IMG/VR virus record: IMGVR_UViG_3300032235_000437
Location: 1 to 64,000 of that record
DNA from: a virus
Strand: one strand, 5' to 3'
Length of the DNA: 64,000 nt
This document shows positions 1-64,000 of this stretch, piece by piece; positions within the stretch are counted from its first letter, which is position 1; each line of letters starts with the position of its first letter. A model generated the notes under the pieces. The model was not told the origin of the DNA and did not search any database. It saw nothing but the letters and a program-made list of their open reading frames with translations. Position numbers and translations under genes: made by a program.

Positions 1-536
1 GAAAGAGATTCTTTGGGATTTACTACTAATTCCTTGATTTTAGTTGTGTTGGGTGAATACTTATGCAGAACTTTCCACAAACCCCAATCACGAATAGTAG
101 AATCGCTCTTCCAACTGTCAAGCAGCGTGGAGGAAGAATTCATCTTGTAACTACCACCGAGTGTATCATCTAGCTTAATATCGTTAGCTAAGCAATATTC
201 TAACTCTGGGTAGTTTGAGTAGGAACGGTCTCCGCCATTCCCGAAGGTAAGTTTACTACGAGGATAAAGATTTTGCACATCCTTCAACAAAGAAATAGCA
301 GTATTATCTGTATCGTCGAAACTTAATACTGAATCAACATAACGTATTGATTCTAATATTACTTTTCTAGAAGAAAAGTTTATAAAAGGCTGTCCTTTTT
401 TACGAGACAACCAGTTATCTGAATTTAGGCCGACTATTACGTGGTCATAATTTTCAAAAGCATCTTTAAACATAGCAATATGACCGTCATGTACGGGGTC
501 AAAACCGCCAGACAATATAACTATGTTATGATACAT
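1..536 (-). CDS. Cytidylyltransferase-like nucleotidyltransferase, 3' part cut by window edge
   Basis: The reading frame starts at 536 and runs off the left edge with 178 codons visible. Residues 10-19 read GGFDPVHDGH, the HIGH-type nucleotide-binding motif of the nucleotidyltransferase superfamily (glycerol-3-phosphate cytidylyltransferase, HldE C-terminal domain, PPAT). The likely activity is to activate a phosphorylated small molecule with CTP or ATP; the substrate cannot be read. About 50 residues beyond the usual 130-residue core are visible, so a second domain probably follows. The start overlaps the end of the upstream SWIM gene by 11 bases, suggesting translational coupling. Confidence 0.8.
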   Translation of the reverse strand, partial: MYHNIVILSGGFDPVHDGHIAMFKDAFENYDHVIVGLNSDNWLSRKKGQPFINFSSRKVILESIRYVDSVLSFDDTDNTAISLLKDVQNLYPRSKLTFGNGGDRSYSNYPELEYCLANDIKLDDTLGGSYKMNSSSTLLDSWKSDSTIRDWGLWKVLHKYSPNTTKIKELVVNPKESL

Positions 537-759
537 TTAGTGTACCAATATGCTTTGCAGCATCGTCAAAGACAAATCCTGCAGGCTCACCAAGAGCCTT
601 CCAAGAATCCATTATCTTAGTATGCTTGCAACCACGGCGACCAGCGGGGCAAGTGCACCCTCGTTTAGTAAAACGGTATAACGCAGTAGGAGCGTCTGAA
701 TCTTCAAATTTAGCGAGTTCATAGAAATAGTTACCCTTTCTCAAAAGATACTGTGCCAT
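526..759 (-). CDS. Small SWIM-type zinc finger protein
   Basis: A 77-residue protein with the SWIM signature CxCx(n)CxH as CTCPAGRRGCKH at residues 35-46. SWIM fingers chelate one zinc and are used for nucleic-acid or protein binding. The finger is nearly the whole protein, preceded by a short beta-rich stretch (YLLRKGNYFYEL). Similar stand-alone SWIM proteins are frequent in aquatic phages. GAGG lies upstream of the ATG. The function is unknown beyond probable nucleic-acid binding. Confidence 0.8.
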   Translation of the reverse strand: MAQYLLRKGNYFYELAKFEDSDAPTALYRFTKRGCTCPAGRRGCKHTKIMDSWKALGEPAGFVFDDAAKHIGTLNVS

Positions 760-793
760 TTATTCCTCTATGTGTATAAGTTAATATAACAAG

Positions 794-831
794 AAAAACA
801 GCATATAGCAAGAACTTTCTTGCATATGCTG
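794..831 (-). terminator. Rho-independent terminator after the SprT-like gene
   Basis: Long inverted repeat on the minus strand: CAGCATAT plus GCAAGAA pairs with TTCTTGC plus ATATGCTG around a 2-base loop with one bulged base, followed by five T. It lies about 30 bases beyond the stop at 860. Confidence 0.75.
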
Positions 832-859
832 GCGGTTTTTTGTCGTGTTTAGCGGAAAG

Positions 860-1384
860 CTACGCAACTTTATAGGTAGTAATACTAAGAGGTACTAATG
901 CACGATGGTACTCTGCCTTTAGAACTGATTGTTCTGGTAGTCTATCATTAATAAAGGTTTGTCTTAGCAACTTATAGTGCTGTTTAAATTTAGGGCCATG
1001 CGGCTTACAACGAGTATTAAATTTAGCATATTCAAAGTACTGAATAGCATGAGCTACTTCATGTGCTACAACTGCTTCTACTTTTAGTGCGGTATCTCTG
1101 GCATAGAATCCACCAATAGTTTTATCTTCATCATATGAAGGATACTCATAAAATCTATAAGCATATTTAGGATCATGATAAAGCATTGCAGTACCATACA
1201 TAGCAATATTAATACCAGGACCATTCTTGTAGATTCCGCCACGAGAGCTTCTTCTAGACCTATCCCAGTCAAGTTTAGTGTTTAGTCGAAACGTATCGTA
1301 CATATTCTTTTGTACAAAAGCCTCAAGCTTGAGCGCAAAACGCAAGGCAATGTTATTATACTGAATTTGTCGTTCACTTAGCAT
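860..1384 (-). CDS. SprT-like zinc metallopeptidase
   Basis: A 174-residue protein with the zinc peptidase motif HEVAH inside VVAHEVAHAIQYF, followed about 20 residues later by PHGPKFK, the third-ligand region of SprT-like proteases. Eukaryotic SPRTN clears DNA-protein crosslinks; the role of phage SprT-like proteins is not established. The start overlaps the stop of the next upstream gene by 7 bases and a terminator follows, so it ends its transcription unit. The assignment rests on the motif and on its distance to the downstream HG. Confidence 0.75.
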   Translation of the reverse strand: MLSERQIQYNNIALRFALKLEAFVQKNMYDTFRLNTKLDWDRSRRSSRGGIYKNGPGINIAMYGTAMLYHDPKYAYRFYEYPSYDEDKTIGGFYARDTALKVEAVVAHEVAHAIQYFEYAKFNTRCKPHGPKFKQHYKLLRQTFINDRLPEQSVLKAEYHRALVPLSITTYKVA

Positions 1385-1659
1385 CTACGTTTTCCCGTAC
1401 TTGGATCAGCAGCTTCTTCTTTAGATAGTACAACATAATTACCTTTGTTATACGCCTGCCCTACGATTAATGAGTCAGAACCGGAATACGCATTAGAACG
1501 TTTTGCGTACCCATTGCCTACTGTATCAGAGGTAGGAGGCATTGGACGTAGGTCTGCTCGTAGATCAGGAAGACTATACGGACTACGCTTAACTGCACGA
1601 CCTTTAACACCCATTTTCTTTAACCATTCTTCATGTTGCTGTAAAATTTGCTTTTTCAT
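1378..1659 (-). CDS. Conserved small phage protein, unknown function
   Basis: A 93-residue protein with a basic N-terminal helix (QHEEWLKKMGV) followed by a Pro/Ser/Gly-rich stretch and a C-terminal SKEEAADPSTGKRRC. The arrangement of an HEEWL segment, a PMPPTSDTVGN-like middle and a basic end resembles a small protein I associate with many marine phages, but I know no function for it. Its ATG overlaps the stop of the ATP-grasp gene by 4 bases. Confidence 0.7.
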   Translation of the reverse strand: MKKQILQQHEEWLKKMGVKGRAVKRSPYSLPDLRADLRPMPPTSDTVGNGYAKRSNAYSGSDSLIVGQAYNKGNYVVLSKEEAADPSTGKRRC

Positions 1660-2594
1660 ATTCTTAAGTTTATATAACCTGTTAAGGGTTGAACAAAACT
1701 ACCGTCTATCTCAGGGTTAAACAACGCAATAGCAATATTTCTAGCTTCTATAGTTTTATCTAAGCTATGATCGCAGAATAACGCAAGTCGTTGGCCTTTT
1801 ACGGGACTACCCATCTCTTCAACATTATTCTGATCTAGCTGAAAATATACTAAAGACTTGAATAAAAACTTAGCAAGAGTACTATTTATGCTAAACTGCT
1901 TATTGTGTTGTCCGAATAACGCTGATATATAGAACTCATCTGGTATACTATCAGTATATACCCAACGATTAGCATTATACAAGACATGAATAGCTTCAAG
2001 TAGTCCAGTATCTCCAAGACGATCTATATCGCCCATACGTAGATGTGCTTCGATTATGTAGTCGTCTAGTGTTTCCACATTCAAACAACCAGTATAATCT
2101 GGTATATTGTTATCAACCCATGATTGCAATTTATATAGCGTATTTTTATTAGTTGGTGCTAGCTTCCAGTAGTCAAATAATCCTAGCTGTAACTTTTCAC
2201 CTATAAAGCTCACATCAAATACTATTTTACCTTTTACTACAATTAGATCCGTAGAATAATGAGTACCAAATAGATACTTAGACCAAAAGTATCCTGCAAG
2301 ATTTTTATACTGAGAATATTGCTCTGCATTGTGGCATAGAATAGCTCCTACACCACCGCCATATAAGTTAGTTATAGGTTTTATGATTATCGGATAAGTA
2401 GTGGGGTCTGTACCTATTGGGCCAGCAGGTAAGTTTTGTGATAGTGCTACTTGTAACTTATTATAAACCCAGTTATGTTTTGGGTTAGTAGTCCAAGCAA
2501 CTTCGTCTGATGTGGGTATTACAGAACCCCAGTCCGATAGGTATTTGTAGTAATTAGGCATAGCTAATTTAGGATTGTAGTTTTTCCAAGGCAT
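1656..2594 (-). CDS. ATP-grasp-like phage protein
   Basis: A 312-residue protein. IIIKPITNLYGGG (about residues 69-81) resembles the ATP-grasp strand carrying the nucleotide-binding lysine and glycine-rich loop. STDLIVVKGKIVF and DDYIIEAHLRMGDID (about 183-197) resemble later ATP-grasp strands with the metal-binding acidic residues. ATP-grasp enzymes ligate a carboxylate to an amine or thiol through an acyl phosphate; the substrate is not readable. The last 90 residues match nothing I recognise. It is co-oriented with, and 4 bases into, the next gene. Confidence 0.6.
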   Translation of the reverse strand: MPWKNYNPKLAMPNYYKYLSDWGSVIPTSDEVAWTTNPKHNWVYNKLQVALSQNLPAGPIGTDPTTYPIIIKPITNLYGGGVGAILCHNAEQYSQYKNLAGYFWSKYLFGTHYSTDLIVVKGKIVFDVSFIGEKLQLGLFDYWKLAPTNKNTLYKLQSWVDNNIPDYTGCLNVETLDDYIIEAHLRMGDIDRLGDTGLLEAIHVLYNANRWVYTDSIPDEFYISALFGQHNKQFSINSTLAKFLFKSLVYFQLDQNNVEEMGSPVKGQRLALFCDHSLDKTIEARNIAIALFNPEIDGSFVQPLTGYINLRI

Positions 2595-2608
2595 TTATAC
2601 TCCATACT

Positions 2609-2636
2609 AAAAAAGGCACAGCATTATCGCTGTGCC
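2609..2636 (-). terminator. Rho-independent terminator
   Basis: GGCACAGC and GCTGTGCC form an 8-bp stem with a 6-base loop, followed on the minus strand by six T. It separates the 2643-2909 gene from the ATP-grasp gene. Confidence 0.8.
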
Positions 2637-2642
2637 CTCTCA

Positions 2643-2909
2643 TTAAGCCGAAAATCCCGGCTGTTTTGGGTCTTTCCACAGAGTTGTGGAAGGAACTTTG
2701 ATGAGACGTTTATTAGTCTCATTTTTATTAGGGTTCTCAATAGTAACCATAACCCGCTTACCTTTTTTGTGAGCGTGTAGCTGGTTTAGCACACGGTCTG
2801 CAGATGCTAGGTACTCAGAACGCATAGCGTTAACGATCTTTTTAGATACGTTAGAGTGAATACCAGCAGACTGTTTGCCGGAGCTTTTTGAAGATTTACC
2901 TTTAGCCAT
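2643..2909 (-). CDS. Small basic conserved phage protein
   Basis: An 88-residue lysine-rich protein. The first 20 residues are Lys/Ser/Gly-rich (MAKGKSSKSSGKQSAG), followed by a helix and a strand pair (KRVMVTIENP). The basic tail suggests nucleic-acid or virion association, but nothing identifies a function. It has its own promoter (2939-2967), an AGAGG ribosome binding site and a terminator just after the stop, so it is probably transcribed as a single gene. Confidence 0.7.
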   Translation of the reverse strand: MAKGKSSKSSGKQSAGIHSNVSKKIVNAMRSEYLASADRVLNQLHAHKKGKRVMVTIENPNKNETNKRLIKVPSTTLWKDPKQPGFSA

Positions 2910-2938
2910 TTTGTTTACCTCTTTAATTTCGATAATTA

Positions 2939-2967
2939 AATATAGCAGTATAAAAGCTAATAAGCAA
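2939..2967 (-). promoter_or_regulatory. Sigma-70-like promoter
   Basis: Minus strand TTGCTT (2967-2962), 17 bp, TATATT (2944-2939). It lies 30-58 bases upstream of the 2643-2909 gene and overlaps the end of the zinc ribbon gene region. Confidence 0.6.
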
Positions 2968-2970
2968 TCT

Positions 2971-3180
2971 TTATCTCATTGTAGTTTGTGCACTGTATGC
3001 AGATATTGTAACATTTTGATACAGATCTAAAAGTACTACTATAAAGTCTGAAGAATTATATAAATACCCACAGTTTCTACAATCTGTAGATTCTGTAGGT
3101 TCTAACTTTCCTTTATAGTACCAAACTTCTTCTTCGCTAGAACATCTAGGGCAAGAACTTCTAGCTCTTAGTACACTCAT
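2971..3180 (-). CDS. Zinc ribbon protein
   Basis: A 69-residue protein with two CxxC pairs, CPRC at residues 10-13 and CRNC at about 34-37, spaced as in zinc ribbons. These usually bind nucleic acid or mediate protein contacts. Its start abuts the stop of the SAP-like gene. No further function can be read. Confidence 0.65.
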   Translation of the reverse strand: MSVLRARSSCPRCSSEEEVWYYKGKLEPTESTDCRNCGYLYNSSDFIVVLLDLYQNVTISAYSAQTTMR

Positions 3181-3362
3181 TAGTGATACTTAAGCTCTTC
3201 TAGTATTTGCTCAATCAAAGTTGATTTGTTATGACGCTTATCTAGTTCTAGTCCTAAGGTACGAGCATAAGTCTCTAGCTGATCTTTGTCCATACGCAAT
3301 AGTTGTTCCTCTGTTAGTACAGTAGGAGCGCTGAGTAGTTTCTTAAGAAAATTAAATATCAT
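3180..3362 (-). CDS. SAP/Rho-N-like small DNA-binding protein
   Basis: A 60-residue protein. LETYARTLGLELDKRHNKST plus the following LIEQIL resembles the helix-extended-loop-helix of SAP/Rho-N domains, which bind DNA or RNA. A short hydrophobic N-terminus precedes it. The ATG overlaps the stop of the next gene by 4 bases, so it belongs to a tightly packed operon of basic proteins. Confidence 0.6.
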   Translation of the reverse strand: MIFNFLKKLLSAPTVLTEEQLLRMDKDQLETYARTLGLELDKRHNKSTLIEQILEELKYH

Positions 3363-3610
3363 GTTCTATGTGCCTTTACTTTGCTAGCTACGGCTTTAGG
3401 TTGTTTAACAAACTGTTTACCTTTTTTAGTGCCTTCGCGTTTTGCACGATTTGTAGCAGCTTTTTCCTCTGGTGACAGAGATTCCCAAGCTTTTTTAGGT
3501 AAATATCTGCCACGCTTAGCTCTAGGCTTATCTTGCTCACTAGCCTTAGAGTATTGCCACTCTTGTTCAGTCCACTTCTGTAAAGAACGCTGAGTTGGTT
3601 TAAGAGACAT
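3359..3610 (-). CDS. Basic conserved protein (probably DUF5872 family)
   Basis: An 83-residue protein with SLQKWTEQEW near the N-terminus, GRYLPKKAWESLSPEEKAAT in the middle and KGKQFVKQPKAVA at the C-terminus. From memory this order (KWT..W, RYLP.KA, TRAKR.G..KGKQ.VKQP) is shared by a small family in aquatic phages and giant algal viruses, probably Pfam DUF5872; a Pfam search would settle it. The protein is strongly basic. Function unknown. Confidence 0.7.
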   Translation of the reverse strand: MSLKPTQRSLQKWTEQEWQYSKASEQDKPRAKRGRYLPKKAWESLSPEEKAATNRAKREGTKKGKQFVKQPKAVASKVKAHRT

Positions 3611-3729
3611 TACTTTTTCTTCTTCTTAAGAATAGCTGCTTGAAGAGCCGGTGGAAGCTTTTTCTGCGACGCACTTAGAGCTTTTGATTCAGCTTTCTTA
3701 GAATCTTCTTTCATTGGTTTTTTAGCCAT
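3610..3729 (-). CDS. Very small lysine-rich protein (39 aa)
   Basis: ATG at 3729 with a strong ribosome binding site (AAAGGAG, 6 bases upstream) and a stop whose last base overlaps the next ATG (TAATG). The protein begins MAKKPMKEDSKKAES and ends AAILKKKKK. Similar small basic genes lie on both sides and it is translationally coupled to them. No homology is recognised. Confidence 0.65.
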   Translation of the reverse strand: MAKKPMKEDSKKAESKALSASQKKLPPALQAAILKKKKK

Positions 3730-3740
3730 GTTATACTCCT

Positions 3741-3869
3741 TTAAAGCTTTTTAGCTTTCTTTTTTCTAGTTACAAGCAGCTTTTGATTTTTCTCTACGAC
3801 TTGCATACCAGCTTGTTCTGTTTGCTTTTTTAAAGACTTATACTTTTCAGCAAGGGTAAGTTTTTTCAT
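3741..3869 (-). CDS. Very small basic protein (42 aa)
   Basis: ATG at 3869 overlaps the stop of the upstream gene (ATGA). The protein begins MKKLTLAEKYKSLKKQTEQAG and ends with a Lys/Arg cluster (TRKKKAKKL). It is a predicted amphipathic helix with a basic tail. It lies in the operon of small basic proteins. No function is known. Confidence 0.6.
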   Translation of the reverse strand: MKKLTLAEKYKSLKKQTEQAGMQVVEKNQKLLVTRKKKAKKL

Positions 3870-4042
3870 TTCTTATAACCGCCGCCAGCCTGCTTATATT
3901 TTACGGCTAGTAGTTGTGCTTTTCTAGCACTCCACTGACCTGGTGCTCCGCCTTTAGAACCGGCTTTTATTTGTTGAAAAATGCGTTTACGAAGAGTAGG
4001 CTTAGTATATACGCCTGCTTCGTTAACTCTAGATTCGGCCAT
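3866..4042 (-). CDS. Conserved small protein with GGAPGQWSARKAQ motif (58 aa)
   Basis: ATG at 4042 shares a base with the preceding stop (TAATG) and its own stop overlaps the next ATG. Residues 4-20 (SRVNEAGVYTKPTLRKR) and 31-45 (GGAPGQWSARKAQLL), followed by QAGGGYKK, match the pattern of a small family that I recognise from marine phages and algal viruses. Such conservation in very different viruses argues for a real role, perhaps in the virion or in DNA compaction, but none is established. Confidence 0.75.
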   Translation of the reverse strand: MAESRVNEAGVYTKPTLRKRIFQQIKAGSKGGAPGQWSARKAQLLAVKYKQAGGGYKK

Positions 4043-4263
4043 TATGGCATACGCTTACGTTGCGCACGTGCCTTAAACATTGCGGCTGCTGCAACTCGCT
4101 GACCTGCTTCTTCGCTGCCATACTGCTCAGCGGCTTTAGAGGCTACTTTTTCAAACATTTTACCTTTTTTACCGATATCTTCACCTGCAACAGCGCGTTT
4201 AGCTAAACTGGAACGTTCTTTCTTACTTAGCATTTTCATACCAGGCTTAGTTTCTTTTACCAT
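4042..4263 (-). CDS. Small basic conserved protein with EDIGKKGKMFEKVA motif
   Basis: A 73-residue protein. GEDIGKKGKMFEKVASKAAE and EEAGQRVAAAAMFK follow the pattern of a small family common in aquatic phages (DIGK.GK.F..VA..A...YGS.EAG.RVAAAAM). It is helical and basic. It is the first gene of the coupled run 4263-3180, behind an AAGGAGAATATC ribosome binding region and just after a terminator. Confidence 0.7.
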   Translation of the reverse strand: MVKETKPGMKMLSKKERSSLAKRAVAGEDIGKKGKMFEKVASKAAEQYGSEEAGQRVAAAAMFKARAQRKRMP

Positions 4264-4275
4264 TGATATTCTCCT

Positions 4276-4312
4276 TAAAACAAAATGAGAGTGTATTTAC
4301 TACACTCTCATT
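4276..4312 (-). terminator. Terminator after pstS
   Basis: A 12-bp stem AATGAGAGTGTA / TACACTCTCATT with a 5-base loop, then TTTTGTTTTA on the minus strand. It lies about 40 bases after the pstS stop. Confidence 0.8.
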
Positions 4313-4353
4313 ATACTATTTTAGTACGTTACGTCCAGTTTTATTTTAAAACT

Positions 4354-5313
4354 TTATGGTAGTGTGTTTACTAACTCTTGTGTAGCGGCTAGTTCTGGGT
4401 CAGGTACTAGTCCGTAGCTTGCTAGAGCGCCATCTGGTCCTGCCATATCGTCGCTAACAAAGAATTCAACGTATTCTTTAAGTCCAGGAATAGTACCAAT
4501 GTGAGCGTTCTTGACGTAGAAGTATAGAGGACGGCTAACAGGATAATCTCCGGCTGCAATGCTATCTACACTAGGAAATACACCATTAATAGTAGCTACT
4601 TCAAGCTTTGCTGTGTTATTCTGATAGAAACTAAGACCAAACACACCAATTGCTGTTGGATTTGCATCAAGACGAGAAAGAGTCTCAGTATAGTCACCAT
4701 CAATATCAACAGCTACGCCATCTGTACGAACTGAATGACAAGATTTCTTTTGATCATCATCTAGTTTTTCTACTCCAAGAACTGCTTTGCATCCTTCTTC
4801 CATTACTTTTACGTCAAATACTTCACGTGTTCCATGCTTAGTACCTGGAATAAATGCTAGAATCTCAGTCGCTGGTAGTGCAGGATCAACATCACTCCAT
4901 AGTTTTGCAGTACTATCAACGTGAAGTGCACTATATAGCTGAGCAGGAGTTAAGTCATCAATATTTAGTTGGTCAATGTTAGAAGCAAATACAATTCCGT
5001 CATAGCCGATTCTGACTTCAGTGATTGGGCCAATGCTAGTTTCACAAGCAGCCCACTCTTCTTCTTTCATTTTAGAAGAAGAGTTTGCAATATCAACTGT
5101 ATTCTCTCCAACGCCTTCACATAGTTTTTTGCGTCCAGCACCTGAACCGCCACCTTCTACTACAGGACTTGGAAACTCAAAGTTTTCTCCAAAAGCTTCA
5201 GCAACAATAGTTGCATAAGGTAGAACTGTGGAAGAACCAGTTACTTGTATTTGATCTCTAGCTTGTGCAGCAGAAGCAGCGCAGATAAGCGCGATAGCGT
5301 ATACTATTTTCAT
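4354..5313 (-). CDS. pstS: PstS phosphate-binding protein
   Basis: A 319-residue periplasmic phosphate-binding protein of the ABC importer PstSCAB. Residues 1-18 form a Sec signal peptide ending AAQA. ITVTGSSTV-type binding loop is present as QVTGSSTVLPYA (about residues 23-34), followed by EGGGSGAG and DIANSSSKM, which line the phosphate pocket in PstS proteins. Length fits the family. It is an auxiliary metabolic gene known from marine phages, where it can raise phosphate capture during infection. It has its own terminator and an upstream PHO box (5365-5383), so host PhoB control is likely. An AGGAG site precedes the ATG. Confidence 0.92.
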   Translation of the reverse strand: MKIVYAIALICAASAAQARDQIQVTGSSTVLPYATIVAEAFGENFEFPSPVVEGGGSGAGRKKLCEGVGENTVDIANSSSKMKEEEWAACETSIGPITEVRIGYDGIVFASNIDQLNIDDLTPAQLYSALHVDSTAKLWSDVDPALPATEILAFIPGTKHGTREVFDVKVMEEGCKAVLGVEKLDDDQKKSCHSVRTDGVAVDIDGDYTETLSRLDANPTAIGVFGLSFYQNNTAKLEVATINGVFPSVDSIAAGDYPVSRPLYFYVKNAHIGTIPGLKEYVEFFVSDDMAGPDGALASYGLVPDPELAATQELVNTLP

Positions 5314-5343
5314 ATAATCTCCTATTCACCATTCATGGTTTAT

Positions 5344-5383
5344 AGTATAACTATATAACATTTTTGTAACAGTTTTATGACAA
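5344..5383 (-). promoter_or_regulatory. PHO box and promoter of pstS
   Basis: Minus strand TTGTCATAAAACTGTTACA (5383-5365) matches the two 7-base direct repeats of the PHO box (CTGTCAT, 4-base spacer, CTGTCAT) at most positions. Possible -10 hexamers TATATA and TATACT follow 7 and 15 bases downstream, and no good -35 is present, as usual for PhoB-activated promoters. It sits only upstream of pstS. Confidence 0.75.
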
Positions 5384-5411
5384 TAAAAAAGCTGGGTTAT
5401 TCACCCAGCTT
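5384..5411 (-). terminator. Terminator of the UV endonuclease gene
   Basis: A 9-bp stem AAGCTGGGT / ACCCAGCTT with a 5-base loop, followed by T-rich sequence on the minus strand. The stop codon of the UV endonuclease gene lies at the stem-loop junction, so the hairpin forms from the last codons. Confidence 0.85.
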
Positions 5412-6476
5412 TTTTACTTTTACAATTTCCCCAGCATACTGCTCTTCTTGTTTGATAAACGAATAAAAGCTTTGCACTGCTACTTCTTTATTTTTTGCTT
5501 CAATATCAAAGTCTGCATATTCTAGCATAGGAACATGGTTAGCCATTAGCTCTTCATCCCAGAATACCTCGCTGTGAGCGTTTGGTTTCATCCAGTAATC
5601 TGTATTATCAGGGTGAAATGACTGAGACTTGTGAAATAGTGGGCGAATATCTTTCCAAGTTTTTACAGCTTCCTTAAAGAAATCTGACGTGTGCGTAATA
5701 TGTTCTACAGAGCGAACTTTACGATTTACAGTTTTCTCACCTAGCTTAACTTTTTCAGTCTCGGTCATACGATGGCAAGCATAGTGATGTGTGTCTAGCG
5801 TACAACGTGTAGGAATACGTTGTGCCAATTCGATAGTATGCTCAATATCATAGCCATTTGGCTTATCTTCATTTTCTACCGCTAGACATTGCTGAGCATA
5901 GTCTGATAGATGATGAAAATTAGTAGCAAACCGTTTGATACCGTCTTCGCGCTTGCCGCCATACAAACCTTGTAGGTGAATATTCATTACAAACTGCTTA
6001 GCTGGAATATTCATGAGTTTGCCATACAGCGCATGATATTCTAGATCTTTGATAGAATTTTCAACAACACCAGCATCATTAGAGCCTAGCACAGTAAACT
6101 GACCAGGATGAACACTTAGACGTACTTCATGTAGCTTAGCCTGCTCACCAGCACGTTCTAGAATATTTGAGATTGTACCCCAAATTTCTGCGTACCAGTC
6201 ACGAGTAAAGTCAAGAGTGTAGCAAGGAAACATCTCAGAAGAGATGCGAAAACTACGCAGATTGCGAGGTTGAGTAGGAAAATAAGTGCTTAGAATGTCT
6301 AGCAGCTTACGGCAGTTTTCAATAGCCTTAGCCTGTACTTTTTCTTTACCGCCTGCTTTTAGCGCGTATGTTTTAGTAGTTGTGCCAAAGTTATAGCGTT
6401 TTGCCAATTTGGCATCAAAAAACTGGCAACATTGAGAAATGCGCCAGTCTTGATTAGATGTGTTGTAGTATTCCAT
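5397..6476 (-). CDS. uvdE: UV damage endonuclease (UvdE/UvsE family)
   Basis: A 359-residue TIM-barrel endonuclease that nicks DNA 5' to UV photoproducts. Visible barrel motifs are LSVHPGQF (residues 120-127), MNIHLQG (164-170), LAVENED (198-204) and LDTHHYACH (227-235), carrying the His, Glu and Asp ligands of the metal cluster. Length and motif order fit bacterial UvsE. It has its own promoter (6498-6526) and terminator. In a surface-water phage it would repair virion or host DNA after sunlight. Confidence 0.9.
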   Translation of the reverse strand: MEYYNTSNQDWRISQCCQFFDAKLAKRYNFGTTTKTYALKAGGKEKVQAKAIENCRKLLDILSTYFPTQPRNLRSFRISSEMFPCYTLDFTRDWYAEIWGTISNILERAGEQAKLHEVRLSVHPGQFTVLGSNDAGVVENSIKDLEYHALYGKLMNIPAKQFVMNIHLQGLYGGKREDGIKRFATNFHHLSDYAQQCLAVENEDKPNGYDIEHTIELAQRIPTRCTLDTHHYACHRMTETEKVKLGEKTVNRKVRSVEHITHTSDFFKEAVKTWKDIRPLFHKSQSFHPDNTDYWMKPNAHSEVFWDEELMANHVPMLEYADFDIEAKNKEVAVQSFYSFIKQEEQYAGEIVKVKKLGE

Positions 6477-6497
6477 GTAAGCTCCATTATTTTATTT

Positions 6498-6526
6498 AAA
6501 ATAACAGATTAATAACATCATGTCAA
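6498..6526 (-). promoter_or_regulatory. Sigma-70 promoter of the UV endonuclease gene
   Basis: Minus strand TTGACA (6526-6521), 17 bp, TATTTT (6503-6498); the -35 is perfect. The start codon is about 22 bases downstream with GGAG between. Confidence 0.75.
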
Positions 6527-6849
6527 TATTGAACTGGCGATGACTTACTCATATAGGCAGTAGCGCCGAAATAAAATCCAATAATTGATGCCATAGCTAG
6601 ATAGAACATGCTGATCAGGTCACCTAGAGCAGCGACTTTTTCTGGAGAAATAATAGGTGTCAGTAGTAGAAATGTGACTAACAACATACTACCCATAGCA
6701 ATCCAGCTTATACGCTTTTGTGCATCAGCCTTTTCTTCCCGAAGTTCTAGCTCTAATAATTGAGTAGCGCGGTCTTTTTCTTCTTCAGACACTTCTCCGT
6801 CTTTATTAAAGTCGTAGTCTTTGAAATTAAACTTTTTTATCAAAATCAT
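6523..6849 (-). CDS. EF-hand membrane protein, holin-like size
   Basis: A 108-residue protein. Residues 13-24 (DFNKDGEVSEEE) form a complete EF-hand calcium loop. Two hydrophobic spans follow at about 46-67 and 78-100, the second ending GFYFGATAYM. The same architecture recurs in marine phages. The two spans and size would suit a holin or an inner-membrane sensor, but there is no endolysin next to it, so the lysis role is a guess. Confidence 0.7.
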   Translation of the reverse strand: MILIKKFNFKDYDFNKDGEVSEEEKDRATQLLELELREEKADAQKRISWIAMGSMLLVTFLLLTPIISPEKVAALGDLISMFYLAMASIIGFYFGATAYMSKSSPVQY

Positions 6850-6875
6850 GCTCTATAGCCTATGGCTTATCTTTC

Positions 6876-7619
6876 CTAGTTATCAATAAGTATTAAATCA
6901 AACGCAGCAGTTACACGAGAGTTATTAGACCTAACGGTGGTTCGTATATCTATATCACTTTTCTCTGGTATACGAAGAGGCACGCTAAATTTATATACAT
7001 ATGGGCCACCAGCGCCCTCAACCTCAAAAGAATGACCTACTCTAAAAGAACTTTGACCGAAGTATCGAACAAACATATCTCCTGTAGCGTCTCCGCTTTT
7101 TTGAATTGAGCATACACCTTGAGTTAAGTAAGCAGTTTTATCAGCTGGAATTGTGTATACTGCCATTAGGGTTTGAGCTTTACCTGCAGTAATTTTAAGA
7201 ACAGTAGTACCGCCTTTTGTAACTAGTATATCTGCTACATTAGTAGAACCATCTACTAAAAATCCCCGATTCAGTCTTTTAAAAGTTTTAGTACTATTAG
7301 TAGCCCCTGCGCTAGATACTGTTATAGTCTCTTCTTGAAACTTATAGTCTGTGTCAAGTCCTTGTATTGTTATTTGTTTATTGTTATCACTCGCATTTAC
7401 AGCACTAACACTAACAATACCCGCAGTATCCCATGCTGACCACGGATATATAGTATCGTTAACATCCCAAACAGTACCAGTAACGTTTGTACTCATTGTA
7501 GGCACAGCACCAAACTTATGATTAAAAGAGTGGTTAGCTATATGTCCGCGAGCCAGCTGTAGATAGAATTCTTCGTTTTTTCCTTGAGCAGTTGCAGATG
7601 GGTTTTGGTATAAAGTCAT
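6876..7619 (-). CDS. Probable virion structural protein, beta-rich
   Basis: A 247-residue protein with almost only beta-forming sequence and many Thr/Val/Asn. The N-terminal half has HSFNHKFGAVPTMS and GTVWDVNDTIYPWSAWD, and the end has RVTAAFDLILIDN. Similar proteins in marine podo- and siphophages are listed as structural, from memory. No signal peptide or catalytic motif is visible. It is flanked by non-structural genes, which is unusual for a virion gene. Its ATG abuts the stop of the next downstream gene's start region (stop 7619). Confidence 0.5.
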   Translation of the reverse strand: MTLYQNPSATAQGKNEEFYLQLARGHIANHSFNHKFGAVPTMSTNVTGTVWDVNDTIYPWSAWDTAGIVSVSAVNASDNNKQITIQGLDTDYKFQEETITVSSAGATNSTKTFKRLNRGFLVDGSTNVADILVTKGGTTVLKITAGKAQTLMAVYTIPADKTAYLTQGVCSIQKSGDATGDMFVRYFGQSSFRVGHSFEVEGAGGPYVYKFSVPLRIPEKSDIDIRTTVRSNNSRVTAAFDLILIDN

Positions 7620-8452
7620 TATTTTCCTTTATGAGCAAAAGATATATTTTGTTCTTGCTCTCTTGCATCTAAGTCGTATTGTTCGCGGTAGCTATTGTTA
7701 ATTGCAACTGCTTTTTCTAGTAGTGTCATTTTATCAGTAAAAGCAACTAGTGCAGCCGTGTCTTTAGGAAAACAAGCGCCACCAAAACCACGTTTACCAT
7801 CAAATCCAGGAACTCTCATATGAGTTGCTCCAATTCTAGGCTCTGAGTCTAGTGCTTTAATAATATTGTTAAAGTTAGCACCAGTATCTTGTGCTAAGTC
7901 GAACAGCTGATTGAAGAATGTTACTTTTACAGATAAGAAAGAATTAATAGCATACTTAATTAGACTAGCTTCTTCATAGGTTACATGAAAAGTTTTACAT
8001 ATCTTACAAGAGCTATGCTGACGATATATATCTTCTACTACTATAGTATCCCAGTTTAGTCCCCCAAATACATGAAAGTCTGCATTAACAAAATCTTCTA
8101 ATGCTGTTTTTTCACGTAAAAACTCAGGATTATAGACGACACCATTACATCCATGTTTTTTAATTATGTCAGGTGTAACAGTAGATTTTATAATAATCTT
8201 ATGTGTTGTTGGTCTATATTGGCTATTTAATTCGTCCATAACAGAATCTAGTATGCTAGAATCTATAGAACTGTCCACGTTCATAGGAGTAGGTACGCAA
8301 ACAAAAGTTGCATCATAATCGCTTAAAACTACATCCTTAATACTATTACCGTATTTAGGATCAACGATTGTCTTGGTTACGTGTGGGTTTGAAAATCCAT
8401 AATCAACAGCTTTTCCAACAAAACCATGACCAATTATTAGTAGCTTAAACAT
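7619..8452 (-). CDS. UDP-glucose/GDP-mannose dehydrogenase family, short form
   Basis: A 277-residue NAD-dependent nucleotide-sugar dehydrogenase. The Rossmann motif IGHGFVGKA is at residues 7-15, VCVPTP at 51-56, NPEFLRE at 108-114, and the catalytic cysteine is Cys227 in GFGGACFPKD. Family members oxidise the C6 alcohol of UDP-glucose, GDP-mannose or UDP-HexNAc to a carboxylate. Typical length is 390-440; the C-terminal sugar-nucleotide-binding domain is missing, so substrate binding may be altered or supplied by dimerisation. The gene overlaps the preceding structural-like gene by one base. Confidence 0.85.
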   Translation of the reverse strand: MFKLLIIGHGFVGKAVDYGFSNPHVTKTIVDPKYGNSIKDVVLSDYDATFVCVPTPMNVDSSIDSSILDSVMDELNSQYRPTTHKIIIKSTVTPDIIKKHGCNGVVYNPEFLREKTALEDFVNADFHVFGGLNWDTIVVEDIYRQHSSCKICKTFHVTYEEASLIKYAINSFLSVKVTFFNQLFDLAQDTGANFNNIIKALDSEPRIGATHMRVPGFDGKRGFGGACFPKDTAALVAFTDKMTLLEKAVAINNSYREQYDLDAREQEQNISFAHKGK

Positions 8453-8464
8453 TTATCTCTCTAT

Positions 8465-8824
8465 TTATTTTCTAGGACCACCAGGCTTAGGTTTAGCAAC
8501 AGAACCTCCGCTGCCAGCCCACAATCTTTTACGTGCCCAGTAATTGGCACTAAACTTATCGTCTTTAGTTAAACCGCCAGAACCATCACGAATACCTGCG
8601 CTACGCTCTAAGTAGTTTTTACGTGCTTCAGCACTATAGTTATGCCCATAGTCTTTGTGACCATAGCGTACTACTTTAATCTCATCGCCTTTTTTAGCTA
8701 ATACAACTTCTTTATGTTTAGAGCCTGAAGTATTGCGTTTAGGTTTATTAAACCCAGGATACTTCTCTCCACGATATTCAATACCACCGCTTGGTAAGCG
8801 TTTTACGTCACTCGCTTTTGCCAT
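8465..8824 (-). CDS. Basic conserved phage protein with YGHNYSAEARKNY motif
   Basis: A 119-residue basic protein: HKEVVLAKKGDEIKVVRYG, then YGHNYSAEARKNYLERSAG, then FSANYWARKRLWAGSGGS. This order (VVLAK.G...K.VR.G, ARK.Y..R, A.YWA.K..W.G.GGS) recurs in aquatic phages, some with Cys residues that are absent here. Function is unknown; abundance of Arg/Lys suggests DNA or virion association. Start overlaps the next gene's stop by 17 bases. Confidence 0.7.
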   Translation of the reverse strand: MAKASDVKRLPSGGIEYRGEKYPGFNKPKRNTSGSKHKEVVLAKKGDEIKVVRYGHKDYGHNYSAEARKNYLERSAGIRDGSGGLTKDDKFSANYWARKRLWAGSGGSVAKPKPGGPRK

Positions 8825-8990
8825 GTTTATATCTCTTTTCTATATCACACACAATCTTCCACTGTCTTGAAGTAAGTTGTGGATGATTTGTTTGTGCAGC
8901 TATACAACCGAGTATAAAAGATTTTTCTGGTGCTGTCAACGGTTGAGTTTCAAAAAATTCGCGTAGCTCTTTCTTTATTCTTCTTGTCAT
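8808..8990 (-). CDS. Small conserved phage protein (60 aa), unknown
   Basis: A helical basic protein: basic N-terminus, then LTAPEKSFILGCIAAQ and LTSRQWKIVCDIEKRYK. The LT..E..F....... LT..Q..I...I...Y pattern recurs in small phage ORFs, sometimes near replication genes. No function is assigned. Confidence 0.6.
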   Translation of the reverse strand: MTRRIKKELREFFETQPLTAPEKSFILGCIAAQTNHPQLTSRQWKIVCDIEKRYKHGKSE

Positions 8991-9000
8991 TTAGTACGTA

Positions 9001-9435
9001 TTATTTTTCATTTTCGGCCTTTGCTACTCGTATACGTAAATCACTACTACTAAATCTATGAGTTCTCTGGTTAAAGTATAAATCAATACTTCGTTTCTTA
9101 CAAATATCTCTACCAGTAAAATCTTGGTTTTTATACTCTTCTCCAAGAATTCTTACGTTAATAGGCTCTGAAGATAGTATATCTTCTAAATCTTTTTCAC
9201 TGACATAAGGAATTATTTCGTCTACAAACTTGCAAGCTCGTAGCTGTAAGTATCTTTCTACTACTGTTTGTACAGGTTTATTTTTAGTAGCTCTGTCTAT
9301 AGTAGGGTCTAGTTGTAAACCGACTACTAAATATTCACAAATGCTTTTAGCTTCTTCTAACATAAGTACATGACCTGCATGTAGTAAATCAAAGGCAGAA
9401 GCAGTAAAACCTACTTTATATTTATTTATTATCAT
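9001..9435 (-). CDS. Glycerol-3-phosphate cytidylyltransferase-like enzyme
   Basis: A 144-residue nucleotidyltransferase of TagD size. Residues 9-22 (GFTASAFDLLHAGH) form the nucleotide-binding HxGH motif, VGLQLDP is the second strand, and RFSSSDLRIRV at the C-terminus corresponds to the RTEGVSTT-like ATP/CTP loop (here RFSSSDL). Family reaction: CTP plus glycerol-3-phosphate or a sugar phosphate to CDP-product. It is the second such enzyme in this block (the first is cut by the left edge). Its start overlaps a 43-codon ORF. Confidence 0.75.
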   Translation of the reverse strand: MIINKYKVGFTASAFDLLHAGHVLMLEEAKSICEYLVVGLQLDPTIDRATKNKPVQTVVERYLQLRACKFVDEIIPYVSEKDLEDILSSEPINVRILGEEYKNQDFTGRDICKKRSIDLYFNQRTHRFSSSDLRIRVAKAENEK

Positions 9436-9553
9436 AGTGCCACGGATAGATGTAAGGTTCTATAGGTTGTTTAGCACTGCTCTCTTGTTTAAATAGCTTT
9501 AAACGGGTACGAGTTAGCAGTTTATCCTTGAAGGTGCGAAATAATTTTATCAT
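9422..9553 (-). CDS. Small basic ORF (43 aa)
   Basis: ATG at 9553 starts MIKLFRTFKDKLLTRTRLKL and ends EPYIYPWHYDNK. It overlaps the 3' end of the nuclease gene by 32 bases and the start of the cytidylyltransferase gene by 14, and fills the only gap between them. Coupling position and composition support it, but I know no homologue and no strong ribosome binding site is visible. Confidence 0.45.
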   Translation of the reverse strand: MIKLFRTFKDKLLTRTRLKLFKQESSAKQPIEPYIYPWHYDNK

Positions 9554-10190
9554 ACTCTACTCTTCTGTTTTGTAATTCATATAAAAATGGTGGTGCTGTT
9601 TTTTCAAACAACTGAGGTTCTTTACCATCAACAGTGATAGCTACAACAATATCTCTAATACCAGTACCAAACATTTCATTATGAGCAACAGCATAGCCGC
9701 AACACTGCACAAAGTAGTCTCTAATCTGCGTTACTTGTTTAGGTTTTTTAGATGTTTTAAAGTCGATAATAGCAGGTCTACCCTTCCAAACACCAACCAT
9801 GTCTGTACGACCGGCGTACTTATACTTATTGCTCCAAAGTATTTGTTCTTGCCCGTATATTTCATCAACTCCAGGCTCTACAACTTTGATTAGGTCACGA
9901 GTCATCTGTCGAACGTCAATTGGGTGTTCCCTAAGTTCTTCCCAAATACGCTCACCATTAAAGTGTCGTTCTGCAAAAGAGTGGATTAACGTCCCGCGAT
10001 CAGTAGCTTCTTTAGATACACGAGCAGCTTCTTCTTCGCCGACTCGTTCTTTCCACTTAGCTAACCAAGGATTGTTTGCTGTCTTGCCTAGAATAGTAGT
10101 TAGCGAGGGGTACGAACCGTCTGGAGTATGATAAGTACGTCCAGTAGGTAGAGTATCTACATCTAACTCAGTAGTATAATTGTATTTCAT
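9522..10190 (-). CDS. PD-(D/E)XK exonuclease (RecB/Cas4-like)
   Basis: A 222-residue nuclease. The core is RTDMVG (about residues 128-133), IIDFKTSKKPK (about 142-152) and QCCGYAVA (about 163-170), giving the D, (D/E)xK and Q of the RecB-type fold. GTLIHSFAERHF (about 67-78) is the upstream histidine motif of these nucleases. Phage relatives act in recombination or host DNA breakdown. The ATG overlaps the stop of the carbamoyltransferase gene by 4 bases. Confidence 0.82.
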   Translation of the reverse strand: MKYNYTTELDVDTLPTGRTYHTPDGSYPSLTTILGKTANNPWLAKWKERVGEEEAARVSKEATDRGTLIHSFAERHFNGERIWEELREHPIDVRQMTRDLIKVVEPGVDEIYGQEQILWSNKYKYAGRTDMVGVWKGRPAIIDFKTSKKPKQVTQIRDYFVQCCGYAVAHNEMFGTGIRDIVVAITVDGKEPQLFEKTAPPFLYELQNRRVEYDKIISHLQG

Positions 10191-11404
10191 GTTATTGATG
10201 TACTCACTAATATAGGGTATCCTTCAGCGCGAGTAATCTCTAGCACTCTATTAATAAAAGGATTTTTGTTTTTACCAACAGTAATAACTCTGGCTTCATC
10301 GTAGTTGAGTGCTTTTTTGTTCTTTACTGCGGAGATATATTGACCAAAGTATGGCGTATGATCACAACTAAAGTAACTATTAAAGTCTCTATCCTGACAC
10401 ACCGCGTACACTATTGAATCTTTTAGACCGTGTAATCTAGGCTCATAAGGAATAGTTAACCTATTACGGTTTACAAAAGCATTATCACTAAACTCATTAG
10501 TTGATATGTGCGTAATTATATCACCGCGTATTAGTTGTTCTGCAACCTGCTCAGGAGTAGTTTTGTAGTCTTGTTGAACACCAACGTAGTGATGTTCTAA
10601 TAGTGGTCTAGAGATTAACGCAGCAGCTCCAAGTGAAGCGGCAGCTGCTCCATTTAAGCTGATTGCAGCAATATGATCATAACCTGCTAACTCAGAAATA
10701 GCCGTATTAGTTAGGTAGTTTGAGGCACTACGGCCTACAATAGCAAGTTTATCAGAGTCTACGTGTTTACGCAGCCAAATAGCTAAACTAGTTAGCACAG
10801 TAGAAAATACTGCTTGCGTAGAACAAGCTATGTTTGCGTCTGGCTGTCCAACACCGGCACCACGTTCTAGATTATGAAGTAGCGTATACGACCCATACTC
10901 CATACTGATAGCGTGTTTAAATAGCCAGTCAGTATATGTAGGAACGCCGCGTCTAGATAAATCTCTAGCGCGGTCCTCACCGTGTACAGCATCAAATCCT
11001 AGAAAGCGAGTAGCAGCGCTACTAAACAGTGCTATGCTATTAGGATATTCAAATATCCGAATCCAATGAAAGCTACCATCTGCAAAGTATCCAAGACGAG
11101 TGTGTGTAGCATCGCTTAGCAGCACAGCACAGTGCGTCCAGTTAGTACTAGCGACAGTGGCCATTGCGATTGCATCGCAGTAGTCGAAAACTTCTACATT
11201 GCGTTTATAGCGTGATCGAACTTCGTTCGCCGCGTGCGGAACTGTGGCTACGTAGTCCCAGCTTTCATGGCTGTTACGTAGTGAGTCTACGATGTGCTGT
11301 GGAAAAGCACTATCTGTGCTGCGCTCAGCAGTAATTGCGCCTGTAGCTGAAATGCTACAAGCGCTACTACGATCTGCACACGCATTGATGCCTAGGACTG
11401 CCAT
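10187..11404 (-). CDS. Carbamoyltransferase (NodU/CmcH/TobZ family), short
   Basis: A 405-residue protein. ALFSSAATRFLGFDAVHGED (about 133-152) matches the LYS..T..LGF...EGK region, SLNGAAAASLGAA the Kae1-like end, and YPILVSTSIT at the C-terminus the P.L.NTSFN segment of the family. These enzymes make carbamoyl-adenylate and transfer carbamoyl to a hydroxyl of a sugar, antibiotic or, in some phages, a modified base. The protein is shorter than typical 500-600 residue members, with YFGQYISAVKN as the C-terminal domain start. The substrate is unknown; the neighbours (nuclease, DNA-binding protein) allow DNA as a target. Confidence 0.75.
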   Translation of the reverse strand: MAVLGINACADRSSACSISATGAITAERSTDSAFPQHIVDSLRNSHESWDYVATVPHAANEVRSRYKRNVEVFDYCDAIAMATVASTNWTHCAVLLSDATHTRLGYFADGSFHWIRIFEYPNSIALFSSAATRFLGFDAVHGEDRARDLSRRGVPTYTDWLFKHAISMEYGSYTLLHNLERGAGVGQPDANIACSTQAVFSTVLTSLAIWLRKHVDSDKLAIVGRSASNYLTNTAISELAGYDHIAAISLNGAAAASLGAAALISRPLLEHHYVGVQQDYKTTPEQVAEQLIRGDIITHISTNEFSDNAFVNRNRLTIPYEPRLHGLKDSIVYAVCQDRDFNSYFSCDHTPYFGQYISAVKNKKALNYDEARVITVGKNKNPFINRVLEITRAEGYPILVSTSIT

Positions 11405-11640
11405 CAGGAGCAGATGTCAACGTATTCTTTGATAGTAGCCCATTTGGCTTCTTCGTCGTCCAGCGACTGTTTACGAAGAATAGTAGCTACCTTTGTAATT
11501 GTAGCTACAGGAATTTCGTATTGCGTTTTAATATCTTTTTTGAGTTCAGAAATAGCTTCTCTAATAGAGTCAGCTTGAATCATAAGATCTACAACACGAT
11601 TGATTTCTTTGCGAATTTCAGCTTTAAGTGCGGGTTCCAT
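11404..11640 (-). CDS. T4 DsbA-like double-stranded DNA-binding protein
   Basis: A 78-residue acidic/basic helical protein. The spacing of ADSIREAISELKKDI, then KVATILRKQSLDD and a final KEYVDIC resembles T4 DsbA, which binds near late promoters and aids late transcription. The similarity is by eye over the full length. If correct, the phage has a T4-like element of late gene control although no gp33/gp55 is in the window. Start is one base after the stop of the next gene's region. Confidence 0.6.
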   Translation of the reverse strand: MEPALKAEIRKEINRVVDLMIQADSIREAISELKKDIKTQYEIPVATITKVATILRKQSLDDEEAKWATIKEYVDICS

Positions 11641-11641
11641 A

Positions 11642-11977
11642 TTATACCGTTTTAAATGTTGCTCTTACCCTGTCAGGACGACGACGGATAAGTTTTTGTT
11701 GTTCAAGATAGTCTAGTGTAGTTTTAAACTCTAGCAGTAGATCGCCCTGCTCTTCACCGTTAGAAATACACTTTAGATAGAATAGATTGTACGCGCTCAC
11801 AATGTTCGCGCTACCAATAGTGCGTTGACCTACATAATCACCGCTAGTACGTGGAGTGACCAGTTCCCATAGGTCACTGCTCCATACTGAATGGTTCTCT
11901 TCGTCGAATACTTCTACGGGAATCCCAGACAGAATTCTCCACACTAGATCGTTATGTTTCATTAATCGCAAATCCAA
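11642..11977 (-). CDS. Unknown phage protein (111 aa)
   Basis: A mixed alpha/beta protein with a C-terminal helix and basic end (LEQQKLIRRRPDRVRATF). WELVTPRTSGDYVGQRTIGS is the most distinctive segment. It overlaps the upstream gene by 16 bases. Not recognised. Confidence 0.6.
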   Translation of the reverse strand: MDLRLMKHNDLVWRILSGIPVEVFDEENHSVWSSDLWELVTPRTSGDYVGQRTIGSANIVSAYNLFYLKCISNGEEQGDLLLEFKTTLDYLEQQKLIRRRPDRVRATFKTV

Positions 11978-12339
11978 TCATCGCGGTGAGCTTCGGCATA
12001 GAACCAGCCCAGCGATCGAGAAATAGTGTCGCTACCCCAATATGCACCTTCGTGCATGGCCTGTTCAAACTCACGTTTGAAGCGTAGCCAAGGGTTTTTC
12101 ATATTGGTCACAGGACGAATAGAGCTGACGTCACGTGAATTCCAGTGTTCACACCGCTGTGAAAAAGCTGGTTGTGAATTTAGAGACCGCTCATTCTCTA
12201 GCATACGTGGAGCGAGTAGTTTATACAGCTCACGATAAGCTTCGAACTTTACGTTATAGCTATCAGTAGAGAGTGCAATGCGACGAGCATTACGAACAAA
12301 ATCACGATAAGCGTTGCGGTTAGTTAGTTTAAAAAACAT
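11962..12339 (-). CDS. Unknown phage protein (125 aa)
   Basis: An Arg-rich helical protein with many Trp and aromatic residues near the end (AYWGSDTISRSLGWFYAEAH). The N-terminus NAYRDFVRNARRIALST is a basic helix. It is coupled to the downstream gene by a 16-base overlap. Not recognised. Confidence 0.6.
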   Translation of the reverse strand: MFFKLTNRNAYRDFVRNARRIALSTDSYNVKFEAYRELYKLLAPRMLENERSLNSQPAFSQRCEHWNSRDVSSIRPVTNMKNPWLRFKREFEQAMHEGAYWGSDTISRSLGWFYAEAHRDDWICD

Positions 12340-12391
12340 TTTGTACCTTAATATTAGCAGAAAAAAGTGTGATTGGCAAATATAATTTTAT

Positions 12392-12703
12392 TTAGTCAGT
12401 AGATGCTTCAAGATATGTAGGAGGATAGCTTTCACCGTCTAGTTTCCAAAACTCTGCGCTATCAAACCAAAGCAAATGCTCAAGCAGTCGCCAACGAGCA
12501 TTAATACGCTCTACAGCTGCGTCATACTCAGTAAAGAATGGACGTTCTAATGACAGTTCATTTCTAGCTTCTTCCATCCAAGCGTGTGCTAACCAAGGAT
12601 TCCATCGAGCAACGTTTTCAGCTTCACGAATTGTACGACGAGTATCCCATACAGCGTATCCTACAGCGCTATATTTTGCAGGCATAGTTCTGCGTTTAAC
12701 CAT
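12392..12703 (-). CDS. Unknown phage protein (103 aa)
   Basis: I choose the ATG at 12703 over the one at 12721 because AAGGA lies 7 bases before it. The protein begins MVKRRTMPAKYS and is Trp/Glu-rich (ARWNPWLAHAWMEEARNEL, LLEHLLWFDSAEFW). It overlaps the upstream gene by 8 bases. Not recognised. Confidence 0.6.
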   Translation of the reverse strand: MVKRRTMPAKYSAVGYAVWDTRRTIREAENVARWNPWLAHAWMEEARNELSLERPFFTEYDAAVERINARWRLLEHLLWFDSAEFWKLDGESYPPTYLEASTD

Positions 12704-12896
12704 GAGCGATTCCTTTTTCATCTAGTAGTTTATAATGCTGATCAATAATATCAACAACCATACGACAAGCTTCGAAGTGTAACCCTTGTGCTCGCATATC
12801 GTGATAGTCAGTCATAGCTTGTTGAGCTTCGTCTGAAATACGCGATAGTGCTGTAAGAGCTGCAACAGCTTCGTTGAGTCGGGGACGTTTATTCAT
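12696..12896 (-). CDS. Small helical protein (66 aa), first of the leftward block
   Basis: Predicted to be fully helical (LNEAVAALTALSRISDEAQQ then CRMVVDIIDQHYKLL). It is the first gene of the leftward unit, 82 bases from the divergent rightward genes, with AAGG before the ATG. Such early first genes are often host-takeover proteins, but nothing here shows that. Confidence 0.6.
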   Translation of the reverse strand: MNKRPRLNEAVAALTALSRISDEAQQAMTDYHDMRAQGLHFEACRMVVDIIDQHYKLLDEKGIAHG

Positions 12897-12943
12897 TTAT
12901 TACCTTTTATTTTTATCCAAGAATAGTCGCGACAACATTTTTA

Positions 12944-12972
12944 TTGACACTACAACTTTAATATACTATATT
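12944..12972 (+). promoter_or_regulatory. Consensus sigma-70 promoter, rightward
   Basis: TTGACA (12944-12949), 17 bp, TATATT (12967-12972): near-perfect host housekeeping promoter in the divergent gap. The start point would be near 12979, so the ATG at 12979 would be leaderless or not used. Confidence 0.8.
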
Positions 12973-13008
12973 TAGTACATGTATGCAAGTGAAAAGTATG
13001 TAAAAATG

Positions 13009-13170
13009 GAAGCAAAAGAGCTTCGAGAATCAATTAACCAGCTAGCGACTGATCTAGGTGGCGATATACGCTATTTAGATGAACGTATTTCTGAAATTAG
13101 AGATATGCTATATAGTTTACAGCAACAACTTGAGTCTCATATAGAAAATCAACGAGAATTAAATGACTAA
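13009..13170 (+). CDS. Small coiled-coil protein
   Basis: The frame is open from an ATG at 12979, but transcription should start there, so I prefer the ATG at 13009 (53 codons). The protein is a heptad-rich coiled coil (LRESINQLATDLGG, ERISEIRDMLYSLQQQLE). It is the first gene of the rightward block and overlaps the next gene by 8 bases. Function unknown. Confidence 0.6.
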   Translation, partial: EAKELRESINQLATDLGGDIRYLDERISEIRDMLYSLQQQLESHIENQRELND

Positions 13171-13432
13171 AACAATAGTAGCGGTTAGCGATTCAACCGA
13201 TCCTAATATGATAGATTATGTTCAAAATCAGCTTGAAGCAATCTCTATTTCATTTCCTGAGGTAGAAACGCAGCATGTAAATGAAACTGATGCTATTATG
13301 GAGCGTTATGCACGTTATCCTGGTAGAGTGCCTGCATTCTTTATACTCAAAAATGGTGCTAGAATGGGTGTTCTACAAGCTAAGGTTACTACTGCAGAAC
13401 TCTTAAATTGGGTATCTGAGAACCTTGGGTAA
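13163..13432 (+). CDS. Thioredoxin-fold protein lacking the CxxC
   Basis: An 89-residue protein. The C-terminal half RVPAFFILKNGARMGVLQAK followed by TTAELLNWV is the thioredoxin cis-proline strand, hairpin and last helix. The N-terminal strand IVAVSDSTDPNMIDYV has Ser/Thr/Asp-Pro where thioredoxins carry CxxC, so it cannot be a dithiol reductase. It may be a binding subunit, as T7 uses host thioredoxin for processivity, but that is conjecture. Confidence 0.6.
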   Translation: MTKTIVAVSDSTDPNMIDYVQNQLEAISISFPEVETQHVNETDAIMERYARYPGRVPAFFILKNGARMGVLQAKVTTAELLNWVSENLG

Positions 13433-13461
13433 TAAATTACTAGCACATAAATTAAGCATTG

Positions 13462-13486
13462 GCAACAACGATTCAGAAGTTGTTGC
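13462..13486 (+). terminator. Possible terminator hairpin
   Basis: GCAACAAC / GTTGTTGC, 8 bp with a 9-base loop, followed by TATTTGCATTTT, a weak T tract. About 30 bases after the thioredoxin-like gene. Confidence 0.45.
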
Positions 13487-13586
13487 TATTTGCATTTTAA
13501 AGACATAAAAAATATAGCGCGTAAGCAGCATTAAACTGTGCATTTAAAAAACTTTGACTATCAGTAGTTTCAAAGTGATTTTTTTG

Positions 13587-13615
13587 TAGACAACATGGTG
13601 TTATGAGCGTATTAT
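13587..13615 (+). promoter_or_regulatory. Promoter upstream of the bS21 gene
   Basis: TAGACA (13587-13592), 17 bp, TATTAT (13610-13615). The bS21 start is 28 bases downstream. This promoter could also read through to the tmRNA. Confidence 0.6.
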
Positions 13616-13642
13616 AAGGTAACAATTTAAAAAAGACTGTAA

Positions 13643-13915
13643 ATGAAAATATTTGTAAAAAATAATGATATTGGCCGTGCTCTTCGTATTCTTAAAAAGA
13701 AGCTTCATGACGAAGGCGAAACCAAAGAACATAGAGAACGTCAGCACTTTGTGTCTGATGGAGAACGACGCAGACTAGCAGAACGCGCTGGCAAGCGTCG
13801 TTGGATTAAGAAACGTGAGAAGATTGAGATTAACCGTGTTCGCGCTGAGCAGAACATGATTAAACAAAATCGTAAAAAACGACAGACCGCGCAAAAGAAT
13901 AAAACTGTTGCTTAA
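13643..13915 (+). CDS. rpsU: Ribosomal protein bS21
   Basis: A 90-residue protein beginning MKIFVKNNDIGRALRILKKK, then LHDEGETKEHRERQHFVSDGERRRLAERAGKRR in parts, which is the bS21 pattern: strand, helix, basic RxxRxFxxPSExRRR stretch and long Arg/Lys helix. bS21 sits on the 30S platform next to the anti-Shine-Dalgarno region and influences initiation. Phage copies are known, notably in phages of marine Alphaproteobacteria, and can replace the host protein. The extended C-terminal Lys/Arg/Gln tail is longer than the roughly 70 residues usual for bS21. It has its own promoter. Confidence 0.88.
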   Translation: MKIFVKNNDIGRALRILKKKLHDEGETKEHRERQHFVSDGERRRLAERAGKRRWIKKREKIEINRVRAEQNMIKQNRKKRQTAQKNKTVA

Positions 13916-13926
13916 TGCTTAATCTG

Positions 13927-13946
13927 TTGATAATATTAATTATCAA
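13927..13946. promoter_or_regulatory. Perfect 20-base palindrome between bS21 and the next gene
   Basis: TTGATAAT-ATTA-ATTATCAA, a perfect inverted repeat directly 5' of the ribosome binding site GGAG of the next gene. It could be an operator, an RNase site or an attenuator. No T tract follows, so a terminator is unlikely. Confidence 0.45.
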
Positions 13947-13957
13947 TGGAGAATATG

Positions 13958-14206
13958 ATGAAAGCGTACAAAGGTTCTTTTAAGAAACGCAATGGCGAAA
14001 TTCGCTCAATGCTGTTCGCAAAGATTCAAGACTTGCCCGATGCTTTTCTAGAAGAAAAGATTATTGGCACAGGTTCAGACAAGAGCTATCCCGACGGCAT
14101 GGAACTTGTCTGGGATCTAGAAGAAGATAATTTCAGGGTATTTAATTGGAAAACAGTTGAAGGTCCGGTAAAGGAACTAACTGTTGACCAACATTACCAC
14201 AACTGA
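13958..14206 (+). CDS. Conserved small phage protein, SH3-like
   Basis: I choose the ATG at 13958, 6 bases after GGAG, over 13946 and 13955. The product (82 aa) begins MKAYKGSFKKRNGEIRSM and contains GMELVWDLEEDNFRVFNWKT. The pattern YKG.F.K.NGE.R.M.F and G.E.VWDL....FR.FNW is one I recognise from many aquatic phages. It is a small all-beta protein of unknown function. Confidence 0.7.
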   Translation: MKAYKGSFKKRNGEIRSMLFAKIQDLPDAFLEEKIIGTGSDKSYPDGMELVWDLEEDNFRVFNWKTVEGPVKELTVDQHYHN

Positions 14207-14477
14207 GCACTATGTACTCATAGAAACGGATGATATAGATTTTACTATGTTACGCGCTGCTATTAATATGCTAGCTAAAACTCAGTATATATTCCATGAT
14301 AAGGTTTTTGCTGAACCTTATACTCCGTACTATGATGCGTATCGTGATCACACATTTGTAATTGATCATGCATCTGAAGAAGATGAAACAGGCAATCATG
14401 TCTGGCTAACTTGTATTTCAGATGATAGCGTTAAAGTTGCTGGATATGTTCATCTAGATCAATTAATTATAAAATAG
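14184..14477 (+). CDS. Unknown protein (97 aa) with TTG start
   Basis: Starts at TTG 14184 with AAGGA 9 bases upstream and overlaps the preceding gene by 23 bases. It begins MTNITTTEHYVLIETDDIDF, is acidic, and contains YTPYYDAYRDHTFVID. No alternative ATG is in frame before residue 20. Not recognised. Its stop lies just before the tmRNA. Confidence 0.55.
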   Translation: MTNITTTEHYVLIETDDIDFTMLRAAINMLAKTQYIFHDKVFAEPYTPYYDAYRDHTFVIDHASEEDETGNHVWLTCISDDSVKVAGYVHLDQLIIK

Positions 14478-14509
14478 CTCTGATTACGTAAATTAGATGC
14501 AGCATGGAC

Positions 14510-14537
14510 CTGGGGGCGGTACCCAGCGGCTCCACCA
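14510..14537 (+). ncRNA. tmRNA acceptor piece: T-arm and CCA end
   Basis: A perfect 5-bp T stem with loop GGCGGTA, then the 3' acceptor strand and an encoded CCA. This 3' end lies upstream of the coding piece, which is the diagnostic of permutation. Confidence 0.9.
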
Positions 14538-14647
14538 TAGATACACTCGGTTGGGTTCCAAGTTTCACTTGGCTATTCCAATAGAGGGTGCTGGTTATCC
14601 TGTAAAATCCTGCCAGCACATTAGGATTTCCCGAGTGTATCTTTGAT
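14538..14647 (+). ncRNA. Intervening (excised) segment of permuted tmRNA
   Basis: AGATACACTCGG (14539-14550) pairs perfectly with CCGAGTGTATCT (14631-14642), a 12-bp helix stacked on the acceptor stem. Inside are hairpins CCAAG/CTTGG (14558-14572) and GTGCTGG/CCAGCAC (from about 14588 to 14618). Processing should release the CCA end and the GGGG 5' end. Confidence 0.85.
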
Positions 14648-14734
14648 GGGGTCGAAATAGGATCGACATGTTGAGTAAGAGGAAACCAGGAGCCAGTGCG
14701 CAAGCGACTGATAACCGCAAGAAAATTAATAATT

Positions 14735-14779
14735 GCAAACGATAACTTTGCTCCAGTATCTCTAGCTCTAGCAGCTTGA
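14735..14779 (+). other. tmRNA proteolysis tag reading frame ANDNFAPVSLALAA-stop
   Basis: Resume codon GCA at 14735, then N D N F A P V S L A L A A and TGA (14777-14779). ANDN at the start and a hydrophobic end with AA are typical of alphaproteobacterial tags; the last residues resemble ClpXP-type degrons. A pseudoknot follows: CGGT/ACCG (14788-14791, 14800-14803) with GGCTC in its loop pairing to GGGCC (14815-14819). Confidence 0.92.
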
Positions 14780-14848
14780 TTTACTATCGGTATGGCTCCA
14801 CCGGGAAACAGAACGGGCCGTTACACATCACAACACAAAGGACTATAT

Positions 14849-15688
14849 ATGACAAGACGTATTACAAACCAAACTCAAGTATTAACAGGTGGACTAACCG
14901 GAATTCAATCTGGAGGTTATGTTTATACTAGCCCATCAAATCTATACCCATCACCAGCTATTGCAAAAGCTTCGCTTATTGACGCTTTTAAACCTAAGCG
15001 TGCTGGTAAAAATGCAAAACTATCGCACGTAGTTTTTCTGCTTGATGACTCTTCATCTATGCAATCATGCCGTGATGTAACTATCTCCGGCTTCAACGAA
15101 TATCTAGCGTCTCAGAAAGCAGACGCAACTACTACAGGTATTAACACCGTAGTCTCACTGTACAAATTTGATGGTCGCGACGTAAAATGCGTATTTGATC
15201 GTCAAGATGTTAAAACAGTAGAACCACTAACTCATGCTACCTACAATCCTAGCGGTAATACAAATTTGCTAGACGCAATGGGCGGCATCCTAATGAGAGT
15301 AAACACTTTACTTTCTGACAAGAAAAAAGCTGATCGTGAATCAGTAATTATCAATGTGTTGACTGATGGCGAAGAGAATGCTTCTCACACATTTGACAAT
15401 GCTACTATTAAACAAATGGTAGAAAAAGCACAAGGCAAAAGCTGGGGATTCCTATTCCTAGGTGCTAATATTGATGCTTTTAGTGCTGGTTATGCATTAG
15501 GTTTTGGTGTACAAAATACTATGCAGTTTAGCACAAAGAACACTGAAGCTACTATGCGCGCTGCTAGTCGTATGACTAATTCACTAAAATCTGCTTACGC
15601 AAAAGGCGACTCAACTACTGTTGCATATGCCGCAAGTACTTTCACAGATGTAGAGCGAGCATCAGCACTAGGCCAGAGCAATGAATAA
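14849..15688 (+). CDS. VWA (von Willebrand A) domain protein
   Basis: I start at ATG 14849, preceded by AAAGGA; an upstream ATG at 14792 lies in the tmRNA. The 279-residue product has the metal-ion-dependent adhesion site DDSSS (residues 66-70, DxSxS) in VVFLLDDSSSMQSC, a later threonine loop NPSGNTNLLDAMG and an NVLTDGEEN strand with the third Asp. VWA domains bind proteins through the metal; in bacteria they often partner MoxR AAA+ ATPases. No ATPase is adjacent. The N-terminal 55 residues are Gly/Ser/Pro-rich. It overlaps the next gene by 8 bases. Confidence 0.85.
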   Translation: MTRRITNQTQVLTGGLTGIQSGGYVYTSPSNLYPSPAIAKASLIDAFKPKRAGKNAKLSHVVFLLDDSSSMQSCRDVTISGFNEYLASQKADATTTGINTVVSLYKFDGRDVKCVFDRQDVKTVEPLTHATYNPSGNTNLLDAMGGILMRVNTLLSDKKKADRESVIINVLTDGEENASHTFDNATIKQMVEKAQGKSWGFLFLGANIDAFSAGYALGFGVQNTMQFSTKNTEATMRAASRMTNSLKSAYAKGDSTTVAYAASTFTDVERASALGQSNE

Positions 15689-15932
15689 AACGCCTTTTGA
15701 GATACGTCTAGACGTTATCAAAATGGCGCAACAAATGCTTGAGAACGAACGTGTGTCTCAAACTAAGTACTTTGAGCAGAAAGTTGAGCTACTAAAAAGT
15801 AGCAACGCTCATCCTGAAGTTATTGTTAATTTCATTAATAGTACTGAACCACCAAAAGCATATACAGAGCAGGATATTATAACTCGCTCATCTACGCTAT
15901 ATGCTTTTGTAGATAACAAAACTAGAACATAA
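15681..15932 (+). CDS. Conserved small phage protein (83 aa)
   Basis: Begins MNKTPFEIRLDVIKMAQQML and ends TRSSTLYAFVDNKTRT. The pattern (N-terminal TPFEIRLD.LKMA, C-terminal LY.FV) recurs in T4-like and other marine phages. It is a helical, charged protein of unknown function. Coupled to the VWA gene by overlap. Confidence 0.65.
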   Translation: MNKTPFEIRLDVIKMAQQMLENERVSQTKYFEQKVELLKSSNAHPEVIVNFINSTEPPKAYTEQDIITRSSTLYAFVDNKTRT

Positions 15933-15942
15933 GGATATCCAA

Positions 15943-16296
15943 ATGAAAAAAATTCTATTAACCACTGCCGCACTCGTCGCCCTAGCATCACCAGCTCTAG
16001 CTGTAGAACTAGGAAACGGATGGGGTTTTGATACCACAGTAACACTTGATTATTACGTTGAGTCTGAAGATACAGTCGCAACTTATGAAGGCGAACTTAA
16101 CTATCAAGTAAACGACGAAGTAAAGCTATACGCTTACACAGAAGTCGATCTAGAAGATGTACACTTTGACGGTGTTGATCTAGGAGTTAACTATTCTCCT
16201 GCACAAGTTCAATACCTAAACCTCAATGCTGAAATTCAGCTTGATGACAACCTAGAGTACAACGAGCTAGTGCTAACTGCTGAAGTATCGTTCTGA
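15943..16296 (+). CDS. Secreted small beta-barrel-like outer membrane protein
   Basis: A 117-residue protein with a clear Sec signal peptide (residues 1-20, cut after ALA) and AAGGA before the ATG. The mature part alternates polar and hydrophobic residues in beta-strand fashion (TVTLDYYVESED, YEGELNYQV, VKLYAYTEVDLE) and ends LTAEVSF with a C-terminal Phe, as in proteins assembled by BAM. It is Asp/Glu-rich. An outer-membrane protein made by a phage could block reinfection or change permeability, but this is inference. A strong terminator follows. Confidence 0.7.
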   Translation: MKKILLTTAALVALASPALAVELGNGWGFDTTVTLDYYVESEDTVATYEGELNYQVNDEVKLYAYTEVDLEDVHFDGVDLGVNYSPAQVQYLNLNAEIQLDDNLEYNELVLTAEVSF

Positions 16297-16303
16297 TACT
16301 GCT

Positions 16304-16334
16304 AAGGGCTGTGCTGTATATGCACAGCCCTTTT
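16304..16334 (+). terminator. Rho-independent terminator
   Basis: AAGGGCTGTGC / GCACAGCCCTT, 11 bp with a 7-base loop, followed by TT and then CTATTTTTT. Confidence 0.85.
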
Positions 16335-16356
16335 CTATTTTTTAAAGTAAATAATA

Positions 16357-16974
16357 ATGAAAACATACATTTTAGGTAATAGCGGGTTTGCTAGAGAGAT
16401 ATTTGAGCAACTTTTCATTAGAAATCATAACAACAACTTTGGTGGGTTTATCATCCTGAATGGTGATAAACCTTTTGTTATTGGTAGTGACGGTTCTTAT
16501 GAATTTGAGTATCCATCAGATTCTAGCTTTGTTTTAGGCACTAGAAATAAACGCTGGAGAAAACTGTTTATAGATCATTTTAAGCAGCATTATCCACTAA
16601 GCTCTACATACTTTCCCACCTTTTGCGCAAACGACGCTCACATATCTAAAATGTCTATATTAGGTATAGGTAATGTGTTTTGCTCTTTTAGCATGACTAA
16701 TGCTAATGCAGAAGTAGGTGACTTTAATTGTTTTAATGTGTACTCTACAGTTAGTCATGACTGTGTAGTACAAGATAATAATATAATCAATCCTTATGCC
16801 GGTATTATGGGCAGTTGTACCGTAGGAAGCCATAACTTTTTAGGCACACATTCTACTATAACTCCTAAACTAACTATAGGAAACGATAATACTATAAGCG
16901 CAGGCGAGTGCTTATTTGACAACCTAACTGATAGACAGTTTTTTCAATCCGGCGTAGTATATAATAAACCATGA
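16357..16974 (+). CDS. NeuD/PglD-like O/N-acyltransferase (hexapeptide repeat)
   Basis: A 205-residue left-handed beta-helix acyltransferase. An N-terminal Rossmann-like part (LGNSGFAREIFEQL, residues 6-19) binds a nucleotide sugar in NeuD/PglD proteins; the C-terminal part has hexapeptide repeats (ISKMSILGIGNVF to TVGSHNFLGTHSTI). HDCVVQDNNIINPYAGI contains the conserved His-Asp. It would acetylate a sugar. It is first in a sugar cluster coupled to the next gene by 4 bases. Confidence 0.8.
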   Translation: MKTYILGNSGFAREIFEQLFIRNHNNNFGGFIILNGDKPFVIGSDGSYEFEYPSDSSFVLGTRNKRWRKLFIDHFKQHYPLSSTYFPTFCANDAHISKMSILGIGNVFCSFSMTNANAEVGDFNCFNVYSTVSHDCVVQDNNIINPYAGIMGSCTVGSHNFLGTHSTITPKLTIGNDNTISAGECLFDNLTDRQFFQSGVVYNKP

Positions 16975-17678
16975 TCATTTATTTCAGAGTTTGCGAAAAG
17001 CAACAAACTATATCTAATGTTACAAGATTTCAGCATATAAAGAAAACAGAGATGATCCGTCGCTGTTGGAAATCTCTTCAAACTAGCGTAACAAAAGAAG
17101 ATATTATATTCATTATTCACGACGCTGTTAGTGAAGACACTTTAGAGTGGTTAAAAAGCACGGCTAATACAGACAACGTAAACCTAGTAGCTGTAGAGCC
17201 ACATGAGTGGAGCTACCATCTGCACACAGTAACGCTAATTAATACTTTAGAAGAGCAGTGTGCCAAATATCCAAATGAACTACACTACATACTAGAGGAT
17301 GATTACCTTCACGTACCAAATGCTTTATCTGTGATTAAAAATACTCTAGGAAACTGGAATCATTTTGCTGTAAGTTACGATTATCCAGATAGGTATACGC
17401 TAAACCCAGAACCGTGCATGGTTATACTTGGATATGACAGGCATTGGCGCACAGTTAATAGTTCGACTATGACTATATTAGCTAAAGGCTCTACTTGGTT
17501 AAAATGGGTGCCTGAGTTAAAACAAGCTGCCCCTACTAGTAACGATCAAGTCTTTGTAAATATATTTACAAAAGAACCATGCGTAAGCCCGCTACCAGGA
17601 CTATCTAGTCATATGACAGATTACCACCTAACACCTTTAGTATCCTGGGATGATATATGGAATAATCAAGATGACTAA
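16971..17678 (+). CDS. GT-A-like glycosyltransferase, divergent
   Basis: A 235-residue protein with an EDDY (YILEDDYLHV, about residues 107-116) acidic metal-binding motif after a beta-rich N-terminus (IIFIIHD), as in GT-A folds. The C-terminal part has TMTILAKGSTWLKW. Acceptor and donor are unknown. It is coupled to the epimerase by an 8-base overlap. Confidence 0.6.
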   Translation: MIIYFRVCEKQQTISNVTRFQHIKKTEMIRRCWKSLQTSVTKEDIIFIIHDAVSEDTLEWLKSTANTDNVNLVAVEPHEWSYHLHTVTLINTLEEQCAKYPNELHYILEDDYLHVPNALSVIKNTLGNWNHFAVSYDYPDRYTLNPEPCMVILGYDRHWRTVNSSTMTILAKGSTWLKWVPELKQAAPTSNDQVFVNIFTKEPCVSPLPGLSSHMTDYHLTPLVSWDDIWNNQDD

Positions 17679-18708
17679 TACTGTATTAATTACTGGTAGT
17701 GCCGGTCTTATAGGCAGCCACCTAGCTCATAGATTTATTTACATGGGCTATAAGGTCGTAGGCATTGATAATCTAATAGGCGGATACGAAAGTAATATGC
17801 CTAAAGCCAATCCTAACTTCTATTACTTTAAGGTCGATATACTTGATAATAAAGCAGTTAAGGAAGTATTTGATCACTATAATCCTGATATAGTAATACA
17901 CTGTGCTGCCCTTGCTCACGAAGGTTTAAGCGTTTTCTCTCCTAAAACTATAGTAGAGAATATATATGCAGGTACTGTTTCTGTAGCAAGCGCTGCTATC
18001 GCTACAGGTACTAAGTTATTTATAAATACTAGCTCAATGGCTAGATATGGTAATGCTCCTGCACCTTTCAAAGAAGATACTATACCTAATCCTATCGATC
18101 CTTATGGTATGGCTAAATTACATGCAGAGCAACAGCTGAACCTACTTAGTGAAATTCATGGTATGAAGGTCTTTCATGTCGTACCGCATAATGTTTGTGG
18201 CCCGCACCAGTGTTATTCAGACCCTTTTAGAAATGTAATGAGTATATTTGCTAACAGAATACTGCATGAAAAACCTGTTTATATTTATGGTGACGGTGAA
18301 CAACAACGTAGCTTTTCTCACGTAGACGATTGTGTAAGAGCTTATGTAACCTTAGTAGAAAATCACGATAGTGTAGATAATACGAGCGTATTTAATATAG
18401 GACCGGACGACGGCTCGGAAATATCTATAAAAGAACTAGCACAGGTAGTATCTAAGTATTTTAATGCACAAGCAGACATAATAAACATACCTAGCAGACC
18501 TCGCGAAGTACAAAACGCTTGGGTTAGTACTGAAAAAGCTAGACAACAACTAAACTATGTTACTTATAATACTACAGAAGACACTGTAAGAGATACTGTA
18601 CTATGGATTAAGAATAGTGCTCGTAGAGATTTTAACTATCATCTAGATTTAGAAATTATAAATGAGTCTACTCCTAAGACGTGGACAGATAAACTATTTA
18701 ATAAGTAA
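17671..18708 (+). CDS. NAD-dependent sugar epimerase/dehydratase (GalE-like)
   Basis: Start chosen at ATG 17671, inside the end of the preceding gene; an earlier in-frame ATG (17650) adds seven residues before the Rossmann strand. The 345-residue protein has GSAGLIGSH (GxxGxxG), a Ser in NTSSMARYG, and YGMAK (YxxxK) for short-chain dehydrogenase catalysis, then QQRSFSHVDDCVRAY typical of UDP-glucose/GDP-mannose epimerases. It interconverts nucleotide sugars; the exact one is not readable. Confidence 0.88.
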   Translation: MTNTVLITGSAGLIGSHLAHRFIYMGYKVVGIDNLIGGYESNMPKANPNFYYFKVDILDNKAVKEVFDHYNPDIVIHCAALAHEGLSVFSPKTIVENIYAGTVSVASAAIATGTKLFINTSSMARYGNAPAPFKEDTIPNPIDPYGMAKLHAEQQLNLLSEIHGMKVFHVVPHNVCGPHQCYSDPFRNVMSIFANRILHEKPVYIYGDGEQQRSFSHVDDCVRAYVTLVENHDSVDNTSVFNIGPDDGSEISIKELAQVVSKYFNAQADIINIPSRPREVQNAWVSTEKARQQLNYVTYNTTEDTVRDTVLWIKNSARRDFNYHLDLEIINESTPKTWTDKLFNK

Positions 18709-18713
18709 GTGCA

Positions 18714-19454
18714 ATGGTAAAAATAATTACTCCATATGTAAATGAATCAGAAATCCAAAAACATAAGCAAATGTTCTGGGAGTATGATATATACTATGAA
18801 CGCGATGAGGCTGGTATCGGCTCAGACCTAATGTTTGAACGTATGTGGAATAAGTTTCCTGATGAGGATATTTTTATTCTACACGCAGACATGACTGAGT
18901 ACAGCGATGGCTGGCTAGAAGAAGTTTTAGCTTATGTAAATAAGTATCCAGAAGCAGGTATGTTTGGTTGCCTATTACTATACCCTGCAAAAGACAGCTC
19001 AGATAAATACTATGTTCAGTCTGCGGGTGGTAGATTTGTAAATGAGCAGCCAGATCACTATGGTAGTGGTTTAATACTAGAAAACGGTTCTAAGTTTAAA
19101 CAAGAACTTGAAACTGATGTTGGACAGTACAATAACGTAAGAGAAGTAGCTTGGACTACTTTTGGTGGTTGTTATCTAAGAAGAAGCTTTATTAATGCTG
19201 TTGGTGGTTTTTCACCAGACTATGAGTGGACTTATAATAGAGACGTAGATTTTTGCTTAAAAGCAAGAGAACAAGGTGAAAAAATCTATCAAATACCTGT
19301 TAGACTATTTCACCACGAATCTAGAGATAATAAATTAATAAAAGCCTACAACCCTAGCAAACTTCAGATGGAACTAAGAAATTTGCTTAGACTTAAAACC
19401 AAGTGGGCAAATACTGACTTCTATAAAACTCTGGACAAAATAATTGACAACTAG
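18714..19454 (+). CDS. Glycosyltransferase family 2-like
   Basis: A 246-residue GT-A enzyme. ILHADMTEYSDGW supplies the metal site, GGCYLRRSFINAVGGFSPDY and NRDVDFCLKAREQGEKIYQI the GT2 acceptor region (G.F.....W.D.D...R....G), and RLFHHES the final His. Five bases after the epimerase stop. The sugar is unknown. Confidence 0.8.
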   Translation: MVKIITPYVNESEIQKHKQMFWEYDIYYERDEAGIGSDLMFERMWNKFPDEDIFILHADMTEYSDGWLEEVLAYVNKYPEAGMFGCLLLYPAKDSSDKYYVQSAGGRFVNEQPDHYGSGLILENGSKFKQELETDVGQYNNVREVAWTTFGGCYLRRSFINAVGGFSPDYEWTYNRDVDFCLKAREQGEKIYQIPVRLFHHESRDNKLIKAYNPSKLQMELRNLLRLKTKWANTDFYKTLDKIIDN

Positions 19455-19689
19455 TAAAATATATATTACTAAACAACGATTAGAACAATTGATAGCTCAA
19501 ACAATGACAGAGCATGATCAGTATCCTAAACCGATATTCTCAATTCTAGTAGCATTACTTACTATTATAATATTAGCTACTGCAGCAGTGCTAGTAGTAC
19601 TAGTATTAATAGCAGCATTACTATATTTACTTGTTAGTTGGATTGATGTTATAATCGGTAAACATATAATTAAAAGGATTTTTAAATGA
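19444..19689 (+). CDS. Small membrane protein, TTG start
   Basis: 81 residues from TTG 19444. An N-terminal helix is followed by one long hydrophobic span (IFSILVALLTIIILATAAVL, then VVLVLIAALLYLLVSWI), enough for two passes. Overlaps both neighbours. Perhaps anchors the sugar-modifying enzymes; no evidence beyond position. Confidence 0.55.
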   Translation: MTTSKIYITKQRLEQLIAQTMTEHDQYPKPIFSILVALLTIIILATAAVLVVLVLIAALLYLLVSWIDVIIGKHIIKRIFK

Positions 19690-20408
19690 CCACAAAACTA
19701 ACAGAAGCATTTATATCTGCAGCTCTAGAGCTAGCAGATAATGGCTTATCTAAAATCAGTGAAAGAGAGCGTGAGCTATTTGGATTAAGCTCTACAAGAC
19801 TTCGTTCACTACTTAACAACTTATGTTCTAAAGAAAATACAAATTATCTAGAGCTTGGTGTATATAAAGGCGCTACTATAATCAGCGCATTATATGGTAA
19901 TCCTACGCTAAAAGCCGTTGGAGTAGACAACTATAAGTATGATGAGCGCGAGCCTAAGAAATGGGCAGCTGAAGGAACAATCTGGGAAAATATTAAAAGC
20001 CAGCTACACTCTAACATATCTCGATATCAAGACCCAGATATGGAAGTAAACGTAAATAATCTAACAATTATTGAGAATAACTTTCAAGACGTAGACTGGA
20101 CTAAGCAAAGCAAGTTCGATTTATGTTTCTTTGACATTTCACCTGCTAAAGAAGCCGACTACGAAGCGTTTTTCACTAAAGTAATACCAGCTATGAAAAC
20201 AGAGTCAGTATTAGTTTTTAGTAACTATTCTAATGATCAAAATGCTAATGATCTACAAAAAGCATTAGAAAAGTATAAGTCGCTATTTGAAGTTCAATGG
20301 AAAAAGCAAAGAATTTCTAGCGGACTAAGCGATGCTACTCAGTATTTCTCAGGTATTCTAATTGTAGGAATTAAGCGTAATCTATCAAAAACAACAGAGA
20401 GTAAGTAA
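19686..20408 (+). CDS. Class I SAM-dependent methyltransferase
   Basis: A 240-residue protein. NYLELGVYKGATIISAL (about residues 56-72) is the SAM-binding motif I (E/DxGxxxG), VGVDNYKYDE motif II, and DLCFFDISP motif IV-like. It resembles macrocin-O-methyltransferase-like sugar methyltransferases. Between glycosyltransferases, so O-methylation of a sugar is likely. Confidence 0.75.
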   Translation: MTTKLTEAFISAALELADNGLSKISERERELFGLSSTRLRSLLNNLCSKENTNYLELGVYKGATIISALYGNPTLKAVGVDNYKYDEREPKKWAAEGTIWENIKSQLHSNISRYQDPDMEVNVNNLTIIENNFQDVDWTKQSKFDLCFFDISPAKEADYEAFFTKVIPAMKTESVLVFSNYSNDQNANDLQKALEKYKSLFEVQWKKQRISSGLSDATQYFSGILIVGIKRNLSKTTESK

Positions 20409-20410
20409 TA

Positions 20411-21241
20411 ATGATTAAAAAAAGCGTAATTAGCTTAATTAGTTATGACGCAGCTTATCTGCCTAAAAGTATAGAAAAATACTATGATTATGTAGACGAA
20501 ATCGTACTAGGTTTAGATAAAGACAGACTTTCGTGGAGTGGTAATAAGTTCTCTTTTGATGAAGGTAAACTTTGGGCTGACCTTGGAAAGATTGATGGCG
20601 ATAATAAGATTTCTATTATCGAAGAAGATTTTCACAAGTCATCTGTAGCGATAGAAAACGATAACTACGAAAGAAACTTTCTAAAAAATCATTGTACTAA
20701 TGAATGGATTGTTAGTATTGATGCAGACGAAATGTTTTTGAATGCTAAACAATTCTTTTATGACTATTGTCCTATTGTAGAAGCCTATCGTAAAACCAGA
20801 GATATTTGTTTTAACTGGGCACTACCATATAAACTAATTGATGATACTCTATTGGTTATAGTTAACGAAGATAATTCTCCTTTCTTATCTGAAAATCAAG
20901 GCTTCATGACGCATGTGAATAATACTTTTACTTATGCAAGATGGAGTAATATCAGTGCTCACGGACCTAACAGGCTAATGTCTCCAGCAATCATGTTGCA
21001 TTGGAGTATTTGTAGAAACAAAGACGATCTATATAAGAAAATTACTAATATCGGACACTCTGATATAGTAAAAACAGATCCTTTCTATAATATCTGGAAT
21101 CAAGTAACTCTAGATAATTATCACACAATGAGAAACTTTAAAACATCAGGGCTAGGAGCAATTCAGTGGCCTAAGCTACATGCTATTAAACTAGCAGATG
21201 TAGAAAACTTTTATCTACAAGGACTAGGACAAGTATACTAA
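20411..21241 (+). CDS. GT-A glycosyltransferase-like protein
   Basis: A 276-residue protein with WIVSIDADEMF (about 98-108) as the DxD metal motif after a beta-alpha N-terminus (SVISLISYDAAYLPKSIEKY). IMLHWSICRNKDDLYKKI is a His/Trp segment seen near the active site of related GT2-like proteins. Coupled to the next gene (TAATG). Donor unknown. Confidence 0.7.
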   Translation: MIKKSVISLISYDAAYLPKSIEKYYDYVDEIVLGLDKDRLSWSGNKFSFDEGKLWADLGKIDGDNKISIIEEDFHKSSVAIENDNYERNFLKNHCTNEWIVSIDADEMFLNAKQFFYDYCPIVEAYRKTRDICFNWALPYKLIDDTLLVIVNEDNSPFLSENQGFMTHVNNTFTYARWSNISAHGPNRLMSPAIMLHWSICRNKDDLYKKITNIGHSDIVKTDPFYNIWNQVTLDNYHTMRNFKTSGLGAIQWPKLHAIKLADVENFYLQGLGQVY

Positions 21242-22407
21242 TGAAATTAGAATTTTTAGGAAAATTTTACGATAACCACTCTTTGAGTATTGTTAATCGT
21301 AATATAGTATTAGAGCTTTATAAAAAGAATATTAAGGTAAAAATAATTGCTTTAGATTCTTATGATCCTGCTAATAATGTAGATAAGTCTCAAGTAAAGA
21401 TACTTAAAGAGTTAGAAGCTATAGAACAGGCTGAAGCAGATATTCAGGTTAGACATAGCTACCCACCTGTATGGAAATGGCCAGTAAGCGCAGATACTAA
21501 GGTAGTGTATATTCAACCGTGGGAGTTTTCAAAAGCGCCTTTTGAGTGGCAGTATAAGTTTGAACAGTTTGCAGATGCGTTAATAGTACCTAGTAACTTT
21601 TGTAAACAAGTATTTGAGATGGGCGGTCTTAATCCAGATAACTTATTTGTAGTTCCTAATGGGTATAATGAGTCTACTTTTAATACTGAAGAAGCAGAAG
21701 TTGATGTTGCTAAGTTTGGTATTGATAAAACAAAATTCAACTTTGTTTATGTAGGCAATGCTCAATGGAGAAAAGGTCTAGACTTACTACTTAATGCTTG
21801 GTCAAACATATTTGCTAAAGCAGATAACGCGCGATTGATCATTAAAGATAGTCCTGCTATCTACGGCGATACTAACATATTGAATGAAATCGTTAAGATG
21901 CAGTACAAAACACAATGTGCAGATGTAGTATATCTTGATCAGAATTTAAGTGAAAAAGATATGGCTGCTATCTATAAAGCTAGTAAGGTAATTGTACATC
22001 CTTATAGAGCCGAAGGTTTTGGTATGCACGTACAAGAAGCAATTGCTTGCGGTTGTTTCCCTATTGTATCTGGCAACGGACCTACAGACGATTTTATTCC
22101 TGACAATACAGGTATAAAACTACAAGTACATAAAAAACCAATTAATATACAAGATCCTTCTATATTTGCTCTTAAGCCAGGTGATGCTGCTACTCTTATG
22201 AGTACTCATACTTTTGCTAACGAGCCTTCTATAGAACATCTTAAAAAAGCAATGAGTGTCGTATATCATTCACATGATAAAGAAGCTATTCTTAGTAAAA
22301 CAAAAAACAATAATAATCTAAATACTTGGGAGTCTGTCGCTACTTACTATGTTAACGCCCTAACTAAAGTAGCAAGCAGACAAGCTAGACCACAAAGATA
22401 CTTATAA
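21241..22407 (+). CDS. Glycosyltransferase family 4 (GT-B)
   Basis: A 388-residue GT-B enzyme. FNFVYVGNAQWRKGLDLLL (about 161-179), then IVHPYRAEGFGMHVQEAIACG (split: HPYRAEGFG, EAIACG) is the EX7E donor site. LIVPSNFCKQVF is the first domain's end. Retaining transferase using a nucleotide sugar. Last of the 16.3-22.4 kb sugar cluster. Confidence 0.85.
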   Translation: MKLEFLGKFYDNHSLSIVNRNIVLELYKKNIKVKIIALDSYDPANNVDKSQVKILKELEAIEQAEADIQVRHSYPPVWKWPVSADTKVVYIQPWEFSKAPFEWQYKFEQFADALIVPSNFCKQVFEMGGLNPDNLFVVPNGYNESTFNTEEAEVDVAKFGIDKTKFNFVYVGNAQWRKGLDLLLNAWSNIFAKADNARLIIKDSPAIYGDTNILNEIVKMQYKTQCADVVYLDQNLSEKDMAAIYKASKVIVHPYRAEGFGMHVQEAIACGCFPIVSGNGPTDDFIPDNTGIKLQVHKKPINIQDPSIFALKPGDAATLMSTHTFANEPSIEHLKKAMSVVYHSHDKEAILSKTKNNNNLNTWESVATYYVNALTKVASRQARPQRYL

Positions 22408-22677
22408 ATGAGTTCTAACTATGACTTTGGTACTGCGTTCCATAAAAATAATGGAAACGCAGTAAAAGTTACTATAAATGAGTTCAGAGACATACTATAC
22501 TTACACATAAGAGAGTATGCTATGGATGGAGATACTGGGCAGTGGTATCCAACAAAAACGGGATTTTCGTTTCAAGCAGATGAGGTAGGTTCTTTAATAC
22601 CTCTTCTGATTGAGGCAGAAGCTGTAGTAGCACAAAATTATATATATTCTACACAGCTAGAATTAGAACTGGAGTAA
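22408..22677 (+). CDS. PC4/Sub1-like single-stranded DNA-binding protein
   Basis: An 89-residue protein. VKVTINEFRDILYLHIREY (about 20-38), then WYPTKTGFSFQADEVGSLIPLL (in parts PTKTGFSF, DEVGSLI) matches the PC4 fold pattern (V.I.E..G..Y..IREY....G...P.KKG..L...E...L). PC4-like proteins bind single-stranded DNA and act in transcription and replication. It lies between the sugar cluster and the replication genes. Confidence 0.7.
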   Translation: MSSNYDFGTAFHKNNGNAVKVTINEFRDILYLHIREYAMDGDTGQWYPTKTGFSFQADEVGSLIPLLIEAEAVVAQNYIYSTQLELELE

Positions 22678-22679
22678 CA

Positions 22680-23000
22680 ATGAGTATTAAAACGTGGAGT
22701 AATGACCAAGAAGAAGAATTGATTAGATTATATACTAAGGAAGAAATTAAAGACGTACATGAACTAGCTACGCATTTCTCTAAAGGTTATAGAAGTGTAA
22801 TCAGTAAGTTGGTGCAACTCAAGGTTTACGAAAAACCGCAATTAGACGAAGACAATAAGACACAAACTGTAAAAACTATGTTAAGAGACTTAGAAGATAT
22901 GTTAGACATAGAAATCGACGGAACTAATTTAAATAAGAAAGAAAACTTAGTTAAGTTAGTTGACGCATTAAAAATCAAACTAAATAATATAGCAGCATGA
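22680..23000 (+). CDS. HTH (Myb-like) protein related to the 25.5 kb repeat protein
   Basis: A 106-residue protein. TWSNDQEEELIRLY ... HELATHFSKGYRSVISKLVQLKVY is a SANT/Myb-like helix-turn-helix unit, with the R-V-x-K-L-xx-L ending seen four times in the 25.5 kb protein. The C-terminal half (LEDMLDIEIDGTNLNKKENL) is a short helical tail. A probable DNA-binding protein, target unknown. Ends overlapping the kinase gene by 4. Confidence 0.65.
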   Translation: MSIKTWSNDQEEELIRLYTKEEIKDVHELATHFSKGYRSVISKLVQLKVYEKPQLDEDNKTQTVKTMLRDLEDMLDIEIDGTNLNKKENLVKLVDALKIKLNNIAA

Positions 23001-23563
23001 ATCAACAATCACATCACGACTTTATAACTGAATCATACGCAAAACTAAGCAAAAAACCTAAACTACTAGTAATAGGTCATGCTAGACACGGCAAGGATAC
23101 TCTGTGCGAGATTTTAAGAGATAAATACGGTTTCAGCTTCGAGAGCAGCAGTAAATTCTGCTCCAAGCACTTTATCTTTAATAAGTTAAAAGATAAATAC
23201 GGATACAGCTCAGAAGAAGAATGCTATGCTGATAGGCACAACCACAGAGCTGAGTGGTATAATGAAATATGTGCTTATAACGTACCAGACGCAGGAAAAT
23301 TGGGCTGGGAGATATTTCAAGAACATGATATTTATTGTGGTCTAAGAAATAGAAAAGAATTTCATGCAATGAGAAATCAACTAATATTTGACTTCGCTAT
23401 TTGGGTAGATAGATCAGAACATTTACCTTTAGAATCGTCAGATAGCATGAGCCTACAAGAATGGATGGCTGATTTTACTGTAGACAATAATGGATCACTT
23501 GAAGACTTAGAGTTTAATCTAGCACAGCTTATGAATACTCTAGGAAAATGCACCGCTTGGTAA
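22997..23563 (+). CDS. Deoxynucleoside monophosphate kinase-like P-loop protein
   Basis: A 188-residue protein. VIGHARHGKDTLCE (about 26-39) is the P-loop (GxxxxGKDT, as in T4/T5 dNMP kinases), followed by FESSSKFCSKHFIF and RHNHRAEWY. dNMP kinases convert dNMPs to dNDPs. Length is slightly below the T4 (241) and T5 (about 250) enzymes. Suits the nearby NrdJ, dUTPase and ThyX. Confidence 0.7.
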   Translation: MNQQSHHDFITESYAKLSKKPKLLVIGHARHGKDTLCEILRDKYGFSFESSSKFCSKHFIFNKLKDKYGYSSEEECYADRHNHRAEWYNEICAYNVPDAGKLGWEIFQEHDIYCGLRNRKEFHAMRNQLIFDFAIWVDRSEHLPLESSDSMSLQEWMADFTVDNNGSLEDLEFNLAQLMNTLGKCTAW

Positions 23564-23640
23564 GTGTTAAAGCAACTTTTAGCTTTGTTATAGCTTATCT
23601 CTGTGTTATATTTAATCTAAGCTAATTAGGAACAGCGATA

Positions 23641-25377
23641 ATGAATTACGAAGAACTAAAAAATCTAGTGAAACATCACTGTGTATTATACTATGATTAC
23701 TCTGCGCCTGAAATCTCAGACGCGGAGTTTGATAAGCTATATGACGATCTAGAAGCTGTAGAAAAAGCCCAAGGATGGGTAGCATATGATTCTCCTACAG
23801 TAAAAGTAGGCGGAGTAGCTGGTAAGGTAGAACATCCTTATAAGCTATACTCCCTACGTAAAGTATATGATATTGAAGAAGTAGATGATTTCTTTGATGT
23901 AAAAACTCCTAAAATTGACGGTGCCAATCTTACTCTTGTATACAAGCGTGGAAGGCTAGTTCTTGCTCTCACTAGAGGTAACGGTGAGTATGGTGATAAC
24001 GTAGCCCATTTGGCTGCCGGTATTACTAACATCACTAAAACTATTACTACAGACTATGATCTAGTAGTTATTAACGGTGAGTGTGTAACAGATAATACTG
24101 TAGAGAACTTTCGCAACTATGTAAGCGGTGCTCTTGGTCTAAAATCACTAGAAGAATTTAAATCTAGAGATATTAAGTTTATTGCTCACGATATGCTTGG
24201 TGTTAATATGAATTACACTAATCGTATTGCAGTACTACAAAATATGGGTTTTACCACAGTACTAGATAAAAATATTGATAGATATCCTACAGACGGCGTA
24301 GTATATAGAATCAATGACTATAAACGGTCAATGCAGCTAGGCTATACATCAAAATACCCCAAGTTTGCAGTAGCTCTAAAACCTCGCGGGGTAAATACTG
24401 TTACTACTACTTTGCAAGCTGTAGAGTGGGCAATCGGTCGTACTGGTACTGTAAACCCGACTGGTGTAATCACGCCAGTTACTATTGATGATGCTGTAAT
24501 CTCAAGGGTAACTCTACATAACCTAGGTATTATCGAAGACCATAATCTTGGAATTGGTGATACTATTGAAATCGAAAGAGCTGGCGGGGTAATCCCAAAG
24601 TTTATTCGAGTTGTAGAACATGCAGCACATGGTATTAAAATTGATAAGTCACATGCAGAAAAAGCTGTAAATACTCTTACTTACCGTGACGGTCCAAGGC
24701 TGCTAGTAAAAGATAAGTCACAAGCAAACAATGTTAAAGCACTAGAGTATTTTATCAAAACTCTAGAAATTAAAGGTCTAGGGCCAGCTAATATTGAAAA
24801 GATGGGTCTAACACACCCAAGTGAGCTATTTGAGGCCAATGATTGGTCAATCCTAGGAGTTAACGGTTCTAAGATTGAGAGTGAGCTTGAGAGAGCCAAA
24901 ACTAAGCCGTATGAGCTAGTATTAGCTGCTCTAGGTATTCCAGGAGTAGGTAAATCAGTAGCTAAACTGATTGTAACAGCCATCCCAAAGTTTGAGCATC
25001 TAGAAGAAGTTCAATATAAAGATATTAGAGGAATCGGTCCAGCTACTATTACATCTATTGTAGAGTGGTTGGAAGATAACAAAGAGTGGGTAGAACAGCT
25101 TCCACTTCAGCTTGAGCAAAATGTTCAAGTAACTGCTGTACTAAAGCAAAGTAAGAAAGTTTGTGTAACTGGTAAGCTTGATATGACCAGAACACAGATT
25201 ACTGAGACTTTGGAAAAACACGGATTTACTGTTGCAAGTTCCGTAACTAAAGACTGTTATGCCTTAATTTCTGCTGGAGATACTAGCTCGTCTAAGTATG
25301 TAAAAGCTAGAGAAATGGGCATATTGATCATAGACTACTGGGCAAGCAAAAAAGATGTATTGAGCGGTAATTTTTAA
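23641..25377 (+). CDS. ligA: NAD-dependent DNA ligase LigA, zinc-finger-less
   Basis: A 578-residue ligase. Adenylation Lys is K91 in PKIDGANLTL (KxDG). RGNGEYGDN, INGEC and VALKPRG follow, then the OB fold (WAIGRTGTVNPTGV ... TLHNLGIIED ... IGDTIEIERAGGVIPK). Between OB and helix-hairpin-helix domains the usual four-Cys zinc finger is absent (TYRDGPRLLVKDKSQ instead). HhH motifs (KGLGPANIEKM, GIPGVGKSVAK, RGIGPATI) and a BRCT domain (about 503-578) end the protein. About 90 residues shorter than bacterial LigA (about 670). The replicative ligase. Confidence 0.9.
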   Translation: MNYEELKNLVKHHCVLYYDYSAPEISDAEFDKLYDDLEAVEKAQGWVAYDSPTVKVGGVAGKVEHPYKLYSLRKVYDIEEVDDFFDVKTPKIDGANLTLVYKRGRLVLALTRGNGEYGDNVAHLAAGITNITKTITTDYDLVVINGECVTDNTVENFRNYVSGALGLKSLEEFKSRDIKFIAHDMLGVNMNYTNRIAVLQNMGFTTVLDKNIDRYPTDGVVYRINDYKRSMQLGYTSKYPKFAVALKPRGVNTVTTTLQAVEWAIGRTGTVNPTGVITPVTIDDAVISRVTLHNLGIIEDHNLGIGDTIEIERAGGVIPKFIRVVEHAAHGIKIDKSHAEKAVNTLTYRDGPRLLVKDKSQANNVKALEYFIKTLEIKGLGPANIEKMGLTHPSELFEANDWSILGVNGSKIESELERAKTKPYELVLAALGIPGVGKSVAKLIVTAIPKFEHLEEVQYKDIRGIGPATITSIVEWLEDNKEWVEQLPLQLEQNVQVTAVLKQSKKVCVTGKLDMTRTQITETLEKHGFTVASSVTKDCYALISAGDTSSSKYVKAREMGILIIDYWASKKDVLSGNF

Positions 25378-25421
25378 AAGATTTAAAAGCCACCAACAAA
25401 CCAAAATACGTCAAATTCTAG

Positions 25422-25450
25422 TTGCCTGTGATTAAAGTTTTATTTATATT
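25422..25450 (+). promoter_or_regulatory. Sigma-70-like promoter, upstream of the multi-HTH gene
   Basis: TTGCCT (25422-25427), 17 bp, TATATT (25445-25450). An untranslated leader of about 65 bases follows, with the hairpin ACAAGAGA/TCTCTTGT (8 bp, loop GAGT, 25461-25480), and then AAAGGA before the ATG. Confidence 0.7.
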
Positions 25451-25524
25451 ATAAACATAGACAAGAGAGAGTTCTCTTGTAAATCTAAATTAAACAACCC
25501 CCTGAGCGAAAGGATCATTAATAC

Positions 25525-26217
25525 ATGTCAAAATTTGAATACACCGAAGAAATGGTTGCTCGTATGCACGACGTTGCAAAGAGCGAAATCACTGAAGAAT
25601 CCATTGAAGCACTTATGACTGAGTTCGACTTCCCACGTCGTTCCGTAACTGCCAAGCTACGTAAGCTAGGCTATGACGTTCCAAAGAAGCCCGGCGCTGC
25701 GCCAATCTTCTCTGCTGACGAGACTTCAGCTCTAGGTGAGTACCTAAACGACAACTCCGGCGAGTTTACTGCCGAAGAGATCGCTGCACATTTCTCTGAT
25801 GCTTGGGGCCGTGAAGTCACTGCTCGCCAAATCAATGGTAAGGCTCTATCAATGGAGCTAACTGGAAGCATCAAGCCTGCTGAAAAGAAAGCTGCTCCAC
25901 GCACTTACTCTGACGCAGAAGAGGGAACCATTGCTGATCTAGTAGAAGCTGGTAAGTTCCTAGAAGATATTGCAGAGGCTGTTGGCCGTCCTGTAAACTC
26001 CATTCGTGGTAAGCTTCTTTCAATGGGCCTAAAGGCTCCTCAGCGTGACAAGAAGGCTACTAAGTCTGACCCATACGAGGGTATCGAAGACATGCTAGAC
26101 AAGTCAGTTGAAGAAATTGCAACTGCTTTCGACAAGACAGCTCGCGGTGTTAAAACTGTGCTAACTCGTCGTGGTCTAAGCTGTGCCGACTACACTCCAA
26201 AGGCTGCTGCTGAGTAA
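25525..26217 (+). CDS. Multi-helix-turn-helix repeat protein, probably abundant
   Basis: A 230-residue protein with four imperfect HTH-like repeats ending RRSVTAKLRKLGY, REVTARQINGKALSMEL, RPVNSIRGKLLSMGL and ARGVKTVLTRRGL, each preceded by an acidic helix. Pattern: (A) R-x-V-x-x-x-L/K-x-x-x-x-G. It is strikingly richer in C-ending codons and GC than neighbours, has a strong promoter, a leader hairpin and a strong terminator. Suggests high expression, perhaps as a DNA-coating or transcription protein. Relatives of this repeat occur in marine phages, from memory, without known function. Confidence 0.75.
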   Translation: MSKFEYTEEMVARMHDVAKSEITEESIEALMTEFDFPRRSVTAKLRKLGYDVPKKPGAAPIFSADETSALGEYLNDNSGEFTAEEIAAHFSDAWGREVTARQINGKALSMELTGSIKPAEKKAAPRTYSDAEEGTIADLVEAGKFLEDIAEAVGRPVNSIRGKLLSMGLKAPQRDKKATKSDPYEGIEDMLDKSVEEIATAFDKTARGVKTVLTRRGLSCADYTPKAAAE

Positions 26218-26242
26218 TTAGCAGTTAGCATAGACTAACTCG

Positions 26243-26270
26243 AAGGACGGTGGCAACACCGTCCTTTTTT
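26243..26270 (+). terminator. Strong rho-independent terminator
   Basis: AAGGACGGTG / CACCGTCCTT, 10 bp with loop GCAA (26253-26256), then TTTTTT. Directly follows the multi-HTH gene. Confidence 0.92.
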
Positions 26271-26283
26271 ATTGGGGATTTTT

Positions 26284-26592
26284 ATGAAAAATTATTTCGT
26301 ATTACAAGAATTATCAGATGAATCATTAGAAGCTGTATTAAGTCTTTCACCGGCTCAAAAGGCTGGTTATTTTGAGGCTATGGTTAAAACTTTTTATCCT
26401 CGTATACCAGAAAACACGGAAGAATTTGAAGAAATGGTAGCTACTTATCTTAGCAGCTTTTGTGTAGAGAAGATTTACAGATCAAATAGGTTTTTTAATG
26501 AAAAATTTACTCCAGTGTATACAGGAACAGGAATCATAAGAAATATTATCTCAGACTTATACTATTCGGACGACGAGCTGATAACTCATTAA
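26284..26592 (+). CDS. Unknown protein (102 aa)
   Basis: Start at ATG 26284 behind GGGG, preferred over a TTG at 26272. Acidic, helical, MKNYFVLQELSDESLEAVLS then LYYSDDELITH. Not recognised. Confidence 0.6.
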   Translation: MKNYFVLQELSDESLEAVLSLSPAQKAGYFEAMVKTFYPRIPENTEEFEEMVATYLSSFCVEKIYRSNRFFNEKFTPVYTGTGIIRNIISDLYYSDDELITH

Positions 26593-26651
26593 TATTTGAG
26601 TTGCATGGTTACTGTTTACTTGTTATAATAAATAAACACTAGAGGTAAATT

Positions 26652-27425
26652 ATGGCTAAGGCACCAACAACCGAGATTCCAGAGGCAAAGATCAGAAACG
26701 CTATCTGGTATTTAAAAGCAGGAAAAACTAAGAAGTTTGTTTGTGAGTTCTTAGGTATTGCTTATAATACCAAAAAACTAGATTCGCTAATTGAAGAGTT
26801 TCATAAGCGTTTAGAACGAGAAGCTGAACTTAAAAAAGCTGCTAAAGTAAAAGTATTCACACAAAAAGAAAAAGAAGGTATTGCTAAACAGTACCTAGCC
26901 GGTGAAGCACAATCTGTATTAGCTAAGCAGTATTTCATTTCTCCGCAAAGAATTAAGAATATTCTTATGGAAATGAATACTCCTATTAGAGGTAGGGGTA
27001 AAAACTCAGAAGCTAAAGTAGATCACATTGTTCAAGACCTAGAAATAAAATTTAAAGCTGGAGATAAAGTATTTCTAGCTAAGTATAACTGCTTTGCTAT
27101 TGTTCATCAAGTATATGATGAGGAGTATCTTGAATACTTAGAAAATGGCAGACAGCGTTATGTTGAGTTATACCCTTTTAAGCCCGATAAACGTGGCATG
27201 GCCGGTAGATATAGTGAGCCGCAAGAAGGTGTTCACTATGAAATTTATTGGGTACTAGAAGATGGTACTGAGTTTAAACTATCCGCTATGAAATCAGTGC
27301 GGAATCGAATTATACAACAAATCGAAGAAACTGGTAGAGAGTACTATACGGTATGGAGAGACGATGGCGATAATTGTTTTCTTTATGCAATGAGAGACGA
27401 ACTTTACCCAGTTAAGGCAGGATAA
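26652..27425 (+). CDS. HTH and SH3-like domain protein
   Basis: A 257-residue protein. Residues 11-40 and 71-100 are two HTH-like units (KQYLAGEAQSVLAKQYFISP, RIKNILMEM), then a beta-rich domain (FKAGDKVFLAKYNCFAIVHQ, GVHYEIYWVLEDGTEFKLS) like a small SH3-like binding module. Probable DNA-binding protein preceding the helicase; stop overlaps the helicase ATG by 1 base. A loader or regulator role is conjecture. Confidence 0.6.
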   Translation: MAKAPTTEIPEAKIRNAIWYLKAGKTKKFVCEFLGIAYNTKKLDSLIEEFHKRLEREAELKKAAKVKVFTQKEKEGIAKQYLAGEAQSVLAKQYFISPQRIKNILMEMNTPIRGRGKNSEAKVDHIVQDLEIKFKAGDKVFLAKYNCFAIVHQVYDEEYLEYLENGRQRYVELYPFKPDKRGMAGRYSEPQEGVHYEIYWVLEDGTEFKLSAMKSVRNRIIQQIEETGREYYTVWRDDGDNCFLYAMRDELYPVKAG

Positions 27426-28816
27426 TGGCAGTAGACTTACAAAAACTAGCTCTGCGTAGATTAATAGATACGCAGAGTAATGATCTATATTCACGACTAT
27501 TAAACCAATATTTTACAGGAATTAACGCTACTTTATACGACAAGATAAAACTGTTCTATAAAGCTAATGTTAGACTTCCTTCTACAGACGAAATTTTAGC
27601 GATCCGAAAAGATGCAGCGCTACAAGACTACCTAGAGAATCAAATTTACGCTGAAGATAACTCTTGTGAAGGTCTTCAAGACGAGTTCTTGATCGCTCAG
27701 TTACAAGATTACTATATCCGTGAAGAGACTATCTCATTCATGGATAAAATGATTGATAACCTAGACAGCTTAGAAAAAGTAGAAATTGTAGATAAACTAC
27801 AAAACCACTTGCTTCATCTTAATAAAGCCATCCCACATGATGATGAACTATACGACGTAGCAGAGCTTGACTTCTTCCCTAACGAAGAAGATTTTAAAAT
27901 CTATCCATCAGGTCTATCACATGAATTTGATAGTATCAACGGCGGCTTCGCTACTCAAGAGCTAGTTCTTCTTGGTGGTCGTCGTGGTTCTGGTAAGTCT
28001 ATTATCTCACTAAACCTAGCATTAAACCGTTTTCTTCAAGGAAATACGGTATCATTTTTTACTATTGAAATGCGGTATAAAGAAGTTTATGACCGCGTAC
28101 AATCGATCATTTCTGGAGTACCTTTCCTAGATATTTTCAGAAATCAACTAACTGATATCCAAAAACTTCAGATGGCTAGAGCTAAGTTTGATGTATTCTA
28201 TGAGAAATCAGATACGGTAACAAATCTATTAGGCGATCTTGAGAGAGAACGTGACTTTAAAAAGTTTGAGCAGCGTGTAAAAGCTGAAAAGCCTAAGCTG
28301 AAAGAGCACAGACTGTTTATGATCGACGATGAAGGCTTAACTCTGAATCGTATTGATCACTATAACAACATGTTTGCTAGTAAGTATCCTAACTATAATA
28401 TGAGTGTAGTAGACTACATCAATATTATTAAGCATGAAGATCAGAAAGACTGGAAGACACAGATTACTATTGCAGATAGTCTAAAATCCCAATCTAGAAA
28501 ATATGATCTAACTATGATTTCACCTTATCAGATCGACGCTAGCGGTGAAGCTCGTTTTGCTAAAGGTATCCTAGATAGTGCTGACAGAAGCTTTAACTTC
28601 TTTCCTCCGCCAGAGAATGAAGACAGAAGCTTGAATAATAAAGTCACAATTCATACTACTAAGATGCGTAACGGTAAACATATGAGTTTTGACGTACTAA
28701 TGGATTGGGCTTGTGTAAAAATCAATCCAAACGTATCGGAAGTGATTAATGAAAAACCACACGGTGTTGCAAAGTTTGGATCAGACAACGAAGCTCAAGG
28801 ACCTAGAGATATATAA
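27425..28816 (+). CDS. Replicative DNA helicase, DnaB/gp41-like RecA fold
   Basis: A 463-residue helicase. ELVLLGGRRGSGKSIISLNL (about 179-198) contains the Walker A loop, TVSFFTIEM the beta-strand with Glu, DDEGLTLNRI and NMSVVDYINIIK a Walker B-like strand (DYI), and ATTKMRNGK the arginine-finger region (HTTKMRNGK). N-terminal 150 residues are helical, as in DnaB-family proteins. Stop overlaps the primase ATG (TAATG). Confidence 0.85.
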   Translation: MAVDLQKLALRRLIDTQSNDLYSRLLNQYFTGINATLYDKIKLFYKANVRLPSTDEILAIRKDAALQDYLENQIYAEDNSCEGLQDEFLIAQLQDYYIREETISFMDKMIDNLDSLEKVEIVDKLQNHLLHLNKAIPHDDELYDVAELDFFPNEEDFKIYPSGLSHEFDSINGGFATQELVLLGGRRGSGKSIISLNLALNRFLQGNTVSFFTIEMRYKEVYDRVQSIISGVPFLDIFRNQLTDIQKLQMARAKFDVFYEKSDTVTNLLGDLERERDFKKFEQRVKAEKPKLKEHRLFMIDDEGLTLNRIDHYNNMFASKYPNYNMSVVDYINIIKHEDQKDWKTQITIADSLKSQSRKYDLTMISPYQIDASGEARFAKGILDSADRSFNFFPPPENEDRSLNNKVTIHTTKMRNGKHMSFDVLMDWACVKINPNVSEVINEKPHGVAKFGSDNEAQGPRDI

Positions 28817-29673
28817 TGGACTTAGTAGAACTATTAGATAAACGAGGTATACCGTATAAAAAAACTAATAATCCTTATGAGATTTTAGTTACTTGTACGA
28901 GTGGGCAGCACCAAGATAACAACGCTAGCTTGTCTTACAATCTAGAAAAGCATATATTTAACTGCTGGAGTTGTGGATTTAGAGGTGGTGCCACTAAATT
29001 CTTACAATCTATAGGCGAAATGGCTGTTATTGATTTTGACAGCAAGCAGCCTTATAAGATTAAGAAACTAAAAGAAAAACTCAGAGCAAAGATTGAGATT
29101 GACGATATTAAGCTGCCAGATGATAGAAAGCTATATCTAGAAGAGTTTAGAGGTATTGACGCTAATATCTATAGAGAGTTTAAAGCTTTCACTACTAATC
29201 AGATGGACTTAACAGATTATCTATGTATTCCAGTATTTCAACACGGTAAACTAAAGTTTATCGAAGGCAGGCTTTTACGTGATCTAGAAAACCAACCAAA
29301 GTACTACAGACGCCCAGCAAAAGCTGTGGTGTCTGATGTGCTATTTCCTCTAGATAAGATTAAGAATACTAACTATGTAATTCTAGTAGAAGGTATTTTT
29401 GATGCTATTAACATGTGGAAAATCGGCTATAATAACACGTTATGTGTGTTTGGCACCACCAATTTTAGTAAAAAGAAGCTAGACCTATTAGATAATATGG
29501 GTATCACTAGAGTAGATATTATGATGGATTCTGATGCTCCTGGTGTGAAGGCAGCAGAGAAAATAGCTGAAATGTTGGATTCTCGTAATATTTATGCTAG
29601 AATTATAACATTACCAAAAGGCGTTGACCCTGGCGAGTTAACTAAAGAACAAGCAGAGAGGCTATTAAAGTGA
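28816..29673 (+). CDS. DNA primase (DnaG-type, zinc and Toprim)
   Basis: A 285-residue primase. Zinc ligands C27, H32, C50 and C53 (TCTSGQH ... FNCWSCGFRGG), then the RNA polymerase basic region, then Toprim VILVEGIFDAINMW (Glu) and DIMMDSDAPGVKAAEKIA (DxD). It lacks the C-terminal helicase-binding domain of DnaG (about 580 residues) and resembles gp61/T7-style short primases. Overlaps PolA by 4 bases. Confidence 0.88.
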   Translation: MDLVELLDKRGIPYKKTNNPYEILVTCTSGQHQDNNASLSYNLEKHIFNCWSCGFRGGATKFLQSIGEMAVIDFDSKQPYKIKKLKEKLRAKIEIDDIKLPDDRKLYLEEFRGIDANIYREFKAFTTNQMDLTDYLCIPVFQHGKLKFIEGRLLRDLENQPKYYRRPAKAVVSDVLFPLDKIKNTNYVILVEGIFDAINMWKIGYNNTLCVFGTTNFSKKKLDLLDNMGITRVDIMMDSDAPGVKAAEKIAEMLDSRNIYARIITLPKGVDPGELTKEQAERLLK

Positions 29674-31949
29674 CAGAAGTATGTTTTGTGTTCGCAAGTA
29701 CTGCGGAAAAAGAAGCAAAAAAGACTATTGATAAGTATCTTAAAAATGTTGATTATGATGTAAAATACTTATCTTCCCAACCTAAAGATAAAATTCTTAA
29801 AAAAGATGTAGACCTAGATTTAGCTGAGCTATCTGGGTATAAAATCACATGCCCGATCGGTGCAGACGCACTAAAGTATGTTGCAGGCATGACAGGTATT
29901 CAAAAGTATAACGGTGTTTTTGTAGAGAAGAAATATCTTCCTATTATGCATCCTAATATTATTTTGATCAAACCTCAGATCGAAGATGACATTAAAAAAG
30001 CTTTTAATCAAATCCCAAAGCTACTATCTGGTGAAAATCTAGGAGTAGAGATTGAAAAAGACTATTGCTTTGTAGAAACAGAGCAACAGTTTCAGAACTA
30101 TAAGCATCAATTCGAAGAAGCTCCAGTTATTGTAGCCGATATTGAGACTACTAGCGTATCGCCTTTTACTGGTATTATTCTAGGTGTTGCGCTATCTACC
30201 AGACCACATCAGGGTATTTATGTTTCTGCTGAGATTGTTCAGAAGCATAAAAATTGGTTCCATAATCTATTTAAAAGTAAAAAAGTGATCTTCCATAACG
30301 CAAAGTTCGATATGGGGTTCATGGCGCATGAGTATGGCTTTGAGTTCCCAGACTTTGAAGATACTATGTTGCTTCATTATTGCCTAGAAGAATCTGTTGG
30401 TACTCACGGTCTAAAACCTCTAGCTATGCGCTTTACTGATCTTGGTGACTATGAACGTGATCTTGATGAGTATAAGAAGACATGGGCTAGAAAAAACAAA
30501 GTTAAGCTTGAAGACTTTAACTACGGGATGTTGCCGAGCGACATTCTGGCTCCTTACGCATGTAAAGATGCCGACGCCACATTCCAGCTATTCAGCAAGT
30601 TTATGCCGCTTGTTGACAAAAGCCCTGAGTTTACTAAGCTGTACCGTAATATTCTTATTCCAGCTACTTATGCGCTGCGTAAGTTGGAGAAGAATGGCGG
30701 TCCTGTGAATAGAGCGCAGGTCGAATGGCTAGCTGAGCAGTACGAAATCGATGTGGAAGAGTGTCTTGCTGAGATTGCTAACTCAGAAGCTGTAGCTCGT
30801 TTTGAACGTATTCACGGTAAAATCTTTAACCCTAACTCAACTGCGCAGTTGAGAGAGCTATTCTTTAATATTCTAAATATTAAACCTACTAAGAAGACAG
30901 AGACTGGTGCTTGGTCTGTTGACAAAGAAGTTCTCAAAGAAATTAACCATCCGCTAGCAGAAGCTATTCTAGACCTTCGTGAGAAGTCTAAGATGGCTGG
31001 TACTTATATCTCTAATATTCGTAGAGGTATTGACTATGATGATAGGCTTCGTAGTGGTTTCAATATTCATGGTACTACTTCTGGGCGCTTGTCGTCTAGT
31101 GGTACTCTTAACTATCAGAATATTCCTAGAGATAATAAAGATATTAAAAAGCTATTCCGCGCTCGTCCTGGCTATAAGATTGTCCAGTGCGACCTTGGTA
31201 CCGCAGAAGTTTATTATGCTGCTGTACTTAGCGCAGACAAGTTCTTACAACAAGCGTTTATTGATAAGCTTGACTTCCACTCCTATGTAGCTAAACAGAT
31301 GTTTAACCTGCCCTGCGAAGTGCATGAAGTTAAGAAGCTGTACCCTAACGAGCGTCAGTACGCTAAAGCTATTACTTTCGGTATCATGTATCAAGCTGGT
31401 CCCGCTAAAATTGCTGAAACTGTTAATAAAGATGCTAAAGCTGGTGAAGAGATTAGTGTTACACAAGCTAAGCAATTCATTAATAAGTACTTTAACGAAG
31501 CTAAAGCACTAAAACGCTTTATTGACGCTTCTAACACACAGATTGAAAACTATGCGTATATCTACGCGTTTTTCGGTCGTAAGCGCAGACTACCAGAAGC
31601 CAAAGCTCCAAGCCCTGGCGTTGCTAAACATGCCATTCGGTCTGGTGTTAACTTCCTTGTTCAGTCAGTAGCTTCTGATATTAACGTTCTAGGTCTTATC
31701 GACTTAATTACGTGGGTAGAATCTAGCGGTTATGACGACGTTATTAAGCCGTTCACAGTTGTTCATGACTCTATCGTATCAGAAGTTCGTGAAGATCTTG
31801 TCCCTCTATATATTGAAAATGCGCGTAGATGCATTCAAACAGATAGAGGTCTATCTATCCCTAACTGCCCTATCAAAGTAGACTTCGAGGTTGGAGATAG
31901 CTGGGGTGAGCTAGAAGATGAAAAAAAGTATCTCGAAAAAATTTCTTAA
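29670..31949 (+). CDS. polA: DNA polymerase I family (PolA) with UDG-like N-terminus
   Basis: A 759-residue family A polymerase. Residues 1-120 look like a degenerate uracil-DNA glycosylase fold (CPIGADALKYVAGMTG ... YLPIMHPNII with the HP motif near 94), as in SPO1-type polymerases. 3'-5' exonuclease DIET at 157-160 and GTHGLKPLAMRF; D ... Y in YACKDADAT. Polymerase motif A is CDLGTAEVYYAA near residue 507, motif B AKAITFGIMYQ (Phe at the 762-equivalent) near 563, motif C VHDSIVSEV near 697 (HDS, not HDE). Replicative polymerase. Confidence 0.93.
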   Translation: MTEVCFVFASTAEKEAKKTIDKYLKNVDYDVKYLSSQPKDKILKKDVDLDLAELSGYKITCPIGADALKYVAGMTGIQKYNGVFVEKKYLPIMHPNIILIKPQIEDDIKKAFNQIPKLLSGENLGVEIEKDYCFVETEQQFQNYKHQFEEAPVIVADIETTSVSPFTGIILGVALSTRPHQGIYVSAEIVQKHKNWFHNLFKSKKVIFHNAKFDMGFMAHEYGFEFPDFEDTMLLHYCLEESVGTHGLKPLAMRFTDLGDYERDLDEYKKTWARKNKVKLEDFNYGMLPSDILAPYACKDADATFQLFSKFMPLVDKSPEFTKLYRNILIPATYALRKLEKNGGPVNRAQVEWLAEQYEIDVEECLAEIANSEAVARFERIHGKIFNPNSTAQLRELFFNILNIKPTKKTETGAWSVDKEVLKEINHPLAEAILDLREKSKMAGTYISNIRRGIDYDDRLRSGFNIHGTTSGRLSSSGTLNYQNIPRDNKDIKKLFRARPGYKIVQCDLGTAEVYYAAVLSADKFLQQAFIDKLDFHSYVAKQMFNLPCEVHEVKKLYPNERQYAKAITFGIMYQAGPAKIAETVNKDAKAGEEISVTQAKQFINKYFNEAKALKRFIDASNTQIENYAYIYAFFGRKRRLPEAKAPSPGVAKHAIRSGVNFLVQSVASDINVLGLIDLITWVESSGYDDVIKPFTVVHDSIVSEVREDLVPLYIENARRCIQTDRGLSIPNCPIKVDFEVGDSWGELEDEKKYLEKIS

Positions 31950-32427
31950 TATAGCTTACCCTATATTTACCACTACTACTAAGCCTTATGCTATAGAATA
32001 CTCTATAGATAAGATTTATTTCTTAAAGTCTCCAGATAGTAATAAAGAGCTAATTGATGATAAAAACTATCCTGGAGACTATTTTGCTAGGCTATTACAG
32101 ATAAATAACAGGTTCAAATTCGACCATACTTGTAAAAACCTACAAGACTTAATAATGAGTAAAGCTAAATGGGGTATGGACAGTCGAGCCATACCCCATG
32201 ATTTTTCTAAGTTAGTAGCTGTACCAGCAGAGAAACGTAAAGTAGTAAAAATTGACAATAGTTTAATTTGGGTAAGAAATATTTCTTACCCATTTGAAAT
32301 TTCGACTACAGAAAGTTTTAGTAACTCAGACGAAATTTATGCTACAATTATTCATGTTAACGGAGAATGGTTTATTAAAGATTTTTCACATGATAATGTT
32401 TTGAGTAGACCATACATTTATGTATGA
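31918..32427 (+). CDS. Unknown protein (169 aa)
   Basis: Overlaps the PolA stop by 32 bases. Begins MKKSISKKFLNIAYPIF; the body has SRAIPHDFSKLVAVPAEKR and IWVRNISYPFEIST, and the end IHVNGEWFIKDFSHD. A conserved small protein of phage replication regions in my memory, function unknown; overlap by 4 with the next gene supports one operon. Confidence 0.6.
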   Translation: MKKSISKKFLNIAYPIFTTTTKPYAIEYSIDKIYFLKSPDSNKELIDDKNYPGDYFARLLQINNRFKFDHTCKNLQDLIMSKAKWGMDSRAIPHDFSKLVAVPAEKRKVVKIDNSLIWVRNISYPFEISTTESFSNSDEIYATIIHVNGEWFIKDFSHDNVLSRPYIYV

Positions 32428-33710
32428 ATAAAGTAAAAGTAAATAATATAACAATAGCAGACAAGATATACATTGATAAAGAAGGTTTAGATGGATCATC
32501 TGACCTACTAGCTATGTATACTTATAATAACGGTGACGAATTTCTTTCGACTATAGAAGAGACTGAAGAGCATTTTATAGTGCCTTCTAACTCTTACCAT
32601 AAATTAGAGTGGAACTCCTTAGTTGATAATAGAAATTTCTCTCACTTAGATTATAAACTAGAGTTTAAAGGTTTACTACGTAGTGAGCAGCAAGAAGCTG
32701 TAAATAAGTTTTTTATAGGCGAAAGAGCTAGAAGCGGATTACTACAGGCGAAGCCAGGCTGGGGTAAGACATTCGCAGCCTGTAATTTAATTGCTAGAAA
32801 CAATAGTAAAACGCTTATACTAGTACACACAGTATTACTATTTGAACAATGGCTAGACGAGATTGCTCAGCAGCTACCTAATATAACCGTAGGAAAAATA
32901 GGTGATGGTTTCTTTTCGATTAGTGATGTTACTGTAGCTATTTATAAAACCGCTTATAATAACATTAATCAATTAAGAGAAGAGTTTAGTACGCTAATTG
33001 TAGACGAAGCTCATAAGTGTCCTGCAGATATGTTCTCAACTGTAGTTAATAATATTAATGCCAAGGTTAAGATAGCAATTACTGCAACTCCTAGAAGAAA
33101 AGATGGTAAACACGTTTATCTAGAAGATTTCTTTTCAACCTTCAAAGTTGTAGCGGAAGACTTAAGAGACTTAGCAATACCGTCAGTAACAGTAGTACCT
33201 ACTGACTTTAAATTTGCTATTACAGACCCTAAACGTGATTGGTCGCGTGCAGTAAATAAACTATGTGCTGATACAGATTACCAAGATTTAATAGCAAATA
33301 AAGCTATTAGCTATATAAAACAAGGTAGATGTCCCCTAATAATAGGAGATAGAGTACAGATGTTAAAAGACCTGCAAAAGAAGATACCTGATAGTATTTG
33401 CGTAATTGGTGAATCAGATAAGGCTATACGAGAAGATGCCTTAGAAAATCTAGGTAAAACTTATAAGGCAATCCTAACAACTAAGCTGTTCGATGAAGGT
33501 ATTAGTTGTCATAGGCTAGATACCCTATTTTTTACTTGCCCGAGTAACAATCCAGTACAATGGGAACAAAGAATAGGTAGAATAGAAAGATTACATCCAG
33601 AAAAGCAGTTTCCTCTAGTAGTTGATTTTTGGCTATCTGGAAAAGTTGTAGCTAGACAACAAAAAGCTAGACTATTATGGTATACAAGTCGTGGCTACCA
33701 CATTCTTTAA
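32424..33710 (+). CDS. UvsW-like superfamily 2 helicase
   Basis: A 428-residue DEAD/DEAH-box helicase. LLQAKPGWGKTFAACNL (about 109-125) is motif I, LIVDEAHKCP motif II (DEAH), AITATPRRKDG motif III (SAT-like), TTKLFDEGISCH motif V and QWEQRIGRIERLHP motif VI (QRxGR). Matches T4 UvsW/RapA-like in replication-recombination. Unwinds branched intermediates. Two bases from the next start. Confidence 0.88.
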   Translation: MNKVKVNNITIADKIYIDKEGLDGSSDLLAMYTYNNGDEFLSTIEETEEHFIVPSNSYHKLEWNSLVDNRNFSHLDYKLEFKGLLRSEQQEAVNKFFIGERARSGLLQAKPGWGKTFAACNLIARNNSKTLILVHTVLLFEQWLDEIAQQLPNITVGKIGDGFFSISDVTVAIYKTAYNNINQLREEFSTLIVDEAHKCPADMFSTVVNNINAKVKIAITATPRRKDGKHVYLEDFFSTFKVVAEDLRDLAIPSVTVVPTDFKFAITDPKRDWSRAVNKLCADTDYQDLIANKAISYIKQGRCPLIIGDRVQMLKDLQKKIPDSICVIGESDKAIREDALENLGKTYKAILTTKLFDEGISCHRLDTLFFTCPSNNPVQWEQRIGRIERLHPEKQFPLVVDFWLSGKVVARQQKARLLWYTSRGYHIL

Positions 33711-34122
33711 TTGGTCTGAAATATGGCTATTAAGCAAAAGAGATCTATCCTCAATAATTTGTTTGACCTATGCTCAATCAAAAGAATATAATGAGATATC
33801 AGCTAGAACAATGATGGCTAGATTAAAACTAGACCATATACCGCCAGAGTTATTTCATCATAAGATATTCACACAATATAGACATACATTAGTATGTAAT
33901 TATAAAACTAAAGATCCTCAGAATTACTTTAATAATTCGTCATTTCTTTATACGCATACAACAGCTAAGCATAAAGCAGTTTATATCAAAGCTTTAGGCT
34001 TACGAAAGTTTACTTCTGATAAGAACTATATTCCGTTAAGATATTTTCCTAATGTGACCTATAATCCTTTTTTAGAGATAAACGATGATAAGATATACTT
34101 TCCACTAGAGTCCTCGATCTGA
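33691..34122 (+). CDS. Unknown protein (143 aa)
   Basis: Overlaps the helicase end by 20 bases. Aromatic-rich and His-rich (ELFHHKIFTQYRHTL, FLYTHTTAKHKAVY). Not recognised. No signal peptide. Confidence 0.55.
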   Translation: MATTFFNWSEIWLLSKRDLSSIICLTYAQSKEYNEISARTMMARLKLDHIPPELFHHKIFTQYRHTLVCNYKTKDPQNYFNNSSFLYTHTTAKHKAVYIKALGLRKFTSDKNYIPLRYFPNVTYNPFLEINDDKIYFPLESSI

Positions 34123-34167
34123 GGAAATACACCACTAAGAACAAAGTTCATTTAAGGAGAAAACAAC

Positions 34168-34824
34168 ATGGTAGCTTGGGAAAAAGCCAAAGGCAAACAA
34201 ACCACAGGAAATCAAAACAAAAGAGATATTGAGCGTGTTACGCTAGGACAAGGTGATACAAAGCTACGTTTAGTAGGCGATGTGATGCCAAGATACTGCT
34301 ACTGGGTAGTAACAAAAGACGGTAAGAAAATGCCTGTAGAGTGCCTACAGTTTGATAGAGAAACTGAAAGCTTTAACTCTAACACAAAAGACCCATTTAA
34401 AGAACTTGACGCAGACGTATATGCTGAGAAACCACAGTTTGCTTATGTATGTAACGTAATTGATCGTAAAGACAATAAAGTCAAGCTTCTTGATCTACGC
34501 TCTACTATTTACGCACAAGTCGTAGACTACGCAACAAACCCTGAGTATGGATCGCCTGCTGACGCCGAAAACGGCTATGATCTAACTATTAAAAAAGAAA
34601 AAACTGGCCCACTACCACAAAACGTGAAGTACACAGTTATTCCTGCTCGTAGCAGCAAAGCACTATCAGACGAAGAGCGTTCACTTGAGCTTTACGATCT
34701 TTCTAAGATTTTTAAGCGTCAAACTTATGACGAACAAAAGCAGTGGCTTCTAGACAACACTACTCTATTTGCTGGAGACGCTAGCAATGAGTTTAAACCT
34801 GAAGGGGTTGATGACCTAGCATGA
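34168..34824 (+). CDS. Single-stranded DNA-binding protein, gp32-like
   Basis: A 218-residue protein: basic N-terminus with ERVTLGQGDTKLRLVGDVMP, then RYCYWVVT ... VECLQFDRETESF, a beta-barrel-like OB region, and a short acidic C-terminus (PEGVDDLA) typical of SSBs that interact with replication proteins. No zinc cysteines as in T4 gp32. AAGGAG before the ATG, high GC-ending codons suggest abundance. Stop overlaps the next gene (ATGA). Confidence 0.75.
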   Translation: MVAWEKAKGKQTTGNQNKRDIERVTLGQGDTKLRLVGDVMPRYCYWVVTKDGKKMPVECLQFDRETESFNSNTKDPFKELDADVYAEKPQFAYVCNVIDRKDNKVKLLDLRSTIYAQVVDYATNPEYGSPADAENGYDLTIKKEKTGPLPQNVKYTVIPARSSKALSDEERSLELYDLSKIFKRQTYDEQKQWLLDNTTLFAGDASNEFKPEGVDDLA

Positions 34825-35642
34825 AAAAGTCTTTATCTGACCTAGCCGGTAAACCTGTAGACACTCCGTCTACGGAAGAGGCTCCTAAGACAAAGAGTTT
34901 TGGTGCTTTTAAACAGATTAACGGTACTCAAGCTGTAATTGACTTAGATGTACTTAGAAAATACAATATCTTTTTTGCCACACCTTGCTACGGCGGAATG
35001 CTAACTGATCAATTCTTTCTCAGTATGTTCAGAGTATCCCAAGTACTTATGCAACACGGTATTAACTTTAGGATTACGACTCTACGTAACGAAAGTCTAA
35101 TCTCAAGAGCCAGAAACATTCTTACTGCTATGTTTTTGGATAGTGACTGCACTCACTTAATGTTTATTGACTCTGATATTGAATTTCAACCAGAAGATAT
35201 TCTAAGAGCACTAGCTTACGATAAACCAGTTATTGCTGGTGCTTATCCTAAAAAAGCACTGCCTATTCAGTATGCAATCAACTTTAAGTTTTCTAATCCT
35301 GAAACGCGCCAGATCAGAGTAGAGAACGGCGCTGTAGAAGTACTTGATGCGTCTACAGGTTTCTTTATGATTCAAAGGCAAACTATTGAGAAGATGATTG
35401 CTGCTCACCCAGAGCTACATTATCGTAATGATTCAAATATTGATCCAAAACTCAATAAGTACTGCTATGCTCTTTTTGATACTATGATCGACCCAGATGA
35501 CAATCGTTATCTATCAGAAGACTATACTTTCTGTAGACGTTGGCAAAAGATGGGCGGAGAAATTTGGCTAGATCCTAATACCAAGCTAAATCACGTCGGT
35601 AGTTACACCTTTGAGGGTGACGTCTCTAAGATTATAGGTTAA
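34821..35642 (+). CDS. GT-A glycosyltransferase of phage type
   Basis: A 273-residue protein. IFFATPCYGGMLTDQFFLS opens the domain, FIDSDIEFQPEDIL supplies the DxD metal site (about 112-125), GFFMIQRQTIEK and LSEDYTFCRRWQKMGGEIWL the acceptor/His region, and LNHVGSYTFEGD the end. The same type occurs in many marine phages next to replication genes, of unknown substrate; DNA glucosylation or virion glycan are options. The first 40 residues are an unstructured basic/Pro-rich leader. Confidence 0.75.
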   Translation: MKKSLSDLAGKPVDTPSTEEAPKTKSFGAFKQINGTQAVIDLDVLRKYNIFFATPCYGGMLTDQFFLSMFRVSQVLMQHGINFRITTLRNESLISRARNILTAMFLDSDCTHLMFIDSDIEFQPEDILRALAYDKPVIAGAYPKKALPIQYAINFKFSNPETRQIRVENGAVEVLDASTGFFMIQRQTIEKMIAAHPELHYRNDSNIDPKLNKYCYALFDTMIDPDDNRYLSEDYTFCRRWQKMGGEIWLDPNTKLNHVGSYTFEGDVSKIIG

Positions 35643-35646
35643 GACG

Positions 35647-36345
35647 TTGTATAGATTCGCAGAAGAACTAGACCATAAGAATTTTAAAGACAAAAATCGA
35701 GTAGACTCTATTGATACCTACTGGGATGATGATTATGACCTAGCTGACCCAGGTGGCTGGGAACATAGACATAATCACGAGGCTAATATTATAGCTGAGG
35801 TTATAGCGCAGTTAGGTATTAAAAAAGTACTAGAACTAGGCTCAGGCCCAGGAAACTTAGCTACTAAAATTATTGATAAGACTGGGGTAGATTATACACT
35901 AGTTGATGGTGACAGCGCATTGCGTGCTCATGCCAAGAGAAACAATAAAGGTAAGTTGTTAGTAATCGATCTATTTGATTCTTTTGACACAACCAATCTT
36001 GATAGTGATTATGATCTTGTAGTAGCTAATGATTTCCTAGAACATATCAGAAATCCTAGCTTGATACTAGAAAAAGTAAGAAATGATCTGACTACAGATA
36101 CTTCTTGGTTCTTTCTATCGTCACCTAACTGGAGAATGAAACATCAGTTTTACTATCCTGGACTATTTGATTATGACAATCTTGTAAAATTCATGATACA
36201 AGAAGGCTATAAGCTACATTTTGTATTTGATTCCTGGGCAAACCACGTACCAGTACGAGTTCCAAGATTAAATAGTGAATCTTCTTTACCAGAAGGCCAT
36301 CTATTTGACTGGAACCACTATCTGCTCTTTAAAAAAGAAGTCTAA
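35647..36345 (+). CDS. Class I SAM methyltransferase, TTG start
   Basis: 232 residues from TTG 35647 (MYRFAEELDH), directly after the glycosyltransferase stop. VLELGSGPGNLATK (about 61-74) is motif I, YTLVDGDSA motif II, DLVVANDFLEH motif IV-like (ubiE-like NDFLEH), and DTSWFFLSSPN the motif V strand. Substrate unknown; could act on a sugar or small molecule. Confidence 0.75.
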   Translation: MYRFAEELDHKNFKDKNRVDSIDTYWDDDYDLADPGGWEHRHNHEANIIAEVIAQLGIKKVLELGSGPGNLATKIIDKTGVDYTLVDGDSALRAHAKRNNKGKLLVIDLFDSFDTTNLDSDYDLVVANDFLEHIRNPSLILEKVRNDLTTDTSWFFLSSPNWRMKHQFYYPGLFDYDNLVKFMIQEGYKLHFVFDSWANHVPVRVPRLNSESSLPEGHLFDWNHYLLFKKEV

Positions 36346-36354
36346 GTAAAAAAT

Positions 36355-36378
36355 AAGGCGGGGAGCAATCCCCGCCTT
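36355..36378 (+). terminator. Terminator with GC-rich stem
   Basis: AAGGCGGGGA / TCCCCGCCTT, 10 bp with loop GCAA, followed by only TTTG. Directly after the methyltransferase gene. Confidence 0.7.
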
Positions 36379-36379
36379 T

Positions 36380-36597
36380 GAAACTCCGTTTCGGTGGTAC
36401 AAAATAATAGGCACAAGTATCCCACCAAACGATGTGTAACTCCGTTACACTATAAACGTGCTAATAACGCTACGCAAGCTATACGCATCCTGCGTAGCGT
36501 TGTTCAATAGCTGTGAAATATTGTGCGAGCTGTATTCGATCACGTATTACAACTTGTGAATATATAATAGCATACTTTTAGAAAAGAGTCCAAGTCT
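36380..36597 (+). other. Structured intergenic region (no gene)
   Basis: About 220 bases without an ORF. Consecutive helices: GAAAC-TCC-GTTTC (36380-36392), GGTGGTAC with GTATCCCACC (36393 to 36426), GTGTAAC-TCC-GTTACAC (36434-36450) and AACGCTACGCA / TGCGTAGCGTT (36466-36476 / 36491-36501, perfect 11 bp). The TCC-loop hairpins are alike. The rest is AT-rich (ATATATAATAGCATAC). Could be a small RNA, an origin or a leader for the SbcD gene; cannot be decided here. Confidence 0.6.
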
Positions 36598-37560
36598 ATG
36601 ATTAGAATTTTAAGTTCAGCTGACTGGCATGTTAATTTACACCGAAAAAAGATACCAGCTCATTGGCAGATGAGACGTTTTCAGATGCTTTTTGAGCGAC
36701 TGCTAGAGTTGGAAGATCGGTGTGATGTACATGTTATTGCAGGCGACCTATTCGATAAAGAACCAGATCCAGATGAGATCTGCTTAGTTCTTTCATATTT
36801 AAACTCTGTGCAAAAGCCAACACTAGTTATTCCAGGAAACCATGAAGCTACTTCAAAAGGCCGTACATTCTGGGAACACTTTAAGTTGGAGAATACAATT
36901 AAAAATCCACTAGTACACATCTTTACAGAAAATTCTCGATTTGAAGTGTTAGGACAAGGATTTTGTTTATTTCCATATGGCTCTGTACAGACTAATAATC
37001 TTCCGCACTATGTAGAAGATGATATACTTGTAACTCATATTCGTGGTGAAGTGCCTCCGCATATTACTGCTGAGTATGATTTTGAAAAGCTGCGTCCTTG
37101 GAAACTTGTGTTGTTAGGTGATCTACACTTTAGACATAAGTACAAAGACTATCCAGTTTACTACCCTGGTTCGCCGCTTAACACAACTTTTGATCGCGAT
37201 GATAAGCGTGAATATGGAGTTGATATTATTACGATGCGCAGCATTGACGACTATGCTGTTAACTTTGTTGATTTGAAGCTACCAAAGCTAATTCGTCGCA
37301 CAGTATCAGTCAATCAGCAGATGGTTCAAGACATCTACCATCACGTTATCTATGAAGTAACCGGATCAATTGATGAACTAGCACTAGTTAAAAAGACTGA
37401 TATGCTAGATAAAAAGATGGTAGAAAAGCCTACAACAGATGCTACTCTTGATTTAAAAGACAAGAGTTTGTATGAAGAACTTGAAATATATCTACAGTAT
37501 ATTAAGGTTTCTGACGCAGAATCAGTGTTAACCGCGTTTAAACAGTTAGGAATACAATGA
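36598..37560 (+). CDS. sbcD: SbcD/gp47-like nuclease subunit
   Basis: A 320-residue calcineurin-like phosphoesterase. SSADWHVNLHR (D, H), VIAGDLFDKEP (GD), VIPGNHEATS (GNHE) and LLGDLHFRHK plus the PGSPLNT segment complete the metal site of Mre11/SbcD. With SbcC it cleaves DNA ends and hairpins and resembles T4 gp47. Stop overlaps the SbcC ATG by 4. No ribosome binding site other than GAGTC is obvious. Confidence 0.9.
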   Translation: MIRILSSADWHVNLHRKKIPAHWQMRRFQMLFERLLELEDRCDVHVIAGDLFDKEPDPDEICLVLSYLNSVQKPTLVIPGNHEATSKGRTFWEHFKLENTIKNPLVHIFTENSRFEVLGQGFCLFPYGSVQTNNLPHYVEDDILVTHIRGEVPPHITAEYDFEKLRPWKLVLLGDLHFRHKYKDYPVYYPGSPLNTTFDRDDKREYGVDIITMRSIDDYAVNFVDLKLPKLIRRTVSVNQQMVQDIYHHVIYEVTGSIDELALVKKTDMLDKKMVEKPTTDATLDLKDKSLYEELEIYLQYIKVSDAESVLTAFKQLGIQ

Positions 37561-39386
37561 CAGAAATAGTATTAAAGCAACTTAGCTTTTCAAACATGTT
37601 TTCTTATGGAAGCGATAATAGTATTGATCTAAATCGTAACCGCATTACACAACTAACTGCTGTTAACGGATCTGGTAAGTCGTCTATTGCACTAATCCTA
37701 CAAGAACTGCTGTATAGCAAGAATGTTAAAGGCATTAAAAAAGGCGACATTATAAATCGCTATATCAAAGACAAAAACTGGAATGGCGCAATAAGCTTTA
37801 CAGTAGATGATGTAGACTATGATCTATCAGTTAAACGATCTGGAGCGTCAACAAAGGTAGAACTGCGTCAAAACGGCGTTGATATTTCAGAACACAAAGT
37901 AGTTGATACATATAAAAAGATACAAGAAATTCTTGGTCTAGATTTTGAAATATTTTCACAGATCACGTATCAATCATCTGTTGATTTGCTAGATTTTCTA
38001 AAAGCTACAGATACAAACCGTAAAAAGTTCTTAATCAATCTGTTCAATTTAGAAAAATACATTACAATTGGTGAGCGCATTAAAGCACGCAGCAGTGAAA
38101 CTGAAAAAGAACAGATTAAACTGCAAGGCGAGCTAAAGTCCATTGAAGACTTTTTAAATAATACTAGTATTCCCGAACTTATGCACTTTAAAGCTGAGAT
38201 TCAAGTAGATACTAGCACAGATGTTCGTGTAGCCGAGATTGATAACGAGCTACTAAACATTAATGCTACTTGTAAGCGTATTGACAAGAACAATATGTAC
38301 ATTAGTGAGCGTGATTCTCTTACTTTTGATCTATCAATGCGCTATCCAGAGCCGTTTGCCTATGCAAATGAGTATCAAGCTCTAAAATTTGATCTTACTA
38401 GCCTTAATAACGACATTCAGCGTATGCAAAAAGAGTGTGATGGCGTAAAGATCAACGATTCTTGCCCTGCTTGCGGACAAACAATCGATAATTCTCATTT
38501 AGTACGCATTCAACGAGAACTTCAAGACAAAATACAGACAGCTAAGCAAGCTTACACCGAAGGACTTGCAAAAGCTAAGCGTTGGAGTGAAGAATTAACC
38601 GAAGCTAACACAGCACATAAGGCTTTTAGCATCAATAAAACAGCTATTCAGCGTTTTGAAGAGTTAAGTCAGCTAATTGACAACGATTTACCTCGTAAAT
38701 ACCCTGATCATGCAGCTTTAACGCGTGAACGCAGCCAACTACAGCAGCAAATAGACGAGCGTAACAGGCTTGTTAGAGAAGTAACAGACCATAATAAGCG
38801 TGTAAGTGCTCATAATGCTAAAGTAGAGGCACTTAAAGAGCAAAAATCAGATTTTATAATTAGACAAGACAGATTAAAAACAGATATACTTAATAAGTCG
38901 TCAGAAGCAAATGCGTTAAATGTCTTGAAAAAAGCCTTTAGCACTTCTGGAATTGTAGCTTTTAAGTTAGAGAGCCTAACTAAAGAGCTAGAAACGACAA
39001 TTAATTATTATCTATCTGTACTAAGCGATGGTCAATTTCAAGTAGAGTTCTCACTAGACAAAGAGAAGCTTAATATCAATGTTATTAACAATGGTATAAG
39101 CGCTCCTATTGAAACAATGTCTGGTGGCGAATTTAGCAGAATTCAAACTTCAATACTATTAGCAATTCGTAGTCTGCTCTCCAAATTAGGCGGAAGCAGT
39201 ATAAACTTGTTGTTTCTAGATGAAATTACCGGAGTTCTGGATGATGAAGGAAAAGAAAAGCTTGTGGAGGTTCTTCAGCGTGAAGATAATCTAAATGTGT
39301 TTCTAATCTCTCATGATTTCACACACCCACTAATAGACAAAGTATCTATACAAAAAATTGATAATATTAGCTCTATACAAGGCTGA
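37557..39386 (+). CDS. sbcC: SbcC/gp46-like ATPase subunit
   Basis: A 609-residue SMC-like protein. Walker A (NGSGKSS) near residue 38, long coiled-coil arms, zinc hook CPACGQ near 302-307, signature SGGEFSRIQ near 521 and Walker B LLFLDEITGVLDDEG near 551. Length fits T4 gp46 (560) and is shorter than SbcC (1048). Forms the exonuclease with the preceding gene. Confidence 0.92.
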   Translation: MTEIVLKQLSFSNMFSYGSDNSIDLNRNRITQLTAVNGSGKSSIALILQELLYSKNVKGIKKGDIINRYIKDKNWNGAISFTVDDVDYDLSVKRSGASTKVELRQNGVDISEHKVVDTYKKIQEILGLDFEIFSQITYQSSVDLLDFLKATDTNRKKFLINLFNLEKYITIGERIKARSSETEKEQIKLQGELKSIEDFLNNTSIPELMHFKAEIQVDTSTDVRVAEIDNELLNINATCKRIDKNNMYISERDSLTFDLSMRYPEPFAYANEYQALKFDLTSLNNDIQRMQKECDGVKINDSCPACGQTIDNSHLVRIQRELQDKIQTAKQAYTEGLAKAKRWSEELTEANTAHKAFSINKTAIQRFEELSQLIDNDLPRKYPDHAALTRERSQLQQQIDERNRLVREVTDHNKRVSAHNAKVEALKEQKSDFIIRQDRLKTDILNKSSEANALNVLKKAFSTSGIVAFKLESLTKELETTINYYLSVLSDGQFQVEFSLDKEKLNINVINNGISAPIETMSGGEFSRIQTSILLAIRSLLSKLGGSSINLLFLDEITGVLDDEGKEKLVEVLQREDNLNVFLISHDFTHPLIDKVSIQKIDNISSIQG

Positions 39387-39425
39387 GGCACTAGGTAGAG
39401 ATTTTTATGCGTAAGGAGAAACAAA

Positions 39426-41549
39426 ATGCTAACAATTGGTAAACATCCAATTCTATTTCAATTCAAAAAAGACTTTAAAGAACGTCTACTAAATACCCCA
39501 GTAAATTGGGGATATGGCGGTTTATCCGCTTTCACATATTACCGCACTTATTCACGTAAGAAGCCAAACGGTAAACTAGAAACTTGGCAAGAGTGTGTTG
39601 TACGAGTTATTGAGGGCATGTTCTCAATTCTTAAAACACATGCTATTACATCAGAGCATACTTGGAATGAAAAGCGTGCTCATAAGCTAGCTGAAGAAGC
39701 TGCAGAACGTCTACTAGCATTCAAATGGACACCACCAGGTCGCGGACTATGGATGATGGGCACACCATTCGTATACGAAAAAGGCGGAGCCTGTCTAAAT
39801 AACTGCGGTTTCGTATCTACAGAAAACATTGATGCAGAAATGTCAAAGCCTTTTGCGTTTCTAATGGATATGAGCATGGTTGGTGTTGGTATCGGATTTG
39901 ATACTAAAGGAGCTGGTAAAGTAGCTGCATACGTGCCAGAAGGTGATCCAGAAGTAATCACAGTAGAAGACAGTCGTGAAGGCTGGGTTGAGTTAATTTC
40001 TTGTTTAATTGATTCTTATCTAGAAGAAGGTTCTACACCAGTCGAACCAGACACAAGCCTAGTACGTGCTTATGGAGAGCCTATTCACGGGTTTGGTGGC
40101 GTAGCTTCTGGCCCAGAACCATTAGTACAAGGCTTCTACGGTATTAAAGATATTCTAGAAAAGCGTGCGCTAAGCGAAAATCCACTACTAACTTCTGTAG
40201 ACATTACTGATATTATGAATATTATCGGTAAGATTGTAGTTGCTGGTAACGTTCGCCGTACAGCAGAAATTGCTTTCGGCGAGCCAGAAGACGAAGAATT
40301 TGCTAATATGAAGAACTGGGAACAGTTCGGAGTAGAAACAGGTTCGCTAGCACCACACGAACTAGAGCTAGTTAACACAGATGACTATAATGAGTACAAT
40401 AACAACTGGGATTCACGAGCCGCTATTGCTCGCAAGTATACTACAGAAGATTGGGCTTATAAGTTTGGCGGATGGCGCTGGGCTTCTAACAACTCTATAT
40501 TTGCTCGTGTAGGTATGGATTACACAGAAGTAGCTAAGAAAGTTGCTTCTAATGGTGAGCCTGGATTTGCTTGGTTAGAAACTATGCAAGCTTATGGTCG
40601 TATGAAAGACCCAGCTGATCACAAAGATCACCGCGTTCGTGGTGGAAATCCTTGCTTAGAGCAATCACTAGAGCCATATGAACTATGCTGCCTAGTTGAA
40701 TCTTTCCCCGCAAAGCATGACGACTACTGGGATTATCAGCGCACACTAAAATTTGCTTATCTATATGCAAAAACTGTTACCCTAGTACCAACTCACTGGA
40801 AAGAAACTAATGACGTTATTAAGCGTAACCGTCGTATTGGTACTTCTCAGAGCGGCATTCAAGAAGCTATGCTTAAGTTTGGTCGTAAAAAGTATCTAGA
40901 ACAGTTCTGTGATCAAGCATATAACTATGTTAACTACCTAGATAAGAAGTATAGTGAATGGTTAGGTGTACCACTGTCTATCAAGAAGACAAGCGTTAAG
41001 CCTAGCGGTACTGTATCACTAGTAGCAGGTGCGCTTCCGGGTATTCACTATGCTAAGGCTGAAAGCTACTATCGTTTAATTCGTGTAGCAAATACTTCTA
41101 ATCTACTACCTATTCTACGTGCTGCTAACTATCGTATTGAAGACTCTATTACAGACCCTCTCAAGACTAGTGTAGTTTATTTCCCAGTCACACACGCAGA
41201 AGGTACTATTAGTGACAAAGATGTATCTATCTGGGAACAATTTGCTAATGCTGTAGACCTACAACATTACTGGGCAGATAACCAAGTATCTATCACTATC
41301 TCATTCCAACCACATGAGAAAGATCAGATTGCTCGTGCTCTTAGCTGTTTTGACAATAAGTTAAAAGGTGTAAGCTTGCTTCCTCTATCTGATCATGGCT
41401 ATGCTCAAGCACCATATACTCAGGCTCCTAGAGAAGAAGTATTAGCTTATGCAGAGCAGCTACTACCGCTTGACTTTAGTAGCTTAACTCATGAAGGCGA
41501 AAATGCAGACGCTAATAAATTCTGTGATGGTGATGCTTGCTTGATCTAA
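39426..41549 (+). CDS. nrdJ: Class II (B12-dependent) ribonucleotide reductase NrdJ
   Basis: A 707-residue monomeric adenosylcobalamin-dependent reductase. ACLNNCGFV (about 121-129) has the substrate-site cysteine, NPCLEQSLEPYELCCL (about 413-428, NxCxE...C) the catalytic thiyl cysteine and radical pair, and Cys700/Cys705 in FCDGDACLI form the C-terminal reductant pair. Typical monomeric type (about 700-740), as in cyano- and roseophages. Makes dNTPs from NTPs; glutaredoxin lies 560 bases downstream. AAGGAG before the ATG. Confidence 0.93.
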   Translation: MLTIGKHPILFQFKKDFKERLLNTPVNWGYGGLSAFTYYRTYSRKKPNGKLETWQECVVRVIEGMFSILKTHAITSEHTWNEKRAHKLAEEAAERLLAFKWTPPGRGLWMMGTPFVYEKGGACLNNCGFVSTENIDAEMSKPFAFLMDMSMVGVGIGFDTKGAGKVAAYVPEGDPEVITVEDSREGWVELISCLIDSYLEEGSTPVEPDTSLVRAYGEPIHGFGGVASGPEPLVQGFYGIKDILEKRALSENPLLTSVDITDIMNIIGKIVVAGNVRRTAEIAFGEPEDEEFANMKNWEQFGVETGSLAPHELELVNTDDYNEYNNNWDSRAAIARKYTTEDWAYKFGGWRWASNNSIFARVGMDYTEVAKKVASNGEPGFAWLETMQAYGRMKDPADHKDHRVRGGNPCLEQSLEPYELCCLVESFPAKHDDYWDYQRTLKFAYLYAKTVTLVPTHWKETNDVIKRNRRIGTSQSGIQEAMLKFGRKKYLEQFCDQAYNYVNYLDKKYSEWLGVPLSIKKTSVKPSGTVSLVAGALPGIHYAKAESYYRLIRVANTSNLLPILRAANYRIEDSITDPLKTSVVYFPVTHAEGTISDKDVSIWEQFANAVDLQHYWADNQVSITISFQPHEKDQIARALSCFDNKLKGVSLLPLSDHGYAQAPYTQAPREEVLAYAEQLLPLDFSSLTHEGENADANKFCDGDACLI

Positions 41550-42109
41550 GCAGCCCATGTATTAAACTGTGCAGGCTCCATAATGGAGTCTGCATAGGCT
41601 GTAGACGAACTCAAGATGAAATCAGAGAGTGGTACTATGGCGACAGTAATATTAGACAAAGAATACTAGATAGGATAAATATGAAAGTTAAATTTGTAAA
41701 AGATCACGAAAACGCGCAGCTACCAACATATGGTACAGCAGGTGCTGCTGGAGCAGATATATACAGCGTACATGAGTATGCTATTGCGCCAGGGGGTCAC
41801 GCATTAGTAGATACAGGATTAAAATGCAATATTCCTGAAGGTTTTGAACTGCAAGTACGACCACGTTCAGGATTGGCATTAAAGAATAAAATCACAGTAC
41901 TTAATAGTCCAGGTACTATTGATAGTGATTATACTGGTAAACTAGGAGTGATTTTAATGAACCACTCAGATACGATTTTTACTGTAAAGCCTGGCGACAG
42001 AATTGCACAAATAGTAGTAGCTCCTGTTGTACAAGCTAAGTTTGAATGGGCAGAAGAGACAAAAGACACAGAACGAGGTTCTGGCGGTTTCGGTTCTACA
42101 GGAGTTTGA
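41537..42109 (+). CDS. dut: DUF1289-dUTPase fusion (two possible starts)
   Basis: The frame opens at TTG 41537 inside the nrdJ end. Residues 7-31 (SPCIKLCRLHNGVCIGCRR, then DEIREW) are the complete four-Cys DUF1289 motif (CxxxCxxxxxxCxGCxRTxxEIxxW). From Met49 (ATG 41681, AGGATAAAT upstream) a standard trimeric dUTPase of 142 residues follows, with the five motifs AAGADIYS, RPRSGLAL, GTIDSDYTG, GDRIAQIV and RGSGGFG. Hydrolyses dUTP to dUMP for ThyX. A separate dUTPase from the internal start, a fusion, or both are possible. Confidence 0.88.
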   Translation: MLDLSSPCIKLCRLHNGVCIGCRRTQDEIREWYYGDSNIRQRILDRINMKVKFVKDHENAQLPTYGTAGAAGADIYSVHEYAIAPGGHALVDTGLKCNIPEGFELQVRPRSGLALKNKITVLNSPGTIDSDYTGKLGVILMNHSDTIFTVKPGDRIAQIVVAPVVQAKFEWAEETKDTERGSGGFGSTGV

Positions 42110-42110
42110 T

Positions 42111-42338
42111 ATGAAAGCTATTGTATGGTCAACCGCTACTTGCAGCTTTTGTAAACAAGCAAAAACACTACTAGATAAACATAATATTCCTTATGAAGAA
42201 CGCATGATTGGCTCTGAATGGACCAAAGAGCAACTTCTAGAAGAAGTACCCCACGCACGTACAGTTCCTCAAATTTTTATTGATGAAATTTACGTGGGAG
42301 GTTATACTGAATTAGTGAGTCACTTAAGCGGCTCATAA
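42111..42338 (+). CDS. Glutaredoxin
   Basis: 75 residues from ATG 42111 (AGGAG upstream). Active site CSFC (residues 11-14, CxxC), TVPQIF with the cis-Pro, and GGYTEL. Of glutaredoxin 3 type. Delivers electrons to NrdJ. A longer reading frame upstream (42027) is not supported by a start site. Confidence 0.9.
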   Translation: MKAIVWSTATCSFCKQAKTLLDKHNIPYEERMIGSEWTKEQLLEEVPHARTVPQIFIDEIYVGGYTELVSHLSGS

Positions 42339-42350
42339 AAAGGAATATTA

Positions 42351-43076
42351 ATGACTAGAAATACAGCTAAACAAAAATCACGCGTAGTCACAGAGCAAGG
42401 TGCTCGTAAGATAAGAATTGATGACTTAGCTAGCTTAACTCCTCTAACAGAGAAGCAGGCTGAGACAGTAGTTGCTTATAATAAAGATAAGAATCTCTTA
42501 TTACACGGTATTGCTGGAACAGGTAAGACATTCTTGGCTACTAGCTTAGCACTAGAAGAAGTGTTAGATCCGTCTAATGATTATAAAGCTTTATATTTTG
42601 TACGGTCTATCGTACCTACAAGAGATATTGGCTTTTTAAAAGGCGACGATAAAGAAAAGATAGCTGTATATGAGGCTCCCTACAAAGCTATTTGTGGGGA
42701 GCTTTTTAATAAAACAGATTCCTATGATACTCTAAAGAATCAAGGAGCAGTTAGTTTTATAAGTACATCTTTTATTAGAGGCTTGACACTTAATGACTGT
42801 ATTATAATTGTAGACGAATTTGAGAACTTATCTTTTCACGAGTTAGATAGTATTATTACAAGAATGGGTAATAACAGTAAGATTATTTTCTGTGGAGATT
42901 ACACACAAAGTGATTTAACTAAGACTAATGAGAAGAATGGTTGTCTAGACTTCATGAAAATCTTAAAAAGCATGAATGACTTTACTTTTATTGAGTTTGG
43001 TATTGAGGATATTGTCCGAGGAAAGACTGTTAAAAATTATATTATTAACAAGTATAAGTTAGGACTACACATATAA
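42351..43076 (+). CDS. phoH: PhoH-like ATPase
   Basis: A 241-residue P-loop ATPase. LLHGIAGTGKTFLA (about 50-63) is Walker A, IIIVDEFENLS (about 146-156) Walker B, and ALYFVRSIVP, EAPYKAI and FCGDYTQSD follow the PhoH core order. A Phosphate-starvation-associated marker gene of marine phages; function debated (RNA helicase-like or RNase partner). Stop overlaps the next start (TAATG). Confidence 0.9.
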   Translation: MTRNTAKQKSRVVTEQGARKIRIDDLASLTPLTEKQAETVVAYNKDKNLLLHGIAGTGKTFLATSLALEEVLDPSNDYKALYFVRSIVPTRDIGFLKGDDKEKIAVYEAPYKAICGELFNKTDSYDTLKNQGAVSFISTSFIRGLTLNDCIIIVDEFENLSFHELDSIITRMGNNSKIIFCGDYTQSDLTKTNEKNGCLDFMKILKSMNDFTFIEFGIEDIVRGKTVKNYIINKYKLGLHI

Positions 43077-43531
43077 TGGTAAATAGAAGTAAAATTAAAG
43101 GGTCAGCCTATGAAGCAAAGATAAAAGACATACTCAATGCTACTTTCCCTAATATTCAGTTTGAGCGTGTGCCTCTAAGCGGCGCGATTGAATATTTAAA
43201 AGGCGACATATGGACACCTCACGATACGGCAGCTTGGCCGTGGTGTATAGAAGCAAAACACTATGCAGAGCTTGAGTGGAACAATCTACTAACATCGAAA
43301 ACTACTGATATACTAAATTTCTGGAAGCAAACGCTAAGAGAAGCAGAAGTAATGAAGAAGAAGCCGTTACTTATATTTCGCTGGAACCGCTCAAAAGATT
43401 TTGTAGCTTTTAGTGACGATATAGTAATAGAATCTTTTATAGAAGTAAAATCGTTTGGATATAGCTTTAAGATAGCTTTGCTAGACGATTGGCTAAAAGC
43501 CGTGAAAAGTCAAACTAGTCTTGCTAAGTAG
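43076..43531 (+). CDS. PD-(D/E)XK resolvase-like nuclease
   Basis: A 151-residue protein. KGSAYEAKIKDILN (E of motif I, about 9-22), GDIWTP (D) and WCIEAKHY (ExK) follow the order of Holliday-junction resolvase-like nucleases. Expected to resolve branches of replication-recombination. T4/T7 equivalents are unrelated in sequence. One base overlap with PhoH. Confidence 0.75.
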   Translation: MVNRSKIKGSAYEAKIKDILNATFPNIQFERVPLSGAIEYLKGDIWTPHDTAAWPWCIEAKHYAELEWNNLLTSKTTDILNFWKQTLREAEVMKKKPLLIFRWNRSKDFVAFSDDIVIESFIEVKSFGYSFKIALLDDWLKAVKSQTSLAK

Positions 43532-43575
43532 TTATATTATTGTTATTATGAATAATGTAATAAGGAATATAACAA

Positions 43576-44418
43576 ATGACAAAATCATGGAATGATTTAG
43601 AAGACGTAAAGTCTTTCGACTATGAAGAATTTAATAATCTACTAATCCTAGACGCTAACAACGTATCTTATCGCTTTCTACAGCGTAATAACTACAACTC
43701 GTATACAGAAGAGTTTAGGCGTACAGTACAATCACTAGCTAAGTCATACAAAGCAAAGCGTACTATTGTGTGTTTTGACTTCGGTAAGTCTTACTATCGT
43801 ATGAACTTGCTTGGTGATTATAAAGGTACTCGTAAAAAGCCGGAAGAACCAGAAGAAATCAAACGCTATGAAGAGTTCTTTGATGTGCTTAATAAGCTAC
43901 CAGAAGAACTAGATGAAGAAGTATTAAAGTTTCGTGGTATTGAAGCAGACGATTTACTTACTTATCTAACTCAACAAGTATCTCCTCGTTATGAGCATAC
44001 TTGGATTGTTTCTTCCGACAAAGACTTAATTCAACTACTAGATACTAACATCTCTATTTTTAATATCTTTTCTCGTAAAGAAGTAACTATTAATACGCTA
44101 CAAGAAGATACAAGTCTAACTCCTAGCGAGTTTATGATGTCACGTATTATTGAAGGCGATAAAAGCGACAATATTATTGGCATTGAAGGTATCGGTCCTA
44201 AGCGCGCGCAAGCATTGGCTAAAGAATACAAAACTCTAGACAATTTGCTAAAAGCGCTACCAATCAAAGGTAAGTCTCAGTATATCTCTAATCTAAATGC
44301 TGGACGTGAAAGACTAATTCTAAACGAAAAACTAATTAACCTAAAACGTTACTATCAAGATGCTATTTCTGCTGGTAAAGAAGGCGATAACCCGCTCGAC
44401 ATACTTAGCGAACTATAA
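43576..44418 (+). CDS. 5'-3' exonuclease (FEN/T4 RNase H-like)
   Basis: A 280-residue nuclease. LLILDANNVSYRF and VCFDFGKSYYR with LLGDYKGTRK at the N-terminus, RGIEADDLLTYL (two acidics), SSDKDLIQLL and GDKSDNIIGIEGIGPKRAQALA (acidic plus HhH) complete the FEN core. Removes RNA primers and flaps. Strong terminator after the gene. Confidence 0.9.
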   Translation: MTKSWNDLEDVKSFDYEEFNNLLILDANNVSYRFLQRNNYNSYTEEFRRTVQSLAKSYKAKRTIVCFDFGKSYYRMNLLGDYKGTRKKPEEPEEIKRYEEFFDVLNKLPEELDEEVLKFRGIEADDLLTYLTQQVSPRYEHTWIVSSDKDLIQLLDTNISIFNIFSRKEVTINTLQEDTSLTPSEFMMSRIIEGDKSDNIIGIEGIGPKRAQALAKEYKTLDNLLKALPIKGKSQYISNLNAGRERLILNEKLINLKRYYQDAISAGKEGDNPLDILSEL

Positions 44419-44420
44419 GA

Positions 44421-44450
44421 AAAAGGCGTCAGTAGTTCTGACGCCTTTTT
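44421..44450 (+). terminator. Strong rho-independent terminator
   Basis: AAAAGGCGTCAG / CTGACGCCTTTT, 12 bp with loop TAGTT, then TTTTTT. Confidence 0.93.
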
Positions 44451-44485
44451 TATAAAAATAATTTTAAATAGTGTTTCTATGTAGC

Positions 44486-44514
44486 TTCAACATTCTAAGT
44501 TGTAAAACTATATA
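44486..44514 (+). promoter_or_regulatory. Possible promoter upstream of thyX
   Basis: TTCAAC (44486-44491), 17 bp, TATATA (44509-44514), about 100 bases upstream of the thyX ATG. Position between terminator and gene is favourable; hexamers are moderate. Confidence 0.5.
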
Positions 44515-44610
44515 TAAATCAATATCGTCCAGTACTTAAATTATGCTGTGCTTGGATACGTAAACGCTTTCCAGAATCTATTTTTTGGAAAATTTTTTAA
44601 GAAAGAAACT

Positions 44611-45288
44611 ATGACAAAAACATATAACGAAATTATGAACGTACGGCTTATTGGCTATACTCAGCCTGTAGAAGACCTAGAAGAAGATATTAATGATGTA
44701 CAAGAATTAATTGCCTTCTGCGCTAAAGTATCTAATCCACAACTACAAGATGATTTTTCTCGTTCAGAGCGACTATTAAACTATCTTATTAAGCATAAGC
44801 ACTGGAGTCCTTTTGAAATGGCAAGTGCTACTATGGAAGTTAGCACAACTCGTGATATTGCTCGTCAATTCTTACGTCACCGTAGCTTTAGCTTTCAAGA
44901 GTTTTCTCAGCGCTATGCTAACCCAGCAGAAATGGGTGACATGTTTGTGCTACGTGAAGCACGGCTACAAGATTTAAAAAATCGGCAAAATTCTATTGAA
45001 ATTCATGATGAAGCTCTACAAGCTGCGTGGAATGCTAAGCAGCTTAAAGCAATTGAAGCAGCGCGTAAAGCATATAACTGGGCTATCAAAAAAGGTATCG
45101 CAAAAGAACAGGCTCGCGTAGTCCTACCAGAAGGTAATACGATATCTAAACTATATGTACAAGGAACTATTCGTTCTTGGATTCATTACATCGAACTTCG
45201 TTCGGCAAATGGAACCCAACGAGAGCATATGGCTCTAGCTGTAGCTTGTGCAGAAGCGATCACAAAAATATTCCCTATGATTACATAA
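44611..45288 (+). CDS. thyX: Flavin-dependent thymidylate synthase ThyX
   Basis: 225 residues from ATG 44611 (AAGAAAGA upstream); an in-frame TTG at 44548 adds a hydrophobic leader and is not preferred. ThyX motif RHRSFSFQEFSQRYAN (residues 89-104, RHRxxSxxExSxRY) binds FAD and dUMP, and IELRSANGTQREHMAL has the dUMP-binding Arg and the TQxEH variant of the C-terminal motif. Converts dUMP to dTMP using methylene-THF. Ends the rightward block. Confidence 0.9.
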   Translation: MTKTYNEIMNVRLIGYTQPVEDLEEDINDVQELIAFCAKVSNPQLQDDFSRSERLLNYLIKHKHWSPFEMASATMEVSTTRDIARQFLRHRSFSFQEFSQRYANPAEMGDMFVLREARLQDLKNRQNSIEIHDEALQAAWNAKQLKAIEAARKAYNWAIKKGIAKEQARVVLPEGNTISKLYVQGTIRSWIHYIELRSANGTQREHMALAVACAEAITKIFPMIT

Positions 45289-45290
45289 CA

Positions 45291-45316
45291 AAAAAGGGAG
45301 CCTAAGCTCCCTTTTT
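45291..45316. terminator. Bidirectional terminator at the convergent junction
   Basis: AAAAAGGGAGC / GCTCCCTTTTT, 11 bp with loop CTAA, symmetrical so it serves both thyX (+) and the leftward late genes (-). A second hairpin GAAGGCGG / CCGCCTTC (45336-45343 / 45352-45359) with T tract follows. Confidence 0.9.
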
Positions 45317-45403
45317 CTTCTTTGGTTTTTTGACAGAAGGCGGTTTTTTAGCCGCCTTCTTTTTTATCTTCATGCTCTGAGTAAAAGGCTCAGCAGCTAT
45401 CAT
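45302..45403 (-). CDS. Possible very small lysine-rich protein (33 aa)
   Basis: ATG at 45403 overlaps the preceding stop as ATGA; the protein begins MIAAEPFTQSMK and is then Lys/Ala/Pro-rich (KKAAKKPPSVKK). The coding part lies on the two terminator hairpins, so the composition may be an accident of the inverted repeats. Coupling supports it; palindromic DNA argues against. Confidence 0.35.
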   Translation of the reverse strand: MIAAEPFTQSMKIKKKAAKKPPSVKKPKKKKGA

Positions 45404-45597
45404 GGTTTTTCAGTACGAACACGCTGTAAAAGAGGGTTTTTCACTTCTTTTACGACTAGCTTATCACCTTCACGGTAGTATGTTTTAGTAGCAGCATCGA
45501 CTTTTGGGTCATATGCTTCACGCATACCGTAACGGTTGTCACCAATCTTTATTGTTGTACCGTTGCGGGTATCAGCACCAGAAAGTGACTTTGCCAT
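45400..45597 (-). CDS. Small conserved phage protein (65 aa)
   Basis: Begins MAKSLSGADTRNGTTIKIGD, contains YGMREAYDPKVDAATKTYYR and ends with a basic tail. Not recognised. Follows the next gene after one base. Confidence 0.65.
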   Translation of the reverse strand: MAKSLSGADTRNGTTIKIGDNRYGMREAYDPKVDAATKTYYREGDKLVVKEVKNPLLQRVRTEKP

Positions 45598-45598
45598 C

Positions 45599-45934
45599 TT
45601 ACTTCATGTCCTTAATAACACGTCCGCCCATACCACGAGTTACGTCTTCGCTTGCAACAGATACTGCTCCGTTTGTAGCACCGCGATTACCCGCTTTAGT
45701 AAATGAACGGCTATGACTTACGTCACCCATCATTACTGCCCCTTGGTTAATATAGCCGTCAGCACCTTTTAGCACTTGATTTGGGCTTGCCTTACCTGCA
45801 GGACGAGAATCTTTGGAACCTTCAAAGGATGTACGTTGTGTTCCACCCATTGGAGTAGTAGGAGCTGTTTTAGCATTTTTGACAAGTTTAAGATCTTCTG
45901 TGATCCCAGTGACTTCTTTTTTAATCATTGCCAT
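45599..45934 (-). CDS. Unknown protein (111 aa), low complexity
   Basis: Gly/Thr/Ser-rich with no clear hydrophobic core: GGTQRTSFEGSKDSRPAGKA, MGDVSHSRSFTKAGNRGA, GMGGRVIKDMK. Probably extended; perhaps a virion accessory protein. Start ATG could be residue 1 or 3. Confidence 0.6.
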   Translation of the reverse strand: MAMIKKEVTGITEDLKLVKNAKTAPTTPMGGTQRTSFEGSKDSRPAGKASPNQVLKGADGYINQGAVMMGDVSHSRSFTKAGNRGATNGAVSVASEDVTRGMGGRVIKDMK

Positions 45935-45954
45935 TTTATAAAGTCTCCTTAAAA

Positions 45955-46590
45955 TTAAGAAATTAGAGCTAGTACAGTCTCTATAGTATTGCCAGTATTT
46001 GAACCGGCAGAAGTAGAAGCACGTACAGTTACAACTGGGATACCAGCTCCACCGCCAGGTGCGAAGTAAGCGTTAGCTCCAGCATTCATAGCACTCCAGT
46101 TTACGCCTACGTTAGCATTTGCTACGATAGCTTGGTCAACTGCAGATGCGTCACAATAAGTCAGCTCAACCTGACGAGTTGTTGTTGCAAAAGCTAGAGT
46201 TGCTTGATGACGAACAGCATGTTCAGCATTAGCAAAAGTACAGTTTCTAAAATGTAGTGGTGTAGATGCCCCGCCTAGTTTAGTAACGCAGGAAGAATTA
46301 GAGATAGTTACAGCGTTAGCACCTCTAAATGTAATATTTTCAAATGAGAGAGTTCCAGTTGATGTATTAGCAACAGTCATGTCACCGTTAACAACAATCT
46401 CTGCGCGATCTCCAACTCCTACTAGGGCTACGTTATTCCACACAACGTTTGTTGGTGCTGTATACGTACCAGGAAATAAGAGAATTGTGTTATCACCCTG
46501 TGCTAGAACGTCGTTTGAAATTGCTGTTAGAGAAGGAAAGTTTGCTGAACCATCTGAACCAACTCGGTAAGTATTCTTACTAGTAGTCAT
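45955..46590 (-). CDS. Right-handed beta-helix (pectate-lyase-like) protein
   Basis: A 211-residue protein of repeated short strands: TYRVGSDGSANFPSLTAISN, ILLFPGTYTAPTNVVWNNVA, LVGVGDRAEIVVNG, SFENITFRGANAVTIS, LHFRNCTFANAEHAV. DGSANFPSLTAA-like start and FPGTYT are typical for parallel beta-helix virion fibres or polysaccharide depolymerases. No catalytic acid pair stands out, so I call it structural. Confidence 0.65.
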   Translation of the reverse strand: MTTSKNTYRVGSDGSANFPSLTAISNDVLAQGDNTILLFPGTYTAPTNVVWNNVALVGVGDRAEIVVNGDMTVANTSTGTLSFENITFRGANAVTISNSSCVTKLGGASTPLHFRNCTFANAEHAVRHQATLAFATTTRQVELTYCDASAVDQAIVANANVGVNWSAMNAGANAYFAPGGGAGIPVVTVRASTSAGSNTGNTIETVLALIS

Positions 46591-46663
46591 TAGTGTCTCC
46601 TTTTTTATTAATCAATTAATGATTTAACTTAGTTTGACAAAATTTAGTACGATTGTCAAAAAA

Positions 46664-46867
46664 TTATTTTTTGGTTTTATTCTTAGGTACGCCAGCCGTA
46701 CTTAGAGCTATTGCTACTGCTTGACGACGTTGTGCTTCTTTGGCGCTTATACCTAATTTTTTAGACAGAGTTTTGACACCCTTGCTGCGAGTTTTACCTG
46801 GCTTATTCATAAGCTCAGATATATTCGCAGATATAGTTTTCTCAGAGGAACCGCGCTTAAGAGGCAT
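46664..46867 (-). CDS. Small basic conserved protein (DUF6496-like)
   Basis: A 67-residue protein. KRGSSEKTISANISELMNKPG and AVAIALSTAG match the pattern KKGSS..TIS.NI.ELM..G .... AVAIAL that I recall as DUF6496, common in marine phages. Between these an insert (KTLSKKLGISAKEAQRRQ) separates the halves. Function unknown. Overlaps the next gene by 11 bases. Confidence 0.7.
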   Translation of the reverse strand: MPLKRGSSEKTISANISELMNKPGKTRSKGVKTLSKKLGISAKEAQRRQAVAIALSTAGVPKNKTKK

Positions 46868-47192
46868 CTCGCATCATCCTTGCTGATGGCGGTAACATAT
46901 CATCCTCAACTTCAACTTCTTCAGGAGAAGCGGCGCCATTAGTATCTACTTCTTCACTATCTTCAGTCTCTGTTTCAGACTCATGCTCTTCGTCTTCTTC
47001 AAAACCTTGATAAACAGCGTAGTCACGTAGTGAGTTGATATATGCATAGCAAATAGCTAGTTTGTTAGTCCACCAAGTAGGTAGTTCTCTTTCAGTCTCT
47101 GGTAAGCTTGTTAGTATAGTTTCTGCATCTTCTACTATAGATCTACATAGTGATAGAGATGAGACAACATCTTTATGTCCTGACTTTTTCAT
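46857..47192 (-). CDS. Acidic small phage protein (111 aa)
   Basis: N-terminal helical half (LPTWWTNKLAICYAYINSLRDYA) and a very acidic C-terminal half (EEDEEHESETETEDSEEVD). LPTW...KL..A..Y....RDY recalls a small protein of unknown function found in many marine phages. First gene after the promoter at 47218-47246, AAAGGAG upstream. Confidence 0.6.
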   Translation of the reverse strand: MKKSGHKDVVSSLSLCRSIVEDAETILTSLPETERELPTWWTNKLAICYAYINSLRDYAVYQGFEEDEEHESETETEDSEEVDTNGAASPEEVEVEDDMLPPSARMMRDAS

Positions 47193-47217
47193 GAAATCTC
47201 CTTTATTGTGTATACTC

Positions 47218-47246
47218 AGTATAATAAAAAATATTTATATAGGCAA
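47218..47246 (-). promoter_or_regulatory. Sigma-70-like promoter
   Basis: Minus strand TTGCCT (47246-47241), 17 bp, TATACT (47223-47218), upstream of the 47192 gene and its set of small proteins. Confidence 0.75.
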
Positions 47247-47260
47247 ATACTCTTTTAAAA

Positions 47261-47698
47261 TTAAGTATATTGATAAGCTATAAAAAATCTGCTAGTACCG
47301 TTATTTATATTTGTACTTATTACAGGTGCTTTATAGATAGGTAGATGACCTAAAAATGTTATAGCAGGATGATCAAATAGGCATCTTAGATATATTATAC
47401 CGCCAGGCTTAATAACTCTCAGTACTTCACTTACTTGAGTTTTACAGATGTCTTTATCATCTGAAAAAACACCAAAACATAGTACTTTATCAAAAGTATT
47501 ATCGTCAAAAGGTAGATTACTTATATCAGAATTAATATCAGCATAGGTAGATTCTAAATCAACGCCAATTATATCAGAGTTAATAATTTTATATAGGTTC
47601 TCACCACAACCAGCGTCTAGTATTTTGCCAGACAACAGTTCAGGAATTAGTAGTCTACCAGTTTCAGGGTATCTATTTAATCTTCTAAGTATATCCAT
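47261..47698 (-). CDS. Class I SAM-dependent methyltransferase, small
   Basis: A 145-residue protein. GKILDAGCGENLYKI (about 24-38) is motif I, IIGVDLESTYADI motif II, FDKVLCFGVFS motif IV and VLRVIKPGGIIYL motif V. Last gene of the tailoring cluster, coupled to the KdsB-like gene (overlap 14). It would methylate a product of the cluster; shorter than common (200+), C-terminal substrate domain reduced. Confidence 0.75.
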   Translation of the reverse strand: MDILRRLNRYPETGRLLIPELLSGKILDAGCGENLYKIINSDIIGVDLESTYADINSDISNLPFDDNTFDKVLCFGVFSDDKDICKTQVSEVLRVIKPGGIIYLRCLFDHPAITFLGHLPIYKAPVISTNINNGTSRFFIAYQYT

Positions 47699-48401
47699 TA
47701 TTAAACCACTCTAAAACCTTTATGTAATCATCTTGAACATCTACAGAGATACTGTCTGATATTTCTTGATATGTGCCTATGTTTATACCTGCTACTAAAG
47801 CTCGCAGTAGCTCTACACCTTCTACTAACTCTAAGGTAGTAACTGTATGCGTATAAAACCGTCTAAGTGCTGACCTAGTAAAGCTAATTATACATAGTTG
47901 TTTTTTTAAAGGTATACTACCTCTAAAATTACTGGGACAGCTGCTTCGTGTTAGATAAAGAAGCCTATTTAGTTCTTCTACTACTTTTACTCTGTTTATA
48001 TCGTCATACTCAAGTAATTGATACGGCATAACAATATCTGTATTCAACAGTTTAGTATTATATATGAGTCTGGTTATTACTGCAGGATCAAGCATAGGCT
48101 CATCGCCTTGAATATCTACAATGATGCAGTCTTCTGGTAAGTTTAGTGATTCAGCAGCTTCTGCTATTCTATCAGTACCGTTTAAATGGCTTCCAGTCTT
48201 AACAGTAGATATACCGTAGTTGGTACATACTTCTATTATTCTATCAGAATCAGTACAAACATATACGGCATCTAACTCTGCACACTTTAAAGCTTGTTGC
48301 GCCACTTTTACTATCATAGGTACTTCGCCTATTGGTAGTAGCAACTTTTCTTTTAGCCTAGTGCTTTCAAGTCTTGCCGGTATTAAGCCATAGATCTGCA
48401 T
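47685..48401 (-). CDS. kdsB: KdsB-like CMP-Kdo synthetase (cytidylyltransferase)
   Basis: A 238-residue protein. IPARLESTRLKEKLLLPIG (residues 7-25), YVCTDSDRII, HLNGTDRIAEAAE (SGTDR), VDIQGDEPMLDP (QGDEP) and ISVDVQDDYIKVLE match the 3-deoxy-manno-octulosonate cytidylyltransferase order. Activates Kdo or a Kdo-like sugar (or 8-amino variant) as CMP-sugar. The insertion loop DDINRVKVV is normal. Together with a KpsC-like transferase (51202) a Kdo-type reaction is suggested. Confidence 0.85.
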   Translation of the reverse strand: MQIYGLIPARLESTRLKEKLLLPIGEVPMIVKVAQQALKCAELDAVYVCTDSDRIIEVCTNYGISTVKTGSHLNGTDRIAEAAESLNLPEDCIIVDIQGDEPMLDPAVITRLIYNTKLLNTDIVMPYQLLEYDDINRVKVVEELNRLLYLTRSSCPSNFRGSIPLKKQLCIISFTRSALRRFYTHTVTTLELVEGVELLRALVAGINIGTYQEISDSISVDVQDDYIKVLEWFNNGYT

Positions 48402-49185
48402 ATTGTTTTCCCATTAGATTACCTTTTACACTACAGTTTTTGCAAGAGCTATTAACAGCTCTATTGCCGCGAATTAGCTCTATACGAGTATTAGTAAATT
48501 CTTCACCTATCCACACATCACTTATATCATTTATAAGTATATTACCGAATATTTTTGATTTTTTCCAGTCATTACTACATAGCAGTACATCACCAGTAGT
48601 ATCTATTACAACTCTATATGATGGAAAATAACAAGGATTTGCTACACTTTGTTCCCATAACAATCCGCCTCTATTGTTAAAACCATACTGCTCAAAGTTA
48701 TCTTCTCCGTTATCGTAATGATCACGTACATGAATGTTAGTAGAAGCTAGTTTTTGAATTTCTGGATTATTATCATAATCATTAACAATTAACCTAGTTA
48801 AGCCAGCAGTAAATAGCTGAGAAGTAGTAAATTTTTTAGATAATATAGAGTCACCATTAGTAATTAACTCAACATCAAATACTGATAGTATTTTTATGAT
48901 TTCTAATATCTTAGGGTGTAGTGTAGGCTCACTGAACCCGCTTAATATGATATAACCCTTAAAAGAGTGACTAACTAATTGTGAAACTAATGTTTGTATA
49001 GTATCTATGCTAATATGTTTATTTACATTAGGATATAGACTAGCACTATGTCTTGGACAAAAACTACAAGTTCTGTTGCATAATTCTGTAAGATTTATAT
49101 CTACGGCAGCTAATCCTGGAAGCTTATCATTTCTAATATTACCTAAAGTTTTTGTTCTAAAGGCTAAGTGTTGTTCTAAGTTCAT
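48367..49185 (-). CDS. Radical SAM/SPASM-like enzyme
   Basis: A 272-residue protein. Cys36, Cys40 and Cys43 in ELCNRTCSFCPRH form the radical SAM cluster (CxxxCxxC); ILSGFSEPTLHPKI is the GGE-like motif (SGFSEP). C-terminal CYFPSYRVVI ... VLLCSNDWKK ... CKNCSVKGN is a SPASM-like second cluster region. Uses 5'-deoxyadenosyl radical; SPASM proteins modify peptides or sugars. Overlaps the KdsB-like gene by 35 bases. Confidence 0.85.
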   Translation of the reverse strand: MNLEQHLAFRTKTLGNIRNDKLPGLAAVDINLTELCNRTCSFCPRHSASLYPNVNKHISIDTIQTLVSQLVSHSFKGYIILSGFSEPTLHPKILEIIKILSVFDVELITNGDSILSKKFTTSQLFTAGLTRLIVNDYDNNPEIQKLASTNIHVRDHYDNGEDNFEQYGFNNRGGLLWEQSVANPCYFPSYRVVIDTTGDVLLCSNDWKKSKIFGNILINDISDVWIGEEFTNTRIELIRGNRAVNSSCKNCSVKGNLMGKQYADLWLNTGKT

Positions 49186-50054
49186 AATAACTCTTTATTA
49201 ATTAACGCCATTCTGTAAGTATTATCTACTTTTCTATAACCAAACTTATCAGTTAGTTTATTGCTTTGTTTAAAAAGCACAAAGTTACCGACGCTTGGTT
49301 CAGTGTTATAGTTAGATTCTAAGTACATCTTAGTCTTAAGCATACGTCTTACTACTGCTGGAGTATCACCAATAAGCTCGCTAACTAGAGTAGGAGCTAA
49401 AGAATTGCATACAAAGTTAGATCTATATTCTTGTAGCTTAGCAGTTATAGCTACGGAAGCAAAGCAGAATCCAACGCGTAACCCAGCTAGTCCTAAGCTT
49501 TTACTAAGTGTTTTAACAATTATAACGTTATCAGGTATGTTGTGAAGCATAGAGTGCTGAGGATAAAAATCTGCGTAAGATTCATCAATTATACATAACT
49601 TATAGCGTTTACTTATTTCAGTTAATTCTAAGCTATAACCATATAGACCGCTAGGATTAGCTATATACAGCACTTCATTCGTATCGTTATGTAAACAATC
49701 TACAGAGACTGTCCTATACTTCTTTGAATATAGCGTAGCGTATATCTCCATCATTTCAAAAGTAGGAGTTACTATGCTGATATGCTTAAAAGATAGCGCC
49801 TTAAATATGCGCTCTAGTATCTCTGTGGCACCGTACCCTACAGTAGTACAGCTAATAGGCTTATTATAGTAGTCGCATATAGCTGTGTATAGCGTAAAAG
49901 TGTCTGGATAGCTGCTAATGTTAACTGTACTGGCTAATTGCTTAGCTTTATCTACTATGTACATATCGTAATGAACATTTTTTGCTAAATCTATAGCAGC
50001 ATTATTCTGCGGAGCTAAGCCTGGACGTGATACTTGTATTTCTAAGTTTATCAT
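49182..50054 (-). CDS. PLP-dependent aminotransferase (HisC-like fold I)
   Basis: A 290-residue protein. Schiff-base lysine K185 in TLSKSLGLAGLRVGF, the NPSG at 133-136 and DESYADF (about 157-163, pyridoxal N1 Asp). VGYGATEILERI resembles the phosphate-binding G(A/S)T. Related to histidinol-phosphate aminotransferase but 60 residues shorter (typical 350). Would aminate a keto acid or keto sugar. It overlaps its upstream sulfotransferase gene by 53 bases. Confidence 0.8.
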   Translation of the reverse strand: MINLEIQVSRPGLAPQNNAAIDLAKNVHYDMYIVDKAKQLASTVNISSYPDTFTLYTAICDYYNKPISCTTVGYGATEILERIFKALSFKHISIVTPTFEMMEIYATLYSKKYRTVSVDCLHNDTNEVLYIANPSGLYGYSLELTEISKRYKLCIIDESYADFYPQHSMLHNIPDNVIIVKTLSKSLGLAGLRVGFCFASVAITAKLQEYRSNFVCNSLAPTLVSELIGDTPAVVRRMLKTKMYLESNYNTEPSVGNFVLFKQSNKLTDKFGYRKVDNTYRMALINKELL

Positions 50055-50661
50055 ATAGTATTATATCTCGTTCGTAATAAGAATTTACAAGCTGTTTAGT
50101 GCTAGCCGTATAAAAATAATCTATTAAATCTTTTGTAGCTGCGTTAGAAGAGCTATTTACACACTCTAAGCTACCAAGTGTCTTGTTGAAGTACTTAATG
50201 TATAGAACTTGCAACTCTTCAAACAGTGAATCGTATAAAAGCAACGTAGTGCTAGGTGCTATAAAATCTGATTGTAACAAATTCTGCCATCTATGGTCGT
50301 TAATAGTACCTCCACCTTCATATACTAAGTTACTAAATGTGCTAACAGATAACTTATGTAACCCTTGCCTGCATCTATATAAGTATAAACTTAATAACCG
50401 CTCAACAGGGTTTCTTATCACACAAAAACTATTACAATATTCAGGCACAAACCCTAAATTAACTGCTTCGCTCATAGTTATATGAGCTAAACTAGGGTCT
50501 GTGCTGCAATTACGTGTCAAAAAATTGTTTTTATATGTAGTATAGGTTATAACATCTGAATCTGTAGTTAAATCAGACTCAAGTAAGATTTTAGAGACTG
50601 CCGTACTAGCGTTTTTAGGTATTTTTATGAATGCTAGATTATAGCTACTTAAGTATATCAT
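50002..50661 (-). CDS. Sulfotransferase (PAPS-dependent)
   Basis: A 219-residue protein. FIKIPKNAST (residues 11-20) is the 5'-phosphosulfate loop (K-x-x-K-N-A-S-T; compare KTGGTS) and CVIRNPVERLLSLYLY (80-95) the 3'-phosphate site (R-N-P-x-x-R). GGGTINDHRWQ follows. Transfers sulfate from PAPS to a sugar or polypeptide hydroxyl/amine. Similar genes are known in marine phages near tail genes, with unresolved targets. Confidence 0.85.
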   Translation of the reverse strand: MIYLSSYNLAFIKIPKNASTAVSKILLESDLTTDSDVITYTTYKNNFLTRNCSTDPSLAHITMSEAVNLGFVPEYCNSFCVIRNPVERLLSLYLYRCRQGLHKLSVSTFSNLVYEGGGTINDHRWQNLLQSDFIAPSTTLLLYDSLFEELQVLYIKYFNKTLGSLECVNSSSNAATKDLIDYFYTASTKQLVNSYYERDIILYDKLRNTSITSRLSSAE

Positions 50662-51221
50662 TCTGGTACGTAGTTAGTCCCATTTGGGTGACGAGTTAGC
50701 CAATGATTAACTGTAATCCTATAACTTCCAGTACTTTCAAAGCTGTGCCAAGTGATGCCATCTATAGGAGCAAAGATTACAGTTCTATTTTCGCGCCAAT
50801 CTGTAGTTTTAACATACGTTTTATCGCAATCGTACAGCAGTGTGCCTTTTGAACTACTTGGAGCTATGTATGTAACCGCAGATAACACCTTCCAAGGAGC
50901 CTCATCATGCAGTTTATACGAAAAATTACCTAAACATATACTAATATCGTAAAAGCTATATAACGAACTATACTTTCTATGGTTAGGGAACAGTTTAAGC
51001 AAGCGTTCGTCTATGTTTGCAGATTCTGCAAAAGCGGCTGTAGCTGGAAATCTACTTTTAAAATCAGGTTCTTGACTTCTTATAATAGTATGATGTGTCA
51101 AGTTAGAGATATTGGCAGATACATACCTAGTTAGCTCTAGCTTACAAGCATTATATAGTGTAGCATGAAAATAATCATCTAATTCTAAATGAGGCCAAGG
51201 ATTAGTTTGTAAAGTATTCAT
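50658..51221 (-). CDS. Fe(II)/2-oxoglutarate oxygenase-like protein
   Basis: A 187-residue double-stranded beta-helix protein. H105-D106-E107 (possibly HxE or HxD), then WHSFESTGSYRITVNHW with H159 and R168 gives the 2-His-1-carboxylate and 2OG-binding Arg pattern. NPWPHLELDDYF at the N-terminus is typical of the P4H-like class. Would hydroxylate a sugar, amino acid or peptide. Overlaps both neighbours. Confidence 0.7.
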   Translation of the reverse strand: MNTLQTNPWPHLELDDYFHATLYNACKLELTRYVSANISNLTHHTIIRSQEPDFKSRFPATAAFAESANIDERLLKLFPNHRKYSSLYSFYDISICLGNFSYKLHDEAPWKVLSAVTYIAPSSSKGTLLYDCDKTYVKTTDWRENRTVIFAPIDGITWHSFESTGSYRITVNHWLTRHPNGTNYVPE

Positions 51222-52140
51222 CTATTGTACAGTTTCTATTAAAATATTTATCAAAACGAGTGTATAAAATATCGTCAAAAGCAGTAGCCACATCTATAAT
51301 AGCAGTATTATAAAACCAAGATAGATATTGATATATGTCTTGTTGCGGTAACTTACGGAATATTACAGAATCTAGATCAGTTACGCTATTACAAAGGTTA
51401 GCTATTAAACCATAAGAATAGTCTATGTCATTTCTAAAATAGCTAACAGGCTTATCTTTAAGCAGCGCGTATAACCCAACGCCAGATTCAATAGATACTA
51501 GAGCGCTACAATGGTCTACTAGAGTATTTGTGTTAGCATCAACGCACAATTCGCTATACTTAGACTTATTAGGAATCTTATCCCATTCCTCAAACGGATC
51601 AGAACAATCTGTGGGAAAAGGGTGTGCTTTAAATATAACTCTATGTTTATTACGCTCAGCCCAAGTATTCATATAAGCAACTAGATACTGTTCAGTTCTC
51701 ATCTCATTTAAAACAACTAATACATAAGGCGTTTCAGGAACATAGCTATTAGCACTAAGTGCATACTTACTCCAGGATACACTATGTAAATAATCAATAG
51801 TACTGTAGTTGGTGTTATGAGTTAGCCAGTATGGTTTAATATCAAAGTGTCGTACCAATCGTTCTTCGGGAACCAGCTTAAAAAAACAAAATACTGGAGT
51901 TCCTTCGCCGTAACTTAAATAACGACCAACTCCAGTATTATAGTAATATACTAACTGCCCCGTAAAACTAGCAGACATGTTTTGTACGCTAGACATAAAA
52001 CATTTTATATGTTTAGCATTAATCCACTTTTCACGCTGATTATTACGCTGAATACACCAATCATAGTGATTGACTGTGCGAGTTAAATCCAAAGGCAAAG
52101 CGATATCCTTCTGACCAAACGGTATGCCATAAAGGCGCAT
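51202..52140 (-). CDS. KpsC/KpsS-like (beta-Kdo) glycosyltransferase
   Basis: A 312-residue GT-B-like protein. FKAHPFPTDCSDPFEEWDK (about 170-188) and ALVSIESGVGLYALLKDKPVSYF (split: ALVSIESGVG, ALLKDKPV) recall KpsC/KpsS (HP..., and S..GfEALl.gKPV). KpsC/S add Kdo linkers to capsule lipid. No other capsule transport gene is present, so a role on the virion glycan or host surface is inferred. Start overlaps the next gene by 80 bases, so an internal start is possible. Confidence 0.6.
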   Translation of the reverse strand: MRLYGIPFGQKDIALPLDLTRTVNHYDWCIQRNNQREKWINAKHIKCFMSSVQNMSASFTGQLVYYYNTGVGRYLSYGEGTPVFCFFKLVPEERLVRHFDIKPYWLTHNTNYSTIDYLHSVSWSKYALSANSYVPETPYVLVVLNEMRTEQYLVAYMNTWAERNKHRVIFKAHPFPTDCSDPFEEWDKIPNKSKYSELCVDANTNTLVDHCSALVSIESGVGLYALLKDKPVSYFRNDIDYSYGLIANLCNSVTDLDSVIFRKLPQQDIYQYLSWFYNTAIIDVATAFDDILYTRFDKYFNRNCTIDEYFTN

Positions 52141-52573
52141 TTTTATCTATTTTAAAAGTTCTAGCTGTCCAACCAATGTCATCTTCGTCGTTATAAACTA
52201 GCCCATTTTCTACACTTCTATATCTAAATATGCTACGCTTCTTAGAGTATATATAGTATGTTCTCATACCTTCTAGATTAGAGTTAGTGTGCCAAGGCAT
52301 ACTAGAATTAGGGGCGTAACAAATAGCATTTGTGCAAGTGTGCGCGCCTAACAAAGCAGTAGCTTCGGTTAACCGGCTATCATCAAGAGAACATAAATGA
52401 ACTATGTTAGCAGTAGATTTATGAGGAACGTCTGCTGAAGGTAGTGCAGTAGCTATAAAATCGTGATATTTAACATTACCAACATGCGGTAATGTACTAC
52501 CTTGTACGTAATCAGAGATTATAGTCTGTAGTATCTCAGTAACTGATAAATTAACTGTTATTTTCATTTTCAA
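52061..52573 (-). CDS. Fe(II)/2OG oxygenase-like (cupin fold)
   Basis: A 170-residue protein. SSMPWHTNSNLEGMRTYYIY with H95 and N97 (H-x-N rather than HxD), and LWHTVWSEGYRFAFGF with H150 and R158. I recall similar phage proteins with WHTNSD ... GTR.YY.... LWHCV... R, so the metal site may be His/Asp with Asn here. Enzyme activity is not assured if Asn cannot bind iron. Confidence 0.55.
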   Translation of the reverse strand: MKMKITVNLSVTEILQTIISDYVQGSTLPHVGNVKYHDFIATALPSADVPHKSTANIVHLCSLDDSRLTEATALLGAHTCTNAICYAPNSSMPWHTNSNLEGMRTYYIYSKKRSIFRYRSVENGLVYNDEDDIGWTARTFKIDKNAPLWHTVWSEGYRFAFGFNSHSQSL

Positions 52574-52787
52574 TAGCTGCTAATATTGCATCAATTTCTT
52601 CTAGTGTTAAAGTTGGAGTAGGTGTAATAGTAGGAGTGTTATCTATAAACGCTCCTTTCTCATATTTATCACCCACACTAACTGAACTATCAGCTAGCAC
52701 GTAAGTGCTGTCAGGCGGAACGAAACTATTTGTGGCTATAATAACGTTAACTACTACGTTGTTTTTGATAATTGCATATGTTTTCAT
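52551..52787 (-). CDS. Small tail-associated phage protein (78 aa)
   Basis: Begins MKTYAIIKNNVVVNVIIATN and has DSSVSVGDKYEKGAFI, as in many small phage ORFs that lie between tail fibre genes. A Pro/Thr-rich linker and a helical C-terminus follow. Function unknown. Confidence 0.65.
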   Translation of the reverse strand: MKTYAIIKNNVVVNVIIATNSFVPPDSTYVLADSSVSVGDKYEKGAFIDNTPTITPTPTLTLEEIDAILAAIENENNS

Positions 52788-52788
52788 A

Positions 52789-53610
52789 TTAATAAAATAC
52801 TACAACTGCTCCAGGTCTACCAGGACCTGCAGGACTACCACCAAAAGGAGAAGATGTGCCAGGTGTACCACCAGCACCAGCAGATACACTATCCGTTATG
52901 TTATATAAAGTCGCACCAGGGTAGCCATTACTAGGACTGTTAGAAAAAGTAACAGTTTGTAAAACAGGAGTTACTGTATCTAGTACTCCGTACGCATTTG
53001 CGTCTACAAAATCTATAACAGATGAGTAAAGAGTTGATTGCCCGTTTAAAAAATTTCCAGTACTGCTAGTACCTGGATTGCCCGGAGCGCCAGCACCAGC
53101 ACCCTGAAAAGTAGGAGCGGCAGAGCCATTAGTACCGCCGGTAGCTACAATACCAAAAAAAGAGCTAGTACCAGTAACACCGCCAACTACAGCAGGCATA
53201 CTATTACCAGAAACTAAGGGTATAAAGCTAGAGCCAGCACCTCCACGACCTCCAGCACCTCCCGCATTTGAATACGGAGTATCACCACCTATTGAGAATC
53301 CAGAGCCTCCTGAACCTCCACCACCTATAACAACAACTAGACCCTTAGTAACACCTGGAGGCACAGTCCAAGAACTAGTTGCGTTAATAAGCGCAAAATT
53401 AGTATATACATTATCGCCTTTTGTCAATCGAAAATTAGGATCTGTTGAGATGAATATACCGCTATCGCCATCAAAAGTAAGACCGGCTTTTATAGTAAGT
53501 AGTGAGCTAGCATCTGTAAGTTGATTAGGTAGTAGCCCTGAAGCTTGTGAGCGTGACAGGGTGTTACCGTCATTCATTTGTATACCGCTAGGATTTACAC
53601 TTATAGGCAT
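52789..53610 (-). CDS. Glycine-rich adhesin-like tail fibre tip
   Basis: A 273-residue protein. Residues about 60-273 are Gly/Ala/Ser-rich with polyglycine-II-like runs: WTVPPGVTKGLVVVIGGGGS, GAGGRGGAGSSF, and end GRPGAVVVFY. The segment SWTVPPGVT..LVVVIGGGGSG equals the one in the tail protein at 63.4 kb (NFTVPAGVTSLTVIAAGGGG) and both end with G-AV-V-Y. It resembles receptor-binding glycine-rich domains of T-even adhesins. N-terminal 60 residues likely dock to the fibre. Confidence 0.75.
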   Translation of the reverse strand: MPISVNPSGIQMNDGNTLSRSQASGLLPNQLTDASSLLTIKAGLTFDGDSGIFISTDPNFRLTKGDNVYTNFALINATSSWTVPPGVTKGLVVVIGGGGSGGSGFSIGGDTPYSNAGGAGGRGGAGSSFIPLVSGNSMPAVVGGVTGTSSFFGIVATGGTNGSAAPTFQGAGAGAPGNPGTSSTGNFLNGQSTLYSSVIDFVDANAYGVLDTVTPVLQTVTFSNSPSNGYPGATLYNITDSVSAGAGGTPGTSSPFGGSPAGPGRPGAVVVFY

Positions 53611-53969
53611 CAGAAATCCTCTGGGTTTAATCCTGCTGGCTTAACCAGTTTAAGTGCTTCTGGTGTTGCAGCAGCTTCAATACCAGGGTGAGCTGGCGCA
53701 TCACGTAGTGCTTGCTTTTGTGCAACAATAGTTGCAGTATCTGCACCTGTTTCTAGTGCTTTCATAAATTCCGCATCTAGAGCTTGTAGTTGTGGAGTTC
53801 GCGCGCGACGAATGCGCTCACGCCATAGGTTTCTAGCAGTTGGCATGTGTACTGATATAACACCAGCTTCACTATCTGCAGCCCATGCATCTCTGAATAG
53901 TCGTTCTTCTGGTAGTACGTATAGAGAGGAATCATATAGACTACCACCAATTTTAATTAATACTGACAT
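53610..53969 (-). CDS. Tail fibre assembly chaperone-like protein
   Basis: A 119-residue protein: LPEERLFRDAW, then ARNLWRERIRRARTPQLQAL, AEFMKALETGADTAT and IVAQKQALRDAPAHPGIEAA. The last part (A.KQALRD.P) matches the phage tail assembly chaperone class. Would aid folding of the adhesin next to it. Abuts the adhesin gene (one-base overlap). Confidence 0.75.
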   Translation of the reverse strand: MSVLIKIGGSLYDSSLYVLPEERLFRDAWAADSEAGVISVHMPTARNLWRERIRRARTPQLQALDAEFMKALETGADTATIVAQKQALRDAPAHPGIEAAATPEALKLVKPAGLNPEDF

Positions 53970-53979
53970 TATTATTCCT

Positions 53980-54357
53980 TTATCTCATTAACAATACGCA
54001 TACATCTGCAGGATCTGCAGTGCTTTTACCTGTATTTGCATATATAGTATTTATACGTAAAAATGTGCTAGTTTTCCAGTTGGTTATAAGAACAGCGTTA
54101 GGACCTCCTACCCAAGCATGTTGGTTTACGTTGTCATAACCAGCACTACCGCTATAAGTATAATTTATATCACCTATAGCTGTGCTAAAAGTAAGTGTTT
54201 GATCCCCAATAGCATTATCTGTTACTGAAGAAGTAAATCCACCATTAGCTCGTATAGTAGGAACTGTTGTTAGCGGTGTATAGTTTATATAAGCACGTAA
54301 CACATATAATCCTATACCAGCAGTAGTCTGTAAATTATCAACTTTTAACGTACTCAT
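53980..54357 (-). CDS. Tail fibre-like small protein, MST family (125 aa)
   Basis: ATG 54357 starts MSTLKVDNLQTTAGIG and overlaps the chaperone-like gene's stop (ATGA); an earlier ATG (54384) is not favoured. RAYINYTPLTTVPTIRANGG and GDQTLTFSTAIGDINYTYSG are beta-rich. The N-terminus matches three neighbours. Member of a family I know from marine phages as tail fibre tip or receptor-binding small proteins (KAWVNF...SFN.S...D.G.GDY...F). Confidence 0.65.
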   Translation of the reverse strand: MSTLKVDNLQTTAGIGLYVLRAYINYTPLTTVPTIRANGGFTSSVTDNAIGDQTLTFSTAIGDINYTYSGSAGYDNVNQHAWVGGPNAVLITNWKTSTFLRINTIYANTGKSTADPADVCVLLMR

Positions 54358-54725
54358 GCGCTCATTCTCCAAGCATTTCGCCATTCACGTGTCTCAGGGA
54401 ATTGCCGTCTTTTACAAATTTTAAACCGTGGTTTATTAGCTGTTTTATCGCCCCAAACGTGTTGAGGAATATCTTTTATAATCAAATACATAATAGCTTC
54501 TTCTTCTGTGAGCGGAGGCAACTTAGGAGTATTATATATAATATCATAACGCTCATCTTCGCTTATCTCTTCTCGCAATTTAAAATGAGCACCTATCGGT
54601 AATAATTCACCGCCCTGCATAGCTTGATACATCCATTCTGGCGCAGGTATTAATACCTTAGCTGGTGCATCTGGTTCTAGAGGGTCTTCAAATAATACTA
54701 CATACTCTGTTTCAAATCTTTTCAT
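54354..54725 (-). CDS. Phage tail chaperone-like protein (123 aa)
   Basis: Residues 100-123 (RFKICKRRQFPETREWRNAW) carry the Arg-Trp-rich end typical of tail assembly chaperone-like ORFs (DRxxRxAW). The N-terminal region (YVVLFEDPLEPDAPAKVLIP) is beta-like. Located between two fibre paralogs. Function by context. Confidence 0.6.
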   Translation of the reverse strand: MKRFETEYVVLFEDPLEPDAPAKVLIPAPEWMYQAMQGGELLPIGAHFKLREEISEDERYDIIYNTPKLPPLTEEEAIMYLIIKDIPQHVWGDKTANKPRFKICKRRQFPETREWRNAWRMSA

Positions 54726-55108
54726 CTTAAATACCTATTATACGATCCCATAACTCCAACATATAGTGGGTCTACATAAGCTGTTGTGTATGCTGCGAGT
54801 GTTACGCCAGATCCCACCCCAACAGCTCCTGGGTAGGCTACGTTAGCTAGCGAAGCGTTATTATCTCTTGCTATACACGAGCTACAAGCAATTTGCGTAT
54901 TACTATTACTTAGGGTTTGCAAATCTACTAATACTCTATATCTACCTACAGAAATATCTATAATACTAGAAGTTGAGTATGAGTTCGCTATTACTGGAGT
55001 ACCAGTTGATGCGTTAAAAGCACACCAAAGTTTATTTCCTTTGACTAAACCTTCAGTAAGGAAACTATTACTTTGAAAAATTAGATTAGAAACTAATAGC
55101 GTGCTCAT
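54722..55108 (-). CDS. Tail fibre-like small protein, MST family (128 aa)
   Basis: I start at ATG 55108 (MSTLLVSNLIFQSNSF) rather than 55198, because MST is the family N-terminus and the upstream gene ends at 55110. LWCAFNASTGTPVIANSYST and VGRYRVLVDLQT follow the shared pattern (KxWxxF ... V..Y.V......). Ends YNRYLR. Confidence 0.65.
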   Translation of the reverse strand: MSTLLVSNLIFQSNSFLTEGLVKGNKLWCAFNASTGTPVIANSYSTSSIIDISVGRYRVLVDLQTLSNSNTQIACSSCIARDNNASLANVAYPGAVGVGSGVTLAAYTTAYVDPLYVGVMGSYNRYLR

Positions 55109-55109
55109 A

Positions 55110-55484
55110 TCAATAACCGTTACAAGAAATAATTCCTGCCGCCCATCCTGATGTGTAATAACTGGTTCTATACGCTGAGCCAGTATAAAAAGCTCCATTA
55201 TACCCGAACCCAGTAACTGTATAATCAGTTGACGTAGCGCATAGAACAGGCCTACTGTTCAGAGTTGTACTCAGCACTTTATCTGGATAAAACTCAGCTA
55301 TACCTACTTGTATATCCACAACGCTAGATAAACCAAATGAGTAACGAACTTGTGCTGGGTATGGAGAAGGGCCATACAGCGTATCATACACAACAACAGT
55401 TTTGGCATTACCTGTATAAAGGTCCGCCATAGATCTAGACTGTGTTGGTGTGCTTAATGTGTCTACACGTAAAGAAGAAGTCAT
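55110..55484 (-). CDS. Tail fibre-like small protein, MST family (124 aa)
   Basis: Begins MTSSLRVDTLSTPTQSRSM, coupled to the next gene (TAATG). AKTVVVYDTLYGPSPYPAQV and SVVDIQVGIAEFY parallel the neighbouring paralogs. Aromatic/Gly-rich C-terminus (GFGYNGAFYTGSAYRTSYYT). Confidence 0.65.
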   Translation of the reverse strand: MTSSLRVDTLSTPTQSRSMADLYTGNAKTVVVYDTLYGPSPYPAQVRYSFGLSSVVDIQVGIAEFYPDKVLSTTLNSRPVLCATSTDYTVTGFGYNGAFYTGSAYRTSYYTSGWAAGIISCNGY

Positions 55485-55849
55485 TAAAATACAAACCCCG
55501 ACACGTACTGAGGAGTTAACTCCGCAGCTACGCCTATTCTTATAGCTGGACCAGTACTTTCATATATAGCAGTAGTAAGATTAAAAGAGGTGCCAATAGT
55601 ATTTTGTACATGGCTTGTTCCAGCAAATCTAGCACCATTAGAGCCTGGAAGTGTTACTGACAGCAAAGAACGATATAAGCCTGTACCTATATCTTGAGTT
55701 GAAGAAATGTTAAAAGTATTATTGTTGCTAGGCACACCACTAATTACAGCTATAGTAACCCATGCCTTAGCAGACCCTGTAATTGGGTCTTCCGCTAAAC
55801 ACATTTCTGTATCTGAATAACCAATACGGTCAACGTTAACAGTACTCAT
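55484..55849 (-). CDS. Tail fibre-like small protein, MST family (121 aa)
   Basis: Start at ATG 55849 (MSTVNVDRIGYSDTEM) overlapping the upstream stop (ATGA); an ATG at 55861 adds MDNP. AKAWVTIAVISGVPSNNNTF and IGTGLYRSLLSVTLPGS match the KAWV..SFN.S...D.GTG.Y pattern. First of the tandem series after the S74 fibre. Confidence 0.65.
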   Translation of the reverse strand: MSTVNVDRIGYSDTEMCLAEDPITGSAKAWVTIAVISGVPSNNNTFNISSTQDIGTGLYRSLLSVTLPGSNGARFAGTSHVQNTIGTSFNLTTAIYESTGPAIRIGVAAELTPQYVSGFVF

Positions 55850-56073
55850 AGGATTGTCCAAGTCTCCCCAGAACCTATTGTTACTGTAATACCGTTATCT
55901 ATAGTTATAGGACCTATGCTCATTGCATTATAGCCGTTAGGTACGGTATAACTTACCTGCACGTTACCCTTATTTAACCAAAAAGGTAGCGTAGAATCTT
56001 GCTGAACAAAACCTAAATTGTTTGCGTTCCTAGAGTCATCTATAAGACTTGTTCCGTTAAGTAAAAATGCCAT
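55846..56073 (-). CDS. Small beta-rich fibre-associated protein (75 aa)
   Basis: Begins MAFLLNGTSLIDDSRN; ends PITIDNGITVTIGSGETWTI, a beta-helix cap that recurs at the end of marine phage fibres (G.VTV..G.TW.I). Function unknown, probably virion. Confidence 0.6.
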   Translation of the reverse strand: MAFLLNGTSLIDDSRNANNLGFVQQDSTLPFWLNKGNVQVSYTVPNGYNAMSIGPITIDNGITVTIGSGETWTIL

Positions 56074-56075
56074 AG

Positions 56076-57260
56076 TTACTCCTTATTAAATATCAGTCTA
56101 AACTGTTCTTTAAGTTTTGTCAACAAAGATTTATTTTTGTCTTTTTTAAGCGCCTCAACTTCTGAGTTTAGTTCTTTTAGCGCTTCAATTAATAGTCCTA
56201 CTATGTTACCGTAGGATACAGTTTTGTACTCACCTTCTGTAACAACTTCAGGTAGTATAGACTCAATTTCTTGTGCGATTACGCCAATCGACCTGCTTCC
56301 GTGAATATCAAAATAGGTTCCGCGCAGTGCTAACACTTTACTTAGTGCGTTATCAACAGTATGTACGTTACTTTTTACTCTAATATCTGATAGAGAGTTA
56401 AAGTCAGTGGCTGTAACTCTACCGCTTGAGGGGTTAAAGTATAGCTTAGTAGAAGATATAGCTGAGTTACTTACGTCGCCTGAAGTTACATCTGTGAAAG
56501 TAATATAACGTGTAGCGTTAGTAGCAGTATCGTCTGTTATATTAGTAGTACCTAAGCGAGCCCAAGCAGCACCGGTATAGACCTCTGGGGTAGCATTGGT
56601 TGTATTATATCTAAACATACCCGCGGCAGGAGCACTAGGACGTTGAACTGTAGTACCTAAAGGTAATCTAATCGCTGCGTTACTAGCAAAAATAGCATTA
56701 CCAGTTACGTGAAATTCTGCTAACGGGCTAGGAGTGTTGATACCGACGTTAGCAGTAGCTAATAGTGTAACGGCAGTTACACTTTGCCCAGAGAATGCAA
56801 CGTTATTTAATGTACCTACGCTGTAGCCTTGTGGAGCACCTACGTCAATGAAAGAACCAATAGCGTCAGTATTACTATTTCTAAAGTATAGTCGTCCAGT
56901 ATCTATAGTTCCTACTAGCTCACCTACTTCATAAGTTGTTCTATTAGCTGTAAGAGCAGCTAAGTTATTTTCTACACGATTACCAATACCAACTCTAGTA
57001 AAGTTACCGCCCACTGGTGAGCTTTTCTTGTTTACAGAGTCTGCAATGTATAGTGCTCCTGTTGTAGCACTTCGGAACAGAGTTCCGTTAGGTGTAGCTA
57101 AGCCAGCACCAGCTACAGTAAAATTAACTGTAGCGGGCGCTGCTGCGGAATAAAAACTACTTAAAATAGAACGAAAACTATCATTTTGTTGTAATCTAGC
57201 AGTGTTTAAAGAAGTACCTGCTGTTGGTTCTGTATAAGTATTAGAGTTAGTTAAAGACAT
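56076..57260 (-). CDS. Tail fibre with C-terminal S74 chaperone domain
   Basis: A 394-residue fibre. N-terminal part (SNTYTEPTAGTSLNTARLQQ, ILSSFYSAAAP) is beta/alpha, the middle repetitive (GRLYFRNSNTDAIGSFIDVG, SPLAEFHVTGNAIF). Residues about 295-394 (NSLSDIRVKSNV, RSIGVIAQEIESILPEVV, YGNIVGLLIEALKELNSEV) form the Peptidase_S74 intramolecular chaperone, which trimerises the fibre and cuts itself off at the Ser-Asp of SLSD. J gene precedes by 2 bases. Confidence 0.88.
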   Translation of the reverse strand: MSLTNSNTYTEPTAGTSLNTARLQQNDSFRSILSSFYSAAAPATVNFTVAGAGLATPNGTLFRSATTGALYIADSVNKKSSPVGGNFTRVGIGNRVENNLAALTANRTTYEVGELVGTIDTGRLYFRNSNTDAIGSFIDVGAPQGYSVGTLNNVAFSGQSVTAVTLLATANVGINTPSPLAEFHVTGNAIFASNAAIRLPLGTTVQRPSAPAAGMFRYNTTNATPEVYTGAAWARLGTTNITDDTATNATRYITFTDVTSGDVSNSAISSTKLYFNPSSGRVTATDFNSLSDIRVKSNVHTVDNALSKVLALRGTYFDIHGSRSIGVIAQEIESILPEVVTEGEYKTVSYGNIVGLLIEALKELNSEVEALKKDKNKSLLTKLKEQFRLIFNKE

Positions 57261-57262
57261 TA

Positions 57263-60200
57263 TTATACCCCGATAGCTGTGATCATTATATTAGCTGTAC
57301 TATTTGCTTGATATAGCCCAGTACCATCACTAGCGATAAGTTTAAAAGATATAGATTGATTTGATGCAGCAGTTGTTACAACAACTGATGGGTTAGCCTC
57401 AGCATCTATTTGGTTTAGTACAGCATAGCTTATAGCAGGTCTGCTTAAGAATTTTGCCGAACTTATATCAATAGTTTTAGGAGAAGCATCATATACTACA
57501 GTTGATGTAAATACTGTTTGTTCTTTATCTATACTATACCTAAATCTATCTAAAGTAAAGTCATATTCATCAGGTCTACTGTTGTTTACGATATATTTTA
57601 TTTGGAAGTATCTAAAGGTTTTAGTTCCAACTTCGTAAGGAATCCAACCATCACCTGAAGCACTAAACGCAGACACGTTAACGTTACCGTTAGCGTAGTA
57701 TGGATTTTCTATAGTTGTTCTAATATAAGTTTGAGCAGTAACTGATCCTAGAGTTCCAACATAGGTAGCAGTTCCTGGGTCGTTATACTGTAGTAAATCT
57801 ACTAGCGTATAAGCGTCATTACCAGAAGTTACGTTTGCAAAAGTGTTTCCTCCAGTAGGAATACCGTTTGCATGATAGCTAGCTCCAAGCGCAATAGCAT
57901 TAGCATTTATTAATCCTGCTATTAGCGCATATGAATTAAGATTTGCTGTATCACCATTGAATTGGCCATGGTTCCATATAGCCCAAACGTTACCGCTAGT
58001 GCTACCAGTCATCCAAGTACGATTATTAGCATCATAACGTGGTGATACTACGCTTGCATTTGAAAAACCTAGTACTCGACCTATACCGCCAAAACTAGTG
58101 TCAATTAGAACATTTGCAGCACTAGAAACATCTGTAACACCAGGTAAATAACGTTCATGTTGGTCATTATAGGTGCTCTGTATTTCCTGAGTAGCTTCGG
58201 TGTCGATATTTATCTGACCAGTAACAGCTTGACCAAAGTCACGAATTTGTGTAATATATTCAGCACTCTCAGTAGCTAATAGGTTAGTAGGAGAACCTGC
58301 AACAGTACTCCAACCACTACTAGAACCGTTAGCATTATCTACTCTACTGGTATAAGAATAGGCTATACCACTAGTATTAGAGTTTGCTCTAGACGGGAAG
58401 TTAAACTCAGTGGAGTTGTTATTAGGCAGTCCGTCAATAAAAATTTCAGAAGGGTTATCTTCGTTATAAGCAGCCACAGTTGTAGAACGTTGTGCACGAG
58501 TTGTAGTAATAACAGCACCAACAACACTGTCACTTAAGTTACCGCTAGTATCTTTTGTTCTAGCTAGGTAAGTGTAAGTACCATAGTTGTCAATTGGTAC
58601 AGACTTACGAGCAGACGGTACAGATACGGTAACTAGCGGGCTAGCAACTGTGAAGTTTTCTAGCGTAGCTGCCACTTCGCCAGGGAATCTATTGATGATA
58701 ACTTCTTTTAAGTCTAAGTCTACCAGATCTCCAGAAGATCTAGCATAGTTCCAGAAGAAGGTAATAACTTCGTTTTGTTGTCCACCAGTAAAACCTGTAA
58801 TATTTTGAGGCTTAGCTGTTTTACCTACAATACTTTTCTCTGCTACAGCGGTAACACCTCTTATGCTCTTGTTGAGCGGTGTAACTCTAATAGTTATAGC
58901 ATTATCTTCTGACACCTGACCACGGTTTACGTTGTTGATAGTAAATCTAATTTTACCATCAGCATCTACACCAGTAGCAGGAACTTTAACAGTATTGAAC
59001 GCAGTTAGAGGAATACCGCCGTCATCACTACCTACGCTATCTACAGTAGATAGTTTGTAAGATATTTCATAATCTGTAACTTCTTGGCCAACGATATGAT
59101 CAAAAGTACAAGTAATTCTAGTACTTACACCACCTGTTTGCTCACGATACAGAGATTCCTGTATTTGCAGATTCTGTACTTTTTGTATAGGTAGCTGCTC
59201 AACTAATACACTCTTAGTAACATAAGGACTAAAACGTCCTAGCGTATTTTTATTTCTAGCTTTGACAGTGGTTACGCCAAGAGGTAGCTCTGGTAGTTTT
59301 AGGTCATCTGTTAAGAAAGCCTTTTCAAAACTAGAGGATAGCTCTAATGAATATACACCGCTATTAGCTAGTGAGAATATACCAGGATAAGCCTCGGTAG
59401 AATATACTAGCGTAAAAGTATTATCTTCTACATCAGTTACTGTTCCTACAGGATTTTGAGTTATGTTAATAAACTCAAAACCAGATAGATCTAGCTGAGG
59501 AGCGCTATCTAGCGTGATAATAAATATAGAATTACTAGTTAACGCTACGTTATACCCAGCTGACGAAGTGTCATAAGTTGAGTTTACTACAGTAAAGGTA
59601 TTGCCGTAGTTAACTTCAAGTCTATCACCTATTTCAATAGTTGGTACAGTATACACATATGATTGTGCTCTAAAAGTAGTCTCACTAGGATTTTTTGTGT
59701 ATACTACGTTAGAGGCTAGCGCAGAAGTTTTATTTAAGTTAACTGTGTATAGACCGTTACTCTTTTGAATGCCGTCTACAAAGAATTTAACGTCATTTAC
59801 AGAGCGAACTTTGTTCGGTAACTCAACAGTAGTGACTGTATCAGATAAATTACCTTCTACAACTTGATCTATTTCTGTACCTTTTACATAAACACTATTA
59901 TTTGCATAGTAGTTTTTAGCTAGTACCTGATTTAAGCTTACGTAGAACGGTGGTGTAGGTAGCGCAGAGCTAAGAGTGGTAAGCCCTGCGGCAGTATCTT
60001 GTATTACAACTGTATCTGTGGATAGATTATAAGAAGTTATATCTCTAGTCATAGAGGTAATATCAGACTGATAGCCTACAAAGTTTATTATGCCTTGTAC
60101 ATTTGCTTTTTCTCTAATAGGTATATTTATTTGATCAATACCTTTAAGATTAGGTACTGTTACACCGTCATTTACTTCTAGAACGTGTTGATTAAAGTTT

Positions 60201-62917
60201 CTATCTACGCATAGTTTTAATCCCTCAAGAGTTAGAGTTATGGACCCAGGCGCAGTTACAACAGTATTACATAGCAGCTGTATATCACCAGCAGGAGTTG
60301 TGAATCCATTTTTACCTGATACTATACAGCTTAGAGTGTTATTAGCTATATTAGTAGTATCTGTTACGCCTAGAGTAAGTGGATTTTGTACGTAAACATT
60401 TGCAATAGGCACAATATTGTCTGGTCTAGCAACATAATACTCTGTTTCAAATTTTTGACCATAGCCTAGAGATTCAGTTCTATTATTTAATATACCGTCA
60501 TATACCACGCTACCATCTGCGGTAGTTCTAGAAGTTACTGCAAAAGTAAACACAGGAGAAGGTGGAGAGCTAAACGGGCTTGTGATATCTACATAAGCTG
60601 TAGGCTCATAATTAATAAAGGTATCAGAATCTATATAAACATTAGATATATACTCAATACCAGATACTATAACGTCAACTTCATTAGAGTCGCGTTTAAC
60701 TCCAGTAACTTTAAATAGCTTACCAGACTTATTAGTATAGTAGTTGTTAGGATTTTCAAACTCGCCAATAGTCCACAGATCATTTGTACGAGGTACAATA
60801 TTTTCAGTGAAACCGCTAGTTAGATTTTCTATACGTCTAGTTAAAGGATTAAATCTACTAGTTACTTGTACAGTAGCTAAGTCAAAACCAGTAGAAACAT
60901 CATCACTTGACCCTAAGCTAAACACAGAGTTGCTTAAGATATATAAATCCATCTTATCACTATCTATTTTGATAATACGAAGAGCTAGAGGGTATGTATT
61001 AGCTGTAAATACAGAGTTAGATAAGCTAGGAACGGTATAGTGCTCTAAAAATACATTGGTGTTAGTGCTAGAGGTAAGAGCAGAGTTAGCACTAATTCTA
61101 CCACCATATCCGTATGCAATACCTGTTCCGTTTGTAGCAATAGAAATAACATCGCCAGGAGCTAGAGTCAGTGCTTCTGTACTAGTAGTAAAGGTAATAT
61201 TTCTACGAAGGTATCTAGAGGCGGCAATTTGATATTGCCCAAGTCTAATAGCTTGGCTTCTTCTAGTCACACCCGTTAAATCTAGAGAAGCAATATTTTC
61301 AATTGTTTGTACTTCTCTACCGTCGTTAGCCTCAGCTAAATCTAGTCTGACAACTTCACGCTTATAATGGTTTGTAGGTTCTACGTAAGTAATATCTACA
61401 CCTGTATAGATTTCGCTCTCTCTTATACCGGATATTTGAAAAGAACCTTGTTTAATATTTGTTTCGTTGAACAACATAACAGGGAATTCTTCTGGCATAT
61501 CTACAGCTAGGCTTATCTTACCGCCAGAATACACTAACATACTGCGGAAGGTAGCAGTAATTTTATTTAGAATATCCATAGTTTTTTCTTGATCAGAAAT
61601 AGTAACATCAGTGATAAAACGACGTTCTACCACTTTACTACCTTTAGGCAGTCCTATTTGATTTTCTCTAATGGCTGTATACAGAGTTCTTGGTTTATAT
61701 CTAAAAGATCCATCAGCTACTGCGCTAACACCGATAAATTTACCAGTTTCAGAATCACAGGCATCACAGTACTGTGCTATCTGGTAAAAACGATATTTAT
61801 CAATATTTTCTTCAGGAATACCTAACCCGTAGGTTTTATTAGTTAATATATCGTATACTATCCATACAGGATTTTGAGTCCAAGAATACACAAAGGTGCC
61901 ATCCCAGCTACCTGTGTAGATTTCTGGATTAGTTGCGTATAGAATTGTGCTAGTACCTGGTCTTTGCAGTCTATAACCATAGCTTGTATAGTCTGAGTTA
62001 GATACTTCTAGTTCTCTCCAGTCTATTTCTCCTGAAGCTAGAATAGGTTGATTATAGTTAGAAGGTACTTTAACTAGCAACCCTTTTACTAAACTCGTAA
62101 AATTAGGAACACCACCAGTATGCTCATCAGTAGCTTTTAGAGCATAACCAATTAAAGCAGTTCTTGGGTATGCTTGTCTAACATACTTTATCTCATCCCA
62201 GCCAATTATCTTGATATTATCTCTAAATCTAGGAGTATCATTATCGTCACTAGTTTTTTCAATAGTAAACTTATAGCCATCTACAGATCTAGATTCAAGA
62301 GGTATTTCAGCTTTTTCACTAAACTTATATCCAGTATCTGTTTTTTCACTAACAGTCTTATCTATAATAGATATTATAGTAGTACCTATTCTGTCATATA
62401 TAGTTATTCTGTAACTTACAGAGGCTGGGTATACGTTGCCTTTAGTATCAGCAGAGTATAGCTCTTCTATCAAAAAGTTAAATCTTATAGCATCCCAGTC
62501 ACTAGCACTAGTTTCTTGCAAAGTAACTTTAGAGCTAGGAATACCGTCTAAGTTACCTTTTTTTAAGGCAACCTGAGACGCAAAGATCTGAGGTGTTACA
62601 ATTTCGTCACCAAAAATAGGTAATGGGTCTTGTGTAGGAGTACCTGTAGCTGTGATTGTTAAAAACTTATCAGTATTTTCTAGACCGTTAGAATCTAAGT
62701 TGATTAAGTCGTCTATAGCACTATCTTGAATTTGAATATCTTGAGGACCGTTAGGGTTAATACGGTATATAGGTCCTTCACCTAAAGCATTAGTTAGATA
62801 TAAAATATCAGTAGAAAATAGAGAATTAGGGCGAATTACTCCGCCTCCCTTACCGCCGCCTCCAGCCCCTTTAATTACAGGTACTTGCTGACTATTGAAT
62901 CGTACAAATTTTTTCAT
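57263..62917 (-). CDS. Tip attachment (central fibre) protein, lambda J-like
   Basis: An 1884-residue protein at the tail tip. N-terminus has PVIKGAGGGGKGGG as in J proteins; the conserved hub region contains SWDGTFVYSWTQNPVWIVYD and IAQYCDACD (WDG.F.......W...D and IGQYCD in lambda J). Repeated beta domains follow (about 700-1200), FN3-like modules (about 1180-1450, VQNLQIQESLY, DYEISYKLST) and a C-terminal unique part that should bind the receptor. Lambda J is 1132 residues, so here it is much enlarged in its distal half. Confidence 0.88.
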   Translation of the reverse strand: MKKFVRFNSQQVPVIKGAGGGGKGGGVIRPNSLFSTDILYLTNALGEGPIYRINPNGPQDIQIQDSAIDDLINLDSNGLENTDKFLTITATGTPTQDPLPIFGDEIVTPQIFASQVALKKGNLDGIPSSKVTLQETSASDWDAIRFNFLIEELYSADTKGNVYPASVSYRITIYDRIGTTIISIIDKTVSEKTDTGYKFSEKAEIPLESRSVDGYKFTIEKTSDDNDTPRFRDNIKIIGWDEIKYVRQAYPRTALIGYALKATDEHTGGVPNFTSLVKGLLVKVPSNYNQPILASGEIDWRELEVSNSDYTSYGYRLQRPGTSTILYATNPEIYTGSWDGTFVYSWTQNPVWIVYDILTNKTYGLGIPEENIDKYRFYQIAQYCDACDSETGKFIGVSAVADGSFRYKPRTLYTAIRENQIGLPKGSKVVERRFITDVTISDQEKTMDILNKITATFRSMLVYSGGKISLAVDMPEEFPVMLFNETNIKQGSFQISGIRESEIYTGVDITYVEPTNHYKREVVRLDLAEANDGREVQTIENIASLDLTGVTRRSQAIRLGQYQIAASRYLRRNITFTTSTEALTLAPGDVISIATNGTGIAYGYGGRISANSALTSSTNTNVFLEHYTVPSLSNSVFTANTYPLALRIIKIDSDKMDLYILSNSVFSLGSSDDVSTGFDLATVQVTSRFNPLTRRIENLTSGFTENIVPRTNDLWTIGEFENPNNYYTNKSGKLFKVTGVKRDSNEVDVIVSGIEYISNVYIDSDTFINYEPTAYVDITSPFSSPPSPVFTFAVTSRTTADGSVVYDGILNNRTESLGYGQKFETEYYVARPDNIVPIANVYVQNPLTLGVTDTTNIANNTLSCIVSGKNGFTTPAGDIQLLCNTVVTAPGSITLTLEGLKLCVDRNFNQHVLEVNDGVTVPNLKGIDQINIPIREKANVQGIINFVGYQSDITSMTRDITSYNLSTDTVVIQDTAAGLTTLSSALPTPPFYVSLNQVLAKNYYANNSVYVKGTEIDQVVEGNLSDTVTTVELPNKVRSVNDVKFFVDGIQKSNGLYTVNLNKTSALASNVVYTKNPSETTFRAQSYVYTVPTIEIGDRLEVNYGNTFTVVNSTYDTSSAGYNVALTSNSIFIITLDSAPQLDLSGFEFINITQNPVGTVTDVEDNTFTLVYSTEAYPGIFSLANSGVYSLELSSSFEKAFLTDDLKLPELPLGVTTVKARNKNTLGRFSPYVTKSVLVEQLPIQKVQNLQIQESLYREQTGGVSTRITCTFDHIVGQEVTDYEISYKLSTVDSVGSDDGGIPLTAFNTVKVPATGVDADGKIRFTINNVNRGQVSEDNAITIRVTPLNKSIRGVTAVAEKSIVGKTAKPQNITGFTGGQQNEVITFFWNYARSSGDLVDLDLKEVIINRFPGEVAATLENFTVASPLVTVSVPSARKSVPIDNYGTYTYLARTKDTSGNLSDSVVGAVITTTRAQRSTTVAAYNEDNPSEIFIDGLPNNNSTEFNFPSRANSNTSGIAYSYTSRVDNANGSSSGWSTVAGSPTNLLATESAEYITQIRDFGQAVTGQINIDTEATQEIQSTYNDQHERYLPGVTDVSSAANVLIDTSFGGIGRVLGFSNASVVSPRYDANNRTWMTGSTSGNVWAIWNHGQFNGDTANLNSYALIAGLINANAIALGASYHANGIPTGGNTFANVTSGNDAYTLVDLLQYNDPGTATYVGTLGSVTAQTYIRTTIENPYYANGNVNVSAFSASGDGWIPYEVGTKTFRYFQIKYIVNNSRPDEYDFTLDRFRYSIDKEQTVFTSTVVYDASPKTIDISSAKFLSRPAISYAVLNQIDAEANPSVVVTTAASNQSISFKLIASDGTGLYQANSTANIMITAIGV

Positions 62918-62928
62918 ATTTTCTAACC

Positions 62929-63999
62929 TTAATAAATTACAATAACTGCGCCAGTAGTACCCGACAAGCTGCTTGGAGATCCGCCACCGCCTGGTCTATT
63001 GACTCCAGTAGCTGTCCATGTAGCTGTGACACGGTTATACTGTTGCTCACCCATAGTAACGATTTGTTGTCTAAGACTACTATAAGCAGATCCTATAAAT
63101 TTATGTCGTAGGGCTAAGAGTTTAGTTGACCATTCAGGCGTAGATACGTTGCCTGCATATACAACTGAGTTAGGCTGATTGGAAGAACCTGTGCCCGCAG
63201 TACCGGCAATACCATTTCTAGCTGGACTGAATCCCCCACCTGAGCTGGCACTAGTACCGTTAGAGCCTCCTGTAGCTCTGACTGGGAAAGAACCAAGAAT
63301 TGGTGTACCGAAAGCAGAAGTTCTAGCAGCTAGTAAACCGTTCGTACCAACAACAACAGGCATGACCTGGCCAGGAGTTACTGATATTTGTGCTATAACT
63401 AAACCACCAGCACCTCCAGCACCGCCAGCATAAGTCTGTCCCGTGCCTGGATTGGTTGCACTAGCGCCGCTAGCACCACCACCACCAGCAGCAATAACTG
63501 TTAGAGACGTTACTCCGGCAGGCACTGTAAAGTTACCAGAAGCACTGAAAATTTGTAAGCCAGTAGCTGTGTCGCCGTTATAACCAGCCAAGAACAGCGC
63601 ACGCTCTAGCTCTTGGTCTGCCGCGGCAGTAGCGGCGGTATCAAGTACCTCGCCATATACGTTTAAGTTCTGAGTTTTTCCATGACCTACGCTTAGTACA
63701 TAACCACTTATTAGCTGTCCCGCAATTCGCATCATACCATAGTTAAGAGGTACAGGAGTGCCAGACGCAGTACTGTTAGTTAGTGAGCCAAACATGTCAT
63801 TTTGTCTAGTATTTTCTTCACTAGGCTTATTAGCAAAAAGTGACGATAATAGAGCAAGACCAATATTGACTACTAAATTCTGTAAAAACCCACCCATACC
63901 GCCTAGCGTACTTGCAATAGTACCGCCGAGACCTCCAGCACCAGCAACGGTAGCACCGATAGGTGCTGCAGCGCCTGCAGCAGCCGCACCAGCAGCCAT
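62929..63999 (-). CDS. Tail tip assembly protein I-like, fused to a glycine-rich domain (start uncertain)
   Basis: The frame may continue past the edge; the first ATG is at 63999. GGMGGFLQNLVVNIGLALLS (about 32-52) is a hydrophobic span, then RQNDMFGSLTNSTASGTPVP and NYGMMRIAGQLISGYVLS match the lambda I C-terminal region (RQNxxFxSLxNxxxxGxPxPxxYGxMxxGS). An adhesin-like glycine-rich domain follows from residue about 155: GNFTVPAGVTSLTVIAAGGG, AGGAGGAGGLVIA ... GTTGAVIVIY. J follows in the next gene, as in lambda. The fusion is not seen in lambda. Confidence 0.75.
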   Translation of the reverse strand: MAAGAAAAGAAAPIGATVAGAGGLGGTIASTLGGMGGFLQNLVVNIGLALLSSLFANKPSEENTRQNDMFGSLTNSTASGTPVPLNYGMMRIAGQLISGYVLSVGHGKTQNLNVYGEVLDTAATAAADQELERALFLAGYNGDTATGLQIFSASGNFTVPAGVTSLTVIAAGGGGASGASATNPGTGQTYAGGAGGAGGLVIAQISVTPGQVMPVVVGTNGLLAARTSAFGTPILGSFPVRATGGSNGTSASSGGGFSPARNGIAGTAGTGSSNQPNSVVYAGNVSTPEWSTKLLALRHKFIGSAYSSLRQQIVTMGEQQYNRVTATWTATGVNRPGGGGSPSSLSGTTGAVIVIY

Positions 64000-64000
64000 A

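What the first reader, a model, noticed from the sequence alone, without database searches (positions are those of the whole stretch)
14480..14825. Phage-encoded two-piece (permuted) tmRNA with all structural hallmarks
The gene order acceptor-intervening-coding, the encoded CCA upstream of the 5' GGGG end, the 7-bp acceptor stem with G3-U70, a perfect T-stem, the P2 pairing, the tag ANDNFAPVSLALAA with stop, and a downstream pseudoknot all occur in one ORF-free gap. Phage tmRNAs that I know of are mostly one-piece; a permuted one in a lytic phage would be notable. It points to a host with permuted ssrA (Alphaproteobacteria) and to a phage function in rescue of ribosomes stalled by host mRNA decay.
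Basis: partly seen in the sequence, partly recalled or inferred. Interest (0 to 1): 0.92.

Follow-up and report, generated by a model that had tools for sequence, protein, structure and literature searches.

The report
Phage two-piece tmRNA gene
A T5-like phage carries its own copy of the alphaproteobacterial-style, circularly permuted tmRNA gene, an RNA that frees stalled ribosomes; the gene is real, but many aquatic and alphaproteobacterial phages are already known to carry one.

Summary
Window 14476-14822 (+) matches Rfam tmRNA_permuted (112.5 bits, cut-off 47) and alpha_tmRNA (105.7 bits, cut-off 50; E 7.6e-28), and ARAGORN calls a permuted tmRNA. The CCA at 14535-14537, the 7-bp acceptor stem with G3-U70, the T-stem, the P2 pairing, the tag ANDNFAPVSLALAA* and the 3' pseudoknot are all present. 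They also recur in relatives, with compensatory base changes (96.9% of cells paired, 0/500 shuffles as good).
The record is an 80-kb T5-like siphovirus with no SmpB, tRNA or integrase detected, so the RNA must use host SmpB and AlaRS. A tmRNA gene precedes the VWA-domain gene in all nine contigs where I found that gene.
The novelty claim does not hold. A 2022 paper (PMC9004378) reported 53 phage two-piece tmRNAs, 50 of them from marine or aquatic phages.
One less usual feature is the discarded intervening sequence. It forms a hairpin with a covarying closing helix and is exchanged between phage lineages independently of the mature RNA.
Verdict: new member of a known kind.

The parts
14478..14537 (+). 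acceptor piece of the permuted tmRNA: 5' hairpin (14479-14497), P2 strand, T-arm (14510-14526), acceptor 3' strand, A73, encoded CCA (14535-14537); the mature 5' end is not known
   Evidence: RF04321/RF01849 hits; pairs and covariation
14538..14647 (+). intervening sequence, removed on processing; strong branched hairpin with closing helix 14540-14550 / 14631-14641
   Evidence: fold z -4.93; closing helix has 4 pairs with double-sided changes in relatives
14648..14822 (+). coding piece: acceptor 5' strand GGGGTCG, TLD core, P2 strand, tag, 3' pseudoknot; the mature 3' end is not known
14735..14779 (+). tag reading frame ANDNFAPVSLALAA plus TGA stop
   Evidence: sequence; ARAGORN tag ends identically
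14787..14821 (+). H-type pseudoknot: stem 1 UCGGU/ACCGG, stem 2 AUGGCUC/GGGCCGU
   Evidence: in L125 stem 2 is GUCACC/GGUGAC, a compensated replacement; 4/200 mononucleotide shuffles as good for the window alone
14849..15688 (+). downstream VWA-domain protein gene (279 aa), conserved neighbour of the tmRNA
   Evidence: phrog_7371 E 1.2e-44; tmRNA upstream in all 9 contigs found that carry this gene
14184..14477 (+). upstream small gene ending directly before the tmRNA
   Evidence: 82-84% identical protein in L123 and L124

Best explanation
This is a functional, phage-encoded alphaproteobacterial-type permuted ssrA gene. The transcript would fold with the acceptor and coding strands paired and the intervening sequence looped out as a hairpin. 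Host tRNA-processing enzymes would then remove the intervening sequence, leaving two RNAs held together by the acceptor stem and P2. Host AlaRS would charge it (G3-U70, CCA), and host SmpB and EF-Tu would bring it to ribosomes stalled on broken mRNA. It would add ANDNFAPVSLALAA, a ClpXP-type degron, and release the ribosome. The most likely benefit is keeping ribosomes and trans-translation capacity available during infection. Shown: the gene, its architecture, and structure conserved by compensatory change. Inferred: processing, charging, tagging and the benefit to the phage.
For: Rfam and ARAGORN hits. Compensatory changes in T-stem, acceptor stem, P2 and intervening-sequence helix: 20 double-changed cells, 96.9% paired, 0/500 shuffles reach either value, slid controls 28-44% paired. 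G3-U70 is invariant in six sequences. The tags of the window and its five aligned relatives all end in LAA, and those ARAGORN read in 10 isolate phages all end in AA. The tmRNA precedes the VWA gene in 9/9 contigs. Dense phage genes lie on both sides. No SmpB, so host SmpB is needed.
Against: No expression or processing data. No promoter above chance and no clear terminator near it. It is patchy among T5-like relatives: 3 of 22 mostly fragmentary records holding a relative of the RNR protein had one.
Confidence: 0.88

Rival explanations
1. A decoy: the RNA binds host SmpB or AlaRS and inhibits host trans-translation rather than carrying it out, as proposed for the tRNA-like-domain-only RNA of mycobacteriophage DS6A.
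For: No phage SmpB, so it would compete with host tmRNA; a DS6A-like molecule inhibits tmRNA (PMC4131195).
Against: The full tag frame with degron ending, stop codon and 3' pseudoknot are kept in relatives; a decoy would not need them.
Confidence: 0.06
2. A non-functional remnant of a host ssrA carried over by imprecise excision or transduction.
For: ssrA is a common integration site, and fragments occur in prophages (PMC9004378).
Against: Complete gene with compensatory changes, conserved position in related phages, no integrase or resolvase. Over the compared stretch it is at most 59% identical to the ten usable bacterial loci fetched, a small sample picked by one motif.
Confidence: 0.03
3. 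A tag with altered fate: the phage tmRNA competes with host tmRNA so that tagged proteins receive a phage-specified tag with different stability or adaptor preference.
For: Tag bodies differ widely among phages and from the bacterial tags sampled.
Against: The C-terminal residues that ClpX reads are kept almost everywhere.
Confidence: 0.1

Closest known systems
Alphaproteobacterial two-piece tmRNA (Rfam RF01849; merged model RF04321)
   Same: Permuted order, encoded CCA, acceptor stem with G3-U70, T-arm, P2, ANDN...LAA tag, pseudoknot followed by the ACAGAA-containing 3' region.
   Different: P2 domain shorter than the alpha consensus and preceded by a separate 5' hairpin in the window; intervening sequence of 110 nt, against a median of 86 nt over 123 mixed, mostly viral, loci.
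Two-piece tmRNA of Methylophilales phage Melnitz (PMC9004378)
   Same: Phage-borne alpha-type permuted ssrA without associated integrase; tag ANDNYVPVDYALAA.
   Different: Melnitz is a myophage with a glutamine riboswitch just 3' of ssrA; none is found here.
Permuted tmRNAs of roseophages and rhizobial phages (DSS3P8, vB_RpoS-V10, MD18, DSS3_MAL1, RcXuper, RpAliso, RcSimone-Hastad, RcRudolph, Cp1R7A-A1, Phosso)
   Same: RF04321 hits of 99-130 bits, AA-ending tags where a tag was read.
   Different: Different phage groups, several with tRNA genes beside the tmRNA; those compared are at most about 60% identical to the window.

Membership tests
permuted (two-piece) tmRNA, alpha type | covariance-model score above gathering threshold | tested here: met
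   RF04321 112.5 vs 47 bits; RF01849 105.7 vs 50 bits
permuted (two-piece) tmRNA, alpha type | acceptor piece with encoded CCA upstream of the coding piece | tested here: met
   CCA 14535-14537, GGGG 14648
permuted (two-piece) tmRNA, alpha type | 7-bp acceptor stem with G3-U70 and 5-bp T-stem | tested here: met
   all pairs form; U70-G3 6/6
permuted (two-piece) tmRNA, alpha type | tag frame starting with Ala, ending in a hydrophobic-Ala-Ala degron and stop | tested here: met
   ANDNFAPVSLALAA*
permuted (two-piece) tmRNA, alpha type | pseudoknot in the coding piece | tested here: met
   present at the same place in six sequences, with replaced pairs in L125; modest shuffle support singly
permuted (two-piece) tmRNA, alpha type | processing into two RNAs, charging with alanine, tagging activity with SmpB | not testable with these tools
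   needs RNA and protein from infected cells

The most novel reading that the evidence does not exclude
The intervening sequence, which is discarded from the mature RNA, is a selected or mobile module. It keeps a fixed closing helix (GATACA/TGTATC) but is replaced wholesale between phage lineages, perhaps to escape a host nuclease or to control processing.
Probability: 0.12. Interest if true: 0.5.

Novelty: new member of a known kind. Interest (0 to 1): 0.3.

Why it matters
It adds a T5-like siphovirus group to the phages with two-piece tmRNA and shows that the gene sits at a conserved place and is kept by selection on structure. It supports the view that phages of aquatic bacteria with permuted ssrA commonly bring their own trans-translation RNA. 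It also shows that such genes go unannotated in many deposited phage genomes. It does not change what is known about tmRNA.

Tried and rejected
A glutamine riboswitch or other known RNA in or beside the gene, as in Melnitz: none at permissive thresholds. The intervening sequence as a free-standing mobile element: a 20-nt exact probe found five viral contigs, and every one carries it inside a tmRNA gene; no match in phage isolates. SmpB in the phage or in seven related viral records, five of them tmRNA-bearing: none. Direct nucleotide match to isolate phages over the whole gene: none; only the coding-piece core finds them. Host assignment by nearest bacterial tmRNA: not informative; one-motif sampling gave Caulobacterales, Rhodobacteraceae and a few others, all at 56-59% identity. 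The tag-ending count is biased because my script preferred frames ending in AA; I rely on ARAGORN tags and isolate phages instead. My first P2 and 5'-hairpin pairings did not hold in L125-L127; only the RNAalifold 4-bp P2 was used for counting.

Full report
What is there. The window is bases 1-64000 of an 80,446-base viral record. Its major head protein, tape measure protein, replication genes, SbcCD-like nuclease and exonuclease match PHROG families, and the head protein's best isolate relatives (27-28% identity) are ~105-117-kb phages of enterobacteria and Aeromonas, which I recognise from general knowledge as T5-like. Cmscan places RF04321 at 14476-14779 and RF01849 at 14428-14822, both on the + strand and far over threshold. 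The RF01849 start at 14428 lies inside the upstream gene, so the real RNA probably begins after that gene's stop codon at 14477. ARAGORN calls a permuted tmRNA. No other RNA family or tRNA is found in the 80 kb.

Anatomy. The acceptor piece ends in CCA at 14537; 110 bases later the coding piece starts at 14648 with GGGGTCG. All 12 acceptor and T-stem pairs form, with U70 opposite G3. The tag is ANDNFAPVSLALAA with a TGA stop. A pseudoknot follows the tag.

More than chance. Five contigs carrying a relative of the downstream VWA-domain gene were fetched first, and all have a permuted tmRNA just upstream. Four more, found through the intervening sequence, also have both tmRNA and VWA gene; this second set was selected on the tmRNA. 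In the six-sequence alignment the T-stem changes three pairs on both sides, the acceptor stem swaps G4-C69 for C4-G69 between the window and its relatives, P2 changes one pair on both sides, and the intervening-sequence helix changes four. In total 96.9% of cells pair against 28-44% when partners are slid. The pseudoknot of L125 uses GUCACC/GGUGAC where the window uses AUGGCUC/GGGCCGU.

Mechanism. The RNA keeps what AlaRS (G3-U70), SmpB/EF-Tu (tRNA-like domain), the ribosome (tag frame, stop) and ClpXP (LAA ending) need, by established knowledge of tmRNA. The phage has no detected SmpB and so depends on the host's. This favours ordinary trans-translation over a decoy, but no activity has been shown. 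What the phage gains is inferred.

Comparison with what is known. PMC9004378 described the two-piece tmRNA of phage Melnitz and surveyed 18,146 phage genomes: 133 unique tmRNA structures, 53 of them suggested to be two-piece, 50 of those from marine or aquatic phages. PMC11915505 counts 79 unique bacteriophage tmRNA sequences of all forms and introduces RF04321. Only two of the 11 carry a tmRNA annotation in the stretch. Within the T5-like group the gene is patchy: 3 of 22 records with a relative of the RNR protein; most are fragments, so absence is weak evidence.

A detail that is less usual. Cut into segments, the window's gene is 84-100% identical to L123 and L124 in the mature RNA but only 35-39% in the intervening sequence. 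With L127 it is the reverse: 96% in the intervening sequence and 97% in the T-arm, but 43% in the leader/P2 arm, 57% in the region before the tag and 60% in the pseudoknot. This is best read as recombination through the conserved tRNA-like core. Whether the swaps are selected is open.

Verdict. Real, well formed and very probably functional, but a new member of a known kind.

Noticed in passing
window 14538-14647; L123, L124, L127, L250, L252-L254: The tmRNA intervening sequence is exchanged between phage lineages independently of the mature RNA: 96% identical to L127 but 35-39% to the otherwise closest relatives, with an invariant closing helix.
   Followed up: partly
L240, L241, L242, L243 (about 610-1230): GOLLD RNA (RF02032) lies a few hundred bases upstream of the permuted tmRNA in four roseophages, two with a tRNA-Arg inside the GOLLD span.
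   Followed up: no
L249 1441-1855: In Rhodobacter phage RcRudolph the tmRNA gene overlaps a deposited 'hypothetical protein' (RCRUDOLPH_61), probably a misannotation.
   Followed up: no
window 1-64000 and L122: The tmRNA is the only tRNA-like gene found in the 80-kb record, whereas several other tmRNA-bearing phages also have tRNA genes nearby.
   Followed up: no
window 14849-15688: A VWA-domain gene (phrog_7371) follows the tmRNA in all nine contigs found that carry it; in L038 and L114 the tmRNA and other neighbouring genes are present but no VWA match was found.
   Followed up: partly
window 48367-49185: Weak radical-SAM-domain match in a minus-strand gene.
   Followed up: no
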